DNA from: Lachnospiraceae bacterium AC2012
Lineage (GTDB): Bacteria; Bacillota; Clostridia; Lachnospirales; Lachnospiraceae
Assembly (NCBI GenBank): GCA_000702525.1
Contig: JNIN01000001.1
Coordinates: forward strand, 744,001 to 808,000
Length of the DNA stretch: 64,000 nt
Direction: 5' to 3'
Shown here: positions 1 through 64,000 of the stretch, piece by piece
How the letters are laid out: each line of letters opens with the position of its first letter
Numbering within the stretch: position 1 is the first letter of the stretch
Notes under the pieces: model-generated
Told to the model about the DNA's origin: nothing
What the model saw: only the letters and a program-made list of their open reading frames with translations
Databases searched by the model: none
Position numbers and translations under genes: made by a program

Positions 1-287
1 TCTGCCTGATTCAAATCTGTCGCATCTGCTGCTTCATTGAAACCACCAGCCAACTCGATTGCCTCATATACTCTGGCCCCATCCATCAATTGATAGACCC
101 CAGGTGATTTTACGGCACCGTCGACCTGCACATAGATCTCTGTTCCTGAAGTTTCTTCTTCCTCATATTCCTCTTCTGTAAGTACTTCTTCCGAAGATGC
201 TTCTACATCTTCAAAATACGAATTCCCACATGCTGAAAATATGCAAAAATAGAACAAGAATACCCCTGTGAAAACGATTTTTTTCAT
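1..287 (-). CDS. comEA: ComEA-like DNA-uptake lipoprotein, 3' end cut by window edge
   Basis: Only the first 95 residues are in the window. They show a short positively charged start, a hydrophobic segment and a lipobox-like end (IFSACG, Cys at residue 20), so the mature protein should be a lipoprotein outside the membrane. An acidic linker (about residues 27-47) is followed by IYVQVDGAVKSPGVY, the opening of the SLBB domain that precedes the helix-hairpin-helix DNA-binding domain in ComEA. That HhH domain would lie beyond the window. ComEA binds incoming double-stranded DNA during transformation. The gene has its own promoter downstream of argD, so it is probably not part of the arginine operon. 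Confidence 0.85.
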   Translation of the reverse strand, partial: MKKIVFTGVFLFYFCIFSACGNSYFEDVEASSEEVLTEEEYEEEETSGTEIYVQVDGAVKSPGVYQLMDGARVYEAIELAGGFNEAADATDLNQA

Positions 288-292
288 ACTTG

Positions 293-310
293 CTCCTTTC
301 AAAAAAGGAG
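293..310 (-). promoter_or_regulatory. Hairpin hiding the comEA ribosome binding site
   Basis: On the transcribed strand CTCCTTT pairs perfectly with AAAGGAG (7 bp, 4-nt loop TTTG). The right arm is the Shine-Dalgarno of comEA, five bases before its ATG. The pairing is seen directly; a regulatory role is inference. Confidence 0.4.
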
Positions 311-327
311 ACTTACTCATCTCATTT

Positions 328-356
328 ATTGTATCGAAAAAAATAATTTTACACAA
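328..356 (-). promoter_or_regulatory. Promoter of comEA
   Basis: Minus-strand TTGTGT (356-351), 17-base spacer, TACAAT (333-328). A good housekeeping-sigma match placed about 40 bases before the comEA start. Confidence 0.55.
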
Positions 357-393
357 GGGTATTTCCATCCCATTCTGTAATGATAAAAACCGA

Positions 394-1590
394 TTAGAGG
401 TATGTATCTAAAACATTACAGAGCTTTTCTTTCATTTCCAAAATTCCATCCCGATCCATAACAAGAGGTGGCAGTAAACGAAGAACATCCGCCCCCGCCG
501 AGAGTACCACCAGTCCATTCTCCAGACACTTACGCACTACTTCTCCAACCGGAACCGTAAGCACGAGTCCCTGCATAAATCCCATTCCACGATGTGATGT
601 CACAAATGGATATCGCTGAACGATTTCCTCCAATGTCTCTTCCAGAAACGGAGTCAGCTCCTGCACATGTTCCAATATTTTCTGTTCCTTCATCAGATCG
701 ATGGTCTTCGAAACTGCAGCTGTAACCAGCGGATTCCCTCCGTAGGTTGTTCCATGATCTCCCGGAACAAGGGAATGCTTTGCCACTTCTTCTGTGACCA
801 AGAATGCGCCCACCGGCACACCGGCGCCAAGCGCCTTTGCTGTTGTTAAAATATCCGGTTTGACACCGTACTTCTGAAAAGCAAACATCTCGCCGGAGCG
901 TCCCATGCCACATTGAATCTCATCTAAAATCAACAGGATCTTTCGCTCATCACAAAGCTTTCGTATGGCATGTAGAAATGCTTCCTCTGCAGGGTATATT
1001 CCGCCCTCGCCCTGAATCGTTTCCATGATGATGGCGCAAGTCTGATCTGTAAGTACTGCCTCTACGGAAGATAGATCATTAAAATCCGCAAACTTCACAC
1101 CATCCATCAGCGGATAAAACGGTTCTCTGTAATGCTCTGTTCCCGTCACGGAAAGCGCTCCGACCGTACGGCCATGGAAGGAATGTCCCATGGCAATCAC
1201 TTCATAGGAATCTGCGCCCCGCATTGTATAGGCATATTTCTTAGCTGTCTTTAACGCACCTTCGATTGCCTCCGCACCCGAATTTGTAAAAAACACTTTG
1301 TCCATTCCGGAAACATCACAAATCTTCTTCGCCGCCTCTAACATCGGCTCATGATAATACAGATTGGAGGTATGTGTAATCTTATGGATCTGTTCCACCA
1401 GGGCATCTTCATACTCTTTATTGCCATAGCCAAATGCCATAACGCCAATTCCTGAACCAAAATCCAGATATTTCCGACCGTCTGTATCATACAGATAGAC
1501 ACCCTCACCATGCGAAAGCACAACCGGGAAACGATTATATACGTGCAACAAATGCTCCTCTGAAAGCTGTATCATTTCCTGCTTATTCAT
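394..1590 (-). CDS. argD: Acetylornithine aminotransferase
   Basis: 398 residues, normal length for ArgD. It converts N-acetylglutamate semialdehyde to N-acetylornithine using PLP and glutamate. Class III aminotransferase features are present: the [10 protein letters not shown] start of the fold, [43 protein letters not shown] and TTAKALGAG with the PLP lysine. The ATG is eight bases inside the end of argB, with AAGGAGG in front, so the two are translationally coupled. It is the last gene of the arginine operon. ArgD enzymes can also serve in lysine biosynthesis as DapC, which the sequence does not settle. Confidence 0.96.
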
Positions 1591-2482
1591 GATAGAATCT
1601 CTCCTCCTTATCTCCTAAAATCGCCGTACCGATTCCTCGATTTGTGAAGAATTCCAATAGCAGGCAATGTGCAATACGACCATCTAGGATATGCACTCTA
1701 GATACCCCTTCCTCAATCGCATCAATACAGTTATACAATTTCGGAATCATGCCGCCACCGACAATTCCCTCATTGATCAGTTCCTTCGCCTTTGAAATGG
1801 TAAGTTCCGAAATCAAGGTAGAAGCATCGGATGGGTCTCTCAACACGCCCTCAATATCTGTTAAAAATGCTAACTTCTCCGCCTTCAATGCTTTCGCAAT
1901 GGCAGATGCGGCATCATCCGCATTGATATTATAGGTATCATACTGTTCATCCACACCAATCGGACAGATAATTGGCAGGAAATCCCGATCCAATAAATCA
2001 TAGATAATCTTTGGATTTACTTCTGTAATTTCGCCCACATATCCGATATCTTTCCCATCCGACAGTTTCTTCTCAACCTTTAATAAATCACCGTCTTTTC
2101 CACTGATTCCAACCGCCTGAACGCCAATCTTAGAAACCATCTGTACAAGCGATTTATTCACACGGTTTAAAACCATCTCTGCGATTTCCATCGTAGGTGC
2201 ATCCGTCTTACGAAGACCATTAATAAATTCCGGCTTCATCCCGGTTTTTTCCACCCATTTACTGATATCTTTTCCGCCACCATGTACAATCACCGGCTTA
2301 AATCCAACCAGCTTTAAAAGCGCCACATCCTGAATCACCTGCGCCTTCAATTCCTCATCAATCATCGCGCTTCCACCGTACTTTACAACAATAATCTTTT
2401 TGTTAAAGCGCTGAATATAAGGGAGTGCTTCAATCAAAACCTCCGCTTTTGCCATCAGTGTTTCCATACTATCGTTTTTCAT
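1583..2482 (-). CDS. argB: Acetylglutamate kinase
   Basis: 299 residues. Phosphorylates N-acetylglutamate, the second step of arginine synthesis. The amino acid kinase fold is clear: VVKYGGSAM near the start, [11 protein letters not shown], the [13 protein letters not shown] region, FLTDIEGVL and GGGMIPKL near the C terminus. It has the N-terminal helix extension (about residues 1-25) known from hexameric, arginine-inhibited ArgB, which suggests feedback control by arginine; that is family knowledge, not visible directly. It starts 15 bases after argJ and overlaps argD by eight bases. Confidence 0.96.
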
Positions 2483-2497
2483 CTTTTTTCCTCTTTT

Positions 2498-3721
2498 CTA
2501 TGAGCGATAATCCGCGTTAATTTTCACGTAGTCATAAGTTAAATCACAGCCCCAGGCCGTAGCCTCGGCATCGCCCATCTTCATATCACAAACAGCCGTC
2601 ACATAATCCGATTTCAAAATTCTCGTTGCTTCTTCCTCGCTATAATCCAATGCAATACCATCTTCTATAATCTGAAGAACGCCCTTCGAGCTTCGGAAAT
2701 ACAGATCCACCTTCTCCGGATCAAATGACACCCCCGAATATCCCAGCGCACATAAAATCCTGCCCCAATTCGCATCATGTCCGTAAATCGCTGCCTTCGT
2801 AAGGGAAGAAGTAACCACCGACTTTGCAAGTTTTTTTGCATTTTCTATAGAATCCGCATGCTTCACAACCACTTCAAAAAGAGCCGTCGCGCCTTCCCCA
2901 TCTCCCGCCATCTTCTTAGCAAGTGTCTGATTTACATACAATAATGCTTCTTTAAAGGCCTCATAGTCTTTGTCTTTCTCCGTAATCTTTGGATTTTCCG
3001 CAAGACCATTCGAAAGGATGATGCATGTATCATTGGTTGAAGTGTCACCATCCACAGAGATCATATTGTAGCTGTCCTGTACCGTTTCTAAAAGCGCTTC
3101 CTGTAATAGTTCTTTAGAAATGTTTACGTCGCTCGTAAGGAAACTCAGCATCGTGCACATATTCGGATGAATCATACCGCTTCCCTTGCACATGCCACCG
3201 ATGGTTACGTTCTTTCCACCAATCGTAACCGAAACGGCGACTTCCTTTTCCACCGTATCTGTTGTCATAATCGCCTTCGCCGCTTGATAAGCAGACTCTC
3301 TGGTATCACTCAGCGAATCTTTCATCTGATCGATTCCCTGCTTGATTCTATCGATTGGTAAATTCATGCCAATCACACCCGTAGATGCAACAAGAACCGA
3401 CGTCGAAGGAATCCGAAGCACTTCACCCGTATACTTTGCCGTCTCTTCACAATCCAAAAATCCTTGCTTTCCTGTACAAGCATTTGCAATCCCCGCATTC
3501 ACAACGATTGCCTGTACCGACTCTTTCGACTGCACAATTTTTTGATCATATTGCACAGGTGCCGCTTTTACGATATTCGTTGTAAAAGTGCCTGCCGCTA
3601 CGCAAGGATACACGCTATAAATCAGTGCCATATCCTCCCTGTCCTGATACTTAATTCCTGCAGCAGTATGTGCGGCCGCAAAGCCCTTTGCTGCTGTAAT
3701 ACCACCATCCAATGTTTTCAT
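2498..3721 (-). CDS. argJ: Glutamate N-acetyltransferase / amino-acid acetyltransferase (ArgJ)
   Basis: 407 residues from the ATG at 3721, which has AAAGAGG five bases upstream. A longer frame from a TTG at 3754 overlaps the preceding gene and is less likely. ArgJ moves the acetyl group from N-acetylornithine back to glutamate, closing the acetyl cycle. The self-cleavage site is seen as C-T-M-L (MCTMLSF), the Thr being the nucleophile of the beta chain, and the ATALFEV and IYGHDANWGRI family motifs are present. Whether it is also able to use acetyl-CoA cannot be read from sequence; the acetyltransferase gene just upstream could supply the priming step instead. Confidence 0.94.
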   Translation of the reverse strand: MKTLDGGITAAKGFAAAHTAAGIKYQDREDMALIYSVYPCVAAGTFTTNIVKAAPVQYDQKIVQSKESVQAIVVNAGIANACTGKQGFLDCEETAKYTGEVLRIPSTSVLVASTGVIGMNLPIDRIKQGIDQMKDSLSDTRESAYQAAKAIMTTDTVEKEVAVSVTIGGKNVTIGGMCKGSGMIHPNMCTMLSFLTSDVNISKELLQEALLETVQDSYNMISVDGDTSTNDTCIILSNGLAENPKITEKDKDYEAFKEALLYVNQTLAKKMAGDGEGATALFEVVVKHADSIENAKKLAKSVVTSSLTKAAIYGHDANWGRILCALGYSGVSFDPEKVDLYFRSSKGVLQIIEDGIALDYSEEEATRILKSDYVTAVCDMKMGDAEATAWGCDLTYDYVKINADYRS

Positions 3722-3747
3722 CTTTTCCTCTTTCCCAATTCCTGCAT

Positions 3748-4209
3748 TTAGCAATTGAATTTTATTATATTTTCTTTATTAAGAATAAAATCATAGAGAT
3801 TTAAATCTTCTCTTTTTTGCCATCCCTCTTCCTTCCAGAAGCTATTCCCAACCTCATTATCCTTGAAAGCCACCAGACTGATTTTACTCACTTTTTCCTT
3901 TTCCAAGGCTTTCATACAATGCATCACCATGGTCTTTCCCACGCCCTGGTTTCTAAATTCTTCCTTTACACATACATGATAGAAGGAAGCCGTTCGTCCA
4001 TCATGGCCACATAAAATCGAACCAATCAGCTCACCATTCGACACCGCCACAACACTCGTATCCGGATTCCTCGTAAGAAATCTTTGAATGCCATCTTTCG
4101 AATCATCAATCGAACGAATACCAAATTTATGAATATTCATCCATAATTCATGCACCTTTGCATAATCATCCATTGTCATTTTTCGTACCATAATCTCGTC
4201 TTTCTTCAT
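3748..4209 (-). CDS. GNAT-family N-acetyltransferase, first gene of the arginine operon
   Basis: 153 residues from the ATG at 4209 (purine-rich GAAAGAAG seven bases upstream; a TTG two codons earlier is less likely). A single GNAT domain with the acetyl-CoA loop seen as RNQGVGKTM and the beta-4 strand before it (FYHVCVKEEF). It lies 26 bases before argJ, in the same direction. Position suggests an acetyl-glutamate or ornithine-related substrate, for example N-acetylglutamate synthase, but nothing in the sequence identifies the acceptor. It lacks the amino acid kinase domain of classical ArgA. Confidence 0.82.
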   Translation of the reverse strand: MKKDEIMVRKMTMDDYAKVHELWMNIHKFGIRSIDDSKDGIQRFLTRNPDTSVVAVSNGELIGSILCGHDGRTASFYHVCVKEEFRNQGVGKTMVMHCMKALEKEKVSKISLVAFKDNEVGNSFWKEEGWQKREDLNLYDFILNKENIIKFNC

Positions 4210-4244
4210 AAGCAATCTTCTTTCTCTTTTTTCATCATACGTCT

Positions 4245-4250
4245 ATTATA
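4245..4250 (-). promoter_or_regulatory. -10 element of the arginine operon
   Basis: Minus-strand TATAAT, about 35 bases before the acetyltransferase start. No good -35 is seen at 17 bases. The first ArgR-like site lies just upstream of where the -35 would be. Confidence 0.45.
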
Positions 4251-4284
4251 ATCTTTTTTGATGGTAATAGAGTCCTTTTTCTTT

Positions 4285-4302
4285 TATGCATAATTATACG
4301 TT
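4285..4302. promoter_or_regulatory. Candidate ArgR operator 1
   Basis: TATGCATAATTATACGTT matches the ARG-box consensus TNTGAATWWWWATTCANW at 15 of 18 positions. It lies between the divergent arginine promoters, nearer to the argJBD side. The region is AT-rich, so chance matches are possible. Confidence 0.4.
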
Positions 4303-4359
4303 TTGTCGGCAATAAATCAAGTATTAATTTTTGTTTTCTTTTATATTTATACAGAAAAA

Positions 4360-4377
4360 TATGTATTTTTATAAATT
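4360..4377. promoter_or_regulatory. Candidate ArgR operator 2
   Basis: TATGTATTTTTATAAATT matches the ARG-box consensus at 15 of 18 positions, but only the left half keeps the TG dinucleotide. It ends five bases before the argG -35 element. Weaker than operator 1 because of its low complexity. Confidence 0.3.
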
Positions 4378-4382
4378 TTCTA

Positions 4383-4411
4383 TTGCATTCAATACAAAAC
4401 TGTCGTATATT
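4383..4411 (+). promoter_or_regulatory. Promoter of argG
   Basis: TTGCAT (4383-4388), 17-base spacer, TATATT (4406-4411). This puts the transcript start near 4418, giving a leader of about 50 bases. A second TTGACA at 4423 has only a weak -10 very close to the ribosome site and is not preferred. Confidence 0.6.
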
Positions 4412-4468
4412 GATGTTAGTCGTTGACAAGATTACTATTAACATTTTAAAGAGAAAAGAGGAAAGACT

Positions 4469-5692
4469 ATGAAGGAAAAAGTTATTCTTGCTTATTCCGG
4501 CGGACTGGACACAACGGCCATTATTCCTTGGTTACAAGAGACCTATGGTTATGAAGTTGTCTGCTGCTGTGTTGACTGTGGACAGGAAGAAGAATTAGAT
4601 GGTCTGGAAGAACGAGCAAAGCTCTCCGGCGCATCGAAACTCTACATCGAAGATATCACAGATGAATTTTGTGATGAATACATCGTCCCTTGCGTTCAGG
4701 CTGGTGCGGTTTATGAAAACAAATACTTACTTGGAACATCCATGGCGCGTCCTGGAATTGCCAAGAAACTTGTAGAAATTGCTAGAAAAGAAAACGCTAC
4801 TGCTATTTGTCACGGAGCTACCGGCAAGGGAAATGATCAGATTCGTTTCGAACTTGGCATCAAGGCACTTGCTCCGGACATCAAGATCATCGCTCCTTGG
4901 CGTGATGATAAATGGCAGATGGACAGCCGTCAGGCGGAAATTGACTATTGTGAAGCGCATGGAATTCACCTTCCATTCAACGCAGACCAGAGTTATAGCC
5001 GCGATCGAAATCTCTGGCACATCAGTCATGAAGGTCTGGAATTAGAAGATCCTTCTACCGAACCAAATTACGATCATATGCTGGTACTTTCCGTATCACC
5101 GGAAAAGGCTCCCGATGAACCTGAATACGTAACTATGACATTTGAAAAGGGTGTTCCTACTTCCGTAAATGGAAAGAAGATGAAAGTTTCCGACATCATC
5201 CGTACCTTAAATACACTCGGCGGAAAGCACGGTATTGGAATCGTTGATATCGTAGAAAACCGTGTTGTTGGAATGAAATCACGTGGCGTATATGAAACTC
5301 CTGGTGGAACCATCCTGATGGAAGCACATAACCAGTTAGAAGAACTCGTTCTTGACCGTGCAACAATGGAAGTCAAGAAAGACATGGGCAATAAACTTGC
5401 ACAGGTCGTATACGAAGGAAAATGGTTCACTCCACTCTGTGATGCCATCAAAGCTTTCGTTACATCCACACAGGAATATGTTACTGGCGAAGTAAAATTC
5501 AAATTATATAAAGGCAATATTATCAAAGCTGGAACCACCAGCCCATATAGTTTATATAGCGAGACACTTGCAAGCTTCACAACGGGTGAACAGTATGATC
5601 ACCACGACGCAGAAGGCTTCATTACTCTCTTCGGACTCCCATTAAAAGTACGTGCAATGAAAATGATGGAAGCCGAAAAGAATCAGAAATAG
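4469..5692 (+). CDS. argG: Argininosuccinate synthase
   Basis: 407 residues, full length. Joins citrulline and aspartate with ATP, the seventh step of arginine synthesis. The PP-loop pyrophosphatase signature AYSGGLDT is at residues 8-15, followed by GATGKGNDQ in the citrulline/aspartate-binding region and SYSRDRNLWHIS. A ribosome site (GAGGAAAG) precedes the ATG. It is transcribed alone, away from the argJBD operon, and ends at a strong terminator. argH, argF and the carbamoyl-phosphate synthase genes are not in the window. Confidence 0.97.
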   Translation: MKEKVILAYSGGLDTTAIIPWLQETYGYEVVCCCVDCGQEEELDGLEERAKLSGASKLYIEDITDEFCDEYIVPCVQAGAVYENKYLLGTSMARPGIAKKLVEIARKENATAICHGATGKGNDQIRFELGIKALAPDIKIIAPWRDDKWQMDSRQAEIDYCEAHGIHLPFNADQSYSRDRNLWHISHEGLELEDPSTEPNYDHMLVLSVSPEKAPDEPEYVTMTFEKGVPTSVNGKKMKVSDIIRTLNTLGGKHGIGIVDIVENRVVGMKSRGVYETPGGTILMEAHNQLEELVLDRATMEVKKDMGNKLAQVVYEGKWFTPLCDAIKAFVTSTQEYVTGEVKFKLYKGNIIKAGTTSPYSLYSETLASFTTGEQYDHHDAEGFITLFGLPLKVRAMKMMEAEKNQK

Positions 5693-5754
5693 GTTTGATT
5701 CCCCTCAACGAATCAGGAAAAAAGAAAAGAAAAAAGATTTAAGATAGAGAAAAA

Positions 5755-5790
5755 AATCCTGAAATGCTACCGCGGTAACATTTCAGGATT
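5755..5790. terminator. Bidirectional terminator after argG
   Basis: Twelve perfect base pairs (5755-5766 with 5779-5790), the loop itself containing the palindrome TACCGCGGTA. A-rich on the left and T-rich on the right, so it can stop argG and the minus-strand operon that ends at 5804. Confidence 0.85.
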
Positions 5791-5803
5791 TCTTCTTGTC
5801 TTA

Positions 5804-7921
5804 TTACATAGAGAGATATCGCTTCTGATCTAAAAGCTCTGCAGGGATTTCCTCTCCCCTCGTCTCCAGCTTTCGAATCGTCATCTCGATTGGTCTCATT
5901 TTTGCAGCACAATCTGCATCATGCTTCTTCATAAATTCTGCATATTGCGGATTCGTTCCAATCTTAGCACGAATCTCCGCGCCAAATGGCACGTATGAGA
6001 AAAGAATCGCACGACTCGCCTTATTCATCACCGGAGAACCATTGCATTCTGCGGTCATGTAAAGCAAATAATCGGAAACAAATGCTCTTCTAAGGTTATT
6101 TCCTACCTTCTGCAAGGTTTTCTTCAATTTTTCTTTCTGCTCTGCATTTAACAGACGATTCTTTCGATAGAACTGAATATAATCCGCATATTCTGCAGTG
6201 AGCGACGGATCTGATAAATCATTCCAATGAATGCCCTGCTCCGTCTTGCACATCTCCCAACGGAATTCTCCACAAGCGGAGATAAAGCTCTTGATGGGAT
6301 CTTCTACCGTAAACATTGGAAGCAAAAATCTCGCTCTGGTGTCTCGTTTCTTTCCTTCGATTTCCTGCCATAAGGCAACACGAGAGCCCATATTTGGCAT
6401 CATAATCATATAAGGCAACACTTCTTTATCAATCGTCAAACGTGTAATACCAAGATCTTCATTGCTGTAATACTGCTCACGATAGAAAATAGAATAATCC
6501 AAAGATCGAACCGCATTTAATTTCTCATGCACTAACCCGGTAGCAAGATATGCTGTATCCAGTGCTTTCATCACATTACAGCTATCGAAAATCGGAATAA
6601 AGCTGGTAATTCTACCAAAGGTCATACGATCACCGATCTTAAACATATTCTCGGTCTCAAACTTCACCTTATTTACCGGATCCACAAGAAGTTCCTTCTC
6701 TTGTTCCTCTGTAATCTCTCCATTCTGCTTCTGCTCTCTCAGGTGTGCAGGATAATCCAAATCAAATTCATTCTTCGATGGCATAACTTCGCCGCGATAA
6801 ATCATTTCTAACCATTCCGGAACGGTATATACAACATGACCTGCATCCGGTTTATGATTCTTCACAATCTGGAATAAGATATCTGTATTTTCCTGTCCCG
6901 CAATCTGTGGATCTACAAATCCAAACATCAAGAACATCTTTACCGCTGGAGGCACAGAAGTCGTCTCGAGTGAATTTAAGAACACTTTACTATAGATTCG
7001 GAAGAACGCATCGGTAATCTCACGTCGAAGCTTACGCATAACATCCGACATCTCTCCACGATCCGAATAACTTCCATAAGTCTCAATCAGATTCTTGAAT
7101 TCCATGCTCTCCGTTGCCGGAATCTCACCAAACGATAAAATGACATTTAACGCATTACTAAGATCTGGTGTCTCATCAGAATCTGCAGAGATCTCATCAA
7201 CAGCGTGAATCTCTCGCATCTTCTGCTCCAATTTCATATAAACCGTTTGGAAATTCATACTGAGTTCATGGATTTCCTTCACATAATTTCGAAGGCGCTG
7301 ATTCTCTTGCACCACATATTTCATAAAGCGTGCCGCACCCATAACAAATCCAAGAATCATATCCGGGCCCTGCGTATAAACATATTTGTTCAGATAATCA
7401 TCATGCTCCCGCACAGACTTTAAGAAAACCACCATCCAATGTACAAGATATGCAGAATCCCTCGGTCCTTCCAGATGTTTCAATTCCGGAAATTCCTGTA
7501 CAGATTCCCCAAGCGAAGCAGAAAGCCCCGGATAATCGTCTATCTGCTTTTTCAGTTTTACATATTCATCCTTGGCATTTGCAAGAGCTGCTTCATACGT
7601 CTTATAACTCTCATCCGCTGCCCGAACCATTGCCGTCGCAAGAATTGGAGCAATTCTTGGATTAACGCGAATTACTTTCTCAATATCTTCTAATTCACGG
7701 TAAGGATACGCACCAATCTTACAGTCATCCGACGCAATATAATCAAAAATATAATTTGATCCCGGTGTCTCGACGGCTCCCAGGATGTTACCCTGACCAA
7801 GCGTCATCTTCATTGTGCCATCGATTAGCGTTACGCTACCGGAAAGCACTACTTCCACCGTCTTCACCGGCGTTCCCTTGGCATGAATTCTGTCATTTTT
7901 CTTATATGCGGTTAATCCCAT
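5804..7921 (-). CDS. Unrecognised 705-residue protein with N-terminal cyclic-nucleotide-binding-like domain
   Basis: The first 105 residues look like a CRP/cNMP-binding beta-roll: KKNDRIHAKGTPVKTVEVVLSG, then GDILG-like GNILGAVE. The helical rest (about 110-705) has no motif I know, no membrane segment and no signal peptide, so it should be cytoplasmic. Parts are rich in charged helices (KKQIDDY, MKLEQKMREIHAV). The arginine normally contacting the cyclic phosphate is not obvious, so ligand binding is uncertain. It begins eight bases after ligA and probably shares its transcript, ending at the bidirectional terminator. Its function is not known to me. Confidence 0.7.
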   Translation of the reverse strand: MGLTAYKKNDRIHAKGTPVKTVEVVLSGSVTLIDGTMKMTLGQGNILGAVETPGSNYIFDYIASDDCKIGAYPYRELEDIEKVIRVNPRIAPILATAMVRAADESYKTYEAALANAKDEYVKLKKQIDDYPGLSASLGESVQEFPELKHLEGPRDSAYLVHWMVVFLKSVREHDDYLNKYVYTQGPDMILGFVMGAARFMKYVVQENQRLRNYVKEIHELSMNFQTVYMKLEQKMREIHAVDEISADSDETPDLSNALNVILSFGEIPATESMEFKNLIETYGSYSDRGEMSDVMRKLRREITDAFFRIYSKVFLNSLETTSVPPAVKMFLMFGFVDPQIAGQENTDILFQIVKNHKPDAGHVVYTVPEWLEMIYRGEVMPSKNEFDLDYPAHLREQKQNGEITEEQEKELLVDPVNKVKFETENMFKIGDRMTFGRITSFIPIFDSCNVMKALDTAYLATGLVHEKLNAVRSLDYSIFYREQYYSNEDLGITRLTIDKEVLPYMIMMPNMGSRVALWQEIEGKKRDTRARFLLPMFTVEDPIKSFISACGEFRWEMCKTEQGIHWNDLSDPSLTAEYADYIQFYRKNRLLNAEQKEKLKKTLQKVGNNLRRAFVSDYLLYMTAECNGSPVMNKASRAILFSYVPFGAEIRAKIGTNPQYAEFMKKHDADCAAKMRPIEMTIRKLETRGEEIPAELLDQKRYLSM

Positions 7922-7929
7922 AACTCATC

Positions 7930-9933
7930 TCAACTTTCTAACATCGTTTGTAAATCTTCTTCTGAAATAACCTGAATTCCGAGGTCATTTGCTTTTGTCA
8001 ACTTACTGCCCGCATTCTCCCCGGCCAACAGATAATCGGTCTTTTTTGAAACAGAGCCGGTCACCTTACCGCCATGATTTTCGATCAAAGCAGCCGCCTC
8101 CTGACGCTTCATCGTTGTCAACGTTCCGGTAATAACGAACGTTTTACCGCTAAATTTATCATCAATAGAACTGTCCACTTCTTCCATCGTAAGACCAGCA
8201 GATTTCAATCGCTCTAAAATCTCTACATTCTGCTCTTCATGGAAAAATTCATAAATCGAAGAAGCACAGATTTCTCCAATATCATCCACTGCCGTCAGTT
8301 CCTCTAACGTAGCCTGTGAAAGAGCTTCAAACGAATGGAAATGGCGAATAATGGATTTCGCTGTTGTCTTACCAACATTTCGAATTCCCAGACCCGTCAG
8401 CAATCGTTCCGGAGGATTGTTTTTGGACTTCTCAATCTCTCCCAGAAGCTTATCCGTATTCTTCTCTTTCCCAACGATTCCCTTTTCAACCAGCTCGTCT
8501 CTCACATTCTGTAATTCATAGATATCGGCATAATTTTCCAGGTAATCATTTTTCACCAGTGCTTCTACCAGTGTTTCGCCCAGTCCCATAATGTTCATCG
8601 CATCTCGGGAAGCAAAATAAGAAATGGTACGCACCGTCTGTGCCGGGCAACTTGGATTAACACATCGAATATCTGCGGTGTCTTCCTCTCGAACCAGTGT
8701 CTCCCCGCAAATCGGGCATACCGCTGGAGCTTCAAACACAACCTCCGGTGCCTTTACACAACCATTTAACTTTGGAATGATTTCACCACTCTTAAAGAGC
8801 TTATAATGGCCACCAATTCCAATCTGCATTTCATTGATATAATCCTGGTTATGAAGAGTGGCACGACTAACGGAAGTACCGCAAAGACGTGCTGGCTTAC
8901 CCGTCTCAACATCATGGAATTCCCCGGTAAATGTCAGCTTACCGGTACGTCCTACATCCACAATGATATTATCCATCTCAATCACTTTTTCTTCCGGTGG
9001 GTACTTATATGCAATATGACCACTGGAATACTTCGATCCAGCTTCAAATTCATCTCGCCACTGTGTATGATCGATCTTTACTACAGCGCCATCGATATCA
9101 TAATCCAGTTCTCCTCTGGATTCCCCAATCTCATCAATCGCTGCACAAACTTCTTCTGCCGTCTTGCAAATCTTATGTGCTACAACCGGAACGCCCAACT
9201 CCTCTAACTGCTTTAAAGCGTCCCCATGCTGTGCCATAAAATCAAGCGGGCCATCCTGTACATTAAAAACAAACATACGGAGTCCACGTTTTGCAGTGAT
9301 ACTCGTATCCAACTGACGAAGTGTACCCGCAGCAAGATTTCTAGGATTTGCGGCAAGTTTTTTGCCAGCCTCTTCCTGGGCCTCATTATAACGTTCAAAG
9401 TCCTCATGAGACATATAGACTTCTCCGCGAAGTTCCAGATAATCAAAAGAGAGATCCAGCTTCTGCTTTACATCCGGAATCACCAATGCATTCGCGGTAA
9501 CATCTTCCCCAATCAGTCCGTCACCTCTTGTCTCTGCAAGGGTAAGGCGCATGCCCTCTCCTTCTTTTGCATAGCGAAGTGACATCGATAAACCGTCAAT
9601 TTTCTGCTCAACGGAAAAGCTTGCATCCGGATGAATACTATGTACCTTGTTCACCCATTCCACAACTTCTTCCTTCGTAAAGACATCCTCAATAGAGAGC
9701 ATCGGCACATGATGTTCCACTTTCACGCCGGCTTCACGCTTGGCAACTCCACCAATCTTCTGTGTTGGAGAATCCGGGGTAATCCATTCCGGATGTTCTG
9801 CCTCCGCCTTCTTCAAAGTAATCATCAGCTGATCATATTCGTAATCAGAAATCTCCGGTGTATCCTGGTTATAATACCGGTCCATATGATAATCAATTTT
9901 TTGTTGTAATTCTTTATATTCCTGCTTTGTCAT
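7930..9933 (-). CDS. ligA: NAD-dependent DNA ligase
   Basis: 667 residues, normal length. Seals nicks in replication and repair. Domains in order: Ia (YYNQDTPEISDYEYD), adenylation domain with the AMP-accepting Lys111 in EQKIDG, OB fold, a four-cysteine zinc finger (CPIC...CVNPSCPAQ near residues 407-430), helix-hairpin-helix repeats and a C-terminal BRCT domain (GKTFVITGTL to the end). It lies between rluF (four bases) and the cNMP-like gene (eight bases), all in one direction. Confidence 0.97.
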   Translation of the reverse strand: MTKQEYKELQQKIDYHMDRYYNQDTPEISDYEYDQLMITLKKAEAEHPEWITPDSPTQKIGGVAKREAGVKVEHHVPMLSIEDVFTKEEVVEWVNKVHSIHPDASFSVEQKIDGLSMSLRYAKEGEGMRLTLAETRGDGLIGEDVTANALVIPDVKQKLDLSFDYLELRGEVYMSHEDFERYNEAQEEAGKKLAANPRNLAAGTLRQLDTSITAKRGLRMFVFNVQDGPLDFMAQHGDALKQLEELGVPVVAHKICKTAEEVCAAIDEIGESRGELDYDIDGAVVKIDHTQWRDEFEAGSKYSSGHIAYKYPPEEKVIEMDNIIVDVGRTGKLTFTGEFHDVETGKPARLCGTSVSRATLHNQDYINEMQIGIGGHYKLFKSGEIIPKLNGCVKAPEVVFEAPAVCPICGETLVREEDTADIRCVNPSCPAQTVRTISYFASRDAMNIMGLGETLVEALVKNDYLENYADIYELQNVRDELVEKGIVGKEKNTDKLLGEIEKSKNNPPERLLTGLGIRNVGKTTAKSIIRHFHSFEALSQATLEELTAVDDIGEICASSIYEFFHEEQNVEILERLKSAGLTMEEVDSSIDDKFSGKTFVITGTLTTMKRQEAAALIENHGGKVTGSVSKKTDYLLAGENAGSKLTKANDLGIQVISEEDLQTMLES

Positions 9934-9937
9934 AGTC

Positions 9938-10735
9938 TTATTTTGCCTTATATTTATTTGTTTTCATTCTACCATTTTTATTTGGTTTTTTATAGCCGGT
10001 CACCTTCTTTGGTGTACTTGTGGAATGACGAAGTAACTTCTCTAATTCCTTATATTCTTCCGGTTTAATCTCACGATACTGTCCCTCTGGGATTCCATCC
10101 AATGTAAGATTCATAATACGTACACGTTTCAAATCACGCACTCTGTAATTACAAGCTTCGCACATACGACGAATCTGTCGATTTAATCCCTGTGTAAGAA
10201 TAATTTTAAAAGTATCATAGCTTAATTTCTTTACCTTACATGGTCTTGTCTTCTGCTCTAACTCGCGAAGATAGATTCCACGTGACATCTTATGGATAAA
10301 TTCTTCCGTAACTTCTTTATCCACGCGAACTACATATTCCTTCTCGTGATAATTTCCAGCACGCATCATCTTATTTACCAGATCTCCCTGATTCGTCATC
10401 AGAATCAATCCATGCGAATCTTTATCCAATCGTCCAATCGGATAAACTCTTACCGGGAAATTAACATAGTCAACAATATTCATGCCTTCATCTTTCGCGG
10501 TAGTACACACAATCCCCTTTGCTTTATTCACCAAAAGAAGGACATTCTGATCTTCTGTACTTACAAGCTTTCCCTTTACATAGACCTTCTGTCCTGGGAA
10601 TACTCTTGTACCTTTTTCCGCTAACTGATCGTCAACCAATACCTCTTTTGCATCGACCAATCGATCCGCCTCTCTTCTAGAGCATACTCCCGCTTCTGAC
10701 AAATATTTATTAATACGTGTGCCCATTGTATCCAT
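9938..10735 (-). CDS. rluF: 23S rRNA pseudouridine synthase, RluF type
   Basis: 265 residues from the ATG at 10735, which has GAGG eight bases upstream; an ATG six bases earlier sits too close to it. An N-terminal S4 RNA-binding domain (RINKYLSEAGVCSRREADRL) is followed by the RsuA/RluBEF catalytic domain with the aspartate in GRLDKDSHGL, and LTQGLNRQIRRMCE. The run VRDLKRVRIMNL near the end fits RluF, which modifies U2604 of 23S rRNA. A basic tail rich in Lys/Arg/Asn (last 25 residues) may bind rRNA. It heads the rluF-ligA-cNMP gene run. Confidence 0.9.
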   Translation of the reverse strand: MDTMGTRINKYLSEAGVCSRREADRLVDAKEVLVDDQLAEKGTRVFPGQKVYVKGKLVSTEDQNVLLLVNKAKGIVCTTAKDEGMNIVDYVNFPVRVYPIGRLDKDSHGLILMTNQGDLVNKMMRAGNYHEKEYVVRVDKEVTEEFIHKMSRGIYLRELEQKTRPCKVKKLSYDTFKIILTQGLNRQIRRMCEACNYRVRDLKRVRIMNLTLDGIPEGQYREIKPEEYKELEKLLRHSTSTPKKVTGYKKPNKNGRMKTNKYKAK

Positions 10736-10766
10736 AAGCATAACCTCATTTCTATTCTTCTATAAT

Positions 10767-10795
10767 GCAAAGAAAGCGGAGGCCTAGGCCCCCGC
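10767..10795 (-). terminator. Terminator of the SH3-domain gene
   Basis: On the minus strand GCGGGGGCC pairs with GGCCTCCGC (9 bp with one G-T), two-base loop TA, then TTTCTTTG. It lies between the SH3-domain gene and rluF. Confidence 0.8.
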
Positions 10796-10810
10796 CAAAT
10801 TCCATACTGA

Positions 10811-12121
10811 TTAATTCAAGTATTCAGATTTTACATAGCCTTCTTCGCCATCGTATGTGACCTTTGACCAGCCTTCTGCATAGCTTTCAATAACAGTAAC
10901 CTGCTCACCCTGGTAAGCAACTGCAACCTTAGAAGCTGTTTCGCTCATACTAGAACGAACATTCACCGTCTGTGATAATGTCACAGTACCCGTAGAAACT
11001 GTTGTTGAAGTACTAGCTGCATTCGCATCTGCAGATAAGAATTCTGTCTTTACATAACCGGACTGACCATTATAGTCAATGCGGCTCCATTCACCTTCAT
11101 CCGCATATTTTGTTACGGCTGTTCCAGCAGCAATCTGTCCTAAAAGATTACCATCTGTAGAAGCAGAATCTCTGACATTTACCTTATCCGTTGTATAAAC
11201 GGTTGTTGCATTGGCTGCATCTGCTGCCGCCTGCTCTGCTGCTGCCTGTTCCGCAGCTGCCTGTTCTGCCGCTGCCTGCTCCGCTGCCGCCTGCTCTGCC
11301 GCTGCCTGTTCTGCTGCCGCCTGCTCCGCTGCTGCCTGTTCCGCTGCCGCCTGCTCTGCTGCCTGAACCTGCTGCTTATAATTATTTGCCCACTCTGTAG
11401 CTGCTGTACTAAGCGTATTTGCTACAAAATTCTGAAGATCAGTGTCATTTAACATTGCCTCATTATAAGCCTTCTGAACATCTGCCTGAAGTGCAAGCAC
11501 ATCCTCTTGTTCTTCAAATGTTGCAATCAGTTTCGCAATCGAAGTATCCATTGCGAATTCCCCATTTGCGGTATTGTAAGAACTATAGATATTATCAATA
11601 TATAATGCGCCGTCATCATTTGTTGATACATAGAAGAAATCAAGTCCTGGAGCAGTTGTTTCAATATCTTTAAATTTGATTTCCAAATATACAGATACTA
11701 AGTAAGACTGATCATCCAATCCTCTCTTAAAGTAAACCTTCAAATTCTGATATTCTTCCACATACTGGCTGAAGAACTGAATATAACTCTGCTCTGATTC
11801 AGAAATTGGTGTTGCATAGGTCTGCAATGTTTCTGTATCACCAGCCGCATAATACGTATAATAATTTGTAATTAACTCATTTAATTCCTCATTATCAGAT
11901 TCTGTAAAATCTGCATAAGCACCAGACATAGGATCCTTATCTGCCGCCGTTCCGTCCATTCCAAACTTTAACACAAGAATCATGCAAGCAAATACTAAAA
12001 CCGCACCATAATAGCGATAGTACTTCTTATCTGACACTTTTGTCCAAATCTTCTTCAGTTCTTTGGCAGTTTTCGAACAAACGTCCTTAAACTTATTCCA
12101 AATCATTGTTTTCTTGTCCAT
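10811..12121 (-). CDS. Membrane-anchored protein with EQAAA repeats and two SH3b domains
   Basis: 436 residues from the ATG at 12121, chosen because GGAGG is eight bases upstream; earlier ATG and TTG codons are too close. A basic cytoplasmic start is followed by one membrane helix (about residues 36-56), an extracellular domain of roughly 190 residues without a known motif (YTYYAAGDTETLQTYA region), nine EQAAA pentapeptides, and two bacterial SH3 domains (each with VNVR...; the first ends GYVKTEFL, the second GYVKSEYL). SH3b domains usually bind peptidoglycan peptides, so the protein probably tethers membrane to wall. It follows tRNA-Arg by 43 bases with no terminator visible between. Confidence 0.85.
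   Translation of the reverse strand: MDKKTMIWNKFKDVCSKTAKELKKIWTKVSDKKYYRYYGAVLVFACMILVLKFGMDGTAADKDPMSGAYADFTESDNEELNELITNYYTYYAAGDTETLQTYATPISESEQSYIQFFSQYVEEYQNLKVYFKRGLDDQSYLVSVYLEIKFKDIETTAPGLDFFYVSTNDDGALYIDNIYSSYNTANGEFAMDTSIAKLIATFEEQEDVLALQADVQKAYNEAMLNDTDLQNFVANTLSTAATEWANNYKQQVQAAEQAAAEQAAAEQAAAEQAAAEQAAAEQAAAEQAAAEQAAAEQAAADAANATTVYTTDKVNVRDSASTDGNLLGQIAAGTAVTKYADEGEWSRIDYNGQSGYVKTEFLSADANAASTSTTVSTGTVTLSQTVNVRSSMSETASKVAVAYQGEQVTVIESYAEGWSKVTYDGEEGYVKSEYLN
11231..11365 (-). repeat. Nine 15-bp tandem repeats coding EQAAA
   Basis: Nine in-frame 15-base units read on the minus strand as Glu-Gln-Ala-Ala-Ala. Units differ at synonymous third positions (Glu GAG/GAA and several Ala codons), so the tract is not freshly expanded. 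The peptide should form a helix or extended spacer between membrane domain and SH3 domains. Confidence 0.9.
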
Positions 12122-12164
12122 ATTCATAGCCTCCAAAAAAGCGTGTTTTCCATTTTAATAGAAA

Positions 12165-12238
12165 TGTAGACGACTGGATTCGAACCAGCGGTCTTCGGAG
12201 TCGGAGTCCGATGCGTTATCCAACTACGCTACGCCTAC
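12165..12238 (-). tRNA. tRNA-Arg (anticodon CCG)
   Basis: A complete cloverleaf on the minus strand: 7-bp acceptor stem (one G-T pair), 4-bp D stem GCGT/ACGC, anticodon stem TCGGA/TCCGA with loop CTCCGAC giving anticodon CCG, five-base variable loop, T arm with TTCGAAT loop, discriminator A at 12165. CCA is not encoded. It reads the CGG codon. Confidence 0.95.
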
Positions 12239-12248
12239 AAACTATGTA

Positions 12249-12277
12249 AATATAGCATTTCAGCCACTTTTTGTCAA
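12249..12277 (-). promoter_or_regulatory. Promoter of tRNA-Arg
   Basis: Minus-strand TTGACA (12277-12272), 17-base spacer, TATATT (12254-12249), about ten bases before the tRNA 5' end. A near-consensus strong promoter. Confidence 0.75.
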
Positions 12278-12283
12278 TGAACG

Positions 12284-12796
12284 CTATGACTTCTGTCGTT
12301 GCATTACCGAAGCTATATGTTTTGCAATCTCCATAACGGGTTTTCCATCCGTCGGAACAATAATATTTGCTGCCTTTTCATAGAAAGGCATTCTCTGCTG
12401 AACCATCTCTCGAATGGCATCCACATTCTTCTTTCCTTCCAACAACGGCCTACTATGATCATTTTTCACGCGTTCCAGAATTGTCTCTGGTCGTGCCGTA
12501 AGTAAAACGGTAATTCCGCTTCTATGCATAATTCCACGGTTTTCTTCCTTTAGCACAACACCGCCACCACAGGAAATGATACATTTCCCCTTCTTTTCCA
12601 ATTCCAGAAGCAATTGCGTTTCCAAAGCACGAAAGAAGTCTTCTCCATCGTTTTTAAAGATTTCCGCAATTTCTCGCTTCTCACGCTTTACGATTTCCGC
12701 ATCCATATCCACCAGCGGATATCCTGTGATACTTTCCAGTGCTCTTCCAATCGCACTCTTTCCCGTCCCCATAAAACCAATTAAATAGATATTCAT
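12284..12796 (-). CDS. aroK: Shikimate kinase
   Basis: 170 residues, standard length. Phosphorylates shikimate with ATP. Walker A is GFMGTGKSAIG at residues 7-17; the shikimate-binding Asp is in VDMDAEIV, followed by FRALE (Arg and Glu), and SCGGGVVL. It starts two bases after aroD, so the pair is one operon. The lid arginine lies in HSRPLLEG. Confidence 0.95.
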   Translation of the reverse strand: MNIYLIGFMGTGKSAIGRALESITGYPLVDMDAEIVKREKREIAEIFKNDGEDFFRALETQLLLELEKKGKCIISCGGGVVLKEENRGIMHRSGITVLLTARPETILERVKNDHSRPLLEGKKNVDAIREMVQQRMPFYEKAANIIVPTDGKPVMEIAKHIASVMQRQKS

Positions 12797-12798
12797 AA

Positions 12799-13563
12799 TC
12801 AGTCCACATAATGCTCGTGCATAAAATCCAATGCCGAGCGCAATTCCTTTCTCTCAATCTGACCCGGCGCCGATGCCAGTGCTGCAGCTCCAAATGTCAC
12901 ACAGGAGCCAAATACCTCGCCCGATATCCGGCTCACCATCCCGAGTTTTCCCATCGACATAGAGATAATCGGAACTTCCGGATATGCCTGATTAAAATCG
13001 TATGTTACTTTCAGAAGATTCAATACATCTCCCACATTCTTTGGCATAACCGCAAGCTTTACGACATCCGAAAAGCCAGCCATATCTTTGAGTAACATGC
13101 GCATAACATCAAGTTCTGGCGTCTCAGAGAAATCATGATGGGAAGCAATGATCGGCGTCTGAAATCCCTTTAAAATCTGGAATAAATCCGATGGATTCTG
13201 CACGGTAAAGAACTCCACATCCATAAGATCCGCCGCACCGGAGTCTGCAATTGTCATAAGCAGAACTTCATAGAGCGAGTTTGAACCCTCGAACTGTCCC
13301 CCCTGCATCTTTGTACGCACGGTAGCCACCAGAATCGTATCTTTCGACAGCTCCTGCAATCTCTTTAAAAGAGAAATCACTTTTTCCGGATCTTCACAAT
13401 CTTCAAAAAAGTCAATTCTCCATTCAATCATATCCTGCGGTTCCTTCATGAGTTCTTCCATCTCATGTAAAATCGCCTCTTCCGTCTTCTCAACAATCGG
13501 AATACAGATTAACGGTCTCTCATGCGTCAATCTCTTCCCCTTGATTTCCATCGTATGTCCCAT
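12799..13563 (-). CDS. aroD: 3-Dehydroquinate dehydratase, type I
   Basis: 254 residues. Dehydrates 3-dehydroquinate to 3-dehydroshikimate through a Schiff base. The type I catalytic residues are visible: Glu in IEWRIDFF, His in IASHHDFSETP and the Schiff-base Lys in VVKLAVMPKN, with SMGKLGMVSRISG near the C terminus. The first ATG is preceded by AAGGAAGG; a second ATG four codons in (MEIKG) is possible. Divergent from aroE, cotranscribed with aroK. Confidence 0.94.
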   Translation of the reverse strand: MGHTMEIKGKRLTHERPLICIPIVEKTEEAILHEMEELMKEPQDMIEWRIDFFEDCEDPEKVISLLKRLQELSKDTILVATVRTKMQGGQFEGSNSLYEVLLMTIADSGAADLMDVEFFTVQNPSDLFQILKGFQTPIIASHHDFSETPELDVMRMLLKDMAGFSDVVKLAVMPKNVGDVLNLLKVTYDFNQAYPEVPIISMSMGKLGMVSRISGEVFGSCVTFGAAALASAPGQIERKELRSALDFMHEHYVD

Positions 13564-13606
13564 AATCCTTCCTTTTCTTTGTAAAACAATCGGTGTCTAA
13601 AGTATT

Positions 13607-13631
13607 AAAAACAGTATAAATCACTGTTTTT
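13607..13631. promoter_or_regulatory. 25-bp inverted repeat over the aroD promoter
   Basis: AAAAACAGT and ACTGTTTTT form a perfect 9-bp inverted repeat around a 7-base centre. On the minus strand the centre contains TATACT, placed 17 bases after TCGACT, so the palindrome may be an operator covering the aroD -10. As RNA it could also form an AT-rich hairpin. Role is inferred. Confidence 0.4.
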
Positions 13632-13645
13632 CCAAAGTCGAGCAT

Positions 13646-13674
13646 TTGACCTTTTTTTCTTTTTTTTATATTAT
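13646..13674 (+). promoter_or_regulatory. Promoter of aroE
   Basis: TTGACC (13646-13651), 17-base spacer that is nearly all T, TATTAT (13669-13674). The start of transcription would be near 13681, just before the ribosome site. Confidence 0.5.
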
Positions 13675-13704
13675 GAAGTCAATTTATGAGAGGTGGTTTT
13701 TACG

Positions 13705-14565
13705 ATGAACTTACAATTAGATGGTCACACACAACTATTATGCCTGCTCGGGCATCCAGTTTCACACAGTATTTCCCCAAAAATGCATAATGAGAGTTTC
13801 TCAAAACTCGGCTTAAATATGGCCTATCTGGCATTTGATACCACTCCAGAGAAGCTTCCCGACATGTTACATGGTCTGAAAGCGCAAAACTTTCTGGGAT
13901 GTAATCTTACCATGCCACTAAAGACCGCCGTGATCCCTTATCTCGACGAATTGTCACAGGCAGCGAAATTGAGCCAGTCCGTAAATACTATTTTACACAA
14001 GGACGGTCGCTTAATCGGACATACCACCGACGGGATTGGATATATGGATTCTCTTACGGATCAGGATTTTCACGTCATCGGTGAACACATGACGATTCTC
14101 GGTGCCGGTGGTGCCGCAACTTCGATTATTACAGAAGCCGCATTACAGGGTGTAAAAAAGATCTATGTAATGAAACGTCAAAATGCATCCTATCCACAGA
14201 CCGTTGCATTTGCAGAAATGATAACAAGAGAAACGAATTGCGAAGTCATCGTTCGAGACCAGAATGATCCGGATGCATTAAAGGCATCCATAGCAGACAG
14301 CTTGCTGTTAACCAATGCTACAAACGTCGGCATGGAGGAGGATTCACGTTCCCTCATCCCACCAGAATTCCTTCGAAAGGACTTATTGGTTTCCGACATC
14401 ATCTATCATCCGGAAATGACTACGCTGCTAAAAGACGCCAAGGAAGCCGGCGCACGTTATATGAACGGAAAATACATGCTTCTATTCCAGGGCGCAGCAG
14501 CATTTCAAATCTGGACTGGGGAGAAGATGCCGATTTCCTATATCAAGGAAACCTGTTTTTCATAA
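13705..14565 (+). CDS. aroE: Shikimate dehydrogenase
   Basis: 286 residues from the ATG at 13705, with GAGGTGG eight bases upstream (a GTG four codons earlier overlaps that site). Reduces 3-dehydroshikimate with NADPH. Shikimate-binding SHSISPKMHN is at residues 18-27, the catalytic Lys and partner in NLTMPLKTAV, nucleotide-binding ILGAGGAATS and the C-terminal LLFQGAAAFQIWTG. Followed after about 33 bases by DAHP synthase in the same direction. Confidence 0.95.
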   Translation: MNLQLDGHTQLLCLLGHPVSHSISPKMHNESFSKLGLNMAYLAFDTTPEKLPDMLHGLKAQNFLGCNLTMPLKTAVIPYLDELSQAAKLSQSVNTILHKDGRLIGHTTDGIGYMDSLTDQDFHVIGEHMTILGAGGAATSIITEAALQGVKKIYVMKRQNASYPQTVAFAEMITRETNCEVIVRDQNDPDALKASIADSLLLTNATNVGMEEDSRSLIPPEFLRKDLLVSDIIYHPEMTTLLKDAKEAGARYMNGKYMLLFQGAAAFQIWTGEKMPISYIKETCFS

Positions 14566-14598
14566 ATTAGAACGCAAAAATGTATGGGAGGTTACACT

Positions 14599-15633
14599 AT
14601 GAGTTTTCAGTATATCCGCGAATTACCATCGCCGGAGGAGATTAAGAGAGACTATCCGCTCTCTGAACAATTAAAGGAACAGAAGAAGAAACGAGACCTG
14701 GAAATTGCCGATATCATCACAGGAAAAGACGATCGCTTCCTGGTGATTATCGGACCATGCTCCGCCGACAACGAGGATTCCGTCCTGGAATATGTCCATA
14801 GACTGGTTCCGGTTCAGGAGGAAATCAAAGACCGCGTACTCATCGTACCGCGCATCTATACCAATAAACCAAGAACGACTGGGGAAGGTTACAAGGGTAT
14901 CGCTTCGCAACCAGATCCATTGAAAGCGCCAGATATGGTCGAAGGTCTGATTGCCATGCGACAGCTTCATATTCGCGCCATGGAAGAAACCGGACTTACG
15001 GCAGCAGACGAGATGCTCTATCCGGAAAACTGGCCCTATGTAGAAGACTTATTATCCTATGTCGCCATTGGTGCACGCTCTGTCGAAGACCAGCATCACC
15101 GATTAACGGCCAGCGGTTTCGATGTTGCCTCTGGTATGAAGAATCCAACCAGTGGAGATTTCTCCATTATGCTAAACTCCGTCTATGCAGCGCAACATCC
15201 ACACCACTTCGCTTTTGCAGGTCATGAAGTAAAAACGAGTGGCAATCCGCTCACGCACACCATCCTTCGCGGTGCTGTAAGTAAACACGGAAATGCCACT
15301 CAAAATTATCATTTTGAAGATTTAATACGACTCCATAAGATGTATGAGGAGATGGATCTCGTAAATCCTGCGTGCATTGTAGATGCCAACCACTCCAACT
15401 CCAACAAACAATTCAAACAACAGATTCGAATTGTTCGTGAAGTTATGGCAAGCCGTAAATTCTCTCCTGAGATTAAATCTCTGGTAAAGGGAATTATGAT
15501 TGAAAGCTACCTGGTAGAAGGAAACCAGAAAATATCCAACAACCAGACCTACGGCCAATCCATCACGGATCCATGCCTTGGTTGGGAAGATTCTGAAAAA
15601 CTCCTCTATACCATCGCACAATTAAATTCCTAG
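14599..15633 (+). CDS. aroF: 3-Deoxy-7-phosphoheptulonate (DAHP) synthase, class I
   Basis: 344 residues from the ATG at 14599 with GGGAGG seven bases upstream; an ATG at 14584 overlaps that ribosome site. Condenses PEP with erythrose 4-phosphate, the entry step to aromatic amino acids. Family motifs are IIGPCSADNEDSVLEY, PRIYTNKPRTTGEGYKG, ARSVEDQHHR, MKNPTSGD and DANHSNSNKQ, as in the AroF/G/H type. These enzymes are usually feedback-inhibited by one aromatic amino acid; which one is not readable here. It ends ten bases from the convergent transporter operon. Confidence 0.94.
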   Translation: MSFQYIRELPSPEEIKRDYPLSEQLKEQKKKRDLEIADIITGKDDRFLVIIGPCSADNEDSVLEYVHRLVPVQEEIKDRVLIVPRIYTNKPRTTGEGYKGIASQPDPLKAPDMVEGLIAMRQLHIRAMEETGLTAADEMLYPENWPYVEDLLSYVAIGARSVEDQHHRLTASGFDVASGMKNPTSGDFSIMLNSVYAAQHPHHFAFAGHEVKTSGNPLTHTILRGAVSKHGNATQNYHFEDLIRLHKMYEEMDLVNPACIVDANHSNSNKQFKQQIRIVREVMASRKFSPEIKSLVKGIMIESYLVEGNQKISNNQTYGQSITDPCLGWEDSEKLLYTIAQLNS

Positions 15634-15642
15634 ATTTTCTTA

Positions 15643-16953
15643 TTACTCATATCGTAATGCATCGATTGGATTCATCTTCGCCGCCTTGTTCGCCGGGAAG
15701 TATCCAAAGAACAAGCCGATACTCATCGAGAATAAGAGTGCAATGATAATACCTGGGATAGACGGTTTTGCCGGATATCCCAGAAGATTCGATGCAAAAG
15801 CTCCAAGTCCAATTCCAAGAACCACACCAAAGGCTCCACCAATCAGGCAAATAATCATCGCCTCTACAATAAATTGTGCCCGAATCGATGAATTTCTGGC
15901 ACCCAATGCTTTTCTGGTACCAATCTCCCTTGTTCGCTCGGTTACCGATACCAGCATAATATTCATAACACCAATGCCGCCCACCAATAAGGCGATACCA
16001 GCGATAATAGAAATCGCCGTCGTAATCGTTCCAAGCAAGGTATAGAACATCTCTAACAAACTCTCGTATGTAATCACCGAAACTCTATAATCGCTGTTAT
16101 TCCTATAATATGGTTTATAAAAATCACGAATCTTATCCGCAAGCGCCTGCGGATCCGAATCCGCCTTCGCACTCACCTGGAAATACGTATACTGGTCCTC
16201 CGAATGATCAATATTCATCGCTGCACGAAGTGGCATATAAGCGCTACTACCACCCAGCATCGATGTCATCATCATACTCGAATTACCGCCGCCCTGATTC
16301 TGCTTATAGACACCGGCAATAGTAACAATCACCGATTTTCCATCCACTTCACATTCGATATCCTGTCCAACCGCATCTTTTACATTTTCTCCAAACAAAT
16401 CCTCAGCCGTATCGACAGAAACCAAGATTGTCTTTCTCTCTTCTGAAAAATCCAAATCATTAAACATCGAACCCTCGACCATCTCAACGGAATTCGTTAC
16501 GAAGTATCCAACGGATACGCCCATCAATGATACGCCGCTTTCCTTTTCTCCATTTTGAAGACTGGCCGAACCTACCGTATGAGAAATATTAATGGCATAA
16601 ATATCATCGGCATATTGCTCATACATCGCCCGAATCATATCACCCGTTATATAATCATCGTCCGTCATCTCTGACGAGCGCGCAAACGTTCCATAATGAA
16701 TGCCATCTAGAGCACTACTGCTATTGCTCGTTTCTTCCTCTTCATCACTCCTCTGCGCCACAGTCACGAACACATCATTTGCGCCCATAGACTGCATGGT
16801 CTCCGCTACAGAACGATTCAGGGAATTACCTACCGTTAAAATCGCAATAACCGCGGCAATACCTATAATAATTCCAAGCATCGTAAGAAATGCACGCATC
16901 TTATTCGAAATCAGCGCACGAATGGCAAGAGATATATTTTCTGCTAATAACAT
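15643..16953 (-). CDS. ABC transporter permease, MacB/FtsX type
   Basis: 436 residues. One N-terminal membrane helix (about 20-42), a large extracytoplasmic domain (about 45-310) and three C-terminal helices with the FtsX/MacB_PCD arrangement (GIGVMNIMLVSVTERTREIGTRKALGA). Starts directly after the ATPase stop, with GGAGGGGG upstream. In Gram-positives such permeases, with a MacA-like adaptor, form tripartite pumps for antimicrobial peptides, macrolides or exported proteins. Substrate unknown. Confidence 0.92.
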   Translation of the reverse strand: MLLAENISLAIRALISNKMRAFLTMLGIIIGIAAVIAILTVGNSLNRSVAETMQSMGANDVFVTVAQRSDEEEETSNSSSALDGIHYGTFARSSEMTDDDYITGDMIRAMYEQYADDIYAINISHTVGSASLQNGEKESGVSLMGVSVGYFVTNSVEMVEGSMFNDLDFSEERKTILVSVDTAEDLFGENVKDAVGQDIECEVDGKSVIVTIAGVYKQNQGGGNSSMMMTSMLGGSSAYMPLRAAMNIDHSEDQYTYFQVSAKADSDPQALADKIRDFYKPYYRNNSDYRVSVITYESLLEMFYTLLGTITTAISIIAGIALLVGGIGVMNIMLVSVTERTREIGTRKALGARNSSIRAQFIVEAMIICLIGGAFGVVLGIGLGAFASNLLGYPAKPSIPGIIIALLFSMSIGLFFGYFPANKAAKMNPIDALRYE

Positions 16954-17688
16954 CTATACCCCCTCCTTCTTCCACTGATTCAAATCAATCTGTTTTCCAT
17001 TCAAATATTCATCATCCACAATATTACCATCTCGAATAGAAATGATTCTGTCGGTTTCCGATGCAAGTTCCGGCGAATGTGTAATCAGGATAATCGTCTT
17101 ATTCTGCTCTTCATTCAATTTGTGAAACAAGTCCATAACCAATCGTCCGGTCTTTGTATCAAGCGCACCTGTCGGCTCATCTGCAAGGATAATGGCTGGA
17201 TCATTGGCCATCGCCCGCGCAATGGCAACTCTCTGTTTCTGTCCACCAGACAACTCCTCCGGAAGATGCTTTGCTCGTTCTGACATCTCCACCAAATCCA
17301 ACAATTGTACCGCTCTACGACGTCTCTCCCCTTTCGATACTCCCGCATAGAGCATGGGAAGCTCCACATTAGAAAGTGCCGTTGTCTTCGGTATCAGATT
17401 ATACGTTTGAAATACAAAACCGATTTTTCGATTTCGAATATCCGATAAATCAGCATCTGCCGCTGCTTCTACATCGATGCCATCCAGATAATAGGTTCCC
17501 TCTGTCGGCCGATCCAAGGCGCCAATCAGATTCATAAGCGTTGACTTACCTGAGCCGGACGGGCCAACAATCGACGTAAATTCACCCTCATTTACAGACA
17601 GAGATATCCCATGCAAGATTTCCAATTCATTGGGTTGTCCAACATAAAAGCGCTTTATGATATTGTTTAATCTGATAATCTCACCCAT
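16954..17688 (-). CDS. ABC transporter ATP-binding protein, MacB/LolD type
   Basis: 244 residues with a complete ATPase core: Walker [11 protein letters not shown]-loop VFQTYNLIP, signature [14 protein letters not shown], Walker [13 protein letters not shown] and the switch His in LITHSPE. Its ATG shares one base with the stop of the adaptor gene (TAATG), and its stop abuts the permease ATG, so the three are tightly coupled. Confidence 0.95.
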
Positions 17689-19217
17689 TAAACGCCCCCT
17701 GCAGCTCCCATCATATTAATCAAATCATCTACGGATTCTTCGCTGGATGAAGATGGAATCAAAACTTCCATGCCTTCCTCTACATCACCCGTGATCTCTA
17801 TGTAATAAGTTCCTTCCATACCCGTTGTAACATCGATACGTTTATTAACAATCTGGCCATCTTCTGATGCGGCTGTTGCATCTTCATCTTTCACCTGAAT
17901 ATAAGTATTTCCATCCGCATCCGTCTGTACCGATTCAAGCGGAACAGACAATACATCCTCTGACTCCGCCAAAATAATACTTACTTTTGCATTCATACCA
18001 AGGCGCAATCTATCATTTCCCGTATCAATCGAAATACGAACCAGGTAGGTTGCCGAATTATTGGTTGCTCCTGTCAGATCTCCAAATCCCATGCCGCTTA
18101 AAAGGCTACTATAATCTGAGCTTGCACTGCCTCCGGAAGAAGACTTTGGCGCAACATAAATCACGGTACCCTGCAGTTCTTCCTCTCTCGTTGCATCTGT
18201 CTTCATCATTACCGGCATACCAACCGTAACATCCGCAATATCATATTCATCGATTTGCGCTTCTACAACCAAGGTATCTACCCCTTCAATCATTGCAATC
18301 GTACTTCCCGTATACAAATCTCCGGGTTCCACATTGACAGAGGTAACCGTACCGGATGTCACACAGGTAACATTTCCACGATCAATCTGTTCCTGGAGCT
18401 CATTCACCCGTTCCTGCAGAGAATTCACACTCGAATTAACCGTCTCATCATATTCCGCCAAAGCATCACTTGTATTCGCTGTTCCTCCTGCATTTAGAGC
18501 ATCCAAGGTATCCTGGAGTGTATCAACGCGCGCTTGCAACGTAGAGACATTCGTCTTCTTCGTCTCTAATACAAGCTGCAGGGAATATACATTCGGTTGC
18601 GCAGATAGATTATTTACCAGATTACCGGACACATCCTCAGTAGACGAGGTCTCCTCCGAAGATTGCGTTGAAGCGACAAGTGCATCATATTCCGCCTGCG
18701 TTGTTGCAAGATCATTCTTTGCAGCTTCTAAATCGGCATTAGCAGCATTTAATCTTTCTGTAACATTCGTAATCTGCGTCTGTCTGGCCGCCTCGGAATT
18801 CGTCTGATTCATCTGAAATGTCTCATGATATTCCAGCTGACTCGAACGAAGACTACTAATCTGATCCTGCAACGACTGCTTCTGTTCCTGCAATGACGAA
18901 GTATCCAAGGTCGCAATTAACGTTCCTTCCGATACCACATCACCTTCCGAAACATTTACGGTAAGCACTTCTGAACCAAACAGATTCGTCGAGACAGTCT
19001 CCGAATTCGCAGATACTACCGTACCTGTTCCACTAACCGAAGATACAATCGTACGACGTGCAATCTCCTCATATGTCACATCATTCGAAACCGTCTGCTT
19101 CTTGTTATTCTCATAATAAAAAAGAAAAGCGCACACTAAGACGAGCACGATCGCCAAAAAAGCAACCAAACCCTTCTTATGTCCGCCTTTTGCCTTATTA
19201 CTAAATAGTTTCTTCAT
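17688..19217 (-). CDS. Efflux adaptor of the HlyD/MacA family
   Basis: 509 residues from the ATG at 19217 (AAGGGGAG seven bases upstream); an in-frame start 84 bases earlier lacks this. A basic start (MKKLFSNKAKGGHKK) leads into one membrane helix (about 18-36). Then come a lipoyl-like half (SGTGTVVSANSETV), a long coiled coil (about 120-280, Gln/Ser/Leu-rich, interrupted by a Ser/Thr-rich loop), the second lipoyl half and beta-barrel (CVTSGTVTSVNVEPGD) and an acidic Ser-rich C-terminal tail. It should bridge the MacB-like pump across the wall. First gene of the three-gene operon. Confidence 0.92.
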   Translation of the reverse strand: MKKLFSNKAKGGHKKGLVAFLAIVLVLVCAFLFYYENNKKQTVSNDVTYEEIARRTIVSSVSGTGTVVSANSETVSTNLFGSEVLTVNVSEGDVVSEGTLIATLDTSSLQEQKQSLQDQISSLRSSQLEYHETFQMNQTNSEAARQTQITNVTERLNAANADLEAAKNDLATTQAEYDALVASTQSSEETSSTEDVSGNLVNNLSAQPNVYSLQLVLETKKTNVSTLQARVDTLQDTLDALNAGGTANTSDALAEYDETVNSSVNSLQERVNELQEQIDRGNVTCVTSGTVTSVNVEPGDLYTGSTIAMIEGVDTLVVEAQIDEYDIADVTVGMPVMMKTDATREEELQGTVIYVAPKSSSGGSASSDYSSLLSGMGFGDLTGATNNSATYLVRISIDTGNDRLRLGMNAKVSIILAESEDVLSVPLESVQTDADGNTYIQVKDEDATAASEDGQIVNKRIDVTTGMEGTYYIEITGDVEEGMEVLIPSSSSEESVDDLINMMGAAGGV

Positions 19218-19321
19218 ATGTCTTCTCCCCTTGCAAAAACCATTTACAATCACTACACAAGAAACTAAAACTATTGTGTAATTAATTATACTAACTTTCA
19301 CAAAGTGAGTGTATTAACATT

Positions 19322-19855
19322 TTATAAACATGCATATGCGAGAATTGCTGATACTGTCTTCGAATCCTGCATCTCTCCTGCATAGATTTTTTCTTTCAAT
19401 TCGTCGAGTGTAAAAGCTTTTAATTCTATTGCCTCTGCTTCATCCAAAAGTTGTTCTCCAACCTTTACCAGATTTTTCGCTAAATAGACATCAATTAACT
19501 CATTACAAAATGCAACCGTCGTCTTAAGTGACAGCAGTCTCTTCCACTCAGAAGCCTCATAACCCGTCTCTTCACGAAGCTCTCTCTTTGCGCAAATCAA
19601 AGTATCCTCGGTCACAGCATCTCTTGCACCGGCTGGTACTTCCCATGTCATTCGATCCAGCGCTGGTCGATACTGATGCACCAATAAAATCCTACCATCC
19701 GGAAGTACCGGAATCACTGCAGCCGCTCCCATTCGATGCGAAACAAAATCCCAGTTCTCATGCTTCCCATCCGGAAGTACCATCTCGTCCTGATAGACAT
19801 CCACAATCGATCCCGCATGAACCAGCGTTCTATTTACTCTCTCTACATGTTTCAT
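19322..19855 (-). CDS. NUDIX hydrolase, ADP-ribose pyrophosphatase-like
   Basis: 177 residues from the ATG at 19855, with GGAGG five bases upstream. The NUDIX box is seen as G-A-R-D...AKRELREETGYEA, preceded by VPAG and VHQYRPALDRMTWE, the arrangement of the ADP-ribose pyrophosphatase (NudF) group. Such enzymes cleave ADP-ribose to AMP and ribose 5-phosphate; the exact substrate is inferred from resemblance. Follows rny after a terminator, so it probably has its own transcript. Confidence 0.88.
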   Translation of the reverse strand: MKHVERVNRTLVHAGSIVDVYQDEMVLPDGKHENWDFVSHRMGAAAVIPVLPDGRILLVHQYRPALDRMTWEVPAGARDAVTEDTLICAKRELREETGYEASEWKRLLSLKTTVAFCNELIDVYLAKNLVKVGEQLLDEAEAIELKAFTLDELKEKIYAGEMQDSKTVSAILAYACL

Positions 19856-19874
19856 AAAAGCCTCCATCCATATT

Positions 19875-19902
19875 AAAAAAGGAGACGACAAATGCCGTCT
19901 CC
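19875..19902 (-). terminator. Terminator of rny
   Basis: Perfect 7-bp stem GGAGACG/CGTCTCC (19881-19887 with 19896-19902). On the minus strand it is followed by a run of six T. It lies eight bases past the rny stop and overlaps the NUDIX leader. Confidence 0.75.
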
Positions 19903-19909
19903 AAATTCT

Positions 19910-21466
19910 TTACTTTGCATAGTCTGTTACACGTGATTCACGAATAACATTAACCTTAATCTGACCAGGATATTTCAATTCGGATTCAATTCTCTTTGAA
20001 ATATCTCTAGCTAATAATACCATTTCAGCATCATTTACCTGATCAGGAACTACCATGACTCGAATCTCTCTACCCGCCTGAATAGCAAAAGATTTTTCTA
20101 CTCCCTTGAAATCATTAGTGATTTCCTCTAACTGTTGTAATCGCTGTGTATAAGCTTCCATCGTCTCACGACGAGCACCAGGTCTAGCAGCACTGATTGT
20201 ATCTGCTGCCTGAACCAAACATGCGATCAATGTTTCTGGTTCAACGTCACCATGGTGTGATTCTACGGTGTTAATCACAAGCTGTGATTCCTTGTATTTC
20301 TTACAAAGCTCAGCACCCAACTGGATATGTGACCCCTCTCTCTCATGATCAATGGCTTTACCCACATCATGTAACAGTCCGGCCCTCTTAGCCATACGAA
20401 CATCTTCCCCAACTTCTGCAGCAAGCAAACCTGCAAGCTCAGCTACTTCAATAGAATGATTTAATGCATTCTGACCGTAGCTGGTACGATACTTCATACG
20501 TCCTAAGTATTTCACTAATTCTGGATGTATACCCTGAACTCCTACTTCAAGAACTGCTGTTTCACCTGCTTCACGGATTGAATTCTCAACCTCACGTCGA
20601 GCATACTCAACAGTCTCTTCAATTCTCGCTGGATGAATACGTCCATCCACGATTAATTTCTCAAGTGCGATTCTAGCAATCTCACGTCGAACCGGATCAA
20701 AAGCTGATAAAACGACAGCTTCTGGTGTGTCATCAATAATTAATTCAACCCCAGTCATTGTCTCTAAAGTACGAATATTACGCCCTTCTCGACCAATGAT
20801 ACGTCCCTTCATTTCGTCACTCGGAAGCTGTACAACAGAAATTGTAGCTTCTGCTACATGATCTGCAGAACACTTCTGAATTGCAGTAACCAAAATCTCC
20901 TTGGCTTTTTTGTTGGCATCTTCTTTTGCTGCTGCAACTGTCTCTTTAATAAGCTTTGCGGCATCAATTTTAATGTCATCTTCAACAGTTTTTAATAGAA
21001 ATTCTTTTGCTTGTTCGGAGGTTAATCCTGAGATTCTCTCTAGTTCCTGTACACGCTGCTGACTAAGCTTTGCAACTTCTGCTGTTTTTCTTTCCAGATT
21101 TTTCTCTCTAGCGTTCAAAGAATCTTCGTGTCTCTCAACGTTTTCCATCTTTTTATCAAGATTTTCTTCCTTTTGAGCGATACGATGCTCATTTCTCTGA
21201 ATTTCAGCACGGCGTTCTCTGATTTCTTTGTCCAATTCATTCTTGGTACGAAGAGCATCTTCCTTCGCCTCTAACTGAGCCTCACGCTTCTTTGTCTCCG
21301 CTGTCTTAACCGCTTCATCAATGATTTCACGAGCCTTATCTTCAGCATTGCCTACCTTCTTGGCAGAAACCTTCTGATGATATTGATTTGCTAAGGCAAG
21401 AGATCCTGGAATTGTAATAACAGCTGTTACAATAATTGCAATAATTACAATAGCAACTGTTGGCAC
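19910..21466 (-). CDS. rny: Ribonuclease Y
   Basis: 518 residues. Membrane-bound endonuclease that starts mRNA decay in Firmicutes. Start is a GTG with AAAGGAGG seven bases upstream. N-terminal membrane helix (about 4-26), long coiled coil rich in Glu/Lys/Arg (about 30-190), KH domain ([13 protein letters not shown]) and HD domain with the metal site in [12 protein letters not shown] and VESHHGD. Length and order match the family. Confidence 0.97.
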
Positions 21467-21545
21467 AGGAGCACCTCCTTTTTTAATTTTTCATTGTACT
21501 ACAACATTTCATTTGTAACTCTAATTGTCATAATTCAATAACTAA

Positions 21546-21574
21546 ATTGTAAACTTTCTGAAAGATACTGTCAA
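21546..21574 (-). promoter_or_regulatory. Promoter of rny
   Basis: Minus-strand TTGACA (21574-21569), 17-base spacer, TACAAT (21551-21546). Transcript would begin about 70 bases before the GTG start. Confidence 0.7.
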
Positions 21575-21603
21575 GATATTGTGGTCACTCTGAAACAAAA
21601 GCA

Positions 21604-21624
21604 AAACCTATTGTATCTAGGCTT
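21604..21624 (-). terminator. Probable terminator of recA-recX
   Basis: Short hairpin on the minus strand (AAGCCT with AGGTTT, one G-T) directly after the recX stop, followed by T-rich TGCTTTTGTTT. The stem is weak, so moderate confidence. Confidence 0.5.
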
Positions 21625-21625
21625 T

Positions 21626-22252
21626 CTAGTACTCCTCACCATAAGATTCTAACTGTCCAATCACATGAGAAATATCTGAAGAACGAAATCCCCTTTGCAT
21701 CAGGAAACGATACATCTTATTCCGTTCTTTTTGGTCCGCTGTCGAAGGATCATAATGCTTCTTTTTCAAGAGCTGAAGAATCATCTCTTCCTCCGATTGC
21801 TCAAATTCTTCTTCTAACGCCAGATCTATAACCTCTTTATCAATTCCCTTCTTCAACAAATCCATCTTTAATCGCTGCTTGCTCTTCGACTGCTGATGAA
21901 TACGAATATAGGTCCTTGCATAACGCTCATCATCGATATAATGATAGGATTTCACATAAGAAATAGCTTCTTCGATTGCCTCAGAAGCATAACCGGCTTC
22001 CCGAAGTTTTGTTCGTAGTTGTTGTTCCGTCCGGTCCATCTTCTCCAAAAGATGCATCGCACGTTTTTTTGCTCTAGGTATTTGTATTTCTTTCAGGATC
22101 TGCTCATACAATTCTTCTGGTAAGTCTTGTCCAGCCTCTATATGCAGCTTTGACAATTCCCTCTTGTATAAAACAAAGTCTGCCCCACCCTCGAGACAGA
22201 CTTTGTATTTGTTCTTTGCAGTCCCGGTTTGTTTAATCTCCAGGATATACAT
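21626..22252 (-). CDS. recX: RecX, modulator of RecA
   Basis: 208 residues. Three-helix RecX repeats are visible: LLEKMDRTEQQLRTKLREAGY, then ISYVKSYHYIDDERYARTYIRIH, and a C-terminal YRFLMQRGFRSSDI. RecX caps or disassembles RecA filaments. Its ATG is one base past the recA stop, so it is cotranscribed with recA and under the same SOS control. Confidence 0.93.
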   Translation of the reverse strand: MYILEIKQTGTAKNKYKVCLEGGADFVLYKRELSKLHIEAGQDLPEELYEQILKEIQIPRAKKRAMHLLEKMDRTEQQLRTKLREAGYASEAIEEAISYVKSYHYIDDERYARTYIRIHQQSKSKQRLKMDLLKKGIDKEVIDLALEEEFEQSEEEMILQLLKKKHYDPSTADQKERNKMYRFLMQRGFRSSDISHVIGQLESYGEEY

Positions 22253-22253
22253 A

Positions 22254-23285
22254 TTATTCTTCTACGGATTCCGTAGCTCCTTCAGCATCTTCATTCAATC
22301 CGAAATGATCACGCACTTTCTGTTCTACAACTTCCATAATCTCTGGATGTGTACGAAGGTATTCTTTGGCATTCTCACGACCCTGACCAATCTTCTCGCC
22401 TTCGTATGCATACCACGCACCCGATTTGCTGATAACATCAATATCAGCGGCTTTATCCAGAATATCACCCTCTCGGGAAATACCCTTGCCAAACATAATA
22501 TCAAATTCTGCTTCACGGAATGGAGGCGCAATCTTATTCTTTACAATCTTAACTCTGGTTCTATTACCAATCACTTCTCCAGACTGCTTGATTGCTTCAA
22601 TACGACGAACATCCAGACGAACAGATGAGTAGAACTTCAAAGCACGACCACCTGTTGTTGTCTCAGGATTACCGAACATAATACCAACCTTTTCACGTAA
22701 CTGGTTGATAAAGATTACTGTACAATTGCTCTTACTAATTACTGCTGTAAGTTTTCTAAGAGCCTGTGACATCAAACGCGCCTGTAAGCCAACATGTGCG
22801 TCTCCCATGTCACCATCAATTTCAGCCTTAGGAACAAGAGCTGCTACAGAATCGACAATAACAATATCTACGGCACCGGAACGTACCATCGTTTCTGTAA
22901 TCTCTAATGCCTGTTCACCACTATCCGGCTGTGAAATATATAAATTATCAATATCTACTCCGATATTTTTCGCATAAACAGGATCCAATGCATGCTCTGC
23001 ATCGATGAAGCCAGCGATACCACCACGCTTCTGAACCTCAGCTACACAATGCAGTGCAACGGTTGTCTTACCACTGGATTCCGGTCCATAGATTTCAATA
23101 ATACGTCCCTTAGGCAGACCACCCTGACCTAATGCGATATCTAAACTGATCGAACCCGTTGGTGTTGTCTCCACTTTCATCATATTGGATTCATCACCAA
23201 GCTTCATGATAGAACCACGTCCATACTGTTTTTCAATCTGTGAAATTGCAGCATCTAATGCTTTAAGCTTATCTTCTTTTGCCAT
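22254..23285 (-). CDS. recA: Recombinase RecA
   Basis: 343 residues, normal length. Pairs homologous DNA and activates LexA self-cleavage. Walker A is GPESSGKTT near residue 66; Walker [11 protein letters not shown]; the DNA-binding loops L1 ([15 protein letters not shown]) and L2 ([16 protein letters not shown]) are complete, as is the acidic C-terminal tail. Ribosome site GGAGG eight bases before the ATG. Its promoter carries a LexA site. Confidence 0.99.
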
Positions 23286-23302
23286 TTGTAAATCCTCCGT
23301 AC

Positions 23303-23316
23303 CGAACCTGTGTTCG
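23303..23316. promoter_or_regulatory. LexA (SOS) box upstream of recA
   Basis: CGAACCTGTGTTCG fits the Gram-positive LexA/DinR consensus CGAAC-N4-GTTCG exactly in both half-sites. It lies downstream of the recA -10, where bound LexA would block transcription. Confidence 0.9.
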
Positions 23317-23329
23317 TCTTTATGTAAAC

Positions 23330-23358
23330 ATACTATACCACTTCAATTTCAAAGTCAA
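23330..23358 (-). promoter_or_regulatory. Promoter of recA
   Basis: Minus-strand TTGACT (23358-23353), 17-base spacer, TAGTAT (23335-23330); a TATAGT two bases upstream gives a 15-base spacer. The LexA box follows within about 15 bases. Confidence 0.6.
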
Positions 23359-23419
23359 TAAGGGAAACAATAAAAATCGAAAATTTGTTCGATTTTTTAG
23401 AAAATGTAAAAAATAAGAT

Positions 23420-23450
23420 AAAAAAGACAGTGGCAAATACCACTGTCCTT
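23420..23450. terminator. Terminator of prfC
   Basis: Perfect 8-bp stem GACAGTGG/CCACTGTC (23426-23433 with 23440-23447), followed on the minus strand by six T. T-rich on the other side as well, so possibly bidirectional. Confidence 0.8.
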
Positions 23451-23490
23451 ATTATACGCATGACATGTTTTTATCGTCAAGCATTCCTTT

Positions 23491-25080
23491 TTATTCTCGA
23501 CCAAATTCACTAAGTTCAAGTCCGTCATTTCGATCAAGCACCATACCAACACTCCAGCTGTTAACGAATAAAAGAAGTGGACGTCCCTTAAGATCCATAA
23601 CCTTCTTCATATCGGAAGTTCCAACAATGCTATTCATATCGATATCCTTGTTCTCAACCCAACGAATATGCTCATATGGAAGATTTTCCAAAATAATCTC
23701 TACATTGTATTCATTCTGCAGACGGAACTTCAATACATCAAACTGAAGTACACCTACGACACCGACAATGATTTCTTCCATACCTGTATTAAATTCCTGG
23801 AAAATCTGGATGGCACCTTCCTGCGCAATCTGATTGATACCCTTCATAAACTGTTTACGTTTCATCGTATCAACCTGACGAACTCGTGCGAAATGTTCCG
23901 GCGCAAAAGTAGGAATACCTTCGAATGCGAATTTATCCTTCGCGGTTGTCAAAGTATCACCAATCGAATAAATACCCGGATCAAACACACCGATAATATC
24001 ACCGGCATACGCCTCTGTTACCATCTTTCGTTCATCCGCCATCATCTGCTGTGGCTGAGAAAGACGCACTTCCTTACCGCCCTGTACATGAAATACATTC
24101 ATACCAGCTTCGAATTTACCGGATGTAATTCGCATAAATGCAACACGGTCACGATGTGCCTTATTCATATTCGCCTGAATCTTAAATACAAACGCAGAGA
24201 AATCCTCTGAGAATGGATCGATTTCACCAGCATCAGACTTTCTTGGAAGTGGAGACGTTGTCATCTTCAGGAAATGCTGAAGGAATGTCTCAACACCAAA
24301 GTTTGTAAGCGCAGAACCAAAGAATACAGGAGACAGTTCACCCTTGGATACCAATTCCTGATCAAATTCTGCTCCGGCTCCATCGAGAAGTTCCATTTCA
24401 TCAAGAAGTGTCGCCTTCATCTCTTCACCGATTTCATCGATCAGTGCAGGATCATCAATGGCAATTTCCTTCTCTGTACCTTCTGTTGTACCCTTTAAGG
24501 TATCCGCAAAAGTCATAACCTTCTTGGTATTTCTATCGTATACACCCTTAAATTCCTTACCGGATCCAATTGGCCAGTTGACTGGACATGTTGCGATACC
24601 AAGCTCATTTTCAATATCATCAAGAAGCTCAAACGTATCTCTCGCTTCACGATCCATCTTATTAATAAATGTAAAGATTGGAATATTACGCATGACACAA
24701 ACCTTAAAGAGCTTTCTCGTCTGTGCCTCGACACCCTTTGATGCATCGATTACCATCACGGCTGAATCTGCAGCCATCAATGTTCTATAGGTATCTTCAG
24801 AGAAATCCTGATGTCCCGGCGTATCCAAAATATTGATACACATTCCACCATAATTAAACTGAAGAACAGAAGATGTAACAGAGATACCTCTCTGCTTTTC
24901 GATTTCCATCCAATCGGATACCGCATGCTTGGCTGTTGCCTTACCCTTAACAGAACCTGCCTGATTAATTGCTCCACCATAAAGCAAGAACTTCTCCGTC
25001 AATGTTGTCTTACCAGCATCCGGATGGGAAATAATGGCAAATGTTCTTCTCTTTTCAATTTCTTTTCTCAAATCTGACAC
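23491..25080 (-). CDS. prfC: Peptide chain release factor 3
   Basis: 529 residues. GTPase that recycles RF1/RF2 after termination. Starts at a GTG with GGAGG eight bases upstream. G motifs are SHPDAGKTTLTEKFLL (residues 17-32), DTPGHQDF and NKMDREARD. The C-terminal part keeps the RF3-type FGVVGVLQFDVLK-like region (VVGVLQFDVLKFRLQNE). Single-gene transcript, ending at the terminator near 23440. Confidence 0.97.
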   Translation of the reverse strand: MSDLRKEIEKRRTFAIISHPDAGKTTLTEKFLLYGGAINQAGSVKGKATAKHAVSDWMEIEKQRGISVTSSVLQFNYGGMCINILDTPGHQDFSEDTYRTLMAADSAVMVIDASKGVEAQTRKLFKVCVMRNIPIFTFINKMDREARDTFELLDDIENELGIATCPVNWPIGSGKEFKGVYDRNTKKVMTFADTLKGTTEGTEKEIAIDDPALIDEIGEEMKATLLDEMELLDGAGAEFDQELVSKGELSPVFFGSALTNFGVETFLQHFLKMTTSPLPRKSDAGEIDPFSEDFSAFVFKIQANMNKAHRDRVAFMRITSGKFEAGMNVFHVQGGKEVRLSQPQQMMADERKMVTEAYAGDIIGVFDPGIYSIGDTLTTAKDKFAFEGIPTFAPEHFARVRQVDTMKRKQFMKGINQIAQEGAIQIFQEFNTGMEEIIVGVVGVLQFDVLKFRLQNEYNVEIILENLPYEHIRWVENKDIDMNSIVGTSDMKKVMDLKGRPLLLFVNSWSVGMVLDRNDGLELSEFGRE

Positions 25081-25147
25081 GATTGATTCCTCCGAAAAAT
25101 AAATCTAACTCAAACTGTATAAGTTTATCTCAGAGGATGGTTTATTG

Positions 25148-25588
25148 TCAAGGAACCTGTGGCATCTCGTCCAATATTCCACGAATCGTATCCCAGTTTT
25201 TGGACTTTCCAGTCGCAAGCACAACCTTATCATCAACTAAAGCTGCATAATAGAAAAATCCATCCTGGCTCGCATAATAAGAATTGCCAGAAGCGCCCTT
25301 CCCTGTAATCTGCTTAAAGGTATCCACCTGCGTTTTAAAGAAATTCTTTGCTCCCGTCTCATCTCCACATTCAATATATTGCACTTCACTTCCATCTTGA
25401 TCATATGCAACTTTCCATTGATTAATCGACGATATATTTAATTCTGTTCCTATCGAATCACCCACATGCATTCCCGCATTCTCTAATGGTTCCGAAAAAT
25501 TCGTTTCATTTAATGTACTTCCTTTACAAGCTGTAAGAAATGTAACCGCTGCACACACGCACAAAAGGCGCTTCCATTTTTTCATCAT
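25148..25588 (-). CDS. Small lipoprotein of unknown function
   Basis: 146 residues: signal peptide with lipobox LTACKG (Cys21), then about 125 extracytoplasmic residues. No family recognised. The C-terminal half (YYASQDGFFYYAALVDDKVVLATGKS) looks like a compact beta sheet. Ribosome site GGGGG seven bases before the ATG. Lies between prfC and rpsU without obvious operon partner. The membrane anchoring is well supported; the role is open. Confidence 0.75.
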   Translation of the reverse strand: MMKKWKRLLCVCAAVTFLTACKGSTLNETNFSEPLENAGMHVGDSIGTELNISSINQWKVAYDQDGSEVQYIECGDETGAKNFFKTQVDTFKQITGKGASGNSYYASQDGFFYYAALVDDKVVLATGKSKNWDTIRGILDEMPQVP

Positions 25589-25642
25589 ACGAAATCCCCC
25601 TTTCGCATCTTTCTATTCCTCTTCATTATAACAAATGAAAAT

Positions 25643-25675
25643 AAAAAAAGAGAGATACATATACATGTATCTCTC
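25643..25675 (-). terminator. Terminator of rpsU
   Basis: Perfect 11-bp stem (25650-25660 with 25665-25675), 4-base loop, followed on the minus strand by a run of T. Confidence 0.85.
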
Positions 25676-25692
25676 TCAGTATTACATACAGC

Positions 25693-25869
25693 TTAGTTAT
25701 ACTTACGTTTTCTAGCTGCTTCAGACTTCTTCTTACGCTTTACGCTTGGCTTTTCGTAATGTTCTCTCTTACGAATCTCCTGCTGGATGCCGGCCTTAGC
25801 ACAACTTCTCTTAAAACGACGTAATGCGCTGTCTAAAGATTCATTTTCTTTTACAATTACAGTAGACAT
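25693..25869 (-). CDS. rpsU: 30S ribosomal protein S21
   Basis: 58 residues, read directly from the minus strand: begins [20 protein letters not shown] and ends in a strongly basic tail ([15 protein letters not shown]). This is the full S21 sequence pattern. S21 is needed for 30S assembly and initiation. A ribosome site (GGAGGGAGG with AGGAAAG) lies upstream, and it has its own promoter and terminator. Confidence 0.97.
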
Positions 25870-25942
25870 ATCTTTCCTAACCTCCCTCCAGTTGCGTACT
25901 AGTGCGATTCAACTGTTTGGGTTCATCTTTGCACTGAAATAC

Positions 25943-25970
25943 ATTATAGCACAAATTTTGCTCACGTCAA
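25943..25970 (-). promoter_or_regulatory. Promoter of rpsU
   Basis: Minus-strand TTGACG (25970-25965), 16-base spacer ending TGC, TATAAT (25948-25943): a strong, extended -10 promoter. The leader is about 65 bases. Confidence 0.75.
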
Positions 25971-26022
25971 TATTTTTTCTATAATTTACGCATTTATTGT
26001 ATTTTTCATAAAATAGACACAA

Positions 26023-28671
26023 TTATAACTGGCCTTCTAATACTGTCTTCGCTTCTTTTAAAGCATCTTCAATACCCGCTGGATTCTTACCACCGGCCTG
26101 TGCCATATTTGGACGACCACCGCCGCCACCGCCAACAGTCTTAGCGATTGCCTTGATCAGATTTCCGGCATGTGCACCCATCTTCTCTGCTTCTGGAGTT
26201 ACCATCGCAATGAGGTTAACCTTGCCATCGCATGCAGATGCTAATACAACAACACCTTCACCAATCTTATCCTTTAACTGATCTCCAAGATCACGAAGTC
26301 CGTTCATATCTACGTTATCAACATGAACTGCAAGGAATTTCACGCCCTTAACCTCTTCTACGGAATCAGAAACATCACCCATAGAATTCTTTGCTAACTG
26401 GCTCTTTAAAGATTCGTTTTCAGAAGATAATTCCTTCACTTCTTTATTCAAATGCTGAATACGTTCTACCACGCCAGCTGCATTTGTCTTTAATAATTCA
26501 GCTGCTTCGTCGATTGTCTTCTCTAATTCTGCATAGTAATCAAATACCGCCTGATTTGTAAGAGCTTCAATACGACGAACGCCAGAAGCTACACCACTTT
26601 CAGAAACAATCTTGAATACAACAATTTCACTTGTATTGGATACATGTGTACCACCACAAAGCTCTGTAGAAAATTCACCCATACGTACAACACGAACGTT
26701 ATCGCCGTACTTCTCGCCGAAGAGTGCCATCGCACCTGTCTTCTTTGCTTCTTCCAATGACATAACATCTGTTACAACAGGAACCGCCGCACGAATTCTC
26801 TGATTTACTAAAGTTTCAACCTTCTTTAATTCTTCTGCTGTCATTGCAGAGAAATGTGTAAAGTCGAAACGAAGACGATCTGGATTTACATCAGAACCCT
26901 TCTGCTGTACATGATCACCGAGCACTTCTCTAAGTGCCTTCTGAAGAATATGTGTTGCACTATGATTCTTTGCAACTAAGCTTCTACGATCAGCATCTAC
27001 CGTTAATTCAACCGTTTCCCCAGTCTGGATAGAACCGGATGTCATTACACCAACATGACCGATCTTACCGCCGAGAAGGTGAATCGTATCTTCTACCTGG
27101 AATTCACCATTTGCAGTCTTAATCACACCTGTATCACCGATCTGACCACCCATAGTTCCATAGAAAGGAGTCTCATCAACAATGATCGTACCCTTCTGTC
27201 CATCGGTTAATGCTTCTACAATTTCTGTTTCTGTAGTCATAACAGAAATCTTAGAAGAATGTGTTAAACGATCATATCCAACGAATGTTGAAGTAATGGC
27301 TGGATCGATTTCTTCGTAAACTGTTGCATCCTTACCCATATAATTTGTCTCTTTACGAGCGCCACGAGCCTTTGCACGCTGTTCTTCCATACAGCTTTCG
27401 AATCCTTCTGCATCATATGTGAATCCCTTTTCTTCCAGGATTTCAGCAGTAAGATCTACTGGGAAGCCATAGGTGTCATAAAGCTTGAATGCATCTGCAC
27501 CAGCAAGAACTGTCTTGCCTTCTGCCTTTAACGCATCTTCTAAATCAGACAGAATCTGCAGGCCCTGATCGATTGTCTTGTTAAATTTATCTTCCTCTTC
27601 TGTAAGAACACGGAAAATGAAATCCTGCTTCTCATCCAATTCAGGATATCCATCCTTACATTCACGAACTACAACCGCTGCAAGTTTCGCCATAAATGTA
27701 CCATCAATACCGAGCATTCTTCCATGTCTTGCTGCACGACGAATCAAACGGCGAAGTACATAACCACGTCCTTCATTCGAAGGTAAGATACCATCAGAAA
27801 TCATAAATGTTGTAGAACGAATATGATCTGTAATAAGACGAATAGATACGTCATCTTTTTCATCAACACGATACTTCTTGCCAGCAAGATCACATACCGC
27901 ATCACGAATTGCTTTCATTGTATCGATATCAAATACAGTTTCTACATCCTGCATAACAACTGCAAGACGTTCCAGACCCATACCTGTATCAATGTTTTTC
28001 TGAATGAGTTCTGTATAGTTACCATGTCCATCATTATTGAACTGTGTGAATACATTGTTCCAGATTTCCATAAATCTGTCACCTTCACCACCCATCACAT
28101 CATCAGGGCCAGTACCGTACTTCTCACCTCTGTCATAATAAATCTCAGAACATGGACCACATGGACCAGCACCATGCTCCCAGAAGTTATCACATTCTCC
28201 TGTTTCAGGATCACGATAAAAACGATAAATCTTCTCAGCTGGTACACCAATTTCTTCATTCCAGATACGGAAAGCTTCTTCATCTTCTCCGTAAATAGAT
28301 GGATATAATCTCTCTGGGTCCAATTTCAGAACAGTTGTAAGATATTCCCATGACCAGTGGATTGCCTCTGTCTTAAAGTAATCTCCAAAAGAAAAGTTAC
28401 CGAGCATTTCAAAAAATGTTAAGTGACGAGCTGTCTTACCAACATTCTCGATATCACCTGTACGTACACACTTCTGGCAAGTAGTAACACGTCTTCTAGG
28501 TGGAATCTCCTGTCCTGTAAAATAAGGCTTCAATGGAGCCATACCTGCATTGATAAGCAGAAGACTGTTATCATTGTGTGGTACTAAAGAAAAGCTCTTC
28601 ATTGCAAGATGTTCCTTACTCTCGAAGAACTCTAAGTAACTACGTCTTAATTCATTTACACCATAGTTCAT
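26023..28671 (-). CDS. alaS: Alanyl-tRNA synthetase
   Basis: 882 residues, full length. Class II catalytic core from residue 1 (RSYLEFFESKEH, GMGLERLAVVMQ), tRNA-recognition middle, editing domain with the zinc site NHSATH and ELCGGTH, then a coiled coil and the C-Ala/DHHA1 domain ending in the glycine run GGGGGGRP. Preceded by GGAGG and by a small membrane protein gene 22 bases upstream with which it shares a promoter. No T-box leader was seen. Confidence 0.98.
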   Translation of the reverse strand: MNYGVNELRRSYLEFFESKEHLAMKSFSLVPHNDNSLLLINAGMAPLKPYFTGQEIPPRRRVTTCQKCVRTGDIENVGKTARHLTFFEMLGNFSFGDYFKTEAIHWSWEYLTTVLKLDPERLYPSIYGEDEEAFRIWNEEIGVPAEKIYRFYRDPETGECDNFWEHGAGPCGPCSEIYYDRGEKYGTGPDDVMGGEGDRFMEIWNNVFTQFNNDGHGNYTELIQKNIDTGMGLERLAVVMQDVETVFDIDTMKAIRDAVCDLAGKKYRVDEKDDVSIRLITDHIRSTTFMISDGILPSNEGRGYVLRRLIRRAARHGRMLGIDGTFMAKLAAVVVRECKDGYPELDEKQDFIFRVLTEEEDKFNKTIDQGLQILSDLEDALKAEGKTVLAGADAFKLYDTYGFPVDLTAEILEEKGFTYDAEGFESCMEEQRAKARGARKETNYMGKDATVYEEIDPAITSTFVGYDRLTHSSKISVMTTETEIVEALTDGQKGTIIVDETPFYGTMGGQIGDTGVIKTANGEFQVEDTIHLLGGKIGHVGVMTSGSIQTGETVELTVDADRRSLVAKNHSATHILQKALREVLGDHVQQKGSDVNPDRLRFDFTHFSAMTAEELKKVETLVNQRIRAAVPVVTDVMSLEEAKKTGAMALFGEKYGDNVRVVRMGEFSTELCGGTHVSNTSEIVVFKIVSESGVASGVRRIEALTNQAVFDYYAELEKTIDEAAELLKTNAAGVVERIQHLNKEVKELSSENESLKSQLAKNSMGDVSDSVEEVKGVKFLAVHVDNVDMNGLRDLGDQLKDKIGEGVVVLASACDGKVNLIAMVTPEAEKMGAHAGNLIKAIAKTVGGGGGGRPNMAQAGGKNPAGIEDALKEAKTVLEGQL

Positions 28672-28693
28672 GGTAAATGTTTCCTCCGATCAA

Positions 28694-28852
28694 CTATTTT
28701 TCTTTTTGCACATCCTTAGCAGCAGCGTCGGTCGCAAGTTTTGCATTCTTATTCTTACGAAGACGACTTCCTACGAAGCCTCCTAAAATTCCAACACATG
28801 CCAAAATAATCAAAATGATTACATACTGTAAAAAACTTGAAAGAAAAGCCAT
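28694..28852 (-). CDS. Small single-pass membrane protein ahead of alaS
   Basis: 52 residues from the ATG at 28852, which has a perfect AAAGGAGG eight bases upstream. One membrane helix (about residues 7-30: YVIILIILACVGILGGFVG), then a basic and polar tail (SRLRKNKNAK...DVQKEK), so probably N-out, C-in. No family recognised. It is the first gene behind a strong promoter and lies 22 bases before alaS. Its strong ribosome site and conserved-looking layout argue that it is real. Confidence 0.75.
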   Translation of the reverse strand: MAFLSSFLQYVIILIILACVGILGGFVGSRLRKNKNAKLATDAAAKDVQKEK

Positions 28853-28897
28853 ATTGGGTTCCTCCTTTGTGCATTTAAACATGTTTTTAACGTTACT

Positions 28898-28926
28898 ATT
28901 ATATCCAATGTATATTGGATTTTCAA
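28898..28926 (-). promoter_or_regulatory. Promoter of the small membrane protein-alaS operon, with palindromic spacer
   Basis: Minus-strand TTGAAA (28926-28921), 17-base spacer, TATAAT (28903-28898). The spacer plus one base is the palindrome ATCCAAT-N4-ATTGGAT (28903-28920), a likely operator. The -35 overlaps the stop codon of the preceding purine phosphorylase gene. Confidence 0.75.
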
Positions 28927-29756
28927 TCTACATCCTGAAAATTCAATATCGACTCTGTCACTAAAGCCGAAAATGATTTCTCAATTGCCTTACCAGCCGC
29001 AATAACCTCTTCCTCGGAAAGAGGATAAGCGGAGATTCCGGATGCCAGATTAGAAACCGATGCAACACCTACGATACGCATACCCATATGGTTGGCAGCA
29101 ATCGCTTCGCAGGCTGTACTCATACCGACAACATCCGCTCCCATGGTTCTTGCAAATGTAATTTCTGCCGGTGTTTCATAATTTGGACCAGTCGTCTGAA
29201 GATAGACCCCTTCCTTCAAATCAATTCCAAGATTCATCGCCGTTCTCTTTACAATCATCGATAATTCCGGATCATAAATCTTCGACATATCCGGGAAACG
29301 TGCTCCGAGCTCATCGATATTTGGTCCACGAAGCGGAGATGGAACGAAGAAACTAATCTGATCCTTGATTAGCATCAAGTCACCCGCCTTCAGGCCCTGC
29401 TGGATTCCTCCAGAGGCATTCGTGATAAATAAAATCTCTGCTCCCATCAACTTCATCAAGCGAATCGGAAGCACAACATCTGTCATATCGTAGCCTTCAT
29501 AATAATGAATACGTCCCTGCATCGCCACTACCGGAACATCTCCAACATGAAAGAATACAAATCTACCCTTATGCCCCGGCGCTGTTGATACCGGAAAACC
29601 TTCAATATCTCTATATTCTATGATCCCTTCAATACCGACATTCTCAGCATAATCACCAAGTCCTGATCCCAATACTAAAGCAACTTTTGGTTTAAATGGA
29701 ATTTGCTCCTTTACGCTTTCAAAGCAACCCATCAATTTCTCATATACTTTTGTCAT
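28923..29756 (-). CDS. Purine nucleoside phosphorylase
   Basis: 277 residues from the ATG at 29756 with GGAGGGG five bases upstream. Trimeric-type PNP that splits inosine/guanosine (and deoxy forms) with phosphate. Phosphate-site LVLGSGLGD near the start, catalytic His in PGHKGRF, GRIHYYEGY, the purine-binding NASGG(I) and GADVVGMST. Divergent from the CLC transporter, with its own -10 (TATAAT) close upstream. Confidence 0.95.
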   Translation of the reverse strand: MTKVYEKLMGCFESVKEQIPFKPKVALVLGSGLGDYAENVGIEGIIEYRDIEGFPVSTAPGHKGRFVFFHVGDVPVVAMQGRIHYYEGYDMTDVVLPIRLMKLMGAEILFITNASGGIQQGLKAGDLMLIKDQISFFVPSPLRGPNIDELGARFPDMSKIYDPELSMIVKRTAMNLGIDLKEGVYLQTTGPNYETPAEITFARTMGADVVGMSTACEAIAANHMGMRIVGVASVSNLASGISAYPLSEEEVIAAGKAIEKSFSALVTESILNFQDVD

Positions 29757-29821
29757 AAAATCCCCTCCTCGTAAAAACTCACTTACATTATACCATGCCC
29801 CCGGGAGCCTGCGTATTTTAT

Positions 29822-29850
29822 TTGAATTCAAATAGGCAAAATGATACGAT
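29822..29850 (+). promoter_or_regulatory. Promoter of the CLC transporter gene
   Basis: TTGAAT (29822-29827), 17-base spacer, TACGAT (29845-29850), followed by the ATG at 29893 with a GAGGG ribosome site. Confidence 0.5.
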
Positions 29851-29892
29851 GTTATACATCTAGAAATGTAATAAAAAACAAACGAGGGAACT

Positions 29893-31170
29893 ATGAATAA
29901 AGAAATTCTACTTCACAGATTAGAACACAACAAAACAAGACTTATTGCCACACTAAAATATATGGTTTTCTCCATTTTAGTCGGCATCATTCTAGGCGTC
30001 ATTGGCTCCTTATTCAGCCTTGGCGTAAGTTATGTGACAACACTTCGCACGCACCACTGGCAGTTCTTACTGCTCTTACCGGTCGGTGCCATCCTTATAC
30101 AATTTGCCTATCAAATGCTCAGAAAGAAGGATCACACCGCTTCTTATGCAGGAACCAACCTCATCTTAGCGGCAATTCATTCCAATGAAGAAATCCCGCT
30201 TCGCATGACTCCGCTCATTTTCTTCAGCTCCATTTTCTCCCATCTCTGCGGTGCATCCGTAGGGCGCGAAGGAGCTGCACTACAGATGGGTGGCAGTATC
30301 GGAAATGCTATTGGACGCCTATTTCATCTGGAAACGCGCGATAAACACACCATTATCATGTGTGGTATGTCTGCCGCATTTTCCGCTGTATTCGGAACTC
30401 CCATGGCAGCCGCCATCTTCTCTATGGAAGTGGTCAGTGTCGGCATCATGCATTATGCAGCTTTAGTTCCATGTGTCATTGCAAGTTTTACAGCGCATGC
30501 CATTGCGAAACAATTCTTTGGCTTAAATCTACTTCACTATGACATTGGCAAGATTCCGACCTTTGATCCAGTCTCTGCTATTCAGATTAGTATACTGGCA
30601 ATCCTCTGCGGATTCATCAGCATTTTGTTTTGCGTATCTTTACACAACACAGAAAAGCTCGCCAATAAATATTTGAAAAATGTATATGTACGTGCGCTCA
30701 TCGGCGGTTTGACCGTACTTATTCTGTCCTTCCTCATCGGAAGAAACGAATACAACGGAATCAGCATCAATCTCGTACAGCACAGTATCAACGGTACCGC
30801 ACATTGGCAGGATTTCCTTTTGAAGATTATCTTCACTTCCCTTTCCCTTGCTGCCGGTTATAAGGGTGGTGAAATCGTACCAACCTTTGTTATTGGTGCT
30901 ACTTTCGGCGGATTTATCGGACCACTTCTTGGATTAAGTCCCGCAATCTGTGCAGCTTGCGGAATGGGTGCCGTTTTCTGCGGTGTGACAAACTGCCCGA
31001 TTACTTCACTCCTGATTTGCCTGGAAATCTTCGGAATGGACGGCATGCCATACTTCCTATTATCTGTGGCCTTAAGCTATATGATGTCCGGATATTATGG
31101 CTTATATCGTTCCCAGAAAATTGTCTATTCCAAATACCGAAGCAATTACATCAATAAAGACACCGAATAA
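29893..31170 (+). CDS. CLC-family anion transporter, resembling the fluoride-exporting clade
   Basis: 425 residues, about ten to twelve membrane helices, no CBS domain. The selectivity region reads IPLRMTPLIFFSS followed by GREGAALQMGGSIG. The gating Glu of CLC exchangers is in GREG, and the IPLRM stretch plus Q-M-G after GREG are, from memory, typical of CLC-F fluoride/proton antiporters rather than chloride channels. The usual GSGIP chloride motif is replaced by AGTNLI. A second conserved GGEIVPTFVIGATFGG is intact. Single gene ending at a strong terminator. No fluoride riboswitch was seen upstream. Confidence 0.85.
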   Translation: MNKEILLHRLEHNKTRLIATLKYMVFSILVGIILGVIGSLFSLGVSYVTTLRTHHWQFLLLLPVGAILIQFAYQMLRKKDHTASYAGTNLILAAIHSNEEIPLRMTPLIFFSSIFSHLCGASVGREGAALQMGGSIGNAIGRLFHLETRDKHTIIMCGMSAAFSAVFGTPMAAAIFSMEVVSVGIMHYAALVPCVIASFTAHAIAKQFFGLNLLHYDIGKIPTFDPVSAIQISILAILCGFISILFCVSLHNTEKLANKYLKNVYVRALIGGLTVLILSFLIGRNEYNGISINLVQHSINGTAHWQDFLLKIIFTSLSLAAGYKGGEIVPTFVIGATFGGFIGPLLGLSPAICAACGMGAVFCGVTNCPITSLLICLEIFGMDGMPYFLLSVALSYMMSGYYGLYRSQKIVYSKYRSNYINKDTE

Positions 31171-31181
31171 TAACCATACAA

Positions 31182-31216
31182 AAAAGAGTTCACTCATCAT
31201 TTGAGTGAACTCTTTT
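31182..31216. terminator. Bidirectional terminator between CLC and GH36 genes
   Basis: Perfect stem of at least 11 bp, GAGTTCACTCA/TGAGTGAACTC (31186-31196 with 31202-31212), extended by A-run/T-run pairs on both sides. Confidence 0.88.
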
Positions 31217-31256
31217 CTTGTATCGAAAGGATAAACTACATCCCATCAAGCGGATG

Positions 31257-33611
31257 CTATTCCTTTATTTCTTCCATAAAATACAGTCTGGAACCGTAAT
31301 CCGGGAAATAACGAACTTCGTCATTATATCCGGTACCAACAAAGCTCTGTTTCAGGCGAATTCCACCATACATCATGGAATCTCCATATGCTGTATAATC
31401 TTCGGATTCCCCATCCATCTTCACAAATTTCGCTATGATATTATGCACCACAGAATCCTGCTTTACATGGATTGGAGCTGCTGTATTAATCAGATCTCCG
31501 AAACATTTCACATTGTATTTCATCTCACGTCCAAAGAAATGATACTTCGCATCTTCCTTTAAACCGATGGCATGATAATTCTGGTACATCTCACCCGGTT
31601 TCATTTCCTTCTGCATCACCATACCAACTGCCTGTGATTGATTCTCAGAAACGACCGTCCACTCGTAAACATTTCCAGCTCTTCTACGATAGAACTTGCC
31701 CTGCTGCATCGTCTTACGATACTTCTTGTAGATTTCAATCTGCTCGCGAATCTCATCTAATTCCTCTTTCTTCGCATCACACAGATTACATTCATAACCA
31801 AGAGAGCCAAATGCCGCTACATTGAATCTGGATTCCAGCGGTGTTACACGAAGCGTCTGATGGTTCGGACAGGAGGAAACATGTGCCCCTACCGTATTCA
31901 TTGGATAGCCATAGCTATAGCCATCCATAATAGACAATCTACAAACCGCATCGGTATTATCGGAACCCCAAATCTGTGGGAAATAACACAGGATTCCAAG
32001 ATCAAAACGGTTTCCACCGGATGCACAACCCTCGAACAGAATCTTTGGAAACTGCTCTGTAAGCTTCTGCATCATCTTATAAAGTCCCATCATATAACGA
32101 TGATTGCATTCGCCCTGGCGCTCAGCCGGAAGATAATGGGAATAATAATCCGAGAAGATTCGGTTCATATCCCATTTCACATAGGCGATATTCGCGCTTT
32201 GGAATACCTCCGCCATCTTCTTTGTCATATAGTCCACAACTTCTGGATTTGCAAAGTCTAAAATACGCTGATTTCTACCCTCTGAGTGATCATTTCCAGG
32301 GACATCGATTGCCCAATCTGGATGTGCACGGTAGAGATCAGAATCGACGTTAATCATCTCCGGTTCTACCCAGAGGCCGAATTCCATGCCAAGCTTATTG
32401 ACCTTGTCACAAAGGCCCTTCAAACCATTTGGAAGTTTCTTCGTATTGACATCCCAATCACCCAAGGCATGCTTGTCATCATTTCTCTCGCCAAACCAGC
32501 CATCGTCCATGACAAAGAGTTCTACGCCTACATCCTTGCCAGCCTTTGCAAGCTTTAAGAGATTGCTCTCATTGATATTGAAATACGCTGCTTCCCAGCT
32601 ATTTAAAAGAACCGGACGTACACGATCTCGCCAATAACCGCGAATAATATGCTTGCGAACAAAGGCATGCATATTCTGGCTCATACCGTTATATCCCTCT
32701 TTGGAATATGTCATCACCGCTTCCGGTGCCTCAAATTCTTCGCCCGGTTCAAGATGATAACGAAAGGTTGCCGGATTGATACCCGTCACAATACGAGTCT
32801 TACGGAATGCATTAACTTCTGCGCACTCATAATGATTACCGCTGTAAATAAGATTGAATCCAATACATTCTCCAAGATCCTCTGTTGTAGATTCACGACC
32901 CACAATAAACAGCGGATTACTTCTGGAACTGGAATATCCCGTTGTTGTATCACTCACATAGCGTCCACCCGTAAGTGTCACAGTATGCTTATTCATTTCC
33001 TTCGCCCATCCACCATGGAAGGTTGTAAGGACAAAATCAGAATCATTGATATCTAACTGAAGAGACAACATACGCTCCAAAGAAACCGGTGCAGAACTTG
33101 CATTGATAAATTTTGCACTACGTGTAATCACATCTTCTTTTTCATAAACGAAATAATGAAGTTCCAGTAGATATCCAGCATTCTTATCTTTCATTACCAC
33201 GCATAGATGATCGACTTCACCGCTCTCATCATAGGAGCCCGGAAGCGTATGATACGCTTCCTTGCCCTTGGTAATCTCTGCCCCCTCAAAGACAAAATCC
33301 AATGATGTATTTCCATTCTGTGCTCGAACCTCTACCATCGGTTCGCGAATATCGCCCTTTCCTCTGGCAGATGTCTCAAGACAGATATCCTCTAACGAGA
33401 ATTCCTGATGATCATTGTTATAGAACACCGTGTTACCTGGTGCAAACGCATGCTTCTCAATCAGCGTTTCGGTGTCCTCAATTCGAATCTTTCTTCCGTA
33501 ATATAAATGTTCCAGCTGGCCTGTTGGCATCACGCGAAATGCATACGCTGTATGATCTGTCGTCAGCACATAGGCTGTACCATTTTTCTCATGTTCTAAT
33601 TTCTTGATCAT
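31257..33611 (-). CDS. Alpha-galactosidase, GH36
   Basis: 784 residues, near the usual 720-750 of the family. An N-terminal beta-supersandwich domain is followed by the (beta/alpha)8 barrel. Catalytic nucleophile Asp481 in YVKWDMNR and acid/base Asp551 in WGSDNTD are present, together with FVMDDGWFG, LWVEPEMIN and EGCASGGNRFD. No signal peptide, so it hydrolyses imported alpha-galactosides such as raffinose or melibiose in the cytoplasm. Last gene of the TetR-led sugar operon, 51 bases after the transporter. Confidence 0.95.
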   Translation of the reverse strand: MIKKLEHEKNGTAYVLTTDHTAYAFRVMPTGQLEHLYYGRKIRIEDTETLIEKHAFAPGNTVFYNNDHQEFSLEDICLETSARGKGDIREPMVEVRAQNGNTSLDFVFEGAEITKGKEAYHTLPGSYDESGEVDHLCVVMKDKNAGYLLELHYFVYEKEDVITRSAKFINASSAPVSLERMLSLQLDINDSDFVLTTFHGGWAKEMNKHTVTLTGGRYVSDTTTGYSSSRSNPLFIVGRESTTEDLGECIGFNLIYSGNHYECAEVNAFRKTRIVTGINPATFRYHLEPGEEFEAPEAVMTYSKEGYNGMSQNMHAFVRKHIIRGYWRDRVRPVLLNSWEAAYFNINESNLLKLAKAGKDVGVELFVMDDGWFGERNDDKHALGDWDVNTKKLPNGLKGLCDKVNKLGMEFGLWVEPEMINVDSDLYRAHPDWAIDVPGNDHSEGRNQRILDFANPEVVDYMTKKMAEVFQSANIAYVKWDMNRIFSDYYSHYLPAERQGECNHRYMMGLYKMMQKLTEQFPKILFEGCASGGNRFDLGILCYFPQIWGSDNTDAVCRLSIMDGYSYGYPMNTVGAHVSSCPNHQTLRVTPLESRFNVAAFGSLGYECNLCDAKKEELDEIREQIEIYKKYRKTMQQGKFYRRRAGNVYEWTVVSENQSQAVGMVMQKEMKPGEMYQNYHAIGLKEDAKYHFFGREMKYNVKCFGDLINTAAPIHVKQDSVVHNIIAKFVKMDGESEDYTAYGDSMMYGGIRLKQSFVGTGYNDEVRYFPDYGSRLYFMEEIKE

Positions 33612-33662
33612 GCTAACTTCCTCTTTATCTCTAGTCTTATTCTCTCGTTTTTCTAAACCCTT

Positions 33663-35141
33663 TTATTCTGCTTCCACTGCAGGTGTCACATCCTGTACGG
33701 CTTCCTCTTCTGCATTAGAAAGACCATGTACCTTCTGTGCAATCTCTTCTACCTTTTCATCTGTTAAGATATATTTCTTCTTAAACCAAACAATTGCGAA
33801 GAATAATCCTGCCATTGGAATGAGTGTCATAATCATACGAAGACTCATCTTCTGATTTAACGTAACATTTAAGGAATAATCCACTGCCTTCTGCGCCGCA
33901 TCGGTATCCTTGCTTAAGTTCAAAAACTGCAGTGCCATCGCTGCAATAAATGCAGAAATACCAGATGCCAGTTTTACGACAAATGTCTGCATAGAGAAAA
34001 TAACAGATTCATCACGACGATGATTCTTCAATTCTCCGTAATCAACAGTATTTGCAAGGAATACGGTTGTAAGTACAGATAACATTCCATTTGCTGCAAA
34101 GATGCAGAAACCAGGAATAAATAAGATATATACATTCTTAATCGATGTAGATGCCATCATAAGAAGGGATGCATATCCAACAATTGCCATTCCAAGGCTG
34201 ATAAAGTAAATCTTAATGGAATTAAAGAATTTACGAAGGATTGGATATAAAGCCATAATAGCCAGTGTCTGGATTGCTCCTCCGAACAATGTAAACTTCG
34301 TATAATCATCTCTCCATACAATTCCACCGATATCATACTTGAAGAAATAAATAACGAGGTTTGATGTAATATAAATACTGCAGTTAACCAGGATAATACA
34401 AACTACAACTGCCATTGCCTGATCATTCTGAATCAGTGCCTTCATCATCTGCTTTACACTTGCAGATTCCATATTGGTTGTTGCTTTTTCCTTGATGTTA
34501 AAGCAAGTAATCGCAATAAATACAATAAAAATGACAGCAACGCCTAATGTGAAATACTTGAAACCAAGAATCTCGATTTCCTTATCTACTGCTCCACTTG
34601 CAGCAAAAATTCGACCGATGGAATAAACCGCTTTTGTTGTAATGATAGAAATCAAAGCAGAACCAACAGCTGCACAAGAACGCGCCAATGTTGTAAGGCC
34701 TTCACGTTCTTTTCCACCCTTTGTAAAGGCTGGAATCATTGACCAATAAGGGATATCCATCATGGTATACGTTACGCCCCATACCACATAAGTAACTGCA
34801 GCGTAAGCAACCAAACCCGTACCATTTAATGTTGGTGGTGCTGCAAACATCATAAACAGAAGTACCGCATTGGTTAATGTACCAATCATAAGCCATGGAC
34901 GGAACTTACCCCATCTCGTCCTTGTCTTAGCAACAATCACACCCATAATCGGATCATTAAATGCATCAAACACTCTCGCTCCGAGAAGAATCACTGCCAT
35001 CGCAGCACCACTTACTCCAAGCAAATCCTGAAAATAATACAACACAAAACTTGCAGAAAGCATGTAAACCATGTCTTTTGCAACGGCTCCAAGTCCATAG
35101 GAAGCCTTCTCTACCCCTGTCAGGCATCTCTTGTTTTCCAT
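33663..35141 (-). CDS. GPH-family sugar:cation symporter (MelB-like)
   Basis: 492 residues with about twelve membrane helices. GPH features: ASYGLGAVAKDMVY at the start, GARVFDAFNDPIMG in helix 2 with the cation-site aspartates, RWGKFRPWLMIGT after it, and YWSMIPAFTKGGKEREGL. Carries glycosides such as melibiose in symport with Na+ or H+. An acidic C-terminal tail is cytoplasmic. Good AAAGGAG ribosome site. Lies between the GT-B-like gene and GH36, so it is the likely entry route for the operon's substrate. Confidence 0.93.
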   Translation of the reverse strand: MENKRCLTGVEKASYGLGAVAKDMVYMLSASFVLYYFQDLLGVSGAAMAVILLGARVFDAFNDPIMGVIVAKTRTRWGKFRPWLMIGTLTNAVLLFMMFAAPPTLNGTGLVAYAAVTYVVWGVTYTMMDIPYWSMIPAFTKGGKEREGLTTLARSCAAVGSALISIITTKAVYSIGRIFAASGAVDKEIEILGFKYFTLGVAVIFIVFIAITCFNIKEKATTNMESASVKQMMKALIQNDQAMAVVVCIILVNCSIYITSNLVIYFFKYDIGGIVWRDDYTKFTLFGGAIQTLAIMALYPILRKFFNSIKIYFISLGMAIVGYASLLMMASTSIKNVYILFIPGFCIFAANGMLSVLTTVFLANTVDYGELKNHRRDESVIFSMQTFVVKLASGISAFIAAMALQFLNLSKDTDAAQKAVDYSLNVTLNQKMSLRMIMTLIPMAGLFFAIVWFKKKYILTDEKVEEIAQKVHGLSNAEEEAVQDVTPAVEAE

Positions 35142-35215
35142 ATTTTTCTCCTTTATACTTTGGCGTACCCCTACGCCATTTCCCTTAAAAAATATTTATA
35201 CTCTACTCAAAAAAA

Positions 35216-36676
35216 CTACTGATTCTTCATACCCATTGCAATTTTTACAACGTTGTATGCACCATCGTAAAGACCGATGGATTTATTTACCTTAATGGCA
35301 TCACACATTTCTTCCAAAAGATCTGTCTGCATAAACATATCAATCATCTGCAGTGTATGTGGAATATCACGACACTCTAATGTTCCCTCACCCATTTCTG
35401 CCGAATGAATAGCTCCCCACATTTCATGCTTACCAACACGCTTAATAAAGAGCTTTGGTACTGGATAAAATGCCAATTCACTAGGCTTTGTAACAAGAAC
35501 ATCTGCTGCTCTCATCAGAAGGTTTGTAATGTAAACCGCTTCAAAGATATCGGAATGATAGAATCCATGAATACCGGAAACATCCGCATCCAGTGCATCC
35601 TCTGCAAACTTTGATGCAGCTTTAAAATCCTCGAAATGCTCTGTCGCACACGTTCTCATTTCCGGAATCTCTTTGGTTAAATCATCCCAAACATTCTTAT
35701 AATCACCAACATTGACAAAGAGTGTTGCCTTACCATCCTTAATCAATGGAAGTAAGTATTCAATAATGGCAGCGAAGATTTCCTTCTGTGCACCAGCTCC
35801 ACCGATGGTAAGGAGGAATCGCATTGGCTTCTTCGATGCTTTGCGATCCAATCTTCTCTGGCAGTCCACTTCAATATTCGAAACCAGTTCATGGTCGATA
35901 TAATGACCGGTATAGACCAAAGAGTCCTGTGGCATTGGCTTACATACCTTATCCTTATTCATACCGTTTAAGATTCGATAACCCATATATGCATTCTTAC
36001 ACTGAATCGTATGAACAGAACCTTCGGAAAGATGTAATGCCATTGGCCAGTTATCCGGAATGGCATTCACCACATGCTTCATACCTGCATGAATCGCTGA
36101 CTGCGCTGGCCATACATGCGTTCCGATGACTGGAATATCCTTTGGAATATTTCTGTATACCGGCGCCATCAGTTCTGCATTCTTCTGATCCGCTGCATTG
36201 TAGGATAAAGCACGGAATCCTTCATAATTCATTGGTTCCCAAACCAATTTATTAAAGATTGGATTCTTGGACCATCTAGAACCTAAGGAATAGAGGTCAT
36301 TCTGTGCACTGATTACCTTGGTACATGTTGTCTGTGGGAAGGAATTTAAATCCAACCAATATGGTGTATAGCCAAGTGCCTTCGCTGCACTTGCCATCGC
36401 CATAGAGATACGATAATGACCAAATCCCATACGGATATTACTTACAATAATTCCCTTTTCCGTATCGAATGCCTCCGGGCTCTGCCCATCTTCCAGGCGA
36501 ATATCATATACACCCAAAGAATCGCCAATCACCGGATTCTTACGAACAATCGCGTTATAATTCACATTGGAATCATCGCCAAACTTCTTAATATACTTTT
36601 TCTTGGATCGTAATGCCTTTTTATACACCTTATCCGGCATAACATTTCCAAAAATACTTCTAGACTTATCTTGCAT
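35216..36676 (-). CDS. GT-B-like protein of unknown function in the galactoside operon
   Basis: 486 residues, no signal peptide or membrane helix. It resembles GT-B glycosyltransferases of the MurG/diacylglycerol-glucosyltransferase kind: a first strand and glycine loop IIVSNIRMGFGHYRISMA (about 80-97) comparable to their GxGH motif, an inter-domain strand LLTIGGAGAQKE, and DVLVTKPSELAFYPVPKLF near the C terminus, comparable to their nucleotide-sugar site VTKPGG. A HSEGS-like patch (LHLSEGSVHT) lies between. The start overlaps GH2 by 11 bases, so they are translationally coupled. It may make, break or sense a glycoside; no function is known to me. Confidence 0.6.
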   Translation of the reverse strand: MQDKSRSIFGNVMPDKVYKKALRSKKKYIKKFGDDSNVNYNAIVRKNPVIGDSLGVYDIRLEDGQSPEAFDTEKGIIVSNIRMGFGHYRISMAMASAAKALGYTPYWLDLNSFPQTTCTKVISAQNDLYSLGSRWSKNPIFNKLVWEPMNYEGFRALSYNAADQKNAELMAPVYRNIPKDIPVIGTHVWPAQSAIHAGMKHVVNAIPDNWPMALHLSEGSVHTIQCKNAYMGYRILNGMNKDKVCKPMPQDSLVYTGHYIDHELVSNIEVDCQRRLDRKASKKPMRFLLTIGGAGAQKEIFAAIIEYLLPLIKDGKATLFVNVGDYKNVWDDLTKEIPEMRTCATEHFEDFKAASKFAEDALDADVSGIHGFYHSDIFEAVYITNLLMRAADVLVTKPSELAFYPVPKLFIKRVGKHEMWGAIHSAEMGEGTLECRDIPHTLQMIDMFMQTDLLEEMCDAIKVNKSIGLYDGAYNVVKIAMGMKNQ

Positions 36677-39113
36677 TTTCTCCCTCTCCTATCTGGAATG
36701 TTATTTCCTGTACTTTCATGCCATCGGCATACAGACGAACCTTTGCTTCGCCCTCTTCTCCTATTGTCTTTACATAAGTTCCGGCAAGACCTCCACGGAA
36801 GGATGTCACCACCGGACCAATCACCTGAAGTGGGCCCTCTACTTCAATTCTGAGCGGTTCATTGAAGTAATTTAATATATTTTCATTTTCATCTGTTGCC
36901 ATCACACGAATTTCAGCCACATCATAGGTCTGATCTTCCACCAGCTTCGTAGAGCTGATTTCCACTGCCATCTTTCGCTTTGTCATAGGGCTCTTAACAA
37001 TGGATTTTACAACCTTGCCATCCTTCACAGCATCGAAACGATACTCCTTGGAAGATCCGCCCCAATCTCCAACATACTTCTGATACAGAGGCACCGCATC
37101 ATTTGGATTCATTCCATGGAACAGAACCAATCGAAGTGCTGCCCAGGCGATTCCCGCTGTCATCTTGCCTCCCGTCATGGAGAATGTATTCAAAACATAT
37201 TTTGTAAGATCTGCTTTTCTCTTACTGTATCCCTCTTCTGATGCAATTCCATTGCCAACATAATCATTGATCAGAATCGGTCCATGCTTCATATTCTTAA
37301 ATTTACTATCCTTTGGATAATACTCTTTGAGAAGCTTTCCATTCTTATACATACGAACAGAATCCGCATTGGAAATGATATAAGTATCACCTCTATTACA
37401 TGCTGGATGCTCTCCGATATCCATGGAAGAGGAAACATCTAATACGATATGGTCATCGGACTGTGCCTGATACAACGATGCTGCAAGTTTCGTGTTTCTA
37501 AACATATCGCATACACCGTGATAACAGATTCGATCACCGGAGCCGAAATCCTTATGCGTATTGTAATCAAACATACACCATGCAAAAGATCCGGCGATAT
37601 CCTCTTCTCCAGCGATCGCATCCAAAACATTCGCATGTCGCATCATGTGTTCCATACGATGTTCCTCACTGTCAAAGACCTTCGTTGGGAACATATGTCC
37701 ATTGTATTCCGTAACGAGATATGGTTTATTCCTATCATTCGTTACTTTCTTCTTAGGAAGACATCCTTCATTTCTTCCGCTATGCACGAAATCATTGTAT
37801 GTCATAACATCTTCCTGGATATTCGTATTCTTATCGGCTGTTCTGGCTCGAACGCCACCCGTCTGTCTTGTCGGATCCAATTTATGTGCAAGTGCATTCG
37901 TTCTTTCATAAAATGCATCATTATCTTCGGATTCATTAATTCGGACACCCCAGATGATAATGGATGGATGATTTCGATACTGTGTTATCATCCGTTCCAC
38001 ATTGGAAACGGCGATATCCTGCCACTTTTCATCTCCGATATGCTGCCATCCAGGAATCTCGGTAAACACCAGAAGTCCTCGCTTATCGCACTCATCAATG
38101 AAATACTGTGACTGCGGATAATGAGAAGTACGAACCGCATTGACGCCAAGCTCTTCTTTCAAAATCTTAGCATCATATCTCTGCATACTCTCTGGCATAG
38201 CATATCCAACGTATGGATAACTCTGATGACGATTCAATCCACGAATCTTGAACTTTCTGCCATTCAAATAGAATCCGTCAGTCTTAAATACGGCTTCCCG
38301 GAAACCGATCACAGCGCTATAGCTATCCACCAACTCCCCATCTAACAATAATTCTGTTGTTAATTCATAAACCACCGGCGACTCGACATCCCAAATCGAT
38401 GCATTACTTACCGGTGCTGTAATTTCCTCTTCACGAAGCGGTGCATTTCCAAGGATCTGACGATCATCTGCAAACTGATTGACGGCCAATCTGCCGGTAG
38501 AAAGCAATTTCTCACCTTCCTTTGACAATGTAATCTTAGAGTTCACCGTACCCATCACGCGGATCTTCTGAATCTCTTCTCTACTAAGTCCCGCTGTTCG
38601 CACCTGCTCCATCGTAGGTTGATAGAAAATATCCTCAATATAAACCGGATTTTCAATGGTCAGATAGACATCTCTGTAAATTCCGCCATATGTCATATAA
38701 TCAATGACAAATCCAAACGGTGGCTGATTGATATTTTCTTTTGAATTCACGCGAACCGTAAGTAAATTCTCTTCGCCGTACTTAAGATAGGCACTGATAT
38801 CCATCGTAAATGCGGTATATCCAGAATTCGATTCGCCTACATGCTCACCATTCAAATAGACATCTGTCTCATGTCCAACCCCTTCAAATGTAAGAAGTAC
38901 CACTTTGCCCTGCCAACTATCCTCCGGTACAATCACCCTCTGATAGGCTGACACCATTTGATACATCGATTCATCAAAATAATGAAATGGTGTTTCTCTA
39001 CAAGTATGTGGAATCGTAACGCTCGTTCCACCATCCATCTTCGACTTAATCATCTCATCTTGAAATTTCTCCCAGAAGAGCCAATCGCGGTCTAAAAAGA
39101 CTTTCTTACCCAT
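36666..39113 (-). CDS. GH2 glycosidase, beta-galactosidase/beta-glucuronidase type
   Basis: 815 residues, cytoplasmic (no signal). Sugar-binding jelly roll (about 1-180), Ig-like domain, then the TIM barrel with acid/base Glu394 in RINESEDN and nucleophile Glu469 in LVTEYNGH; GLNRHQSYPYVG and NAVRTSHYPQS are typical. Two extra beta domains end the chain. The substrate cannot be fixed: the N-K-G motif typical of beta-glucuronidase is not evident, so beta-galactosidase or a related beta-glycosidase is more likely. Second gene after tetR in the operon. Confidence 0.9.
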   Translation of the reverse strand: MGKKVFLDRDWLFWEKFQDEMIKSKMDGGTSVTIPHTCRETPFHYFDESMYQMVSAYQRVIVPEDSWQGKVVLLTFEGVGHETDVYLNGEHVGESNSGYTAFTMDISAYLKYGEENLLTVRVNSKENINQPPFGFVIDYMTYGGIYRDVYLTIENPVYIEDIFYQPTMEQVRTAGLSREEIQKIRVMGTVNSKITLSKEGEKLLSTGRLAVNQFADDRQILGNAPLREEEITAPVSNASIWDVESPVVYELTTELLLDGELVDSYSAVIGFREAVFKTDGFYLNGRKFKIRGLNRHQSYPYVGYAMPESMQRYDAKILKEELGVNAVRTSHYPQSQYFIDECDKRGLLVFTEIPGWQHIGDEKWQDIAVSNVERMITQYRNHPSIIIWGVRINESEDNDAFYERTNALAHKLDPTRQTGGVRARTADKNTNIQEDVMTYNDFVHSGRNEGCLPKKKVTNDRNKPYLVTEYNGHMFPTKVFDSEEHRMEHMMRHANVLDAIAGEEDIAGSFAWCMFDYNTHKDFGSGDRICYHGVCDMFRNTKLAASLYQAQSDDHIVLDVSSSMDIGEHPACNRGDTYIISNADSVRMYKNGKLLKEYYPKDSKFKNMKHGPILINDYVGNGIASEEGYSKRKADLTKYVLNTFSMTGGKMTAGIAWAALRLVLFHGMNPNDAVPLYQKYVGDWGGSSKEYRFDAVKDGKVVKSIVKSPMTKRKMAVEISSTKLVEDQTYDVAEIRVMATDENENILNYFNEPLRIEVEGPLQVIGPVVTSFRGGLAGTYVKTIGEEGEAKVRLYADGMKVQEITFQIGEGENAR

Positions 39114-39167
39114 ATTATTTCCTCCCGATTATAACTCCTGCGAAGCAATCTCCCCATGGAACCAATC

Positions 39168-39749
39168 TTACTTCTGAACCTTGATTCCATCTACCATCAT
39201 ATCTACGAGTTCCGTTAATACCTGACCATAGTTTAGCTGGCTTTTTGCAAGTTCGTCTCCCATTAGGAAACGTTCAATTGCTGCTTCAAATGTAAGCTGG
39301 AACATCAGCTTATCTACCGGACGAAATACACCCGTTTCCATTCCCTCATCCAAGAGAGAGAGCGTCAACTCCCATCCACTTTCCAATCGACTCTGAATCC
39401 TGTCGTAAACCTTAGGATACTTTGTACGAACGGTATAGAGTTCTGTGTAATTTACATCGAGAGAGATTTCCGGAAGCACACCTAAGATATGTTTAAATCT
39501 GACATCAATCGGTAAATCCGCTTCTTTTTTCAAAAGCTGATTCTCTCCTGCTTTTACAGAATCAAAGAAATAATCCACCATCGCGTTAAACAAGCTCTCT
39601 TTGTCCTCAAACACGGTGTAGATGGTCTTCTTACTCATCCCGAGTTCTTTTGCCAAATCATTCATCGTAAATTTAGGTCCTTTACTTTCAGAAACTTTGA
39701 ATGCGGCCTCAATAATTTTGGTTTTAATAGCTAAATTATTTCGATTCAT
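39168..39749 (-). CDS. TetR-family regulator of the sugar operon
   Basis: 193 residues from the ATG at 39749 (AAAGGGAG four to five bases upstream; the frame's earlier TTG is unlikely). HTH at about residues 22-48: FTMNDLAKELGMSKKTIY followed by VFEDKESLFNAMV. The C-terminal ligand domain is not specific. It heads the operon, 54 bases before GH2, and the palindromic sites right upstream suggest that it represses itself and the sugar genes until an inducer is bound. Confidence 0.9.
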   Translation of the reverse strand: MNRNNLAIKTKIIEAAFKVSESKGPKFTMNDLAKELGMSKKTIYTVFEDKESLFNAMVDYFFDSVKAGENQLLKKEADLPIDVRFKHILGVLPEISLDVNYTELYTVRTKYPKVYDRIQSRLESGWELTLSLLDEGMETGVFRPVDKLMFQLTFEAAIERFLMGDELAKSQLNYGQVLTELVDMMVDGIKVQK

Positions 39750-39776
39750 AAATCTCCCTTTCAACCCAATTTTTAT

Positions 39777-39812
39777 CGGAAACCGGAAACCGGATTACTC
39801 GTTTCGGTTTCC
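39777..39812. promoter_or_regulatory. Inverted GGAAAC repeats, likely TetR operator
   Basis: Two GGAAACC half-sites (39778-39784, 39785-39791) face GTTTC (39801-39805) and GGTTTCC (39806-39812) across a 6-10 base centre. On the minus strand they start directly after a TACAAT -10 (39821-39816), so a bound repressor would cover the transcript start of the tetR operon. Confidence 0.65.
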
Positions 39813-39833
39813 TTCATTGTAGCATTAAAAAAA

Positions 39834-39874
39834 GAGAGATTCTATCTAGCATATATGCCAAACATGAACCTCTC
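39834..39874 (-). terminator. Terminator of the fliB-like gene
   Basis: On the minus strand GAGAGGTTC pairs with GAATCTCTC (one mismatch) around an inner GCATATATGC palindrome, followed by TTTTTTT. The stem encloses about 23 bases. Confidence 0.65.
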
Positions 39875-39903
39875 ATTTTGTCGTATTTTACCATAGGAAT
39901 TTT

Positions 39904-39949
39904 GGAAACCTCGAAAAATCCGGAAACTTTCGGTGTTTCCAGCGTTTCC
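39904..39949. promoter_or_regulatory. Second cluster of GGAAAC/GTTTCC half-sites
   Basis: Half-sites at 39904-39909 and 39922-39927 (GGAAAC) and 39935-39940 and 39944-39949 (GTTTCC). The inner pair forms the palindrome GGAAACTTTCGGTGTTTCC. About 110 bases upstream of the first operator, between the fliB-like stop codon and its terminator. Confidence 0.55.
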
Positions 39950-39954
39950 ATTTC

Positions 39955-41064
39955 CTACAGTGCTTTTAACACTTCAATATTCTCATCGGAATGCTCCACT
40001 TCTTTCGAATAAAGATGTGCAGAATCCACCATATCATCAACGGTATATTCGCCCTTTTGATCCTCCAGATACTTCTGTATTGCCATGATATAAATACCAG
40101 CAATCGAACGGCGAATCAATCTTCGTTCTTCTTCGAAATCAATAGCAACTGTCTCGCCAAACTTCTCATCACCGGACTTCTTCTCCAATTCCGATAATCT
40201 AAAGTAGGAATCGATCTCATAACGGAAGATGAAATACGTTGCAATCTTCTCAAACCAGATTTCAAACTTACCATGACAAGCATCGATAAACTGCTGTCTC
40301 GTCTCTTCTGTTTCGATCCGCTTTCTCACTTCTTTTAACTTCTCATATTCCTTCTCCCAGCGATACTCAATAGAACACTTATCGCCATCCATATCGAGAT
40401 TGCCAAGCACCTGATATACATCATCAAAATCGGGATGGGACAGAGACAGACCAAGAACCGACTGCAGTCGCTCTTCTAATGGTTTTGTTCGATCCTGCAT
40501 CGCTTCTATATGCTGATCACGAAGTTCTAAGACACGGTCTAATAATACCGGATCAAAGAGAAATTCCTCGGTATCATCATCCAGATATCCCATCTCTGCA
40601 TCCTCATCATCGCCAAAAGGATCTACATCAAAATCGTCTTCCTCGTCCATCTCCAGTTCTTCACGAATATACTTTACCGGTTCCTCGTCATAGAAAAACA
40701 GACGTCCAAGCTCGCAACAGGAAAGCGAAATATCATGCTGCTCATAATCTCCGGTAACAACAAAATACCGTGGATGCTCCGTACAAGTCTGACAGATTCT
40801 CTCCTCGCCAATTTCCGTAATAATATCACAAAGATTTTTATCATTTAAAAAAGGGCAACGATTGTCCTCGGTTACGCGGAAATATTTCTGGTCGCCATCC
40901 ACGACCAGACTCTCACGCAAGCGGTCTCCAAAAGCACCCGGCTCTACCTGATAAGAATAATAGGATGCATCATCTACATCGATAATCCAACCGGCGCAAC
41001 AACTGTCCTCACAATCCCCAGCAATACATTTAAACTTCTCATAATAATCTGGATAAACTAACAT
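39955..41064 (-). CDS. fliB: FliB-like flagellin lysine N-methylase
   Basis: 369 residues from the ATG at 41064 (GAGG six bases upstream, within the frame's GTG start). The cysteine pattern of the family is clear in the first 125 residues: FKCIAGDCEDSCCAGW, then CPFLNDKNLCDI and CQTCTEHPR, with SLSCCELGR. In Salmonella FliB methylates surface lysines of flagellin; the cysteines probably bind an Fe-S cluster. A strongly acidic insert (about residues 140-165, rich in Asp/Glu) is unusual. No flagellar genes are in the window. Lies just downstream of hydF after a terminator. Confidence 0.82.
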   Translation of the reverse strand: MLVYPDYYEKFKCIAGDCEDSCCAGWIIDVDDASYYSYQVEPGAFGDRLRESLVVDGDQKYFRVTEDNRCPFLNDKNLCDIITEIGEERICQTCTEHPRYFVVTGDYEQHDISLSCCELGRLFFYDEEPVKYIREELEMDEEDDFDVDPFGDDEDAEMGYLDDDTEEFLFDPVLLDRVLELRDQHIEAMQDRTKPLEERLQSVLGLSLSHPDFDDVYQVLGNLDMDGDKCSIEYRWEKEYEKLKEVRKRIETEETRQQFIDACHGKFEIWFEKIATYFIFRYEIDSYFRLSELEKKSGDEKFGETVAIDFEEERRLIRRSIAGIYIMAIQKYLEDQKGEYTVDDMVDSAHLYSKEVEHSDENIEVLKAL

Positions 41065-41080
41065 CTCTAACCTCACAAAA

Positions 41081-41102
41081 GGCCACAGCTTATGCTGTGA
41101 CC
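41081..41102 (-). terminator. Terminator of the hyd operon
   Basis: Minus-strand GGTCACAGC pairs with GCTGTGGCC (9 bp, one T-G), loop ATAA, followed by TTTTG. The hydF stop codon TAA lies inside the loop. Confidence 0.7.
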
Positions 41103-42319
41103 CCTAAAATCTCTAAACTTCTATCTAGTATACCATGCATTGCGGCAATTGCCATCCCATAATTTACAATTGGCACCTGATCCCGCTTGCAAATCTTCGT
41201 GCGCCCTTGCATTTCCTGCTCGTTTACCATGCATCCGCCGCAGTGTACCACGAGTTTATACTGCGTGACTTCTTCTGGAAATGTTCCGCCCGACGTAAAT
41301 TCATACTTTGGCTTCACACCCGTAAATTTCTCAATCCACCCCGGCATCTTTACGGTGCCAATATCATTACACTGCCTATGATGGCTGCAGGCTTCGGAAA
41401 TCAAAACAAGGTCTCCATCACGTAGATTCGAAAGCGCTTTCACGCCCTGTAACATGGTTGAAAGAGCGCCTTTATAGCGCGCCATCAGGATGCTAAAACT
41501 GGTCAGATAGATGTCCTTTGGGACGATCGCATCCACTTCCTGAAATGCCTGCGAATCCGTAATCACAACCGCCGGCTTTTTCTTTAAATTTTCAATCGTC
41601 TGCTGTAACTCTGCCGGCTGACAGCAAATCGCACTACAATGATAATCTAGAAGCTCTCGAAGTACCAACTGCTGTGGTAGAATCAGTCTTCCCTTTGGCG
41701 CAGATTCATCCACCGGGATCACGAGAATCACCGTATCTCCCTGCTTTAATCGATCAACAATCAGATACTTCTCCTCTACTTTTGGTTGAAGACGCGAGAG
41801 GCGTTCCTTGCAAGCAAGAATTCCATCTCCCGTCTTTGCACTAACCGCCAAAACATTCGTGCGATCCAGTCCATACTTCTCTAACAGATAATCTTCCAGT
41901 GTCAGATTATCATCCACTTCTGTCTCATCCATATGATTACAAACGATCAGATACGGACGCTTGCCATCGATCAGCATCTGCAAGAACTTCTCTTCCGAAT
42001 CCAAAAGCGTAGCATTTCTACTGTCCAGTACAAGCACTGCGATATCCGTATGGCGCAAAGCTTCCCGCATCTTCTCCACACGGAGTTCTCCCAATTCTCC
42101 AGAATCATCAAATCCCGGTGTATCGATTAAAACGACCGGACCAAGCGGAAGCAGTTCCATCGACTTCTTCACGGCATCCGTCGTTGTCCCCTTGGTATCC
42201 GATACAACCGAAACGCTCTGCGACGCAATCGCATTGACAAGGCTCGACTTCCCGGCATTTCTTAGTCCGAAAAATCCAATGTGGATACGCTCTCCACTTG
42301 GCACATCCATAAGTCCCAT
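41090..42319 (-). CDS. hydF: [FeFe]-hydrogenase maturation GTPase HydF
   Basis: 409 residues. Scaffold that carries the 2Fe subcluster and hands it to the hydrogenase. GTPase domain: Walker A GLRNAGKSSLVN, DTPGFDD, CNHMDE. The C-terminal Fe-S domain keeps the ligands CSHH and, about 55 residues later, HCGGC. Transcribed after hydG (36-base gap). No hydrogenase structural gene is in the window. Confidence 0.95.
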   Translation of the reverse strand: MGLMDVPSGERIHIGFFGLRNAGKSSLVNAIASQSVSVVSDTKGTTTDAVKKSMELLPLGPVVLIDTPGFDDSGELGELRVEKMREALRHTDIAVLVLDSRNATLLDSEEKFLQMLIDGKRPYLIVCNHMDETEVDDNLTLEDYLLEKYGLDRTNVLAVSAKTGDGILACKERLSRLQPKVEEKYLIVDRLKQGDTVILVIPVDESAPKGRLILPQQLVLRELLDYHCSAICCQPAELQQTIENLKKKPAVVITDSQAFQEVDAIVPKDIYLTSFSILMARYKGALSTMLQGVKALSNLRDGDLVLISEACSHHRQCNDIGTVKMPGWIEKFTGVKPKYEFTSGGTFPEEVTQYKLVVHCGGCMVNEQEMQGRTKICKRDQVPIVNYGMAIAAMHGILDRSLEILGVTA

Positions 42320-42355
42320 AGTTATTCTCCCATTCCAAAAAACATAATTCTCCGC

Positions 42356-43804
42356 TTAGAATCGGAAATCTCTTCGATTTGAATTCTTAATTGCTTCAAT
42401 ATTCTCAGCTGCAATCTTTCGAACAGAATCCTTAGTAATCTTCTTTAATTCCTCATCAATCATCTGAAATCCTACTTCTTTTGTCTCCTCAGAAGCATAA
42501 TCTACAAGATATTCCGTCAAAGTCATCAATGCATTTGGATGGCAGCAATTCAAAATCTGTCCATTCTTACAAAGTTCCATAAAGCGGTCACCCGTTCTTC
42601 CGGCACGATAGCAGGCGGTACAGAAAGAAGGAATATGTCCCGTATCCATAAGCCAATGAACGACTTCATCCAATGTTCTCTGGTCGGAAACGTCAAACTG
42701 CTCGGTATCATGTGGACGCTCCTCTTCTGTATATCCACCAACGCTTGTACGAGAACCACCAGAAACCTGGCTGATACCAACGCGAAGCATCTTACGACGA
42801 ACATCCTCACACTCTCTGGTAGAGATAATCATACCGGTATATGGAACGGCAATTCGAATACATGCTGCAATCTTTACAAACATATCATCCGGGATAGAAT
42901 TATCGAAGGCATCCGGATCAATATCATCCGCATGCTTTACTCTCGGAACAGAAATGGTATGTGGTCCCACTCCATGCACTGCTTCGAGATGTTCTGCATG
43001 CATCAGAAGACCTGCAAATTCATATCGATAACTCTGCAGTCCAAATAAAACACCTAAGCCGACATCATCAATTCCACCTTCCATCGCGCGGTCCATCGCC
43101 TCTGTATGATAGGCATAATCATGCTTTGGACCGGTTGGGTGAAGGGATTCATATCCCTCTTTATTGTAGGTTTCCTGGAACAGGATATACGTACCGATTC
43201 CAGCTTCCTTTAACTTCTTATAATTCTCTACAGTGGTTGCCGCAATATTTACATTCACGCGACGAATGTCACCATTCTTATGATGCACATCATAAATCGT
43301 ATGGATACAATCCAGGATATATTCGATCGGATTATTCACCGGATCTTCGCCCGCTTCAATTGCAAGACGCTTATGTCCCATATCCTGCAGCGCAATAACT
43401 TCCTTTCTCACTTCTTCCTGTGTTAGTTTCTTACGTGCAATATGCTTATTCTTCAGATGATATGGACAATACACGCATCCATTCACACAATAATTCGACA
43501 GATACAGCGGCGCAAAAAGAACGATACGATTCCCATAAAATGCTTCCTTAATCTCCTCTGCCACATCGAACATCTTCTGAATTCTAGACTCATCTGTACA
43601 AGCCAAAAGCACGGATGCCTCTCTATGTGTAAGACCGCGACAAACGCAACCATTCTCTGTCTTTACCGGTCTTGCTTTCTCTAATAATGCATCAATCAGT
43701 TCCAGGTTATCCTTGTTCTCATCCGCATATTTTAACGTCTCACGGATTTCCTCGTCACTGATAAATTCTTCTGCTTTTAATGACGTTACATCATACTTTG
43801 CCAT
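42356..43804 (-). CDS. hydG: [FeFe]-hydrogenase radical SAM maturase HydG
   Basis: 482 residues. Cleaves tyrosine to give CO and cyanide for the H-cluster. Radical SAM motif C-x3-C-x2-C in NYCVNGCVYCPYH, and the C-terminal auxiliary cluster motif C-x2-C (CTACYRAGRTG) with a third Cys about 22 residues later (CCHPNA), which together mark HydG rather than ThiH. Middle gene of hydE-hydG-hydF. Confidence 0.96.
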   Translation of the reverse strand: MAKYDVTSLKAEEFISDEEIRETLKYADENKDNLELIDALLEKARPVKTENGCVCRGLTHREASVLLACTDESRIQKMFDVAEEIKEAFYGNRIVLFAPLYLSNYCVNGCVYCPYHLKNKHIARKKLTQEEVRKEVIALQDMGHKRLAIEAGEDPVNNPIEYILDCIHTIYDVHHKNGDIRRVNVNIAATTVENYKKLKEAGIGTYILFQETYNKEGYESLHPTGPKHDYAYHTEAMDRAMEGGIDDVGLGVLFGLQSYRYEFAGLLMHAEHLEAVHGVGPHTISVPRVKHADDIDPDAFDNSIPDDMFVKIAACIRIAVPYTGMIISTRECEDVRRKMLRVGISQVSGGSRTSVGGYTEEERPHDTEQFDVSDQRTLDEVVHWLMDTGHIPSFCTACYRAGRTGDRFMELCKNGQILNCCHPNALMTLTEYLVDYASEETKEVGFQMIDEELKKITKDSVRKIAAENIEAIKNSNRRDFRF

Positions 43805-43871
43805 TTTCTTAAAACCCTTCTTTCCATACTTACATTGGAAATGCTACTGCACCTCCTATATATATATCAAC

Positions 43872-44933
43872 CTATCGTCGATTCCAACCAAATCGATCCC
43901 CACGGTCAATAACCAACTCATAGCCGATGGACTTCATCCGCTGGTCCAAGCAGCCTCTGCACTGGGCAGATTCTTCGCCCGTACAAATCTTATTCTCATA
44001 TAATTCATACTGTTTTCTCACACCCACCGGTGTCAAATTCGGCATCACAACATTGGCACCGGATTCTATGCCAAGTTCTCTTCCCCTTGGATGCATCGTT
44101 CCAAGCGCTGTCGTCGCCGGAAGTAAAATCTCGGGATAAATCAAACGAATCAAAGACAGGAGGAAACAAGTCATCTCCACTGTTCCACTCTTTTCCCCAC
44201 GAAATGGTGTCTCATGATGTACGATATATGGGCCAATCCCACACATATCCGGCTTGAAATCCTCAATAAACTGAAGTTCCATTGCCAGATCCTCCACTTT
44301 CTGATACGGAGGTTCCACCATAAAACCAGCCCCCACCTGATATCCAATCTCCTTTAACGTCCGAAGACAATCCATACGATGCTTCCAGGACATCTCCTCC
44401 GGATGCAATTTCCGATAGAGATCTTCATTCGCTGTCTCATGACGAAGCAAATAGCGATTCGCACCGGCATCAAAAAATGCCTGATAGCTTTCCCGCTCTT
44501 TTTCCCCAATCGACAGTGTAATCGCAACATCACGATGCTGTTCCCTGATCTTACGAACCAAAGAGCAAATGCGATCATCCGTATAATAAGGATCTTCGCC
44601 CCCCTGCAAAACAAAGGTACGAAAACCAAGTTGATATCCTTCTTCTGTGCTCTGTAGAATCTCATCTTCGCTAAGTCGATATCGCTCTACCGTAGCATTT
44701 CCACGACGGATTCCACAATACAGGCAATTGTTTTTGCAAATATTTGTAAATTCAATCAAGCCTCTTGTATAAACAGCATTCCCATAGAAATGCTGCCGCA
44801 CAGCCACCGCTTTCTTTGCCGCATATTCCGCCAACTCATCACTACGATTTTTCAGCAGATAAACATACTCATCAAAAGCTAAATGATGCTCTCGCTCTAA
44901 TTGATCAATATATGCTTTCCCTCTTTGATCCAT
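43872..44933 (-). CDS. hydE: [FeFe]-hydrogenase radical SAM maturase HydE
   Basis: 353 residues from the ATG at 44933 (GGGTGG five bases upstream). Radical SAM protein related to BioB; builds an Fe-S precursor of the H-cluster. Motif C-x3-C-x2-C in NICKNNCLYCGIRRGN, then LQGGEDPYYTDD and GAGFMVEPPYQ. First gene of the maturation operon, with a TATAAT element about 40 bases upstream. Confidence 0.95.
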   Translation of the reverse strand: MDQRGKAYIDQLEREHHLAFDEYVYLLKNRSDELAEYAAKKAVAVRQHFYGNAVYTRGLIEFTNICKNNCLYCGIRRGNATVERYRLSEDEILQSTEEGYQLGFRTFVLQGGEDPYYTDDRICSLVRKIREQHRDVAITLSIGEKERESYQAFFDAGANRYLLRHETANEDLYRKLHPEEMSWKHRMDCLRTLKEIGYQVGAGFMVEPPYQKVEDLAMELQFIEDFKPDMCGIGPYIVHHETPFRGEKSGTVEMTCFLLSLIRLIYPEILLPATTALGTMHPRGRELGIESGANVVMPNLTPVGVRKQYELYENKICTGEESAQCRGCLDQRMKSIGYELVIDRGDRFGWNRR

Positions 44934-45020
44934 AAAAACCACCCTACTGTAATACTCTTAGGTCTCATTATAATACAACCGTTATCGAATTTGTATATTT
45001 TTTAACAATCTTTTTCAGTA

Positions 45021-45050
45021 AAAAAAGAGGACAGCCATTCGACTGTCCTC
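45021..45050 (-). terminator. Terminator of the polytopic membrane protein gene
   Basis: Perfect 8-bp stem GAGGACAG/CTGTCCTC (45027-45034 with 45043-45050), followed on the minus strand by six or more T. Confidence 0.82.
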
Positions 45051-45077
45051 TCAAAATATCGATATCTACGAAACCAA

Positions 45078-46199
45078 TTAAGCTTCTGCTCTTTCCATAG
45101 CTTCTTCGAAATCCTTTGTTCCCTTGAATACTTCATTAGAGTATGGGTTCTTACCCATTGCAACGGAACGCTTAATAATAACAGAGATACATACAACGTT
45201 AATAACGATTGCACATACTGCAACAAATCCCTGCATTCTAGGATCTGCTGTAATACCCATAGAAGAAATGATTTCGCCAGCCTTAGCTGTCTTTCCTTCT
45301 CCAGCATTGTAAAGTGCAATAGCCTTCTCATAGAGATCCATAGTTGTAATACCGTTTTTAGTAGCTCCACCGTATACAACTGGAAGGGCTGCTGCAAACT
45401 TGCTGCTAAGCTGGAACTGAGGTACAACCTGAGCCCACATACACCAGATTGCAAGTGTGTTTGCACGGTTCTGAATCCAAGCACCCTTGTTCCAGATTGC
45501 ATTTGCAAATGTAGGAGCAAGAAGAAGTGCAACACCGCAATACCATGTATGAGTAGGAAGGTTCAAATAAGTATATTCGAAGTTCCATACATCATATGCA
45601 AGGATAAACCAAATTGTCATATCTGGCCATAACATATCGGACTGATTCTTGTCCTTTGATGTGTAAAGGTGTACACAACCTGTCATACAGAAGATGTTGA
45701 TCATACCTGCGATTGCGTTGAGGATATTCCACCAACCACCGTAGATGAATACACCTTCGTTAGATGCCCACCAAGCACCACTGAAATCACCAGTGATAGA
45801 GTAAGCAGCTAAAGCAGATTCCATATCAGATACATTAGCGATCATGATATTTGCTGCTACGATTAACCAAGGGAACCAAGCGAACCATTTTTCTTTACCA
45901 ATGCCCCACTTATACTTGATCATCATAAAGCCTACGCATCCGATATCAGCTGCATAAAGCTTGAAGTAATGGAACCAACCGTCCATGAATGCTACTGTTG
46001 GGTTTTCGGATCCACCGAACATACCAACATGTGCAAGAATAAAGTAAACTGTAAGAATTACTGGGATGATAACAAATACTACCATTCCACCGACCTTTGT
46101 TCTACGGCCAATTTCATTCATGATAATTAAGCCTGCGAACGCGAGCAACCAGCCTACCAGCTGCATTGTCGCATGGTCACTGTAAAGTTGAAAAAACAT
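45078..46199 (-). CDS. Polytopic membrane protein of unknown function
   Basis: 373 residues, eight or nine membrane helices, very rich in Trp/Tyr/Phe (for example WFAWFPWLIVAANIM, GGWWNILNAIAG, IWFILAYDVWNFEY). No signal peptide, no transport motif I know. The last 40 residues are polar and end acidic (EEAMERAEA), likely cytoplasmic. From memory it resembles the family Pfam calls DUF5692; this was not checked. It has a near-consensus promoter, GGAGGAG ribosome site and a strong terminator, so it is a highly expressed single-gene unit. Function unknown. Confidence 0.75.
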   Translation of the reverse strand: MFFQLYSDHATMQLVGWLLAFAGLIIMNEIGRRTKVGGMVVFVIIPVILTVYFILAHVGMFGGSENPTVAFMDGWFHYFKLYAADIGCVGFMMIKYKWGIGKEKWFAWFPWLIVAANIMIANVSDMESALAAYSITGDFSGAWWASNEGVFIYGGWWNILNAIAGMINIFCMTGCVHLYTSKDKNQSDMLWPDMTIWFILAYDVWNFEYTYLNLPTHTWYCGVALLLAPTFANAIWNKGAWIQNRANTLAIWCMWAQVVPQFQLSSKFAAALPVVYGGATKNGITTMDLYEKAIALYNAGEGKTAKAGEIISSMGITADPRMQGFVAVCAIVINVVCISVIIKRSVAMGKNPYSNEVFKGTKDFEEAMERAEA

Positions 46200-46244
46200 T
46201 TAGACTCCTCCTCTTTAAACTTATTTTTTCAAAACTATATGCTT

Positions 46245-46273
46245 ATTATAAATCTACGAAAATGTTTTTTCAA
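46245..46273 (-). promoter_or_regulatory. Strong promoter of the membrane protein gene
   Basis: Minus-strand TTGAAA (46273-46268), 17-base spacer, perfect TATAAT (46250-46245), about 45 bases before the start codon. Confidence 0.75.
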
Positions 46274-46368
46274 TCGTAGACATGCGTGAACATATATACA
46301 ATTCTTGCATAATGTTCATAGCCAAAAGCATATGGTTTTACAGCCTCTAACAAACGAAAACGAAAAAT

Positions 46369-47859
46369 CTATAAAGCCGCAATAAATCTACGGAATGCTT
46401 CCAATCCTTCTTCCGTGCATTTATAAACACCGGCATCCTCTAATACCTGGCAGAATACCTTACCAACTTCCTGCTGAAGGACTTCTTCTACGTTGGATGC
46501 GTTCACATCCTCATAGTGTGCCATAAATTCATCCACCCAATCTGCGTGCTTTGCAATGGATTCCATACTACGAATATCCTTGTGATTTACAATCGCATCT
46601 GCAAGTTCCTCGAGCTCGCCCTTCAGACGACTTGGAAGAACCGCTAAGCCCATTACTTCAATTAATCCAATATTTTCTTTCTTGATATGATGAAGCTTCT
46701 CATGTGGATGATATACGCCAAGTGGATGTTCCTCTGTCGTAATATTATTACGAAGTGCAAGATCTAATTCATAGAACTCTCCACGCTTTCTAGCAATTGG
46801 TGTAATCGTATTATGAGGTTCCCCATCCGTCTCCGCAAATACGAATGCTTCCTCATCTGTATATCCGCGCCAAACCTTTAAAATATGGTCTGCCAGATCG
46901 ATGATTCGCTTCTCATCTTTGCACTGCAGACGAATCACGGAAAGTGGCCATTTCACAATGCCCGCTGTCACATCTTCATAACCGGAAACCGTGAACTTCT
47001 CAATAAAATCCGCTTTTTCCATAGCGAAAGTATAATGTCCTCCCTGGAAATGATCATGCGACAGAATCGAACCACCAACAATTGGTAAATCCGCATTGGA
47101 ACCCAGGAAGTAATGAGGGAACTGCTTTACGAAATCGAATAACTTCTGGAACGTTGCTCTCTCAATCTTCATTGGTGTATGCTGCCCATTAAACACGATG
47201 CAATGCTCGTTGTAATATACATAAGGGCTGTACTGGAATCCCCATTTTCCGCCGTTTACTGTAATCGGAATAATACGATGATTCTCTCTCGCCGGATGAT
47301 TCACTCTGCCTCGATATCCCTCATTTTCCACGCATAACTGACATTTTGGATAAGCAGACTGCTTGGCATTCTTAGCTGCCGCAATCGCTTTCGGATCCTT
47401 CTCCGGTTTGGATAGATTAATCGTAATATCCAATGTTCCATAGTCTGTCTCGACTGTCCAGCGCTTATCCTTCGCAACTCTAGCACTTCGGATATAATTG
47501 CTGTTTCTGCTAAGTTCATAGAAATAATTCGTCGCCTCTTCCGGTGAAACCGCATACTTCTCAAAAAAGTTTCTCTGTACTTCTGCCGGTCTAGGAAGCA
47601 AACAATTCATAAGCTTGGTATCAAAAAGATCCCGATAAACAATGCTATCCTCAATCAAGCCCTTCTTCACAGCTTCATCGAGAAGATCTCCTAAAACTTC
47701 TTCCAAATCAATATTTTCTAAATCACATTCTGGATCTGTAAATTCATCTTCATCCATTACATCCAAAAGTAAATTGGTTGTGTAAATACGCTCGCACTCT
47801 GGTGTTAACCCCTTCTTAACCCCATATTCTACAAGCTTTTTCAAACTTTCCTGTAACAT
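46369..47859 (-). CDS. galT: UDP-glucose:hexose-1-phosphate uridylyltransferase (GalT, Firmicutes type)
   Basis: 496 residues from the ATG at 47859 (AGGAG six bases upstream; a second ATG one codon earlier is equally open). Leloir pathway enzyme exchanging UMP between UDP-glucose and galactose 1-phosphate. The long Firmicutes type (GalT2) is recognised from length and from SHDHFQGGHYTF with the active-site histidines, and GGKWGFQYSPYVYYNEHCI. galK and galE are not in the window. It would process galactose released by the GH2/GH36 operon. Confidence 0.94.
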   Translation of the reverse strand: MLQESLKKLVEYGVKKGLTPECERIYTTNLLLDVMDEDEFTDPECDLENIDLEEVLGDLLDEAVKKGLIEDSIVYRDLFDTKLMNCLLPRPAEVQRNFFEKYAVSPEEATNYFYELSRNSNYIRSARVAKDKRWTVETDYGTLDITINLSKPEKDPKAIAAAKNAKQSAYPKCQLCVENEGYRGRVNHPARENHRIIPITVNGGKWGFQYSPYVYYNEHCIVFNGQHTPMKIERATFQKLFDFVKQFPHYFLGSNADLPIVGGSILSHDHFQGGHYTFAMEKADFIEKFTVSGYEDVTAGIVKWPLSVIRLQCKDEKRIIDLADHILKVWRGYTDEEAFVFAETDGEPHNTITPIARKRGEFYELDLALRNNITTEEHPLGVYHPHEKLHHIKKENIGLIEVMGLAVLPSRLKGELEELADAIVNHKDIRSMESIAKHADWVDEFMAHYEDVNASNVEEVLQQEVGKVFCQVLEDAGVYKCTEEGLEAFRRFIAAL

Positions 47860-47924
47860 CATGGTCTCCTTTTCTCTATTTCTTATACTCAACCCATCCT
47901 ATCCTCGTATCCCCATACGAAAAA

Positions 47925-47945
47925 GGCGAACCATACCGGTTCGCC
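47925..47945. terminator. Terminator between tcdA and galT
   Basis: Perfect 8-bp stem GGCGAACC/GGTTCGCC (47925-47932 with 47938-47945), A-run on the left and TTTTA on the right, so active in either direction; on the minus strand it ends tcdA. Confidence 0.82.
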
Positions 47946-48055
47946 TTTTATTATAGCTTTTTTACTATTCTTTGGTTGTTCAATTACGTATACATAACGC
48001 GCAAATTCAATCATTTTTATGCAAATTCAATGATGCATCCGAATATCCTACACCC

Positions 48056-48772
48056 TTAAACAGCATCTGGTTCATGATGCACACCGGATAAATCCTGTAC
48101 CACTTCTGCTGCAATCATCATTCCAACAACCGGAGGAACGAATGCAATAGAAGCAGGGAAACGAACCGACTCTTCCGTCAATGGCTTTCTCGGCTTCTCT
48201 CTGGAATAAACCACCTTGCACTTATTTACATGGCGTTTTTTCAATTCCTTACGCATCACCTTTGCCAACGGATCTACGCTGGTCTGATAGATATCAGCGA
48301 CGCGGAAAGAACCCGGATTTAATTTATTTCCAGCGCCCATAGAACTAATCACCGGAACACCAGCCTCTTTTGCCTCCATGATTATCTGTATTTTCGCTGT
48401 AACCGTGTCCACAGCATCAACCACATAATCATATAAGCCAAAGTCAAATTGATCCGCTGTCTCCGGCAAATAGAAGCATTTGTGTACATTCACAATACAC
48501 GATGGATTGATATCATGGATTCTCTCTTCCATCACATCCACCTTGTATTTTCCAATTGACTGATGTGTAGCAATCAACTGACGGTTAATATTTGTGATAT
48601 CCACCGTATCATGATCGATAATATCAATTGTACCTACGCCGGATCTAACCAATGCTTCAACCGCATGGCCACCAACGCCACCAACTCCAAAAACTGCTAC
48701 TCTTGAATTTGATAATTTCTCAACTGCTTCTCGACCAATCAAGAGCTCTGTTCTCATAAATTCTTCTGCCAT
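48056..48772 (-). CDS. tcdA: tRNA threonylcarbamoyladenosine dehydratase
   Basis: 238 residues. E1-like enzyme that cyclises t6A to ct6A in tRNAs. Nucleotide-binding GVGGVGGHAVEALVRSG at residues 30-46, the NINRQ motif (DITNINRQLIATH), AVDTVTAKI and SSMGAGNKLNP. The ribosome site before the ATG is weak; a second ATG five codons in is possible, but the longer form aligns with the usual family start. Single gene with its own terminator. Confidence 0.92.
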   Translation of the reverse strand: MAEEFMRTELLIGREAVEKLSNSRVAVFGVGGVGGHAVEALVRSGVGTIDIIDHDTVDITNINRQLIATHQSIGKYKVDVMEERIHDINPSCIVNVHKCFYLPETADQFDFGLYDYVVDAVDTVTAKIQIIMEAKEAGVPVISSMGAGNKLNPGSFRVADIYQTSVDPLAKVMRKELKKRHVNKCKVVYSREKPRKPLTEESVRFPASIAFVPPVVGMMIAAEVVQDLSGVHHEPDAV

Positions 48773-48811
48773 ACTACTCTAATATACCATCCTAATTTAA
48801 ACTGCCACCAA

Positions 48812-49345
48812 TTATAAATGAGAACCCCTTCTCTTTTCAACTGCTATTACAGACAATCCAGAAACGCTCATAATAAACATCCAAACCCAAATCATCTTTG
48901 AATCCTCTGTCTTCGGAGCTGTTGAACCGGCAGTTGTTGCTGTAGTCGTCGCAGTAGTTGCAGTTGTTGTAACTGCTGGTGATTCTGTATCCGCTGCTGG
49001 AGTTGTCTCACTTCCAGTAACCGTCACTTTCTTTGTTATAAGTCCGTTTTCACCATCATAATCTCCAGCCTTAACTGTATATGTACCATTTGCCAGATTA
49101 ATTGTGCTTTTATAAGCACTATTCTCTACTCCCGTTGTCTCGATATAGACGAGATTTATTCCAGCCTCATCATATACAAGAATCGCAACGGCAAGACAAT
49201 CCTCAGTTGTTGTACCACTGATTGTCAGTTTGCCATTTGAACCATCTGCATCCATTGTCGTAACACTTGCCGCCATCACAATAGAAGAAGGAAGCAATAA
49301 CATCGCAATCAATAAAATAGATAAAACCAATCCATATTTTCTCAT
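48812..49345 (-). CDS. Exported protein with Thr-rich linker and sorting-signal-like C terminus
   Basis: 177 residues from the ATG at 49345 with AGGAGG eight bases upstream. Signal peptide (about 1-24, ending VMAAS), one beta-sandwich-like domain (about 30-105, similar in feel to Ig-like modules: LTISGTTTEDCLAV...TYTVKAGDYDG), a Thr/Ala linker, then APKTEDS, a hydrophobic stretch and the basic end EKRRGSHL. This layout is that of a sortase substrate, with PKTED in place of the more common PKTGD, so wall attachment is likely but not certain. Twelve bases downstream of a second exported protein gene. Confidence 0.75.
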   Translation of the reverse strand: MRKYGLVLSILLIAMLLLPSSIVMAASVTTMDADGSNGKLTISGTTTEDCLAVAILVYDEAGINLVYIETTGVENSAYKSTINLANGTYTVKAGDYDGENGLITKKVTVTGSETTPAADTESPAVTTTATTATTTATTAGSTAPKTEDSKMIWVWMFIMSVSGLSVIAVEKRRGSHL

Positions 49346-49357
49346 GTTATTCACCTC

Positions 49358-50980
49358 CTAGTAGACAATCATTCTCTTTGAAATGTCAAAGTAGTAACCC
49401 GTATCAGCCCCCGCCTGGATACCCTTAAAGCTTGTGCCATCCAGTGTTCCCGCTTTCACTGCCATATAAGCTACACCGACAAGATTCTCATCTAAATCAG
49501 TTACATAGCTCGTACACTTCAAATTCGTTCCACCAAAACTATCTGTATTTTCTGGTGAAAGAATCGCAAGTTTTGTAGAGCCATCACTATAATACTTCGT
49601 TGCAACAACATCGTATTCAGAATATGTTTCATTTCCATCATAATAGAATTCTGCTACAACCTTCGGATTCGTTACATTCGGTCCTTTCGTATCATGTGCT
49701 CGGAAACAAGTACGCTGAATTGTAACATAGTAAGTATCCTCAGTCGTTGTAACCTTAAATTCAACTGCCACATAGAAATTAGAATTAAATACTACATCAA
49801 ATGTACCATCTGAATTTTTCGTTACAGAAACCGCATTTGCAGGAACATCCAAAGGCTCTACGCTCGTAATCGTACTAAGTGACCTATCTGTACTTCCAAA
49901 GTGAGCACTCGGTTCTAACAAGAAGGATTCATAGAGTGCCGGGCTATCCTTCGTTGTACCTGTTAAATCTACTTCATTTGAGAAAAAGATTGGTTCCCAC
50001 CATCCAGGGAAATAGGTATAATCATCCGGATTAATACTAAATTGCATTCCCTGATAATCCGTAGAATCATAGATAGTTGCTCTAAAAACTCGATCTCCAT
50101 TTGTGCAGATCGTAGATTCACCATCAATTGCACCACATGGATCGATTGCATATGTTCTAAGCACGTCTTCATTTTCTGTCAACGCAGCTTCAAATTCTGT
50201 AAATGATGCGAATGCTCTCTCTGTCAGAGAATCATCTGTAAAGATAAAATCCTGTGATGATTCCCAGAGCCAATAATGCTTTTCATTTTGAATGGTAAGC
50301 TGCTCTCCCGTGTCGATATCCTTAACATCTGTAACCGGTATGCTATTCATAATTGGATGATTCTCGGAATCTAAGGTCCGCAAATTAGCAATTTTACAGA
50401 TGCAAAGTGCATCACTTGCACCGGCCCATGCAAACCAAACATTTCCGGAAAAATCTATATCATGATGCTCTTCACTTTGGTTTCCACCTTCTTGGCCACC
50501 TCCCTGGTCGCCTCCGGCATGTGGATTATAAAGTGTAAATGCATAGGAATTTGCCAATTCACTTAACGGAATCTGAACACCTGCCTCATAATCAGCTGTT
50601 ACATCTTCATCACCGAGTTTTACACCTAAACCTGCGCCCTGAACCTGAACCAAAAGAATCTCTGTGCCATTGATCATATGGTCACCACAATTCGTTCCTG
50701 TAGTAATTGAAAACTCCGTCTCTTTACCATTTGACGAAACTCCATTCACACCCAGATAATCACCCAATTGTCCTGACTCGCTACCGCTAGCGTACAGCGA
50801 CCATGACACATTGTAGTTACTTGGTGGATTTGTCCCCTCTGCAATAACAATAGAAAACCGGGTTGAATACGTCGTTGGGCCATCAGCCCACGCCATTAAT
50901 TTCAACCCGGAAAACATTCCCATAAGGACTAATGCAAATACAGAAACTCCCACAAAGACTTTTTTCATAACTCTTCCCAT
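49358..50980 (-). CDS. Large secreted protein of unknown function
   Basis: 540 residues from the ATG at 50980 (AAGGAG nine bases upstream; ATG codons at 50986 and 50968 are also possible). Signal peptide (KKVFVGVSVFALVLMGMFSG...AWADG), a beta-rich domain (about 40-155), a Gly/Gln/Glu linker (GGDQGGGQEGGNQSEEHH), and a long beta-rich remainder with many Thr, Asp and Tyr. No membrane anchor, no catalytic motif and no recognised family. It is probably held at the surface or released; the downstream gene with the sorting-like signal may be its partner. Both are under one promoter with an 18-bp palindrome. Confidence 0.72.
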   Translation of the reverse strand: MGRVMKKVFVGVSVFALVLMGMFSGLKLMAWADGPTTYSTRFSIVIAEGTNPPSNYNVSWSLYASGSESGQLGDYLGVNGVSSNGKETEFSITTGTNCGDHMINGTEILLVQVQGAGLGVKLGDEDVTADYEAGVQIPLSELANSYAFTLYNPHAGGDQGGGQEGGNQSEEHHDIDFSGNVWFAWAGASDALCICKIANLRTLDSENHPIMNSIPVTDVKDIDTGEQLTIQNEKHYWLWESSQDFIFTDDSLTERAFASFTEFEAALTENEDVLRTYAIDPCGAIDGESTICTNGDRVFRATIYDSTDYQGMQFSINPDDYTYFPGWWEPIFFSNEVDLTGTTKDSPALYESFLLEPSAHFGSTDRSLSTITSVEPLDVPANAVSVTKNSDGTFDVVFNSNFYVAVEFKVTTTEDTYYVTIQRTCFRAHDTKGPNVTNPKVVAEFYYDGNETYSEYDVVATKYYSDGSTKLAILSPENTDSFGGTNLKCTSYVTDLDENLVGVAYMAVKAGTLDGTSFKGIQAGADTGYYFDISKRMIVY

Positions 50981-51009
50981 AAGCATGTTCTCCTTCTACA
51001 CTATATAAA

Positions 51010-51027
51010 ATTGTATCTAGATACAAT
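51010..51027. promoter_or_regulatory. Perfect 18-bp palindrome at the promoter of the exported pair
   Basis: ATTGTATCTAGATACAAT, fully self-complementary, begins just after a minus-strand TATAAT (51035-51030) and about 25 bases before the start codon. No good -35 is visible. A repressor binding here would cover the transcript start. Confidence 0.6.
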
Positions 51028-51107
51028 CATTATAGCACCGGGAAAACATTTCTGTTTTATGCATAATCCACTATTCCATTGTTATAAAAATATGCAATAT
51101 TTACATA

Positions 51108-53267
51108 TTACTCTCTGACAAGCTCTAGAAAATCCTCATAGCTGATCTTCGATAAATCAAGTTCTACAACCCCGTCATAATAAGATTTTTCACCGTCTTC
51201 CTCTGTCATATCCGCTGAAACAGAAATCTCAATATAATTATCCGCATCCTGATCCATCTTATAATACAAGGATGCATATGTCGATTTCAAATACGGTGCA
51301 ATCTCATCGATTCGATCGTCATCCGTGATTTCATAATAATCACTCTCATATCCCGTCTCATCATAGATAGAAACACTCAAACTTCTAATATATTCTGACG
51401 AAATATAGTTCTCATGATATAATCCAATTTCTTCTAAGAATCCCAATGTATTCGTGTACGTTGGATAAATCTCATAGGAAGATGTCATCGTAGACACTCC
51501 ACTTCCATTTCCCAATGTCAGTGTCACATCCATAGATCCCACAACATCCTCGGATGTAACGAGGGAATAATTATATCCAACCAGATCTTTTCGATAGTTC
51601 GATATAAATTCCTCATACAAATCTGCACCTATTTCTGTTCGATTAATAAAACCATTCTGGAATGTCAGTTGCACCGTATTTGCATCTGCAATCTGATCAT
51701 TTGAGAAGAATACATAAGAACTCTCATGATATTCATCCGATCCCATAATATTATCGAGCAGCGCAGTATCCACATCCGGATCCAGCACAATCGTACGATA
51801 GATTGTCTTACCATTCTTTAATCTATAGATGACGGTAAAATCAAACCCTGCCTGCATATAGTTCTCCGGATTTGCATTCATATAGGCCTGGCTCTGTTTT
51901 ACAACCGGAATCAAATCCTCAACATCCGTAAGATACATATGTTCTTCATAATAATTACTAATGCTCCAATAATCCGCATTCATATCATAGACACCATCAC
52001 CGGAGCTCACATAATAATCAGAAAGAGAAGAATTTCCCTCGGAAAAGAATGCAAAGCTCTCGATTTCGTCCGCCTCTGGAATATAGGAATCATATCCCAT
52101 TAAGTCAAAGCGGAACACGCTATAAATAGCAACTGACACAACAATGGCTATTCCCATCTGCCAAAGATGCTGTCTACCAGCGTGCACATTCATCTCCATG
52201 ATGATTTCTAATAATACAGAGACTATAATTCCCGCAATGATAATTCCAATCACCGAGATAATGGTTGTATAAACACTTAGTGTGTTCGAATACAAGGAAC
52301 TAATAATCACAGTAACTGCCAGTGATGCCACAACGGTTAAAATAGGTTTCGCGATAGAGCGAACGATTGGAAATGCAAAGGCACTGCCAGCCATTTCTTC
52401 CCTTCTCTTCTGATTACAAATCAAAGCAAGTACCGTTGCTAACACGGAAAATACCAAACATAACACCAGCGGGAAAATCAGTAAATCCATATTTCCATGC
52501 ACATCTTTAAATGTCATTGCCCAATCATTCCAACGCACGGAGTACAATGCATTCGCATACCGCATTAAGGGATTCACACCATTTCGTACTAAATCAATGG
52601 AAGAATAATAATACGTCTTAAAATAAAGCGCGGTATAAAAATCAAAAATCATCTCCAGGACAGGCTCTATCGCCAACATCAAAACCGAAACCGCGGCTGC
52701 AATGATGGTTCGTCCTGTCATTTCGCAGGCAAGCACCGTAACACTATAGACGAACATAAAAATCAGAAAATTGACGATAATTCCATAGATCACATCCAAA
52801 AGCATCGCCTGATTTGCCGCCTTAAATAATGCCGCAATGATCAGTGATAAAAAAGCGCCAATCATCCACGGAACGATATAGATTACAATACCGTTCATGT
52901 AAACATTTCGAAAAACTCTGCTTTTCTTATAAGGGAGACTTCCCATAAAATCCATCATTCTAGAATCGGTAAGATACCGAAATCCCTGCAACGCGATAAT
53001 AAATCCCAATGCTGCAGAAATGACAACCGCATAGCTTCGAAAACCAATCCACGCACTCACCGCATTTAAAATCTTATACTGTGCGTATTCCGTCTGTAAT
53101 CCATAAACGGAAACACGCTCCGTAATACGGAGAATATTTACAACCGTAGCCAATGGGAAATACACGATGGAAATCAATGACACCATCAGAACCACCCATT
53201 TACGATTTTGTAAAATCAATTGAAAGAACGACTTCTTCTTATCCAATAATGCATTTCTGAATATCAT
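51108..53267 (-). CDS. ABC-2 type membrane permease of the GntR-linked ABC system
   Basis: 719 residues from the ATG at 53267 (GGAGGTGG six bases upstream), inside the end of the ATPase gene by about 29 bases. N-terminal half has about seven to eight membrane helices in the ABC-2 style (LMVSLISIVYFPLATV, YAVVISAALGFIIAL, VPWMIGAFLSLIIAAL, further pairs to about residue 390). The C-terminal third (about 395-719) is a soluble extracytoplasmic domain rich in Tyr/Asp/Ser without known motif. Substrate unknown; YtrA-type operons often deal with cell-wall-active compounds. Confidence 0.85.
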   Translation of the reverse strand: MIFRNALLDKKKSFFQLILQNRKWVVLMVSLISIVYFPLATVVNILRITERVSVYGLQTEYAQYKILNAVSAWIGFRSYAVVISAALGFIIALQGFRYLTDSRMMDFMGSLPYKKSRVFRNVYMNGIVIYIVPWMIGAFLSLIIAALFKAANQAMLLDVIYGIIVNFLIFMFVYSVTVLACEMTGRTIIAAAVSVLMLAIEPVLEMIFDFYTALYFKTYYYSSIDLVRNGVNPLMRYANALYSVRWNDWAMTFKDVHGNMDLLIFPLVLCLVFSVLATVLALICNQKRREEMAGSAFAFPIVRSIAKPILTVVASLAVTVIISSLYSNTLSVYTTIISVIGIIIAGIIVSVLLEIIMEMNVHAGRQHLWQMGIAIVVSVAIYSVFRFDLMGYDSYIPEADEIESFAFFSEGNSSLSDYYVSSGDGVYDMNADYWSISNYYEEHMYLTDVEDLIPVVKQSQAYMNANPENYMQAGFDFTVIYRLKNGKTIYRTIVLDPDVDTALLDNIMGSDEYHESSYVFFSNDQIADANTVQLTFQNGFINRTEIGADLYEEFISNYRKDLVGYNYSLVTSEDVVGSMDVTLTLGNGSGVSTMTSSYEIYPTYTNTLGFLEEIGLYHENYISSEYIRSLSVSIYDETGYESDYYEITDDDRIDEIAPYLKSTYASLYYKMDQDADNYIEISVSADMTEEDGEKSYYDGVVELDLSKISYEDFLELVRE

Positions 53268-54144
53268 ATCCAACCACCTCCGTTTCACTGATAAAGATCT
53301 CTTCGAGCGATAATGGCAATACTTCATAGAATACCATGTTCATAGACTGAAACATCGCTTCTACATCCTCTCTCGCTCCACGAATCGTGTAGATATGAAC
53401 TTTACCACGTTTTTCATGCAAAATGACATCCGAACGATTATTGATTTTCTGTGCATCGTCCAGTTCTTTAAAAACACACTGCACCTTCTGGATATTGCAT
53501 TTCATATCCTCCAAATCCTTGGATAATAAAACGCCACCCTTATGCAGTAATCCAACATGATCACATACATCCTCTAATTCTCGCAAATTATGGGAGGAAA
53601 GAATCGGTGTCAACTCATGATCTGCCATCTCCTTGGCAAACATTCCCTTCACAGCCTGACGCATCACGGGATCCAAGCCATCAAATGTCTCATCACAGAT
53701 TAAGTATTTTCTCTGCGTTGCAACACCAATAATCAAAGACAGTTGGCGCTTCATACCCTTCGAAAAGTTACTGATCTTGCGATTCGTGGCCAAGCCAAGT
53801 TCATTCATATAATACTTATAGATGTTCTTATCAAAGCCGATATATGTTGAATAATAGAAATCCGCCATATCATCCGCCGTACTATTTGGTAAAAAATAAG
53901 GATCATCCGGAATGAAAAAGATACGATTTTTGATTCTCTCATTATCATATACATGTTCTCCGTCAATCAATATCTCTCCACAATCTGGTTTCAATACGCC
54001 GGAAACCATACGAAGAAGCGTACTCTTACCGGCGCCATTCGTGCCAACCATGCCAAAAAATTCTCCCTCTTTCATGGCAAGGGTGACATCCTTCAAAGCC
54101 TGTACATCTCCAAAGGCTTTGCTAACATTAGATATCTCAATCAT
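53239..54144 (-). CDS. ABC transporter ATP-binding protein
   Basis: 301 residues from the ATG at 54144 (GGAGGGC six bases upstream). Walker A GTNGAGKST, Q-loop-like FIPDDPYFLP, signature-type FSKGMKRQLSLIIG (degenerate LSGGQ), Walker B LICDETFDGLD and switch His in LSSHNLRE. The degenerate signature is usual for the YtrB/CcmA-like exporters. Starts one base after the GntR gene and overlaps the permease, so the three are one operon. Confidence 0.92.
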   Translation of the reverse strand: MIEISNVSKAFGDVQALKDVTLAMKEGEFFGMVGTNGAGKSTLLRMVSGVLKPDCGEILIDGEHVYDNERIKNRIFFIPDDPYFLPNSTADDMADFYYSTYIGFDKNIYKYYMNELGLATNRKISNFSKGMKRQLSLIIGVATQRKYLICDETFDGLDPVMRQAVKGMFAKEMADHELTPILSSHNLRELEDVCDHVGLLHKGGVLLSKDLEDMKCNIQKVQCVFKELDDAQKINNRSDVILHEKRGKVHIYTIRGAREDVEAMFQSMNMVFYEVLPLSLEEIFISETEVVGYDIQKCIIG

Positions 54145-54145
54145 C

Positions 54146-54517
54146 TTATTGCCCTCCGTTACCTGCTCTCTCCACTGCCTCACGAATCAAAGTCTCCTGA
54201 TCAAGTCCCAGTTCCCTAGCTTCCACAAGCAACTTCGCCAGTTCCTCAATCATTTCCTCTTGTTTCTTCTCCAGAAGGGTATCATTTCCTTTTACGAAAT
54301 TACCTCTACCGCGAACCGAATAGATAAATCCTTCTCGCTCTAATTCCATAAACGCCTTCTGAACCGTATTTGGATTCGTTGACAGCTCTACTGCTAATGC
54401 TCGAACTGATGGCATTCTCTCATCCTGTTCTAGAACACCTGCTAGGATCAAATGCTTATAACCATCTACAATCTGTTCATAGATTGGTCTACTATCTTGA
54501 AAATTGATATGTATCAT
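54146..54517 (-). CDS. GntR-family repressor, YtrA subfamily
   Basis: 123 residues, the short YtrA form. Winged helix at about residues 10-75: PIYEQIVDGYKHLILAG, MPSVRALAVELSTNPNTVQKAF, and the wing GFIYSVRGRGNFV. The C-terminal part is a short dimerisation helix pair with no effector domain. First gene of the ABC operon and very likely its repressor; a palindrome lies over its own promoter. Confidence 0.93.
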   Translation of the reverse strand: MIHINFQDSRPIYEQIVDGYKHLILAGVLEQDERMPSVRALAVELSTNPNTVQKAFMELEREGFIYSVRGRGNFVKGNDTLLEKKQEEMIEELAKLLVEARELGLDQETLIREAVERAGNGGQ

Positions 54518-54562
54518 TTGGTCCCTCCTTCCTACGATTGGTTTTAATGACCTTATCTAACC

Positions 54563-54581
54563 GTACTATGGTTTATAGTAC
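54563..54581. promoter_or_regulatory. Probable operator of the GntR repressor
   Basis: GTACTAT and ATAGTAC form a perfect 7-bp inverted repeat around five bases. It starts seven bases downstream of the -10 of the gntR promoter, covering the transcript start. Spacing and symmetry fit YtrA-type autoregulation. Confidence 0.7.
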
Positions 54582-54587
54582 AGATAT

Positions 54588-54617
54588 ATCATACGTCGTG
54601 CACTCTTCCATTGTCAA
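54588..54617 (-). promoter_or_regulatory. Promoter of the gntR-ABC operon
   Basis: Minus-strand TTGACA (54617-54612), 18-base spacer, TATGAT (54593-54588). The -35 directly follows the T-run of the upstream terminator. Confidence 0.7.
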
Positions 54618-54620
54618 GAA

Positions 54621-54648
54621 AAAGCCCACTGGTTATCTACCAATGGGC
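54621..54648 (-). terminator. Terminator of the HD-GYP gene
   Basis: Minus-strand GCCCATTGG pairs with CCAGTGGGC (one mismatch, 54624-54632 with 54640-54648), loop of seven, followed by TTTTTC. It ends about six bases past the HD-GYP stop. Confidence 0.75.
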
Positions 54649-54654
54649 TTCCAC

Positions 54655-57600
54655 TTATTTTTCATAATGCTCATGAATATTCTGTATATCTTCCGTCGTT
54701 CCTCCACCATGATCATCCGGTGCCCGGAAGAATCCCCGATCGACTAAGCGAAGAAATGCATCTACGACATCCGCCGTAAGTTGCGTACCCGCAGCATCTC
54801 GAATAATCGATACCGCTTTCTCGAAATTCATTCGATTTCGATATGGTCGATTGGAATACATCGCGTCAAAGGTATCTGCAACCGCAATAATCTGCGCAGC
54901 TCTTGGAATCTCATCCTGTTTCAATCCCAGAGGATAGCCTTTGCCATCCGGCCTCTCATGATGTGCCTCTGCACCAATCGCCAAATCCGGCATAATATGG
55001 ATTCCCTGCAAGGCTTCAAAGCCACGTTTCGTATGCGATTTAATAATCTGAAATTCTTCCTCTGTGAGCTTACCGGCTTTATTTAACACTTCGCCGGGAA
55101 CTCCAATTTTACCGATATCATGAAGAAGTGCAATGTGATAGTACTGCTCAACCGTCTCCTCATCATATCCCAATTCCCTGGCCAGCATAACGGTATATTC
55201 CGCGACTCTTGTAGAATGACCATTCGTATATTCATCCTTCATATCAATGGTCTTTGCAAAAGCTTCTGTAATCTCATTGATCAGAATCCGATTCTCTTCG
55301 GCCTTCTTTTCCAATTCTCTCGTCTTCTTCTTCACATACCATCTAGTAATTCCGGCAATCACAAGGGCTGCAATGATAATCAATACAAGGTAAAACCATG
55401 CCTGCTCATAAAAGGCTTTTTCCTTTACGATCTTTACCGTAAATTCTCTTACCTCTCCACCGATGGAATCTTTTACCTGCAGAATGAAATAATACGTACC
55501 ACCTTTTAGATTCGTATAATCCGCAGGCTTTAAATCCTTTCGATCTAATACCGTAACCGACTTATCAAATCCATCCAGTTTATATAACACTTCCGGATTC
55601 ACAAGCGAATAATTAAATACAAAACAAGGAATCGAAATCTTATCACTATCAGAAGAAACAACAAAAACACCGGAGTCATCCGGATAAATCACTTCTCCGT
55701 CCACCTCGATATACGGCACGCTAGACTTTAGATTACTGATATTCTCCATAGAGCCTTCAATATTCACGCTAGCTACGCCCGTCATACCTGCAATATACAG
55801 CGTTCCATCCGCTTCCAAATCACTATAGGAATTCGCAGTAGTAATGCAAGGTAATCCATTTTCCAAACTACAAAACAGAGGATCTATCTCTTCATTTCCT
55901 AGTAATTCCTCTGCCGGGACAATATAGATGCCATCACTTGACATTACCCAGACGTCATCATTTCCATTCACATAGATGTCAAAATTATTAGGATATGGGA
56001 AATCCTCAACGGTTGTCACCTGATAATCGCTATCCATATAAGCAATAGAATTCGTTGTGACAATCCAATAGAAATCACGATTTGGATCCTTGGTAATACG
56101 CATCACAACTTCCGAACCAAGGCCATCCTCCATACCGATGTGTCTTGTTGTTCCATCCTGCCCTATAATGTAGATTCCGCCGCCATCAGATCCCATGAGG
56201 ATGTCCCCATTTTCTCCTTCTAACACCGTCAGAATCGATGTATTCTCAATGCCGTCTTCCTCTCCATAGCTCTGGATAATTTGATTTCCACTAATTACAT
56301 TGACACCACCCGTATTGGCAACCAATAGGGTTCCATCTGATTGCTCTGAGACAACACGTACCTGATCTGAAAACAGTCCATCCGCTTGTTTAAACACCGT
56401 AATCGTGCTGTCAGAATAACAGATCAACCCGCGGCTTCGCCAGGTCGAAATCCATAATTTTCCAGAACTGTCTTCGATAATCGAACGGATTCTAACCCCG
56501 TTTAAATAGGCAATCAGATCCGTCGCAGCCACCGGTTGCCCCGAAGCTGTCGCCGCACTCGATAGCGGAAGACTTTTCAAAACGCCAACACTCGATATAA
56601 CCGTCAATCCATCATCCGTGCCGACATATAATAAATCATCCACTTTACAGGTTGTATTTACAACCGCCGGATCCAGCTTATAAGTCTCAAAAATATCCGT
56701 AAACTGATTTGCGACAATTTTCATGACGCCCTGTCTGGAAGACGTAAACCAAAGATTACCGGCATAATCCATCATGACGTGACCGATGGAATTATCCATA
56801 GGGACATCCTGTAGAAGATGCAGCCCATCCTCCCCTAGGCGACCGGCTCCATTTCCAGCACAAATCCAGATACTGCCATCCAGATACTCCAGACGTTCTA
56901 TATTGGTAAGTGGCGCTACATCCGTCGTCGACTCCACTTCAAAACTCTCACCAAGTTTTCCATAATAAACCATGGCATCAGCAGTTCCAATATATAGATA
57001 ATCCCTTTTCACACTGTCCGGCAAAAAACCAAGCGCACCACTGATTCCCGTCGCTTCCGCACTCCAGAAGCTGCCGAGTTTCCCATCTTTTAACGTAAAG
57101 AGATCTCCACTCTGCGTCAGGCCATAGATTACATTTCCAGCGCCTATACGCATATCCTGAATATAAGCATGTTCTATTTCTGCATCCGTAATGGAAGAAA
57201 TGTTACCGTCCGCATCAATGGTCGATATTCCATCCGTCGTCGCAACATAGATTAAACCGTCCTGATCTTCGGTGATTGCGCGAACACTATCCGCACGCAA
57301 GCCATCTTTCTTCCCCCACATCTTCGTCTCGCCCTGGTCCATCACGGCGACGCCATTCGCATTCGTACCGACCCATAGACGATCCTCGCTGTCGACAAAC
57401 AGGCAGATGACACTTGTAATGCCTCCCACCGAATCCACGCGTTCAAAAGTATTTCCATCGTATCGAATCAGTCCCGCATAACTTCCAATCCAAATAAAAC
57501 CATCCGAAGTCTCTACGATGGCATTCGCTTCGGATGTCGGCAGACCACTCGTATTGTCATAAAGAACAGCTTTCGAGGAGGCCGCCTTATCCGTTGGATC

Positions 57601-57783
57601 TACGGATAACTCCGTTGCATCACTCGTGTTCTTCCACATCGTCGACTGTTCCGACTCTATCTCATGAACGCGCCGACTCTGCTCCAAGCGATACAAAAAG
57701 ACCGCCACAAGTGCCAAAACAATAATAACAACTACTAGTACGTATCTGCAGATACGAAGTTTCTTCAAATTCTTCTGACTCAT
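54655..57783 (-). CDS. Membrane sensor: two-component-type beta-propeller, Y_Y_Y and HD-GYP domains
   Basis: 1042 residues. Membrane helix at about 12-30, then an extracytoplasmic double propeller of Reg_prop repeats (repeated patterns such as GLPTSEANAIVETSDGFIWIG, DGLRADSVRAITEDQDGLIY, DGLFSDQVRVV), a Y_Y_Y-like domain (about 700-790), a second helix (about 793-813), a short coiled coil and an HD-GYP domain (about 840-1010) with His888-Asp889 in HDIGKIGVP and HHERPDGKGYP. HD-GYP domains degrade cyclic di-GMP. No histidine kinase or DNA-binding part is present, so an outside signal seems wired directly to c-di-GMP turnover. Single-gene unit. Confidence 0.9.
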   Translation of the reverse strand: MSQKNLKKLRICRYVLVVVIIVLALVAVFLYRLEQSRRVHEIESEQSTMWKNTSDATELSVDPTDKAASSKAVLYDNTSGLPTSEANAIVETSDGFIWIGSYAGLIRYDGNTFERVDSVGGITSVICLFVDSEDRLWVGTNANGVAVMDQGETKMWGKKDGLRADSVRAITEDQDGLIYVATTDGISTIDADGNISSITDAEIEHAYIQDMRIGAGNVIYGLTQSGDLFTLKDGKLGSFWSAEATGISGALGFLPDSVKRDYLYIGTADAMVYYGKLGESFEVESTTDVAPLTNIERLEYLDGSIWICAGNGAGRLGEDGLHLLQDVPMDNSIGHVMMDYAGNLWFTSSRQGVMKIVANQFTDIFETYKLDPAVVNTTCKVDDLLYVGTDDGLTVISSVGVLKSLPLSSAATASGQPVAATDLIAYLNGVRIRSIIEDSSGKLWISTWRSRGLICYSDSTITVFKQADGLFSDQVRVVSEQSDGTLLVANTGGVNVISGNQIIQSYGEEDGIENTSILTVLEGENGDILMGSDGGGIYIIGQDGTTRHIGMEDGLGSEVVMRITKDPNRDFYWIVTTNSIAYMDSDYQVTTVEDFPYPNNFDIYVNGNDDVWVMSSDGIYIVPAEELLGNEEIDPLFCSLENGLPCITTANSYSDLEADGTLYIAGMTGVASVNIEGSMENISNLKSSVPYIEVDGEVIYPDDSGVFVVSSDSDKISIPCFVFNYSLVNPEVLYKLDGFDKSVTVLDRKDLKPADYTNLKGGTYYFILQVKDSIGGEVREFTVKIVKEKAFYEQAWFYLVLIIIAALVIAGITRWYVKKKTRELEKKAEENRILINEITEAFAKTIDMKDEYTNGHSTRVAEYTVMLARELGYDEETVEQYYHIALLHDIGKIGVPGEVLNKAGKLTEEEFQIIKSHTKRGFEALQGIHIMPDLAIGAEAHHERPDGKGYPLGLKQDEIPRAAQIIAVADTFDAMYSNRPYRNRMNFEKAVSIIRDAAGTQLTADVVDAFLRLVDRGFFRAPDDHGGGTTEDIQNIHEHYEK

Positions 57784-57846
57784 AACTCATTCCCCCACGT
57801 AAGTTAAACAGAGTTCCAAAATTCCGAACAAAACTCTTCTATTGTC

Positions 57847-57866
57847 TGTTATGTGACATTATAACA
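57847..57866. promoter_or_regulatory. Inverted repeat over the HD-GYP gene -10
   Basis: TGTTAT and ATAACA separated by eight bases; the right half overlaps minus-strand TATAAT (57863-57858). No -35 consensus is seen. Possible operator. Confidence 0.35.
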
Positions 57867-57893
57867 CAATCGATGGTCCCTTATCCATTGCTC

Positions 57894-57922
57894 TTGCTTT
57901 ATCTAGCATTTCGCTGTAAAAT
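57894..57922 (+). promoter_or_regulatory. Promoter of the SprT-like gene
   Basis: TTGCTT (57894-57899), 17-base spacer, TAAAAT (57917-57922), about 45 bases before the start codon. Confidence 0.5.
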
Positions 57923-57968
57923 CAAACCTCAACAAAAACAAAGTAATGATTAGAAAATGAGGATGATT

Positions 57969-58691
57969 ATGTCAAAGACTCCTACTATAGATTATGAAAA
58001 ACGACAGGCGCTTCTAAAAGAGATTCCGATTCTTCAAAAGGAGATTCAGCATCTCTTTTCCCAGTTGGACCAATCCTATCATCTACACGGGGCCGAGGTT
58101 CCCGTCACCTTCGGATTTGAAACGGATTTGCTGGGTTCCTATACTAGACCTTCGGGCCACGAGGAGGAACATTTCCACTTCTCTCTCTGCTTCCTTGGTT
58201 ACAGCATCGAAAAGCCATTGTCCAAAGAGGATCGTATGGATTTATACAAGCATGAATATGCCCATTACATGCAATACAACATGCATATCCCCGCGGAATA
58301 TACCTGGCAGCCGGGGCATCATGGCAGCACCTGGAAATATTGCTGCTCACTCATCGGTGCCGCACCGACTCCCTTCTATAAGGCTGGGGAGGCGCTGCTT
58401 GATCACGACTATGACGGGCAGATGAAACAAAAAACCATCTTCCATCAGGAATCAAAGCTGCGCGACCATATAAAAAGAGAACGTGATTATCGCGCCGCAG
58501 AAGGCAGAAATGTTCAATATCAAGTTGGCGAAGAGATTCAACATCCAAAATTCGGTACCGGAACCATTGAAGCCATTGAAAAGCTCGACCGTTCCGTCCG
58601 ACTCACCATCCGATTTGGAGACGAAATCAAAAAAATCGACCAGAAATGGCTTGTAAAAACAACAAAATACAAGCGCTTTTCTGATCGATGA
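57969..58691 (+). CDS. SprT-like zinc metalloprotein with C-terminal beta module
   Basis: 240 residues from the ATG at 57969 (GAGG six bases upstream; ATGs at 57957 and 57963 lack spacing). The zinc site of the SprT/Spartan fold is seen as HEYAHYMQ (HExxH-like, Glu kept) with a third His in HHGSTWK about 20 residues later. A charged helix (about 170-195, KLRDHIKRERDYRAAEGR) leads to a small barrel (VGEEIQHPKFGTGTIEAI...IRFGDEIKKID), similar to modules at the end of UvrD-type helicases and to CarD-like Tudor folds. Might be a protease acting near DNA or RNA polymerase; function not established. Confidence 0.72.
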   Translation: MSKTPTIDYEKRQALLKEIPILQKEIQHLFSQLDQSYHLHGAEVPVTFGFETDLLGSYTRPSGHEEEHFHFSLCFLGYSIEKPLSKEDRMDLYKHEYAHYMQYNMHIPAEYTWQPGHHGSTWKYCCSLIGAAPTPFYKAGEALLDHDYDGQMKQKTIFHQESKLRDHIKRERDYRAAEGRNVQYQVGEEIQHPKFGTGTIEAIEKLDRSVRLTIRFGDEIKKIDQKWLVKTTKYKRFSDR

Positions 58692-58695
58692 GCCT

Positions 58696-58747
58696 TTGGG
58701 GACGGGGTTAGTGGTCCATAAAAATGGACCACTAACCCCGTCCCCAA
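58696..58747. repeat. 24-bp perfect palindrome, REP/MITE-like, between convergent genes
   Basis: Arms 58696-58719 and 58724-58747 are exact inverse complements with a loop of four A. The arms begin TTGGGGACGGGG. Sequences starting GGGGACGG recur, from memory, as dispersed palindromes in clostridial genomes linked to TnpA-like (RAYT) proteins; no such gene is in the window. It may also stop both convergent transcripts, although no T-run follows. Confidence 0.7.
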
Positions 58748-58754
58748 GAGACCA

Positions 58755-60155
58755 CTATATTGCAAAAAATTGCGCTGCGTTTTCCCCACAGATTCTCTTA
58801 ACCAAGGATTTCAAATATTCCATATCGCATGGATATTCTCCGTTTTCCACCCAACTACCAATCTTATTACATAAGATTCTTCGGTAATATTCATGACGTG
58901 GGAAGGATAAGAAACTTCGTGAATCCGTAAGCATGCCCACACTAGTTGCAATCAAACCAACGTTGGCATAAGCTTCCATCTGCTTCTCCATCCCACTCTT
59001 ATGATCGCAGAACCACCAGGCTGCGCCCAGCTGCACCTTCCCTTTGATTCCCTCCTCATTACTACAGAAATTACCAGCCATCGCAGCTAACATCTCTGTA
59101 TCCTTTGGATTTAAGCAATAGAGAATCGTCTTTGGAAGTTTCTCCTCTTCATCCATCTTGCTAAGAAGTTCGGATAATTGCTCTGCAAAAGAAAAATCAT
59201 TCAAAGAATCAAAACCGGTATCCGCACCCAGTTTCTGATAAAAACGCTTCGCATTATTTCGAATCGCTCCAATATGTAGCTGCATCACAATATTCCTGTC
59301 ATAATACATCTTTGCAAGATTTGTAAGCACATAGCCCCGGAACTTACCAGACTCCTCTTCTGTAACATCGCCACCATGCAATCCCTTCGCTAAAATCACA
59401 TTCACTTCTGCTTCATCCGTATTTGCCGTAAACGCGCCTTCCAAACTATGGTCGGACACTCTACATCCATTCTCGATGAAATAATCCAAACGCTTTTCTA
59501 ACGCTTCAAGGAATGTTTCTGCATCCTTAATCTCCACGCCCGCTACCCTTGATAGCTCAGAAACATAAGATGCAAACTCCGCTTTCTGGATGGACATCGC
59601 CTTTTCTGGACGAAAACTTGGGAGAACCTGGATTTCAAACCCATCCTCGCGAATCTTCTGATGCCATTCGAGCGAATCCACCGGATCATCCGTCGTACAT
59701 AACGCCTTCACATGCTGCATGCGAAGCAGATTTCTAGCAGAATATTCCGGAGTCTTAAGCTTCTCATTGCATGCTTTCCAAATCTCTGGTGCTGTACTTG
59801 GATTCAATGGTGTTGTAATCCCAAAGTATCTCTGTAATTCCAGATGCGTCCAATGATACAGCGGATTTCCAATCAGATTTTGGACCGTATCCGCCCATGC
59901 CATAAATTTATCATAAGGATCGCCATCCCCTGTAATCAGATTTTCGGACACCCCATTCGCTCTCATCGCGCGCCATTTATAGTGGTCACCACCGAGCCAG
60001 ACCTCGGCCATATTCTGATAACAACGATCCTCATAAATCTCTTTGGGATTCAGATGATTATGAAAATCAATGATTGGTTGCTCCTTCACTTCCTGATAAA
60101 GTGTTTTCGAAACCTCACTTTGTAATAAAAAATCCTGATCTAAAAACTGCTTCAT
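58755..60155 (-). CDS. uxaC: Glucuronate (uronate) isomerase
   Basis: 466 residues, normal length. Converts glucuronate to fructuronate (and galacturonate to tagaturonate). Metal-binding IDFHNHLNPKEI near residue 30, ALCTTDDPVDSLEWH, MQLHIGAIRNNAKR and LTDSRSFLSFPRHEYYRRIL match the UxaC family. Ribosome site weak (GGGG). Starts two bases after uxuB; last gene of the uronate operon. Confidence 0.96.
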   Translation of the reverse strand: MKQFLDQDFLLQSEVSKTLYQEVKEQPIIDFHNHLNPKEIYEDRCYQNMAEVWLGGDHYKWRAMRANGVSENLITGDGDPYDKFMAWADTVQNLIGNPLYHWTHLELQRYFGITTPLNPSTAPEIWKACNEKLKTPEYSARNLLRMQHVKALCTTDDPVDSLEWHQKIREDGFEIQVLPSFRPEKAMSIQKAEFASYVSELSRVAGVEIKDAETFLEALEKRLDYFIENGCRVSDHSLEGAFTANTDEAEVNVILAKGLHGGDVTEEESGKFRGYVLTNLAKMYYDRNIVMQLHIGAIRNNAKRFYQKLGADTGFDSLNDFSFAEQLSELLSKMDEEEKLPKTILYCLNPKDTEMLAAMAGNFCSNEEGIKGKVQLGAAWWFCDHKSGMEKQMEAYANVGLIATSVGMLTDSRSFLSFPRHEYYRRILCNKIGSWVENGEYPCDMEYLKSLVKRICGENAAQFFAI

Positions 60156-60157
60156 AT

Positions 60158-61006
60158 CTATACCCCACTATAAGCTGAAAAACCACCATCGATAGGAATT
60201 ACAACGCCTGTTACAAAACTAGCCATCTTCTCATTTAAAAGATAGAGTAACGTTCCATTTAATTCTTCTGCTTCCCCAAAACGTCCCATCGGCGTTGCGT
60301 TTAGAATCTTCTCTGTTCGCGCGGTTGGTGTTCCATCTTCATGAAACAATAAATCCTTATTCTGCGCTGTTACAAAGAATCCCGGAGCAATCGCATTCAC
60401 ACGAATTCCCTCTTTTGAAAAATGTACCGCAAGCCACTGTGTAAAGTTAGAAATTGCAGCCTTGGCACCAGAATATGCTGGAATCTTGGTCAGTGGTGTA
60501 TAGGCATTCATAGAGGAAATGTTAATGATCGAACAATTTTTCTTTCCAATCATATCCTTAGCGAATACCTGAGTTGGAAGTAATGTTCCGATAAAATTCA
60601 GATTGAAAACGAATTCCACACCACTCTGGTCTAAATCAAAGAAGCTGACCGTATCTTGATCCAGCTCATCGCCTGCCATAAAGTATTCCTTATCTGTATT
60701 CGCTCTCTTGTTATTTCCACCGGCTCCGTTTAAGAGGATATCGCAAGAGCCAAGATCCACTAACACCTGCTGATGCACAGACTCTAAGCTCTCTTTTTCT
60801 AATACATTTGTCTTATAGGCCTTTGCAATACCACCCTCTGCCTGAATTTCTTCTGCAAATTTCTTTGCCATCTCCTCATTCAGATCCAGTAATGCTACCT
60901 TGGCACCTGCTGCTGCAAGTGTCTTTGCAAACATACTGCATAACACCCCGCCGGCTCCAGTTACTACTGCTACTTTATCTTTTAAATCAATATTGTAATT
61001 TGTCAT
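60158..61006 (-). CDS. uxuB: D-mannonate (fructuronate) oxidoreductase, SDR type
   Basis: 282 residues. Short-chain dehydrogenase with TGAGGVLCS (cofactor loop), NGAGGNN, the catalytic S-x12-YSGAKAA and NAIAPGFF. The size and the GGNNKRAN region fit the Firmicutes SDR-type UxuB (YjmF of B. subtilis), which reduces fructuronate to mannonate. Position between uxuA and uxaC supports this. AAGGAGA ribosome site six bases upstream. Confidence 0.9.
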   Translation of the reverse strand: MTNYNIDLKDKVAVVTGAGGVLCSMFAKTLAAAGAKVALLDLNEEMAKKFAEEIQAEGGIAKAYKTNVLEKESLESVHQQVLVDLGSCDILLNGAGGNNKRANTDKEYFMAGDELDQDTVSFFDLDQSGVEFVFNLNFIGTLLPTQVFAKDMIGKKNCSIINISSMNAYTPLTKIPAYSGAKAAISNFTQWLAVHFSKEGIRVNAIAPGFFVTAQNKDLLFHEDGTPTARTEKILNATPMGRFGEAEELNGTLLYLLNEKMASFVTGVVIPIDGGFSAYSGV

Positions 61007-61017
61007 TTCTCTTCTCC

Positions 61018-62088
61018 TTATCTTGTGCTAGATTTTTCAATTGCTTCCCATAATCCATTAATATAGGTTGCACCAAGTGCGCGATCATAGAGTCCGTATC
61101 CCGGCATCGCTTTTTCTCCCCAAATCATTCTTCCATGATCCGGACGAATCGGTCCATCAAACCCAATCTCATATAATGCCTTTACAATCTCATACATATC
61201 AAAGCTTCCATCGGATGAAAGATGCGCTGCTTCTTCAAAATTTGTAGGAGAATGGAACTTCAGATTCCGAACATGTGCGAAATGAATTCTGCCCTTTAAG
61301 CTACGAATCATATCTGGCAAATCATTCTCCAGATTTGTACCATACGATCCGGAGCAGAAGGTCACCCCATTATGTGGGTCATCCACCATCTTCATCATAC
61401 GAAGAATATTCTCCTTATTGATGATAATGCGTGGTAAACCAAAAACAGGCCAAGCCGGATCATCCGGATGAATCGCCATATAAATGTCATATTCCCTACA
61501 AACCGGCATAATTTTCTCCAGGAAATATTTCAGATTCTCAAATAAATCTTCCTCCGTAACATCCTTATATTCCTCAAATAATTCCTTCACATGTGCTAAA
61601 CGCTCCGGTTCCCATCCCGGCATAACCGAACCATTCATATCCCCGGAAATGGAAGAAAACATCTCTTCTGGAACAAGCGCATCTACCGCCTCCTGTGTAT
61701 AAGCCAGCACCGTGGATCCATCCTCGCGTTTTCTTGCAAGTTCTGTTCTAGTCCAGTCAAACACCGGCATAAAGTTATAACAAACCAGATGGATATCTTC
61801 CTCGCCAAGATTACGAAGCGTCTCGATATAGTTCGCAATCCACTTTTCTCTACTAGGTTTTCCAAGCTTTATATCTTCGTGCACATTCACACTTTCAATA
61901 CCGGCAACTCTTAACCCTGCTGCCTCCACTTCCTCCTTCATCGCACGGATTCTCTCTCTGCTCCAAACTTCACCCGGTGCTGTATCATATAATGTTGTAA
62001 TCACTCCTGCCACACCAGGAATCTGTCGAATCTGTTCTAATGTTACGGTATCAAAATCTTTGCCATACCATCTTAAAGTCATCTCCAT
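61018..62088 (-). CDS. uxuA: Mannonate dehydratase
   Basis: 356 residues. Dehydrates mannonate to 2-keto-3-deoxygluconate. Family marks: MTLRWYGKDFDTVTLEQIRQIPGV at the start (shown in part here), AIHPDDPAWPVFGLPRI, TFCSGSYGTN, FAHVRNLK and RPDHGRMIWGE. The ATG lies against the eda stop; AAGGAGG is ten bases upstream. Confidence 0.96.
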   Translation of the reverse strand: MEMTLRWYGKDFDTVTLEQIRQIPGVAGVITTLYDTAPGEVWSRERIRAMKEEVEAAGLRVAGIESVNVHEDIKLGKPSREKWIANYIETLRNLGEEDIHLVCYNFMPVFDWTRTELARKREDGSTVLAYTQEAVDALVPEEMFSSISGDMNGSVMPGWEPERLAHVKELFEEYKDVTEEDLFENLKYFLEKIMPVCREYDIYMAIHPDDPAWPVFGLPRIIINKENILRMMKMVDDPHNGVTFCSGSYGTNLENDLPDMIRSLKGRIHFAHVRNLKFHSPTNFEEAAHLSSDGSFDMYEIVKALYEIGFDGPIRPDHGRMIWGEKAMPGYGLYDRALGATYINGLWEAIEKSSTR

Positions 62089-62729
62089 TATGCTGTAACC
62101 TCCTTCACAATATCTGCCGCTTCCCTTGAAAGCATACGGATCTTCTCAAAATCTCCGGCCTTTAGTAAATCGCCTTTCACCATCCAGGTTCCACCACAAG
62201 CCACAATACGATTAAATCTCAGATAATCTCGAACATTGTCCTTATTAATACCACCCGTTGGCATAAACTTAAGCTTTGTATAAGGGGCGGAAACCGCTTT
62301 GATCATGGGAAGTCCCCCCGCAGGTTCTGCCGGGAAAAACTTCACAAAGTCCAGTCCAAGTTCCATCGCCTGTTCCATTTCCCCTGGTGTCTGTACCCCC
62401 GGGATCACCGGATAACCATGTTCCAAGCAATGTTTTACAATCGTTCGATTAAACCCTGGTGCCACAATGAATTTTGCACCTGCCGCCATTGCGCGGTCCG
62501 CCTGTTCACAAGTCAATACCGTTCCCGCTCCGATAAACATCTGCGGAAATTCTTCGGACAAAATGCGAATTGCTTCCTCCGCTTCTTCTGTACGAAATGT
62601 TACTTCTGCTGCCGGAAGGCCACCGTCCAAAAGCGCCTGTCCAAGTGGTCTTACCTCTTCTATATCATCTATCACTACAACGGGAACAATCCCGACTTCA
62701 TTCAACTTTGTCTGTACTTCTTCATACAT
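62088..62729 (-). CDS. eda: 2-Keto-3-deoxy-6-phosphogluconate / 4-hydroxy-2-oxoglutarate aldolase
   Basis: 213 residues. Splits KDPG to pyruvate and glyceraldehyde 3-phosphate. Class I aldolase marks: AAEVTFRTEEAEEAI with the catalytic Glu, IGAGTVLTCEQA, PGFN, VKFFPAEPAGG with the Schiff-base Lys, and MPTGGIN phosphate site. Overlaps uxuA by one base and lies 17 bases after the HAD gene. A KDG kinase, needed before it, is not in the window. Confidence 0.95.
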   Translation of the reverse strand: MYEEVQTKLNEVGIVPVVVIDDIEEVRPLGQALLDGGLPAAEVTFRTEEAEEAIRILSEEFPQMFIGAGTVLTCEQADRAMAAGAKFIVAPGFNRTIVKHCLEHGYPVIPGVQTPGEMEQAMELGLDFVKFFPAEPAGGLPMIKAVSAPYTKLKFMPTGGINKDNVRDYLRFNRIVACGGTWMVKGDLLKAGDFEKIRMLSREAADIVKEVTA

Positions 62730-62746
62730 AATGAACTTCTCCTAAA

Positions 62747-63580
62747 TTACTGCAAATTAACCATAAATTCCTGTTTCTTACGCTCCTGAAACTCCCCTTG
62801 ATAAGTACCCTCACAAAATCTTCGGAGTGGCTCTCCTAAAATCTCTGTCCATGATTCCACTTCATGATTTACTTTGATTGGGAAATATAAAACATCATTC
62901 GCTTCTGCTGCTTTACAATCTCCCAAAGCATCTCCACACATCAATACGTGGGTATTTGCATATCCCTTCGCTACTAAATTGCGAATACAGTGCTCCTTAT
63001 TTCCCATATCCTGTGCACAGATTAAATCCACATGATTGAGTAAACCAAAACGTCCCCATTCTGCCTTCACCGCTTCCGGATTCGCACTGGAAACAACAGC
63101 AATATTACAAAACTCATGCATATGCTTTAACGCTTCTTTCACGCCTTCGAATGGATGAATCTCCTCTTTTGGAAGATTCTCAATCTCCTTATTCGCTTCT
63201 ATACTCCAATGCAGCGCCTTCTGAAAAATAGGATGTTCCATAACCTTCTCTTCTAATGCGCGGTTACTAAGTTCTGTCGCCTCTTTTGTCCACTGCATCA
63301 GAACATCTGCACCATCAATGGGAATGTACTTTTGATCGACATCCACCAGGGCTGTTGCCAGTCCTACAAAACGATTAATCCCACGAGAAATCGCATATAG
63401 GTTCACGCGATTCCATTCCTTTAGGATTTCTTCCTCCCACTCCCATAAGTTCCATTCCTTAACCATGCATGGGCCAAAGCATCGGATATGTTTAATATTC
63501 ATGGTATCCATAGCACAACCATCCGAATCCACACATACCATATATTCTTTTGTCTTTTTAAAATTCTTAAATTCTGTCAT
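62747..63580 (-). CDS. HAD-superfamily hydrolase of the uronate operon
   Basis: 277 residues. Motif I is VDSDGCAMDT (about 18-27; nucleophile and acid/base Asp in DxD), motif II VVSSANPEAV, motif IV CGDALGDCKAAE. A helical cap lies between motifs I and II (about 30-150). Phosphatase or phosphonatase-like activity is likely; substrate unknown. Ribosome site AGGAG. Sits between a GH3 gene and eda, so a sugar-acid phosphate is a reasonable guess only. Confidence 0.8.
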   Translation of the reverse strand: MTEFKNFKKTKEYMVCVDSDGCAMDTMNIKHIRCFGPCMVKEWNLWEWEEEILKEWNRVNLYAISRGINRFVGLATALVDVDQKYIPIDGADVLMQWTKEATELSNRALEEKVMEHPIFQKALHWSIEANKEIENLPKEEIHPFEGVKEALKHMHEFCNIAVVSSANPEAVKAEWGRFGLLNHVDLICAQDMGNKEHCIRNLVAKGYANTHVLMCGDALGDCKAAEANDVLYFPIKVNHEVESWTEILGEPLRRFCEGTYQGEFQERKKQEFMVNLQ

Positions 63581-63595
63581 AACGTACTCCTATCC

Positions 63596-64000
63596 CTAAC
63601 ACTTTGTATCCCATCTTCCGCACCAGACGATATCATTTGCTTTTCCTTTAAATTCCGATTTTCCTGTAAGCTTCTCCACGACAGCATGTAAATACTCGGA
63701 AGTATCACTATACGCATTAATAAACGTCTTCATCATCGGTGCATCATAGAGATGATTGGTATAACTTAAAGAAATACCAATCGTTGGCACTTCCCTTACG
63801 TACCAAGGGATTTCTCCCGAATGTCCAACCGAATACGAAAGTCGCACATTATTGTCCTTCGCATAGCCCTTCATATTCACAACAAAGAGCACCAGATCCA
63901 CCTTCTTCTTAAATTCTTCGCGGCCTTCATGTTCCATCATCTTGAACTTATTAAATGGATTTGGATCCTCCATCTCATATTCGTAATAATCCTTCGGTGC
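63596..64000 (-). CDS. C-terminal part of a GH3-like glycosidase, cut by window edge
   Basis: 134 residues are visible and the frame is open to the edge. The sequence ends in a flavodoxin-like GH3 C domain: KKVDLVLFVVNMKGY, VPTIGISLSYTNHLYDAPMMKTFINAYSD (partly quoted) and VVEKLTGKSEFKG, as in GH3 beta-N-acetylhexosaminidase/beta-glucosidase relatives. The catalytic barrel would lie outside the window. Its place at the head of the uronate genes suggests release of uronic acid or other sugars from oligosaccharides. Identity is moderate because the catalytic part is not seen. Confidence 0.65.
   Translation of the reverse strand, partial: APKDYYEYEMEDPNPFNKFKMMEHEGREEFKKKVDLVLFVVNMKGYAKDNNVRLSYSVGHSGEIPWYVREVPTIGISLSYTNHLYDAPMMKTFINAYSDTSEYLHAVVEKLTGKSEFKGKANDIVWCGRWDTKC

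Follow-up and report, generated by a model that had tools for sequence, protein, structure and literature searches.

Organization of the Locus

The window, meaning the whole stretch of 64,000 nucleotides that was analyzed, contains on its minus strand an operon whose genes encode, in order, a TetR-family regulator, a GH2 enzyme, a protein made of the domains DUF6937 and DUF6938, a GPH symporter, and a GH36 enzyme, after which a hairpin follows (table 1). With its symporter and galactosidases all in one direction, this is a galactoside-utilization locus. The symporter scored 333 bits against TIGR00792 (cut-off 231) and stayed below the cut-off of the MelB equivalog.

Table 1. Features of the operon and its upstream region, in window coordinates
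Feature	Position	Strand	Basis
Operator dyad GGAAAC-N16-GTTTCC, second copy, before the TetR gene	39922..39949		Window search
Operator dyad GGAAAC-N16-GTTTCC, promoter-proximal, before the TetR gene	39785..39812		Window search
Regulator of the TetR family, heading the operon	39168..39764	-	PF00440, E = 8.5e-11; likewise placed in most loci
GH2 beta-galactosidase-like enzyme, 815 aa	36666..39113	-	Pfam GH2 domains; PDB 5euv/5ldr, beta-D-galactosidase, E = 9e-148
DUF6937-DUF6938 protein, predicted GT-B, GT28-like	35216..36676	-	Pfam, AF2, Foldseek, motif invariance, hhalign
Basic amphipathic helix, residues 15-32 (DKVYKKALRSKKKYIKKF)	36581..36634	-	Charge and hydrophobic moment
GPH (MelB-like) sugar:cation symporter, 492 aa	33663..35141	-	PF13347, E = 6e-63
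GH36 alpha-galactosidase, 784 aa	31257..33611	-	PF02065, E = 3.5e-147; PDB 3mi6, AgaA/AgaB, AgaSK
Terminator-like hairpin GAGTTCACTC-AAATGAT-GAGTGAACTC-TTTTTT past GH36, end of the operon	31180..31212	-	Read by eye

The DUF6937-DUF6938 gene was read as an open reading frame of 486 codons that begins with the ATG at 36674-36676 and has a good Shine-Dalgarno sequence (AGGAGAGGGAGAAAATG). It is not a chance reading frame, because the Pfam scan matched DUF6937 with E = 8e-125 (415 bits) and DUF6938 with E = 2e-114 (382 bits), at a gathering score of 27. These two domains were the only Pfam matches. No NCBIfam model matched the protein, a sequence search of the PDB gave no match, the search for paralogues in its own genome returned this gene alone, and no mention of the names DUF6937 or DUF6938 was found in the literature search. 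An earlier note, made from the letters of this DNA, had the gene overlapping the GH2 gene by 11 bases, and the overlap is indeed present, the start lying inside the end of the GH2 reading frame. The note also took the two genes to be translationally coupled. Across loci, the distance to GH2 ranged from -80 to +157 bp (mostly <30 bp). The exact overlap is not conserved; what the loci share is a close spacing suited to co-transcription, not a strict coupling of translation.

Conservation of the Operon

The neighborhoods of the gene were compared at 99 distinct loci, each with flanks of 4.5 kb or more, and co-directional genes no farther than 6 kb away were counted by tblastn. The GPH symporter was found at 92 of the 99 loci, GH36 at 81, and GH2 at 58; all three were present at 46 loci and none of them at 3. 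Thus, the question whether the gene always travels with GH2 and GH36 is answered by a steady tie to GH36 and the symporter and a frequent one to GH2. A TetR gene was identified at 64 or more of the 99 loci, and GalT or GalK occurred at some. In a divergent group, the order was symporter, another GH36-like enzyme, the DUF protein, and galactokinase. Where all five genes were present, the DUF protein was the most conserved product at 32 of 32 loci, with a median identity to the window protein of 72%, followed by the symporter (63%), GH36 (59%), GH2 (54%), and TetR (44%). The most conserved part of this sugar-uptake operon is therefore the DUF6937-DUF6938 gene.

The combination had been described in the earlier note as no known catabolic module. 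GH36, GH2, and a GPH symporter are an ordinary galactoside-utilization set, and the GT-B member alone is new to it. The galactoside locus LBA1457-1469 of Lactobacillus acidophilus contains a GPH permease, GH2 and GH42 enzymes, Leloir genes, and a TetR regulator (PMC3446993). It thus resembles the window operon in its symporter, beta-galactosidase, TetR-family gene, and Leloir genes, whereas its GH36 lies in a separate ABC-type locus and no GT-B protein is reported, the term glycosyltransferase being absent from that paper (PMC3446993). The fold and the galactoside module were each known already, and the family is catalogued, though uncharacterized; a search outside CAZy turned up no description of fold and module in combination or of DUF6937/DUF6938 as GT28-like.

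Some further genes of the window and of related loci were observed. A DUF5692 membrane protein is encoded at 45078-46199 of the window, and several Pseudobutyrivibrio loci have relatives of it close to the module; for one of these relatives (L056:19680-20792), PF18948 was tested. At 41090-44942 of the window, three genes resemble by eye the FeFe-hydrogenase maturases, in the order HydF, HydG, and HydE. Moreover, several Butyrivibrio loci (L017, L037, L045, L053, and others) have upstream, instead of TetR, a protein of ~361 aa with an HD domain (HD-GYP-like).

Operator Dyad

The dyad, which marks the promoter of the module, was matched twice in the window, both times before the TetR gene, where 0.01 matches were expected. 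Over all loci, GGAAAC-N16/17-GTTTCC was found at 82 sites in 2.6 Mb, against 0 for a shuffled copy. The dyad is probably the binding site of the TetR protein. At loci without an adjacent TetR gene (Butyrivibrio-type), it immediately precedes either GH2 or the DUF gene. The latter placement ties the GT-B gene itself to the galactoside regulon, and the conserved dyad can be used for finding the remaining regulon members.

The dyad was also kept in several of the Butyrivibrio loci with the HD-domain protein. At another locus (L165:9704-12168), two overlapping copies lie ahead of a stand-alone DUF6937/6938 gene, and 2 bases after it begins a gene for a Hydrolase_4 member of the alpha/beta hydrolases (monoacylglycerol-lipase-like), a possible link to lipids. 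At L183:14383-15858, a gene for an MCP-type chemotaxis receptor is located between the dyad and TetR, which suggests chemotaxis toward the same sugar.

Fold and Family Assignment

A structure of the protein was predicted with AF2 from an alignment of 63 members (pLDDT 93.2, pTM 0.92); prediction from the single sequence gave a pLDDT of 36. In the Foldseek search of the PDB with this model, the best match was the Arabidopsis monogalactosyldiacylglycerol (MGDG) synthase MGD1 (4wyi, E = 1.4e-7), and its UDP complex (4x1t) ranked seventh. There were 56 PDB matches at E <= 0.001, and among the matches listed nearly all were GT-B enzymes using UDP- or NDP-sugars. The whole-chain rmsd was large, so the likeness is one of fold, not of detail. 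A viral structure library yielded generic glycosyltransferases alone, with poor TM-scores. The GT-B fold expected in the earlier note was thus borne out by a confident model with MGD1 at the top, and no other fold emerged; the concern that the protein might fall into a characterized family with another function did not materialize either, its sole family in Pfam being one of unknown function.

The note had likened the motifs to those of MurG and diacylglycerol glucosyltransferases, and these two halves fared differently. The diacylglycerol side was supported by Foldseek and by hhalign, which aligned the family with UgtP-type proteins at a probability of 72.8% (E = 3e-5), with the distant bridge protein described below left out. 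MurG was rejected as the closest relative (hhalign probability 0.8%), and so was the UDP-GlcNAc 2-epimerase of the WecB type (PF02350 proteins, 0.5%). The genome encodes a separate protein with PF04101. Together, profiles and model favor the lipid-glycosyltransferase branch (MGDG synthase/UgtP) over MurG or the UDP-GlcNAc epimerases.

Within this branch, the protein would be a GT28-like outlier, as it fails the GT28/MGDG sequence models: the Pfam scan reported neither PF06925 (MGDG_synth) nor PF04101 (Glyco_tran_28_C) at E <= 1. The GxGH loop of the GT28/MGDG synthase family is kept, MGxGH being invariant in all 63 members, whereas the donor loop KPGG/KAGPGT..E is not of the usual length; TKPSE aligns with it at the Glu and is ~5 residues short (hhalign). 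MGD1 and the window protein share the GT-B fold, the GxGH loop with its His, a GGxG strand, and a Glu at the UDP-ribose position. Unlike MGD1, to which it is 12-13% identical, the window protein has no PF06925 match, a shorter PG loop, an extra conserved N-terminal region of 75 residues, and a place in a bacterial galactoside operon. UgtP and the processive diacylglycerol glucosyltransferases (PRK13609, 9wde) resemble it at the profile level but differ in having another operon and KPGG..E in place of KPSE, and they gave no sequence match.

Direct sequence and profile searches of the PDB with the DUF6937-DUF6938 family alone gave nothing meaningful. A profile search detected a distant relative of 25% identity (L159:7898-9208), here called the bridge protein, with close copies in 8 of 8 genomes of its own family. 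These bridge proteins (L159, L217-L224) matched DUF6938 (E = 1e-15), a diglucosyl-diacylglycerol-synthase model (about 1e-6), and 9wde (E = 2e-4), and in hhalign their profile reached 98% with the window family and 95.5% with UgtP. Because they match both sides, they link the DUF6937-DUF6938 family to the UgtP branch, and their neighbors provide a lipid context. The bridge gene adjoins a 3-ketodihydrosphingosine reductase gene in 7 of 8 genomes examined (L159:7898-11494, L217-L224), and a serine palmitoyltransferase gene where the sequence coverage reaches. The bridge protein itself is likely a sphingolipid glycosyltransferase.

Candidate Active Site and N-Terminal Helix

The three motifs pointed out in the earlier note were all found in the chain: MGFGHYRIS at 83-91, TIGGAGA at 290-296, and VTKPSE at 395-400. 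Invariant in all 63 members, including the bridge protein, were M83, G84, G86, H87, and R89, the stretches G292-A296 and T396-E400, and likewise the G-x-HE at 415-418. In MGD1, which depends on anionic lipids, His155 of the equivalent GxGH loop is described as the catalytic base (PMC7419546). By analogy, H87 is a candidate catalytic base. In the alignment with UgtP, E400 falls on the conserved ribose-binding Glu and the HE pair lies beside the GCE/GQE of UgtP-type proteins; E400 is thus a candidate ligand of the UDP ribose, and H417-E418 are candidate ligands of the donor sugar.

The first 75 residues, which are absent from the bridge protein, hold the conserved basic amphipathic helix. Its net charge is +8 in the window protein and +6.6 on average in 62 members, and its hydrophobic moment is 0.57 versus 0.24 in shuffles (p = 0.006). 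It could bind anionic membranes, which is no more than suggestive. The retained GxGH His and this helix count in favor of the transferase reading proposed below.

Proposed Function

Based on the fold, the branch, the conservation of motifs, and that of operon and operator, all of which are observed, we tentatively regard the protein as a galactoside-induced, inverting GT-B transferase of UDP-hexose, probably UDP-galactose, standing as an outlier to MGDG synthase and UgtP and most likely acting on a lipid; we hold this to be the leading reading and put it somewhat short of an even chance. The roles of the residues, UDP-galactose as the donor, the forward direction, and the lipid acceptor are what we infer from these observations. 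The operon would be controlled by the TetR protein, and the GPH symporter would bring in a galactoside, from which GH36, often with GH2, would free galactose. The Leloir enzymes would convert it to UDP-galactose, to be spent by the DUF6937-DUF6938 enzyme. This enzyme, cytosolic and possibly membrane-peripheral, would pass a hexose, most likely the galactose of UDP-galactose, with inversion to a hydroxyl of the acceptor, with His87 of the N-terminal MGFGH loop as the base, Glu400 of TKPSE holding the UDP ribose, and His417-Glu418 the donor sugar. The acceptor would most likely be a lipid such as diacylglycerol; the branch, the neighbors of the bridge family, and one helix are the only grounds on which a lipid is thought likelier than a sugar.

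Several points count against this proposal. A biosynthetic transferase within a catabolic operon uses up the galactose that the operon gains, the matches to PF06925 and PF04101 are absent, and, compared with UgtP, the PG loop from KP to E lacks ~5 residues. Replacement of the classical MGDG_synth/UgtP enzymes by the DUF protein found no support either: classical MGDG_synth proteins occurred in 4 of 64 genomes with the gene versus 13 of 80 (Fisher p = 0.07, and p = 0.18 for the good genomes), a slight and nonsignificant depletion.

Since the operon company is purely catabolic, the strongest rival, which deserves serious weight even though we consider it rather unlikely, is that the enzyme runs in the catabolic direction and splits an imported galactoside with UDP or phosphate into UDP-galactose or galactose-1-phosphate, saving ATP. 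Its substrate might be a beta-galactoside remaining after GH36, such as galactosylglycerol; reversal of inverting chemistry on a beta-galactoside would give an alpha-galactosyl product for the Leloir pathway. Consistently, the gene travels with an importer and an alpha-galactosidase, not with biosynthetic genes, and GH2 is missing from ~40% of the loci, which leaves room there for a different enzyme to act on the beta-galactoside. Two trehalose transferases that use NDP-sugars, 6zjh and 2x6q, were also among the fold matches. The latter is TreT, the trehalose glycosyltransferring synthase, which is encoded in an operon with a sugar transporter, is reversible, and can split trehalose; however, TreT is a retaining enzyme of the GT4 type with other motifs, and it is less similar than MGD1 to the window protein. 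The invariance of E400 and a fold like that of MGD1 point instead to a nucleotide-sugar donor, GT-B phosphorylases (GT35, GT4 type) accounted for 0 of the 50 best fold matches, and a UDP-driven reversal from an ordinary beta-galactoside is energetically unfavorable. In a more specific form, to which we give less credence still, an inverting galactoside phosphorylase or UDP-dependent splitter would feed the Leloir pathway with galactose-1-phosphate or UDP-galactose and work with GH36 on mixed alpha/beta-galactosides, for instance the head group of plant galactolipids. Plant galactolipids, with their digalactosylglycerol head group, are abundant in forage, and an operon with both an alpha- and a beta-galactosidase would be well matched to this head group as a possible substrate. 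A literature search on the use of galactosylglycerol or galactolipids by gut bacteria gave nothing on a DUF6937-DUF6938 enzyme.

A transferase of UDP-sugars whose acceptor is small and soluble (glycerol, inositol, or a sugar) and whose product would be a compatible solute, a store, or an inducer sensed by TetR, ranks behind both catabolic forms and is improbable in our judgment. It would agree with a chain in which neither a transmembrane segment nor a signal was apparent by eye, with a TetR regulator whose operator is strongly conserved, and with the GT-B gene encoding the module's best-conserved product; the nearest relatives, however, act on lipids, and the basic amphipathic helix is conserved. 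Finally, a GT-B fold serving as a nucleotide-sugar epimerase or hydrolase, or as a noncatalytic UDP-sugar sensor, seems very improbable: UDP-GlcNAc 2-epimerases share the fold and were among the Foldseek matches (3dzc, 3beo, 1f6d), but their hhalign probability is the 0.5% given above, and GxGH, KPSE, and the HE pair are invariant, as in an active transferase.

Distribution and Implications

Whole-genome searches within the organism's own bacterial family detected the gene in 64 of the 397 genomes sampled, about one in six; for the phylum, the figure was 5 of 398 sampled genomes. Among the sampled genomes of the class, 19 of 391 were carriers, one of them with the distant bridge protein. The GTDB genome collection gave at least 574 stretches with relatives, 80 of which were kept. 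These 80 were mostly from Lachnospiraceae (Butyrivibrio, Pseudobutyrivibrio, and Roseburia-like MAGs), together with single contigs labeled Sharpea, Oscillospiraceae, Spirochaetales, and Muribaculaceae, some of which may be mis-binned. Members of the main group were 62-90% identical to the window protein, those of the divergent group 50-56%. Many carriers are rumen and gut bacteria, and outside Lachnospiraceae the gene is sporadic. If the enzyme makes a galactolipid, dietary galactosides would directly reshape the membranes of these bacteria; if it is run backwards, it would open a new energy-saving route for galactosides, possibly from plant membranes. One homologue (L026:9374-10957) carries within DUF6938 an extra in-frame stretch of ~30 residues with a high content of Asn, Asp, and Ser.
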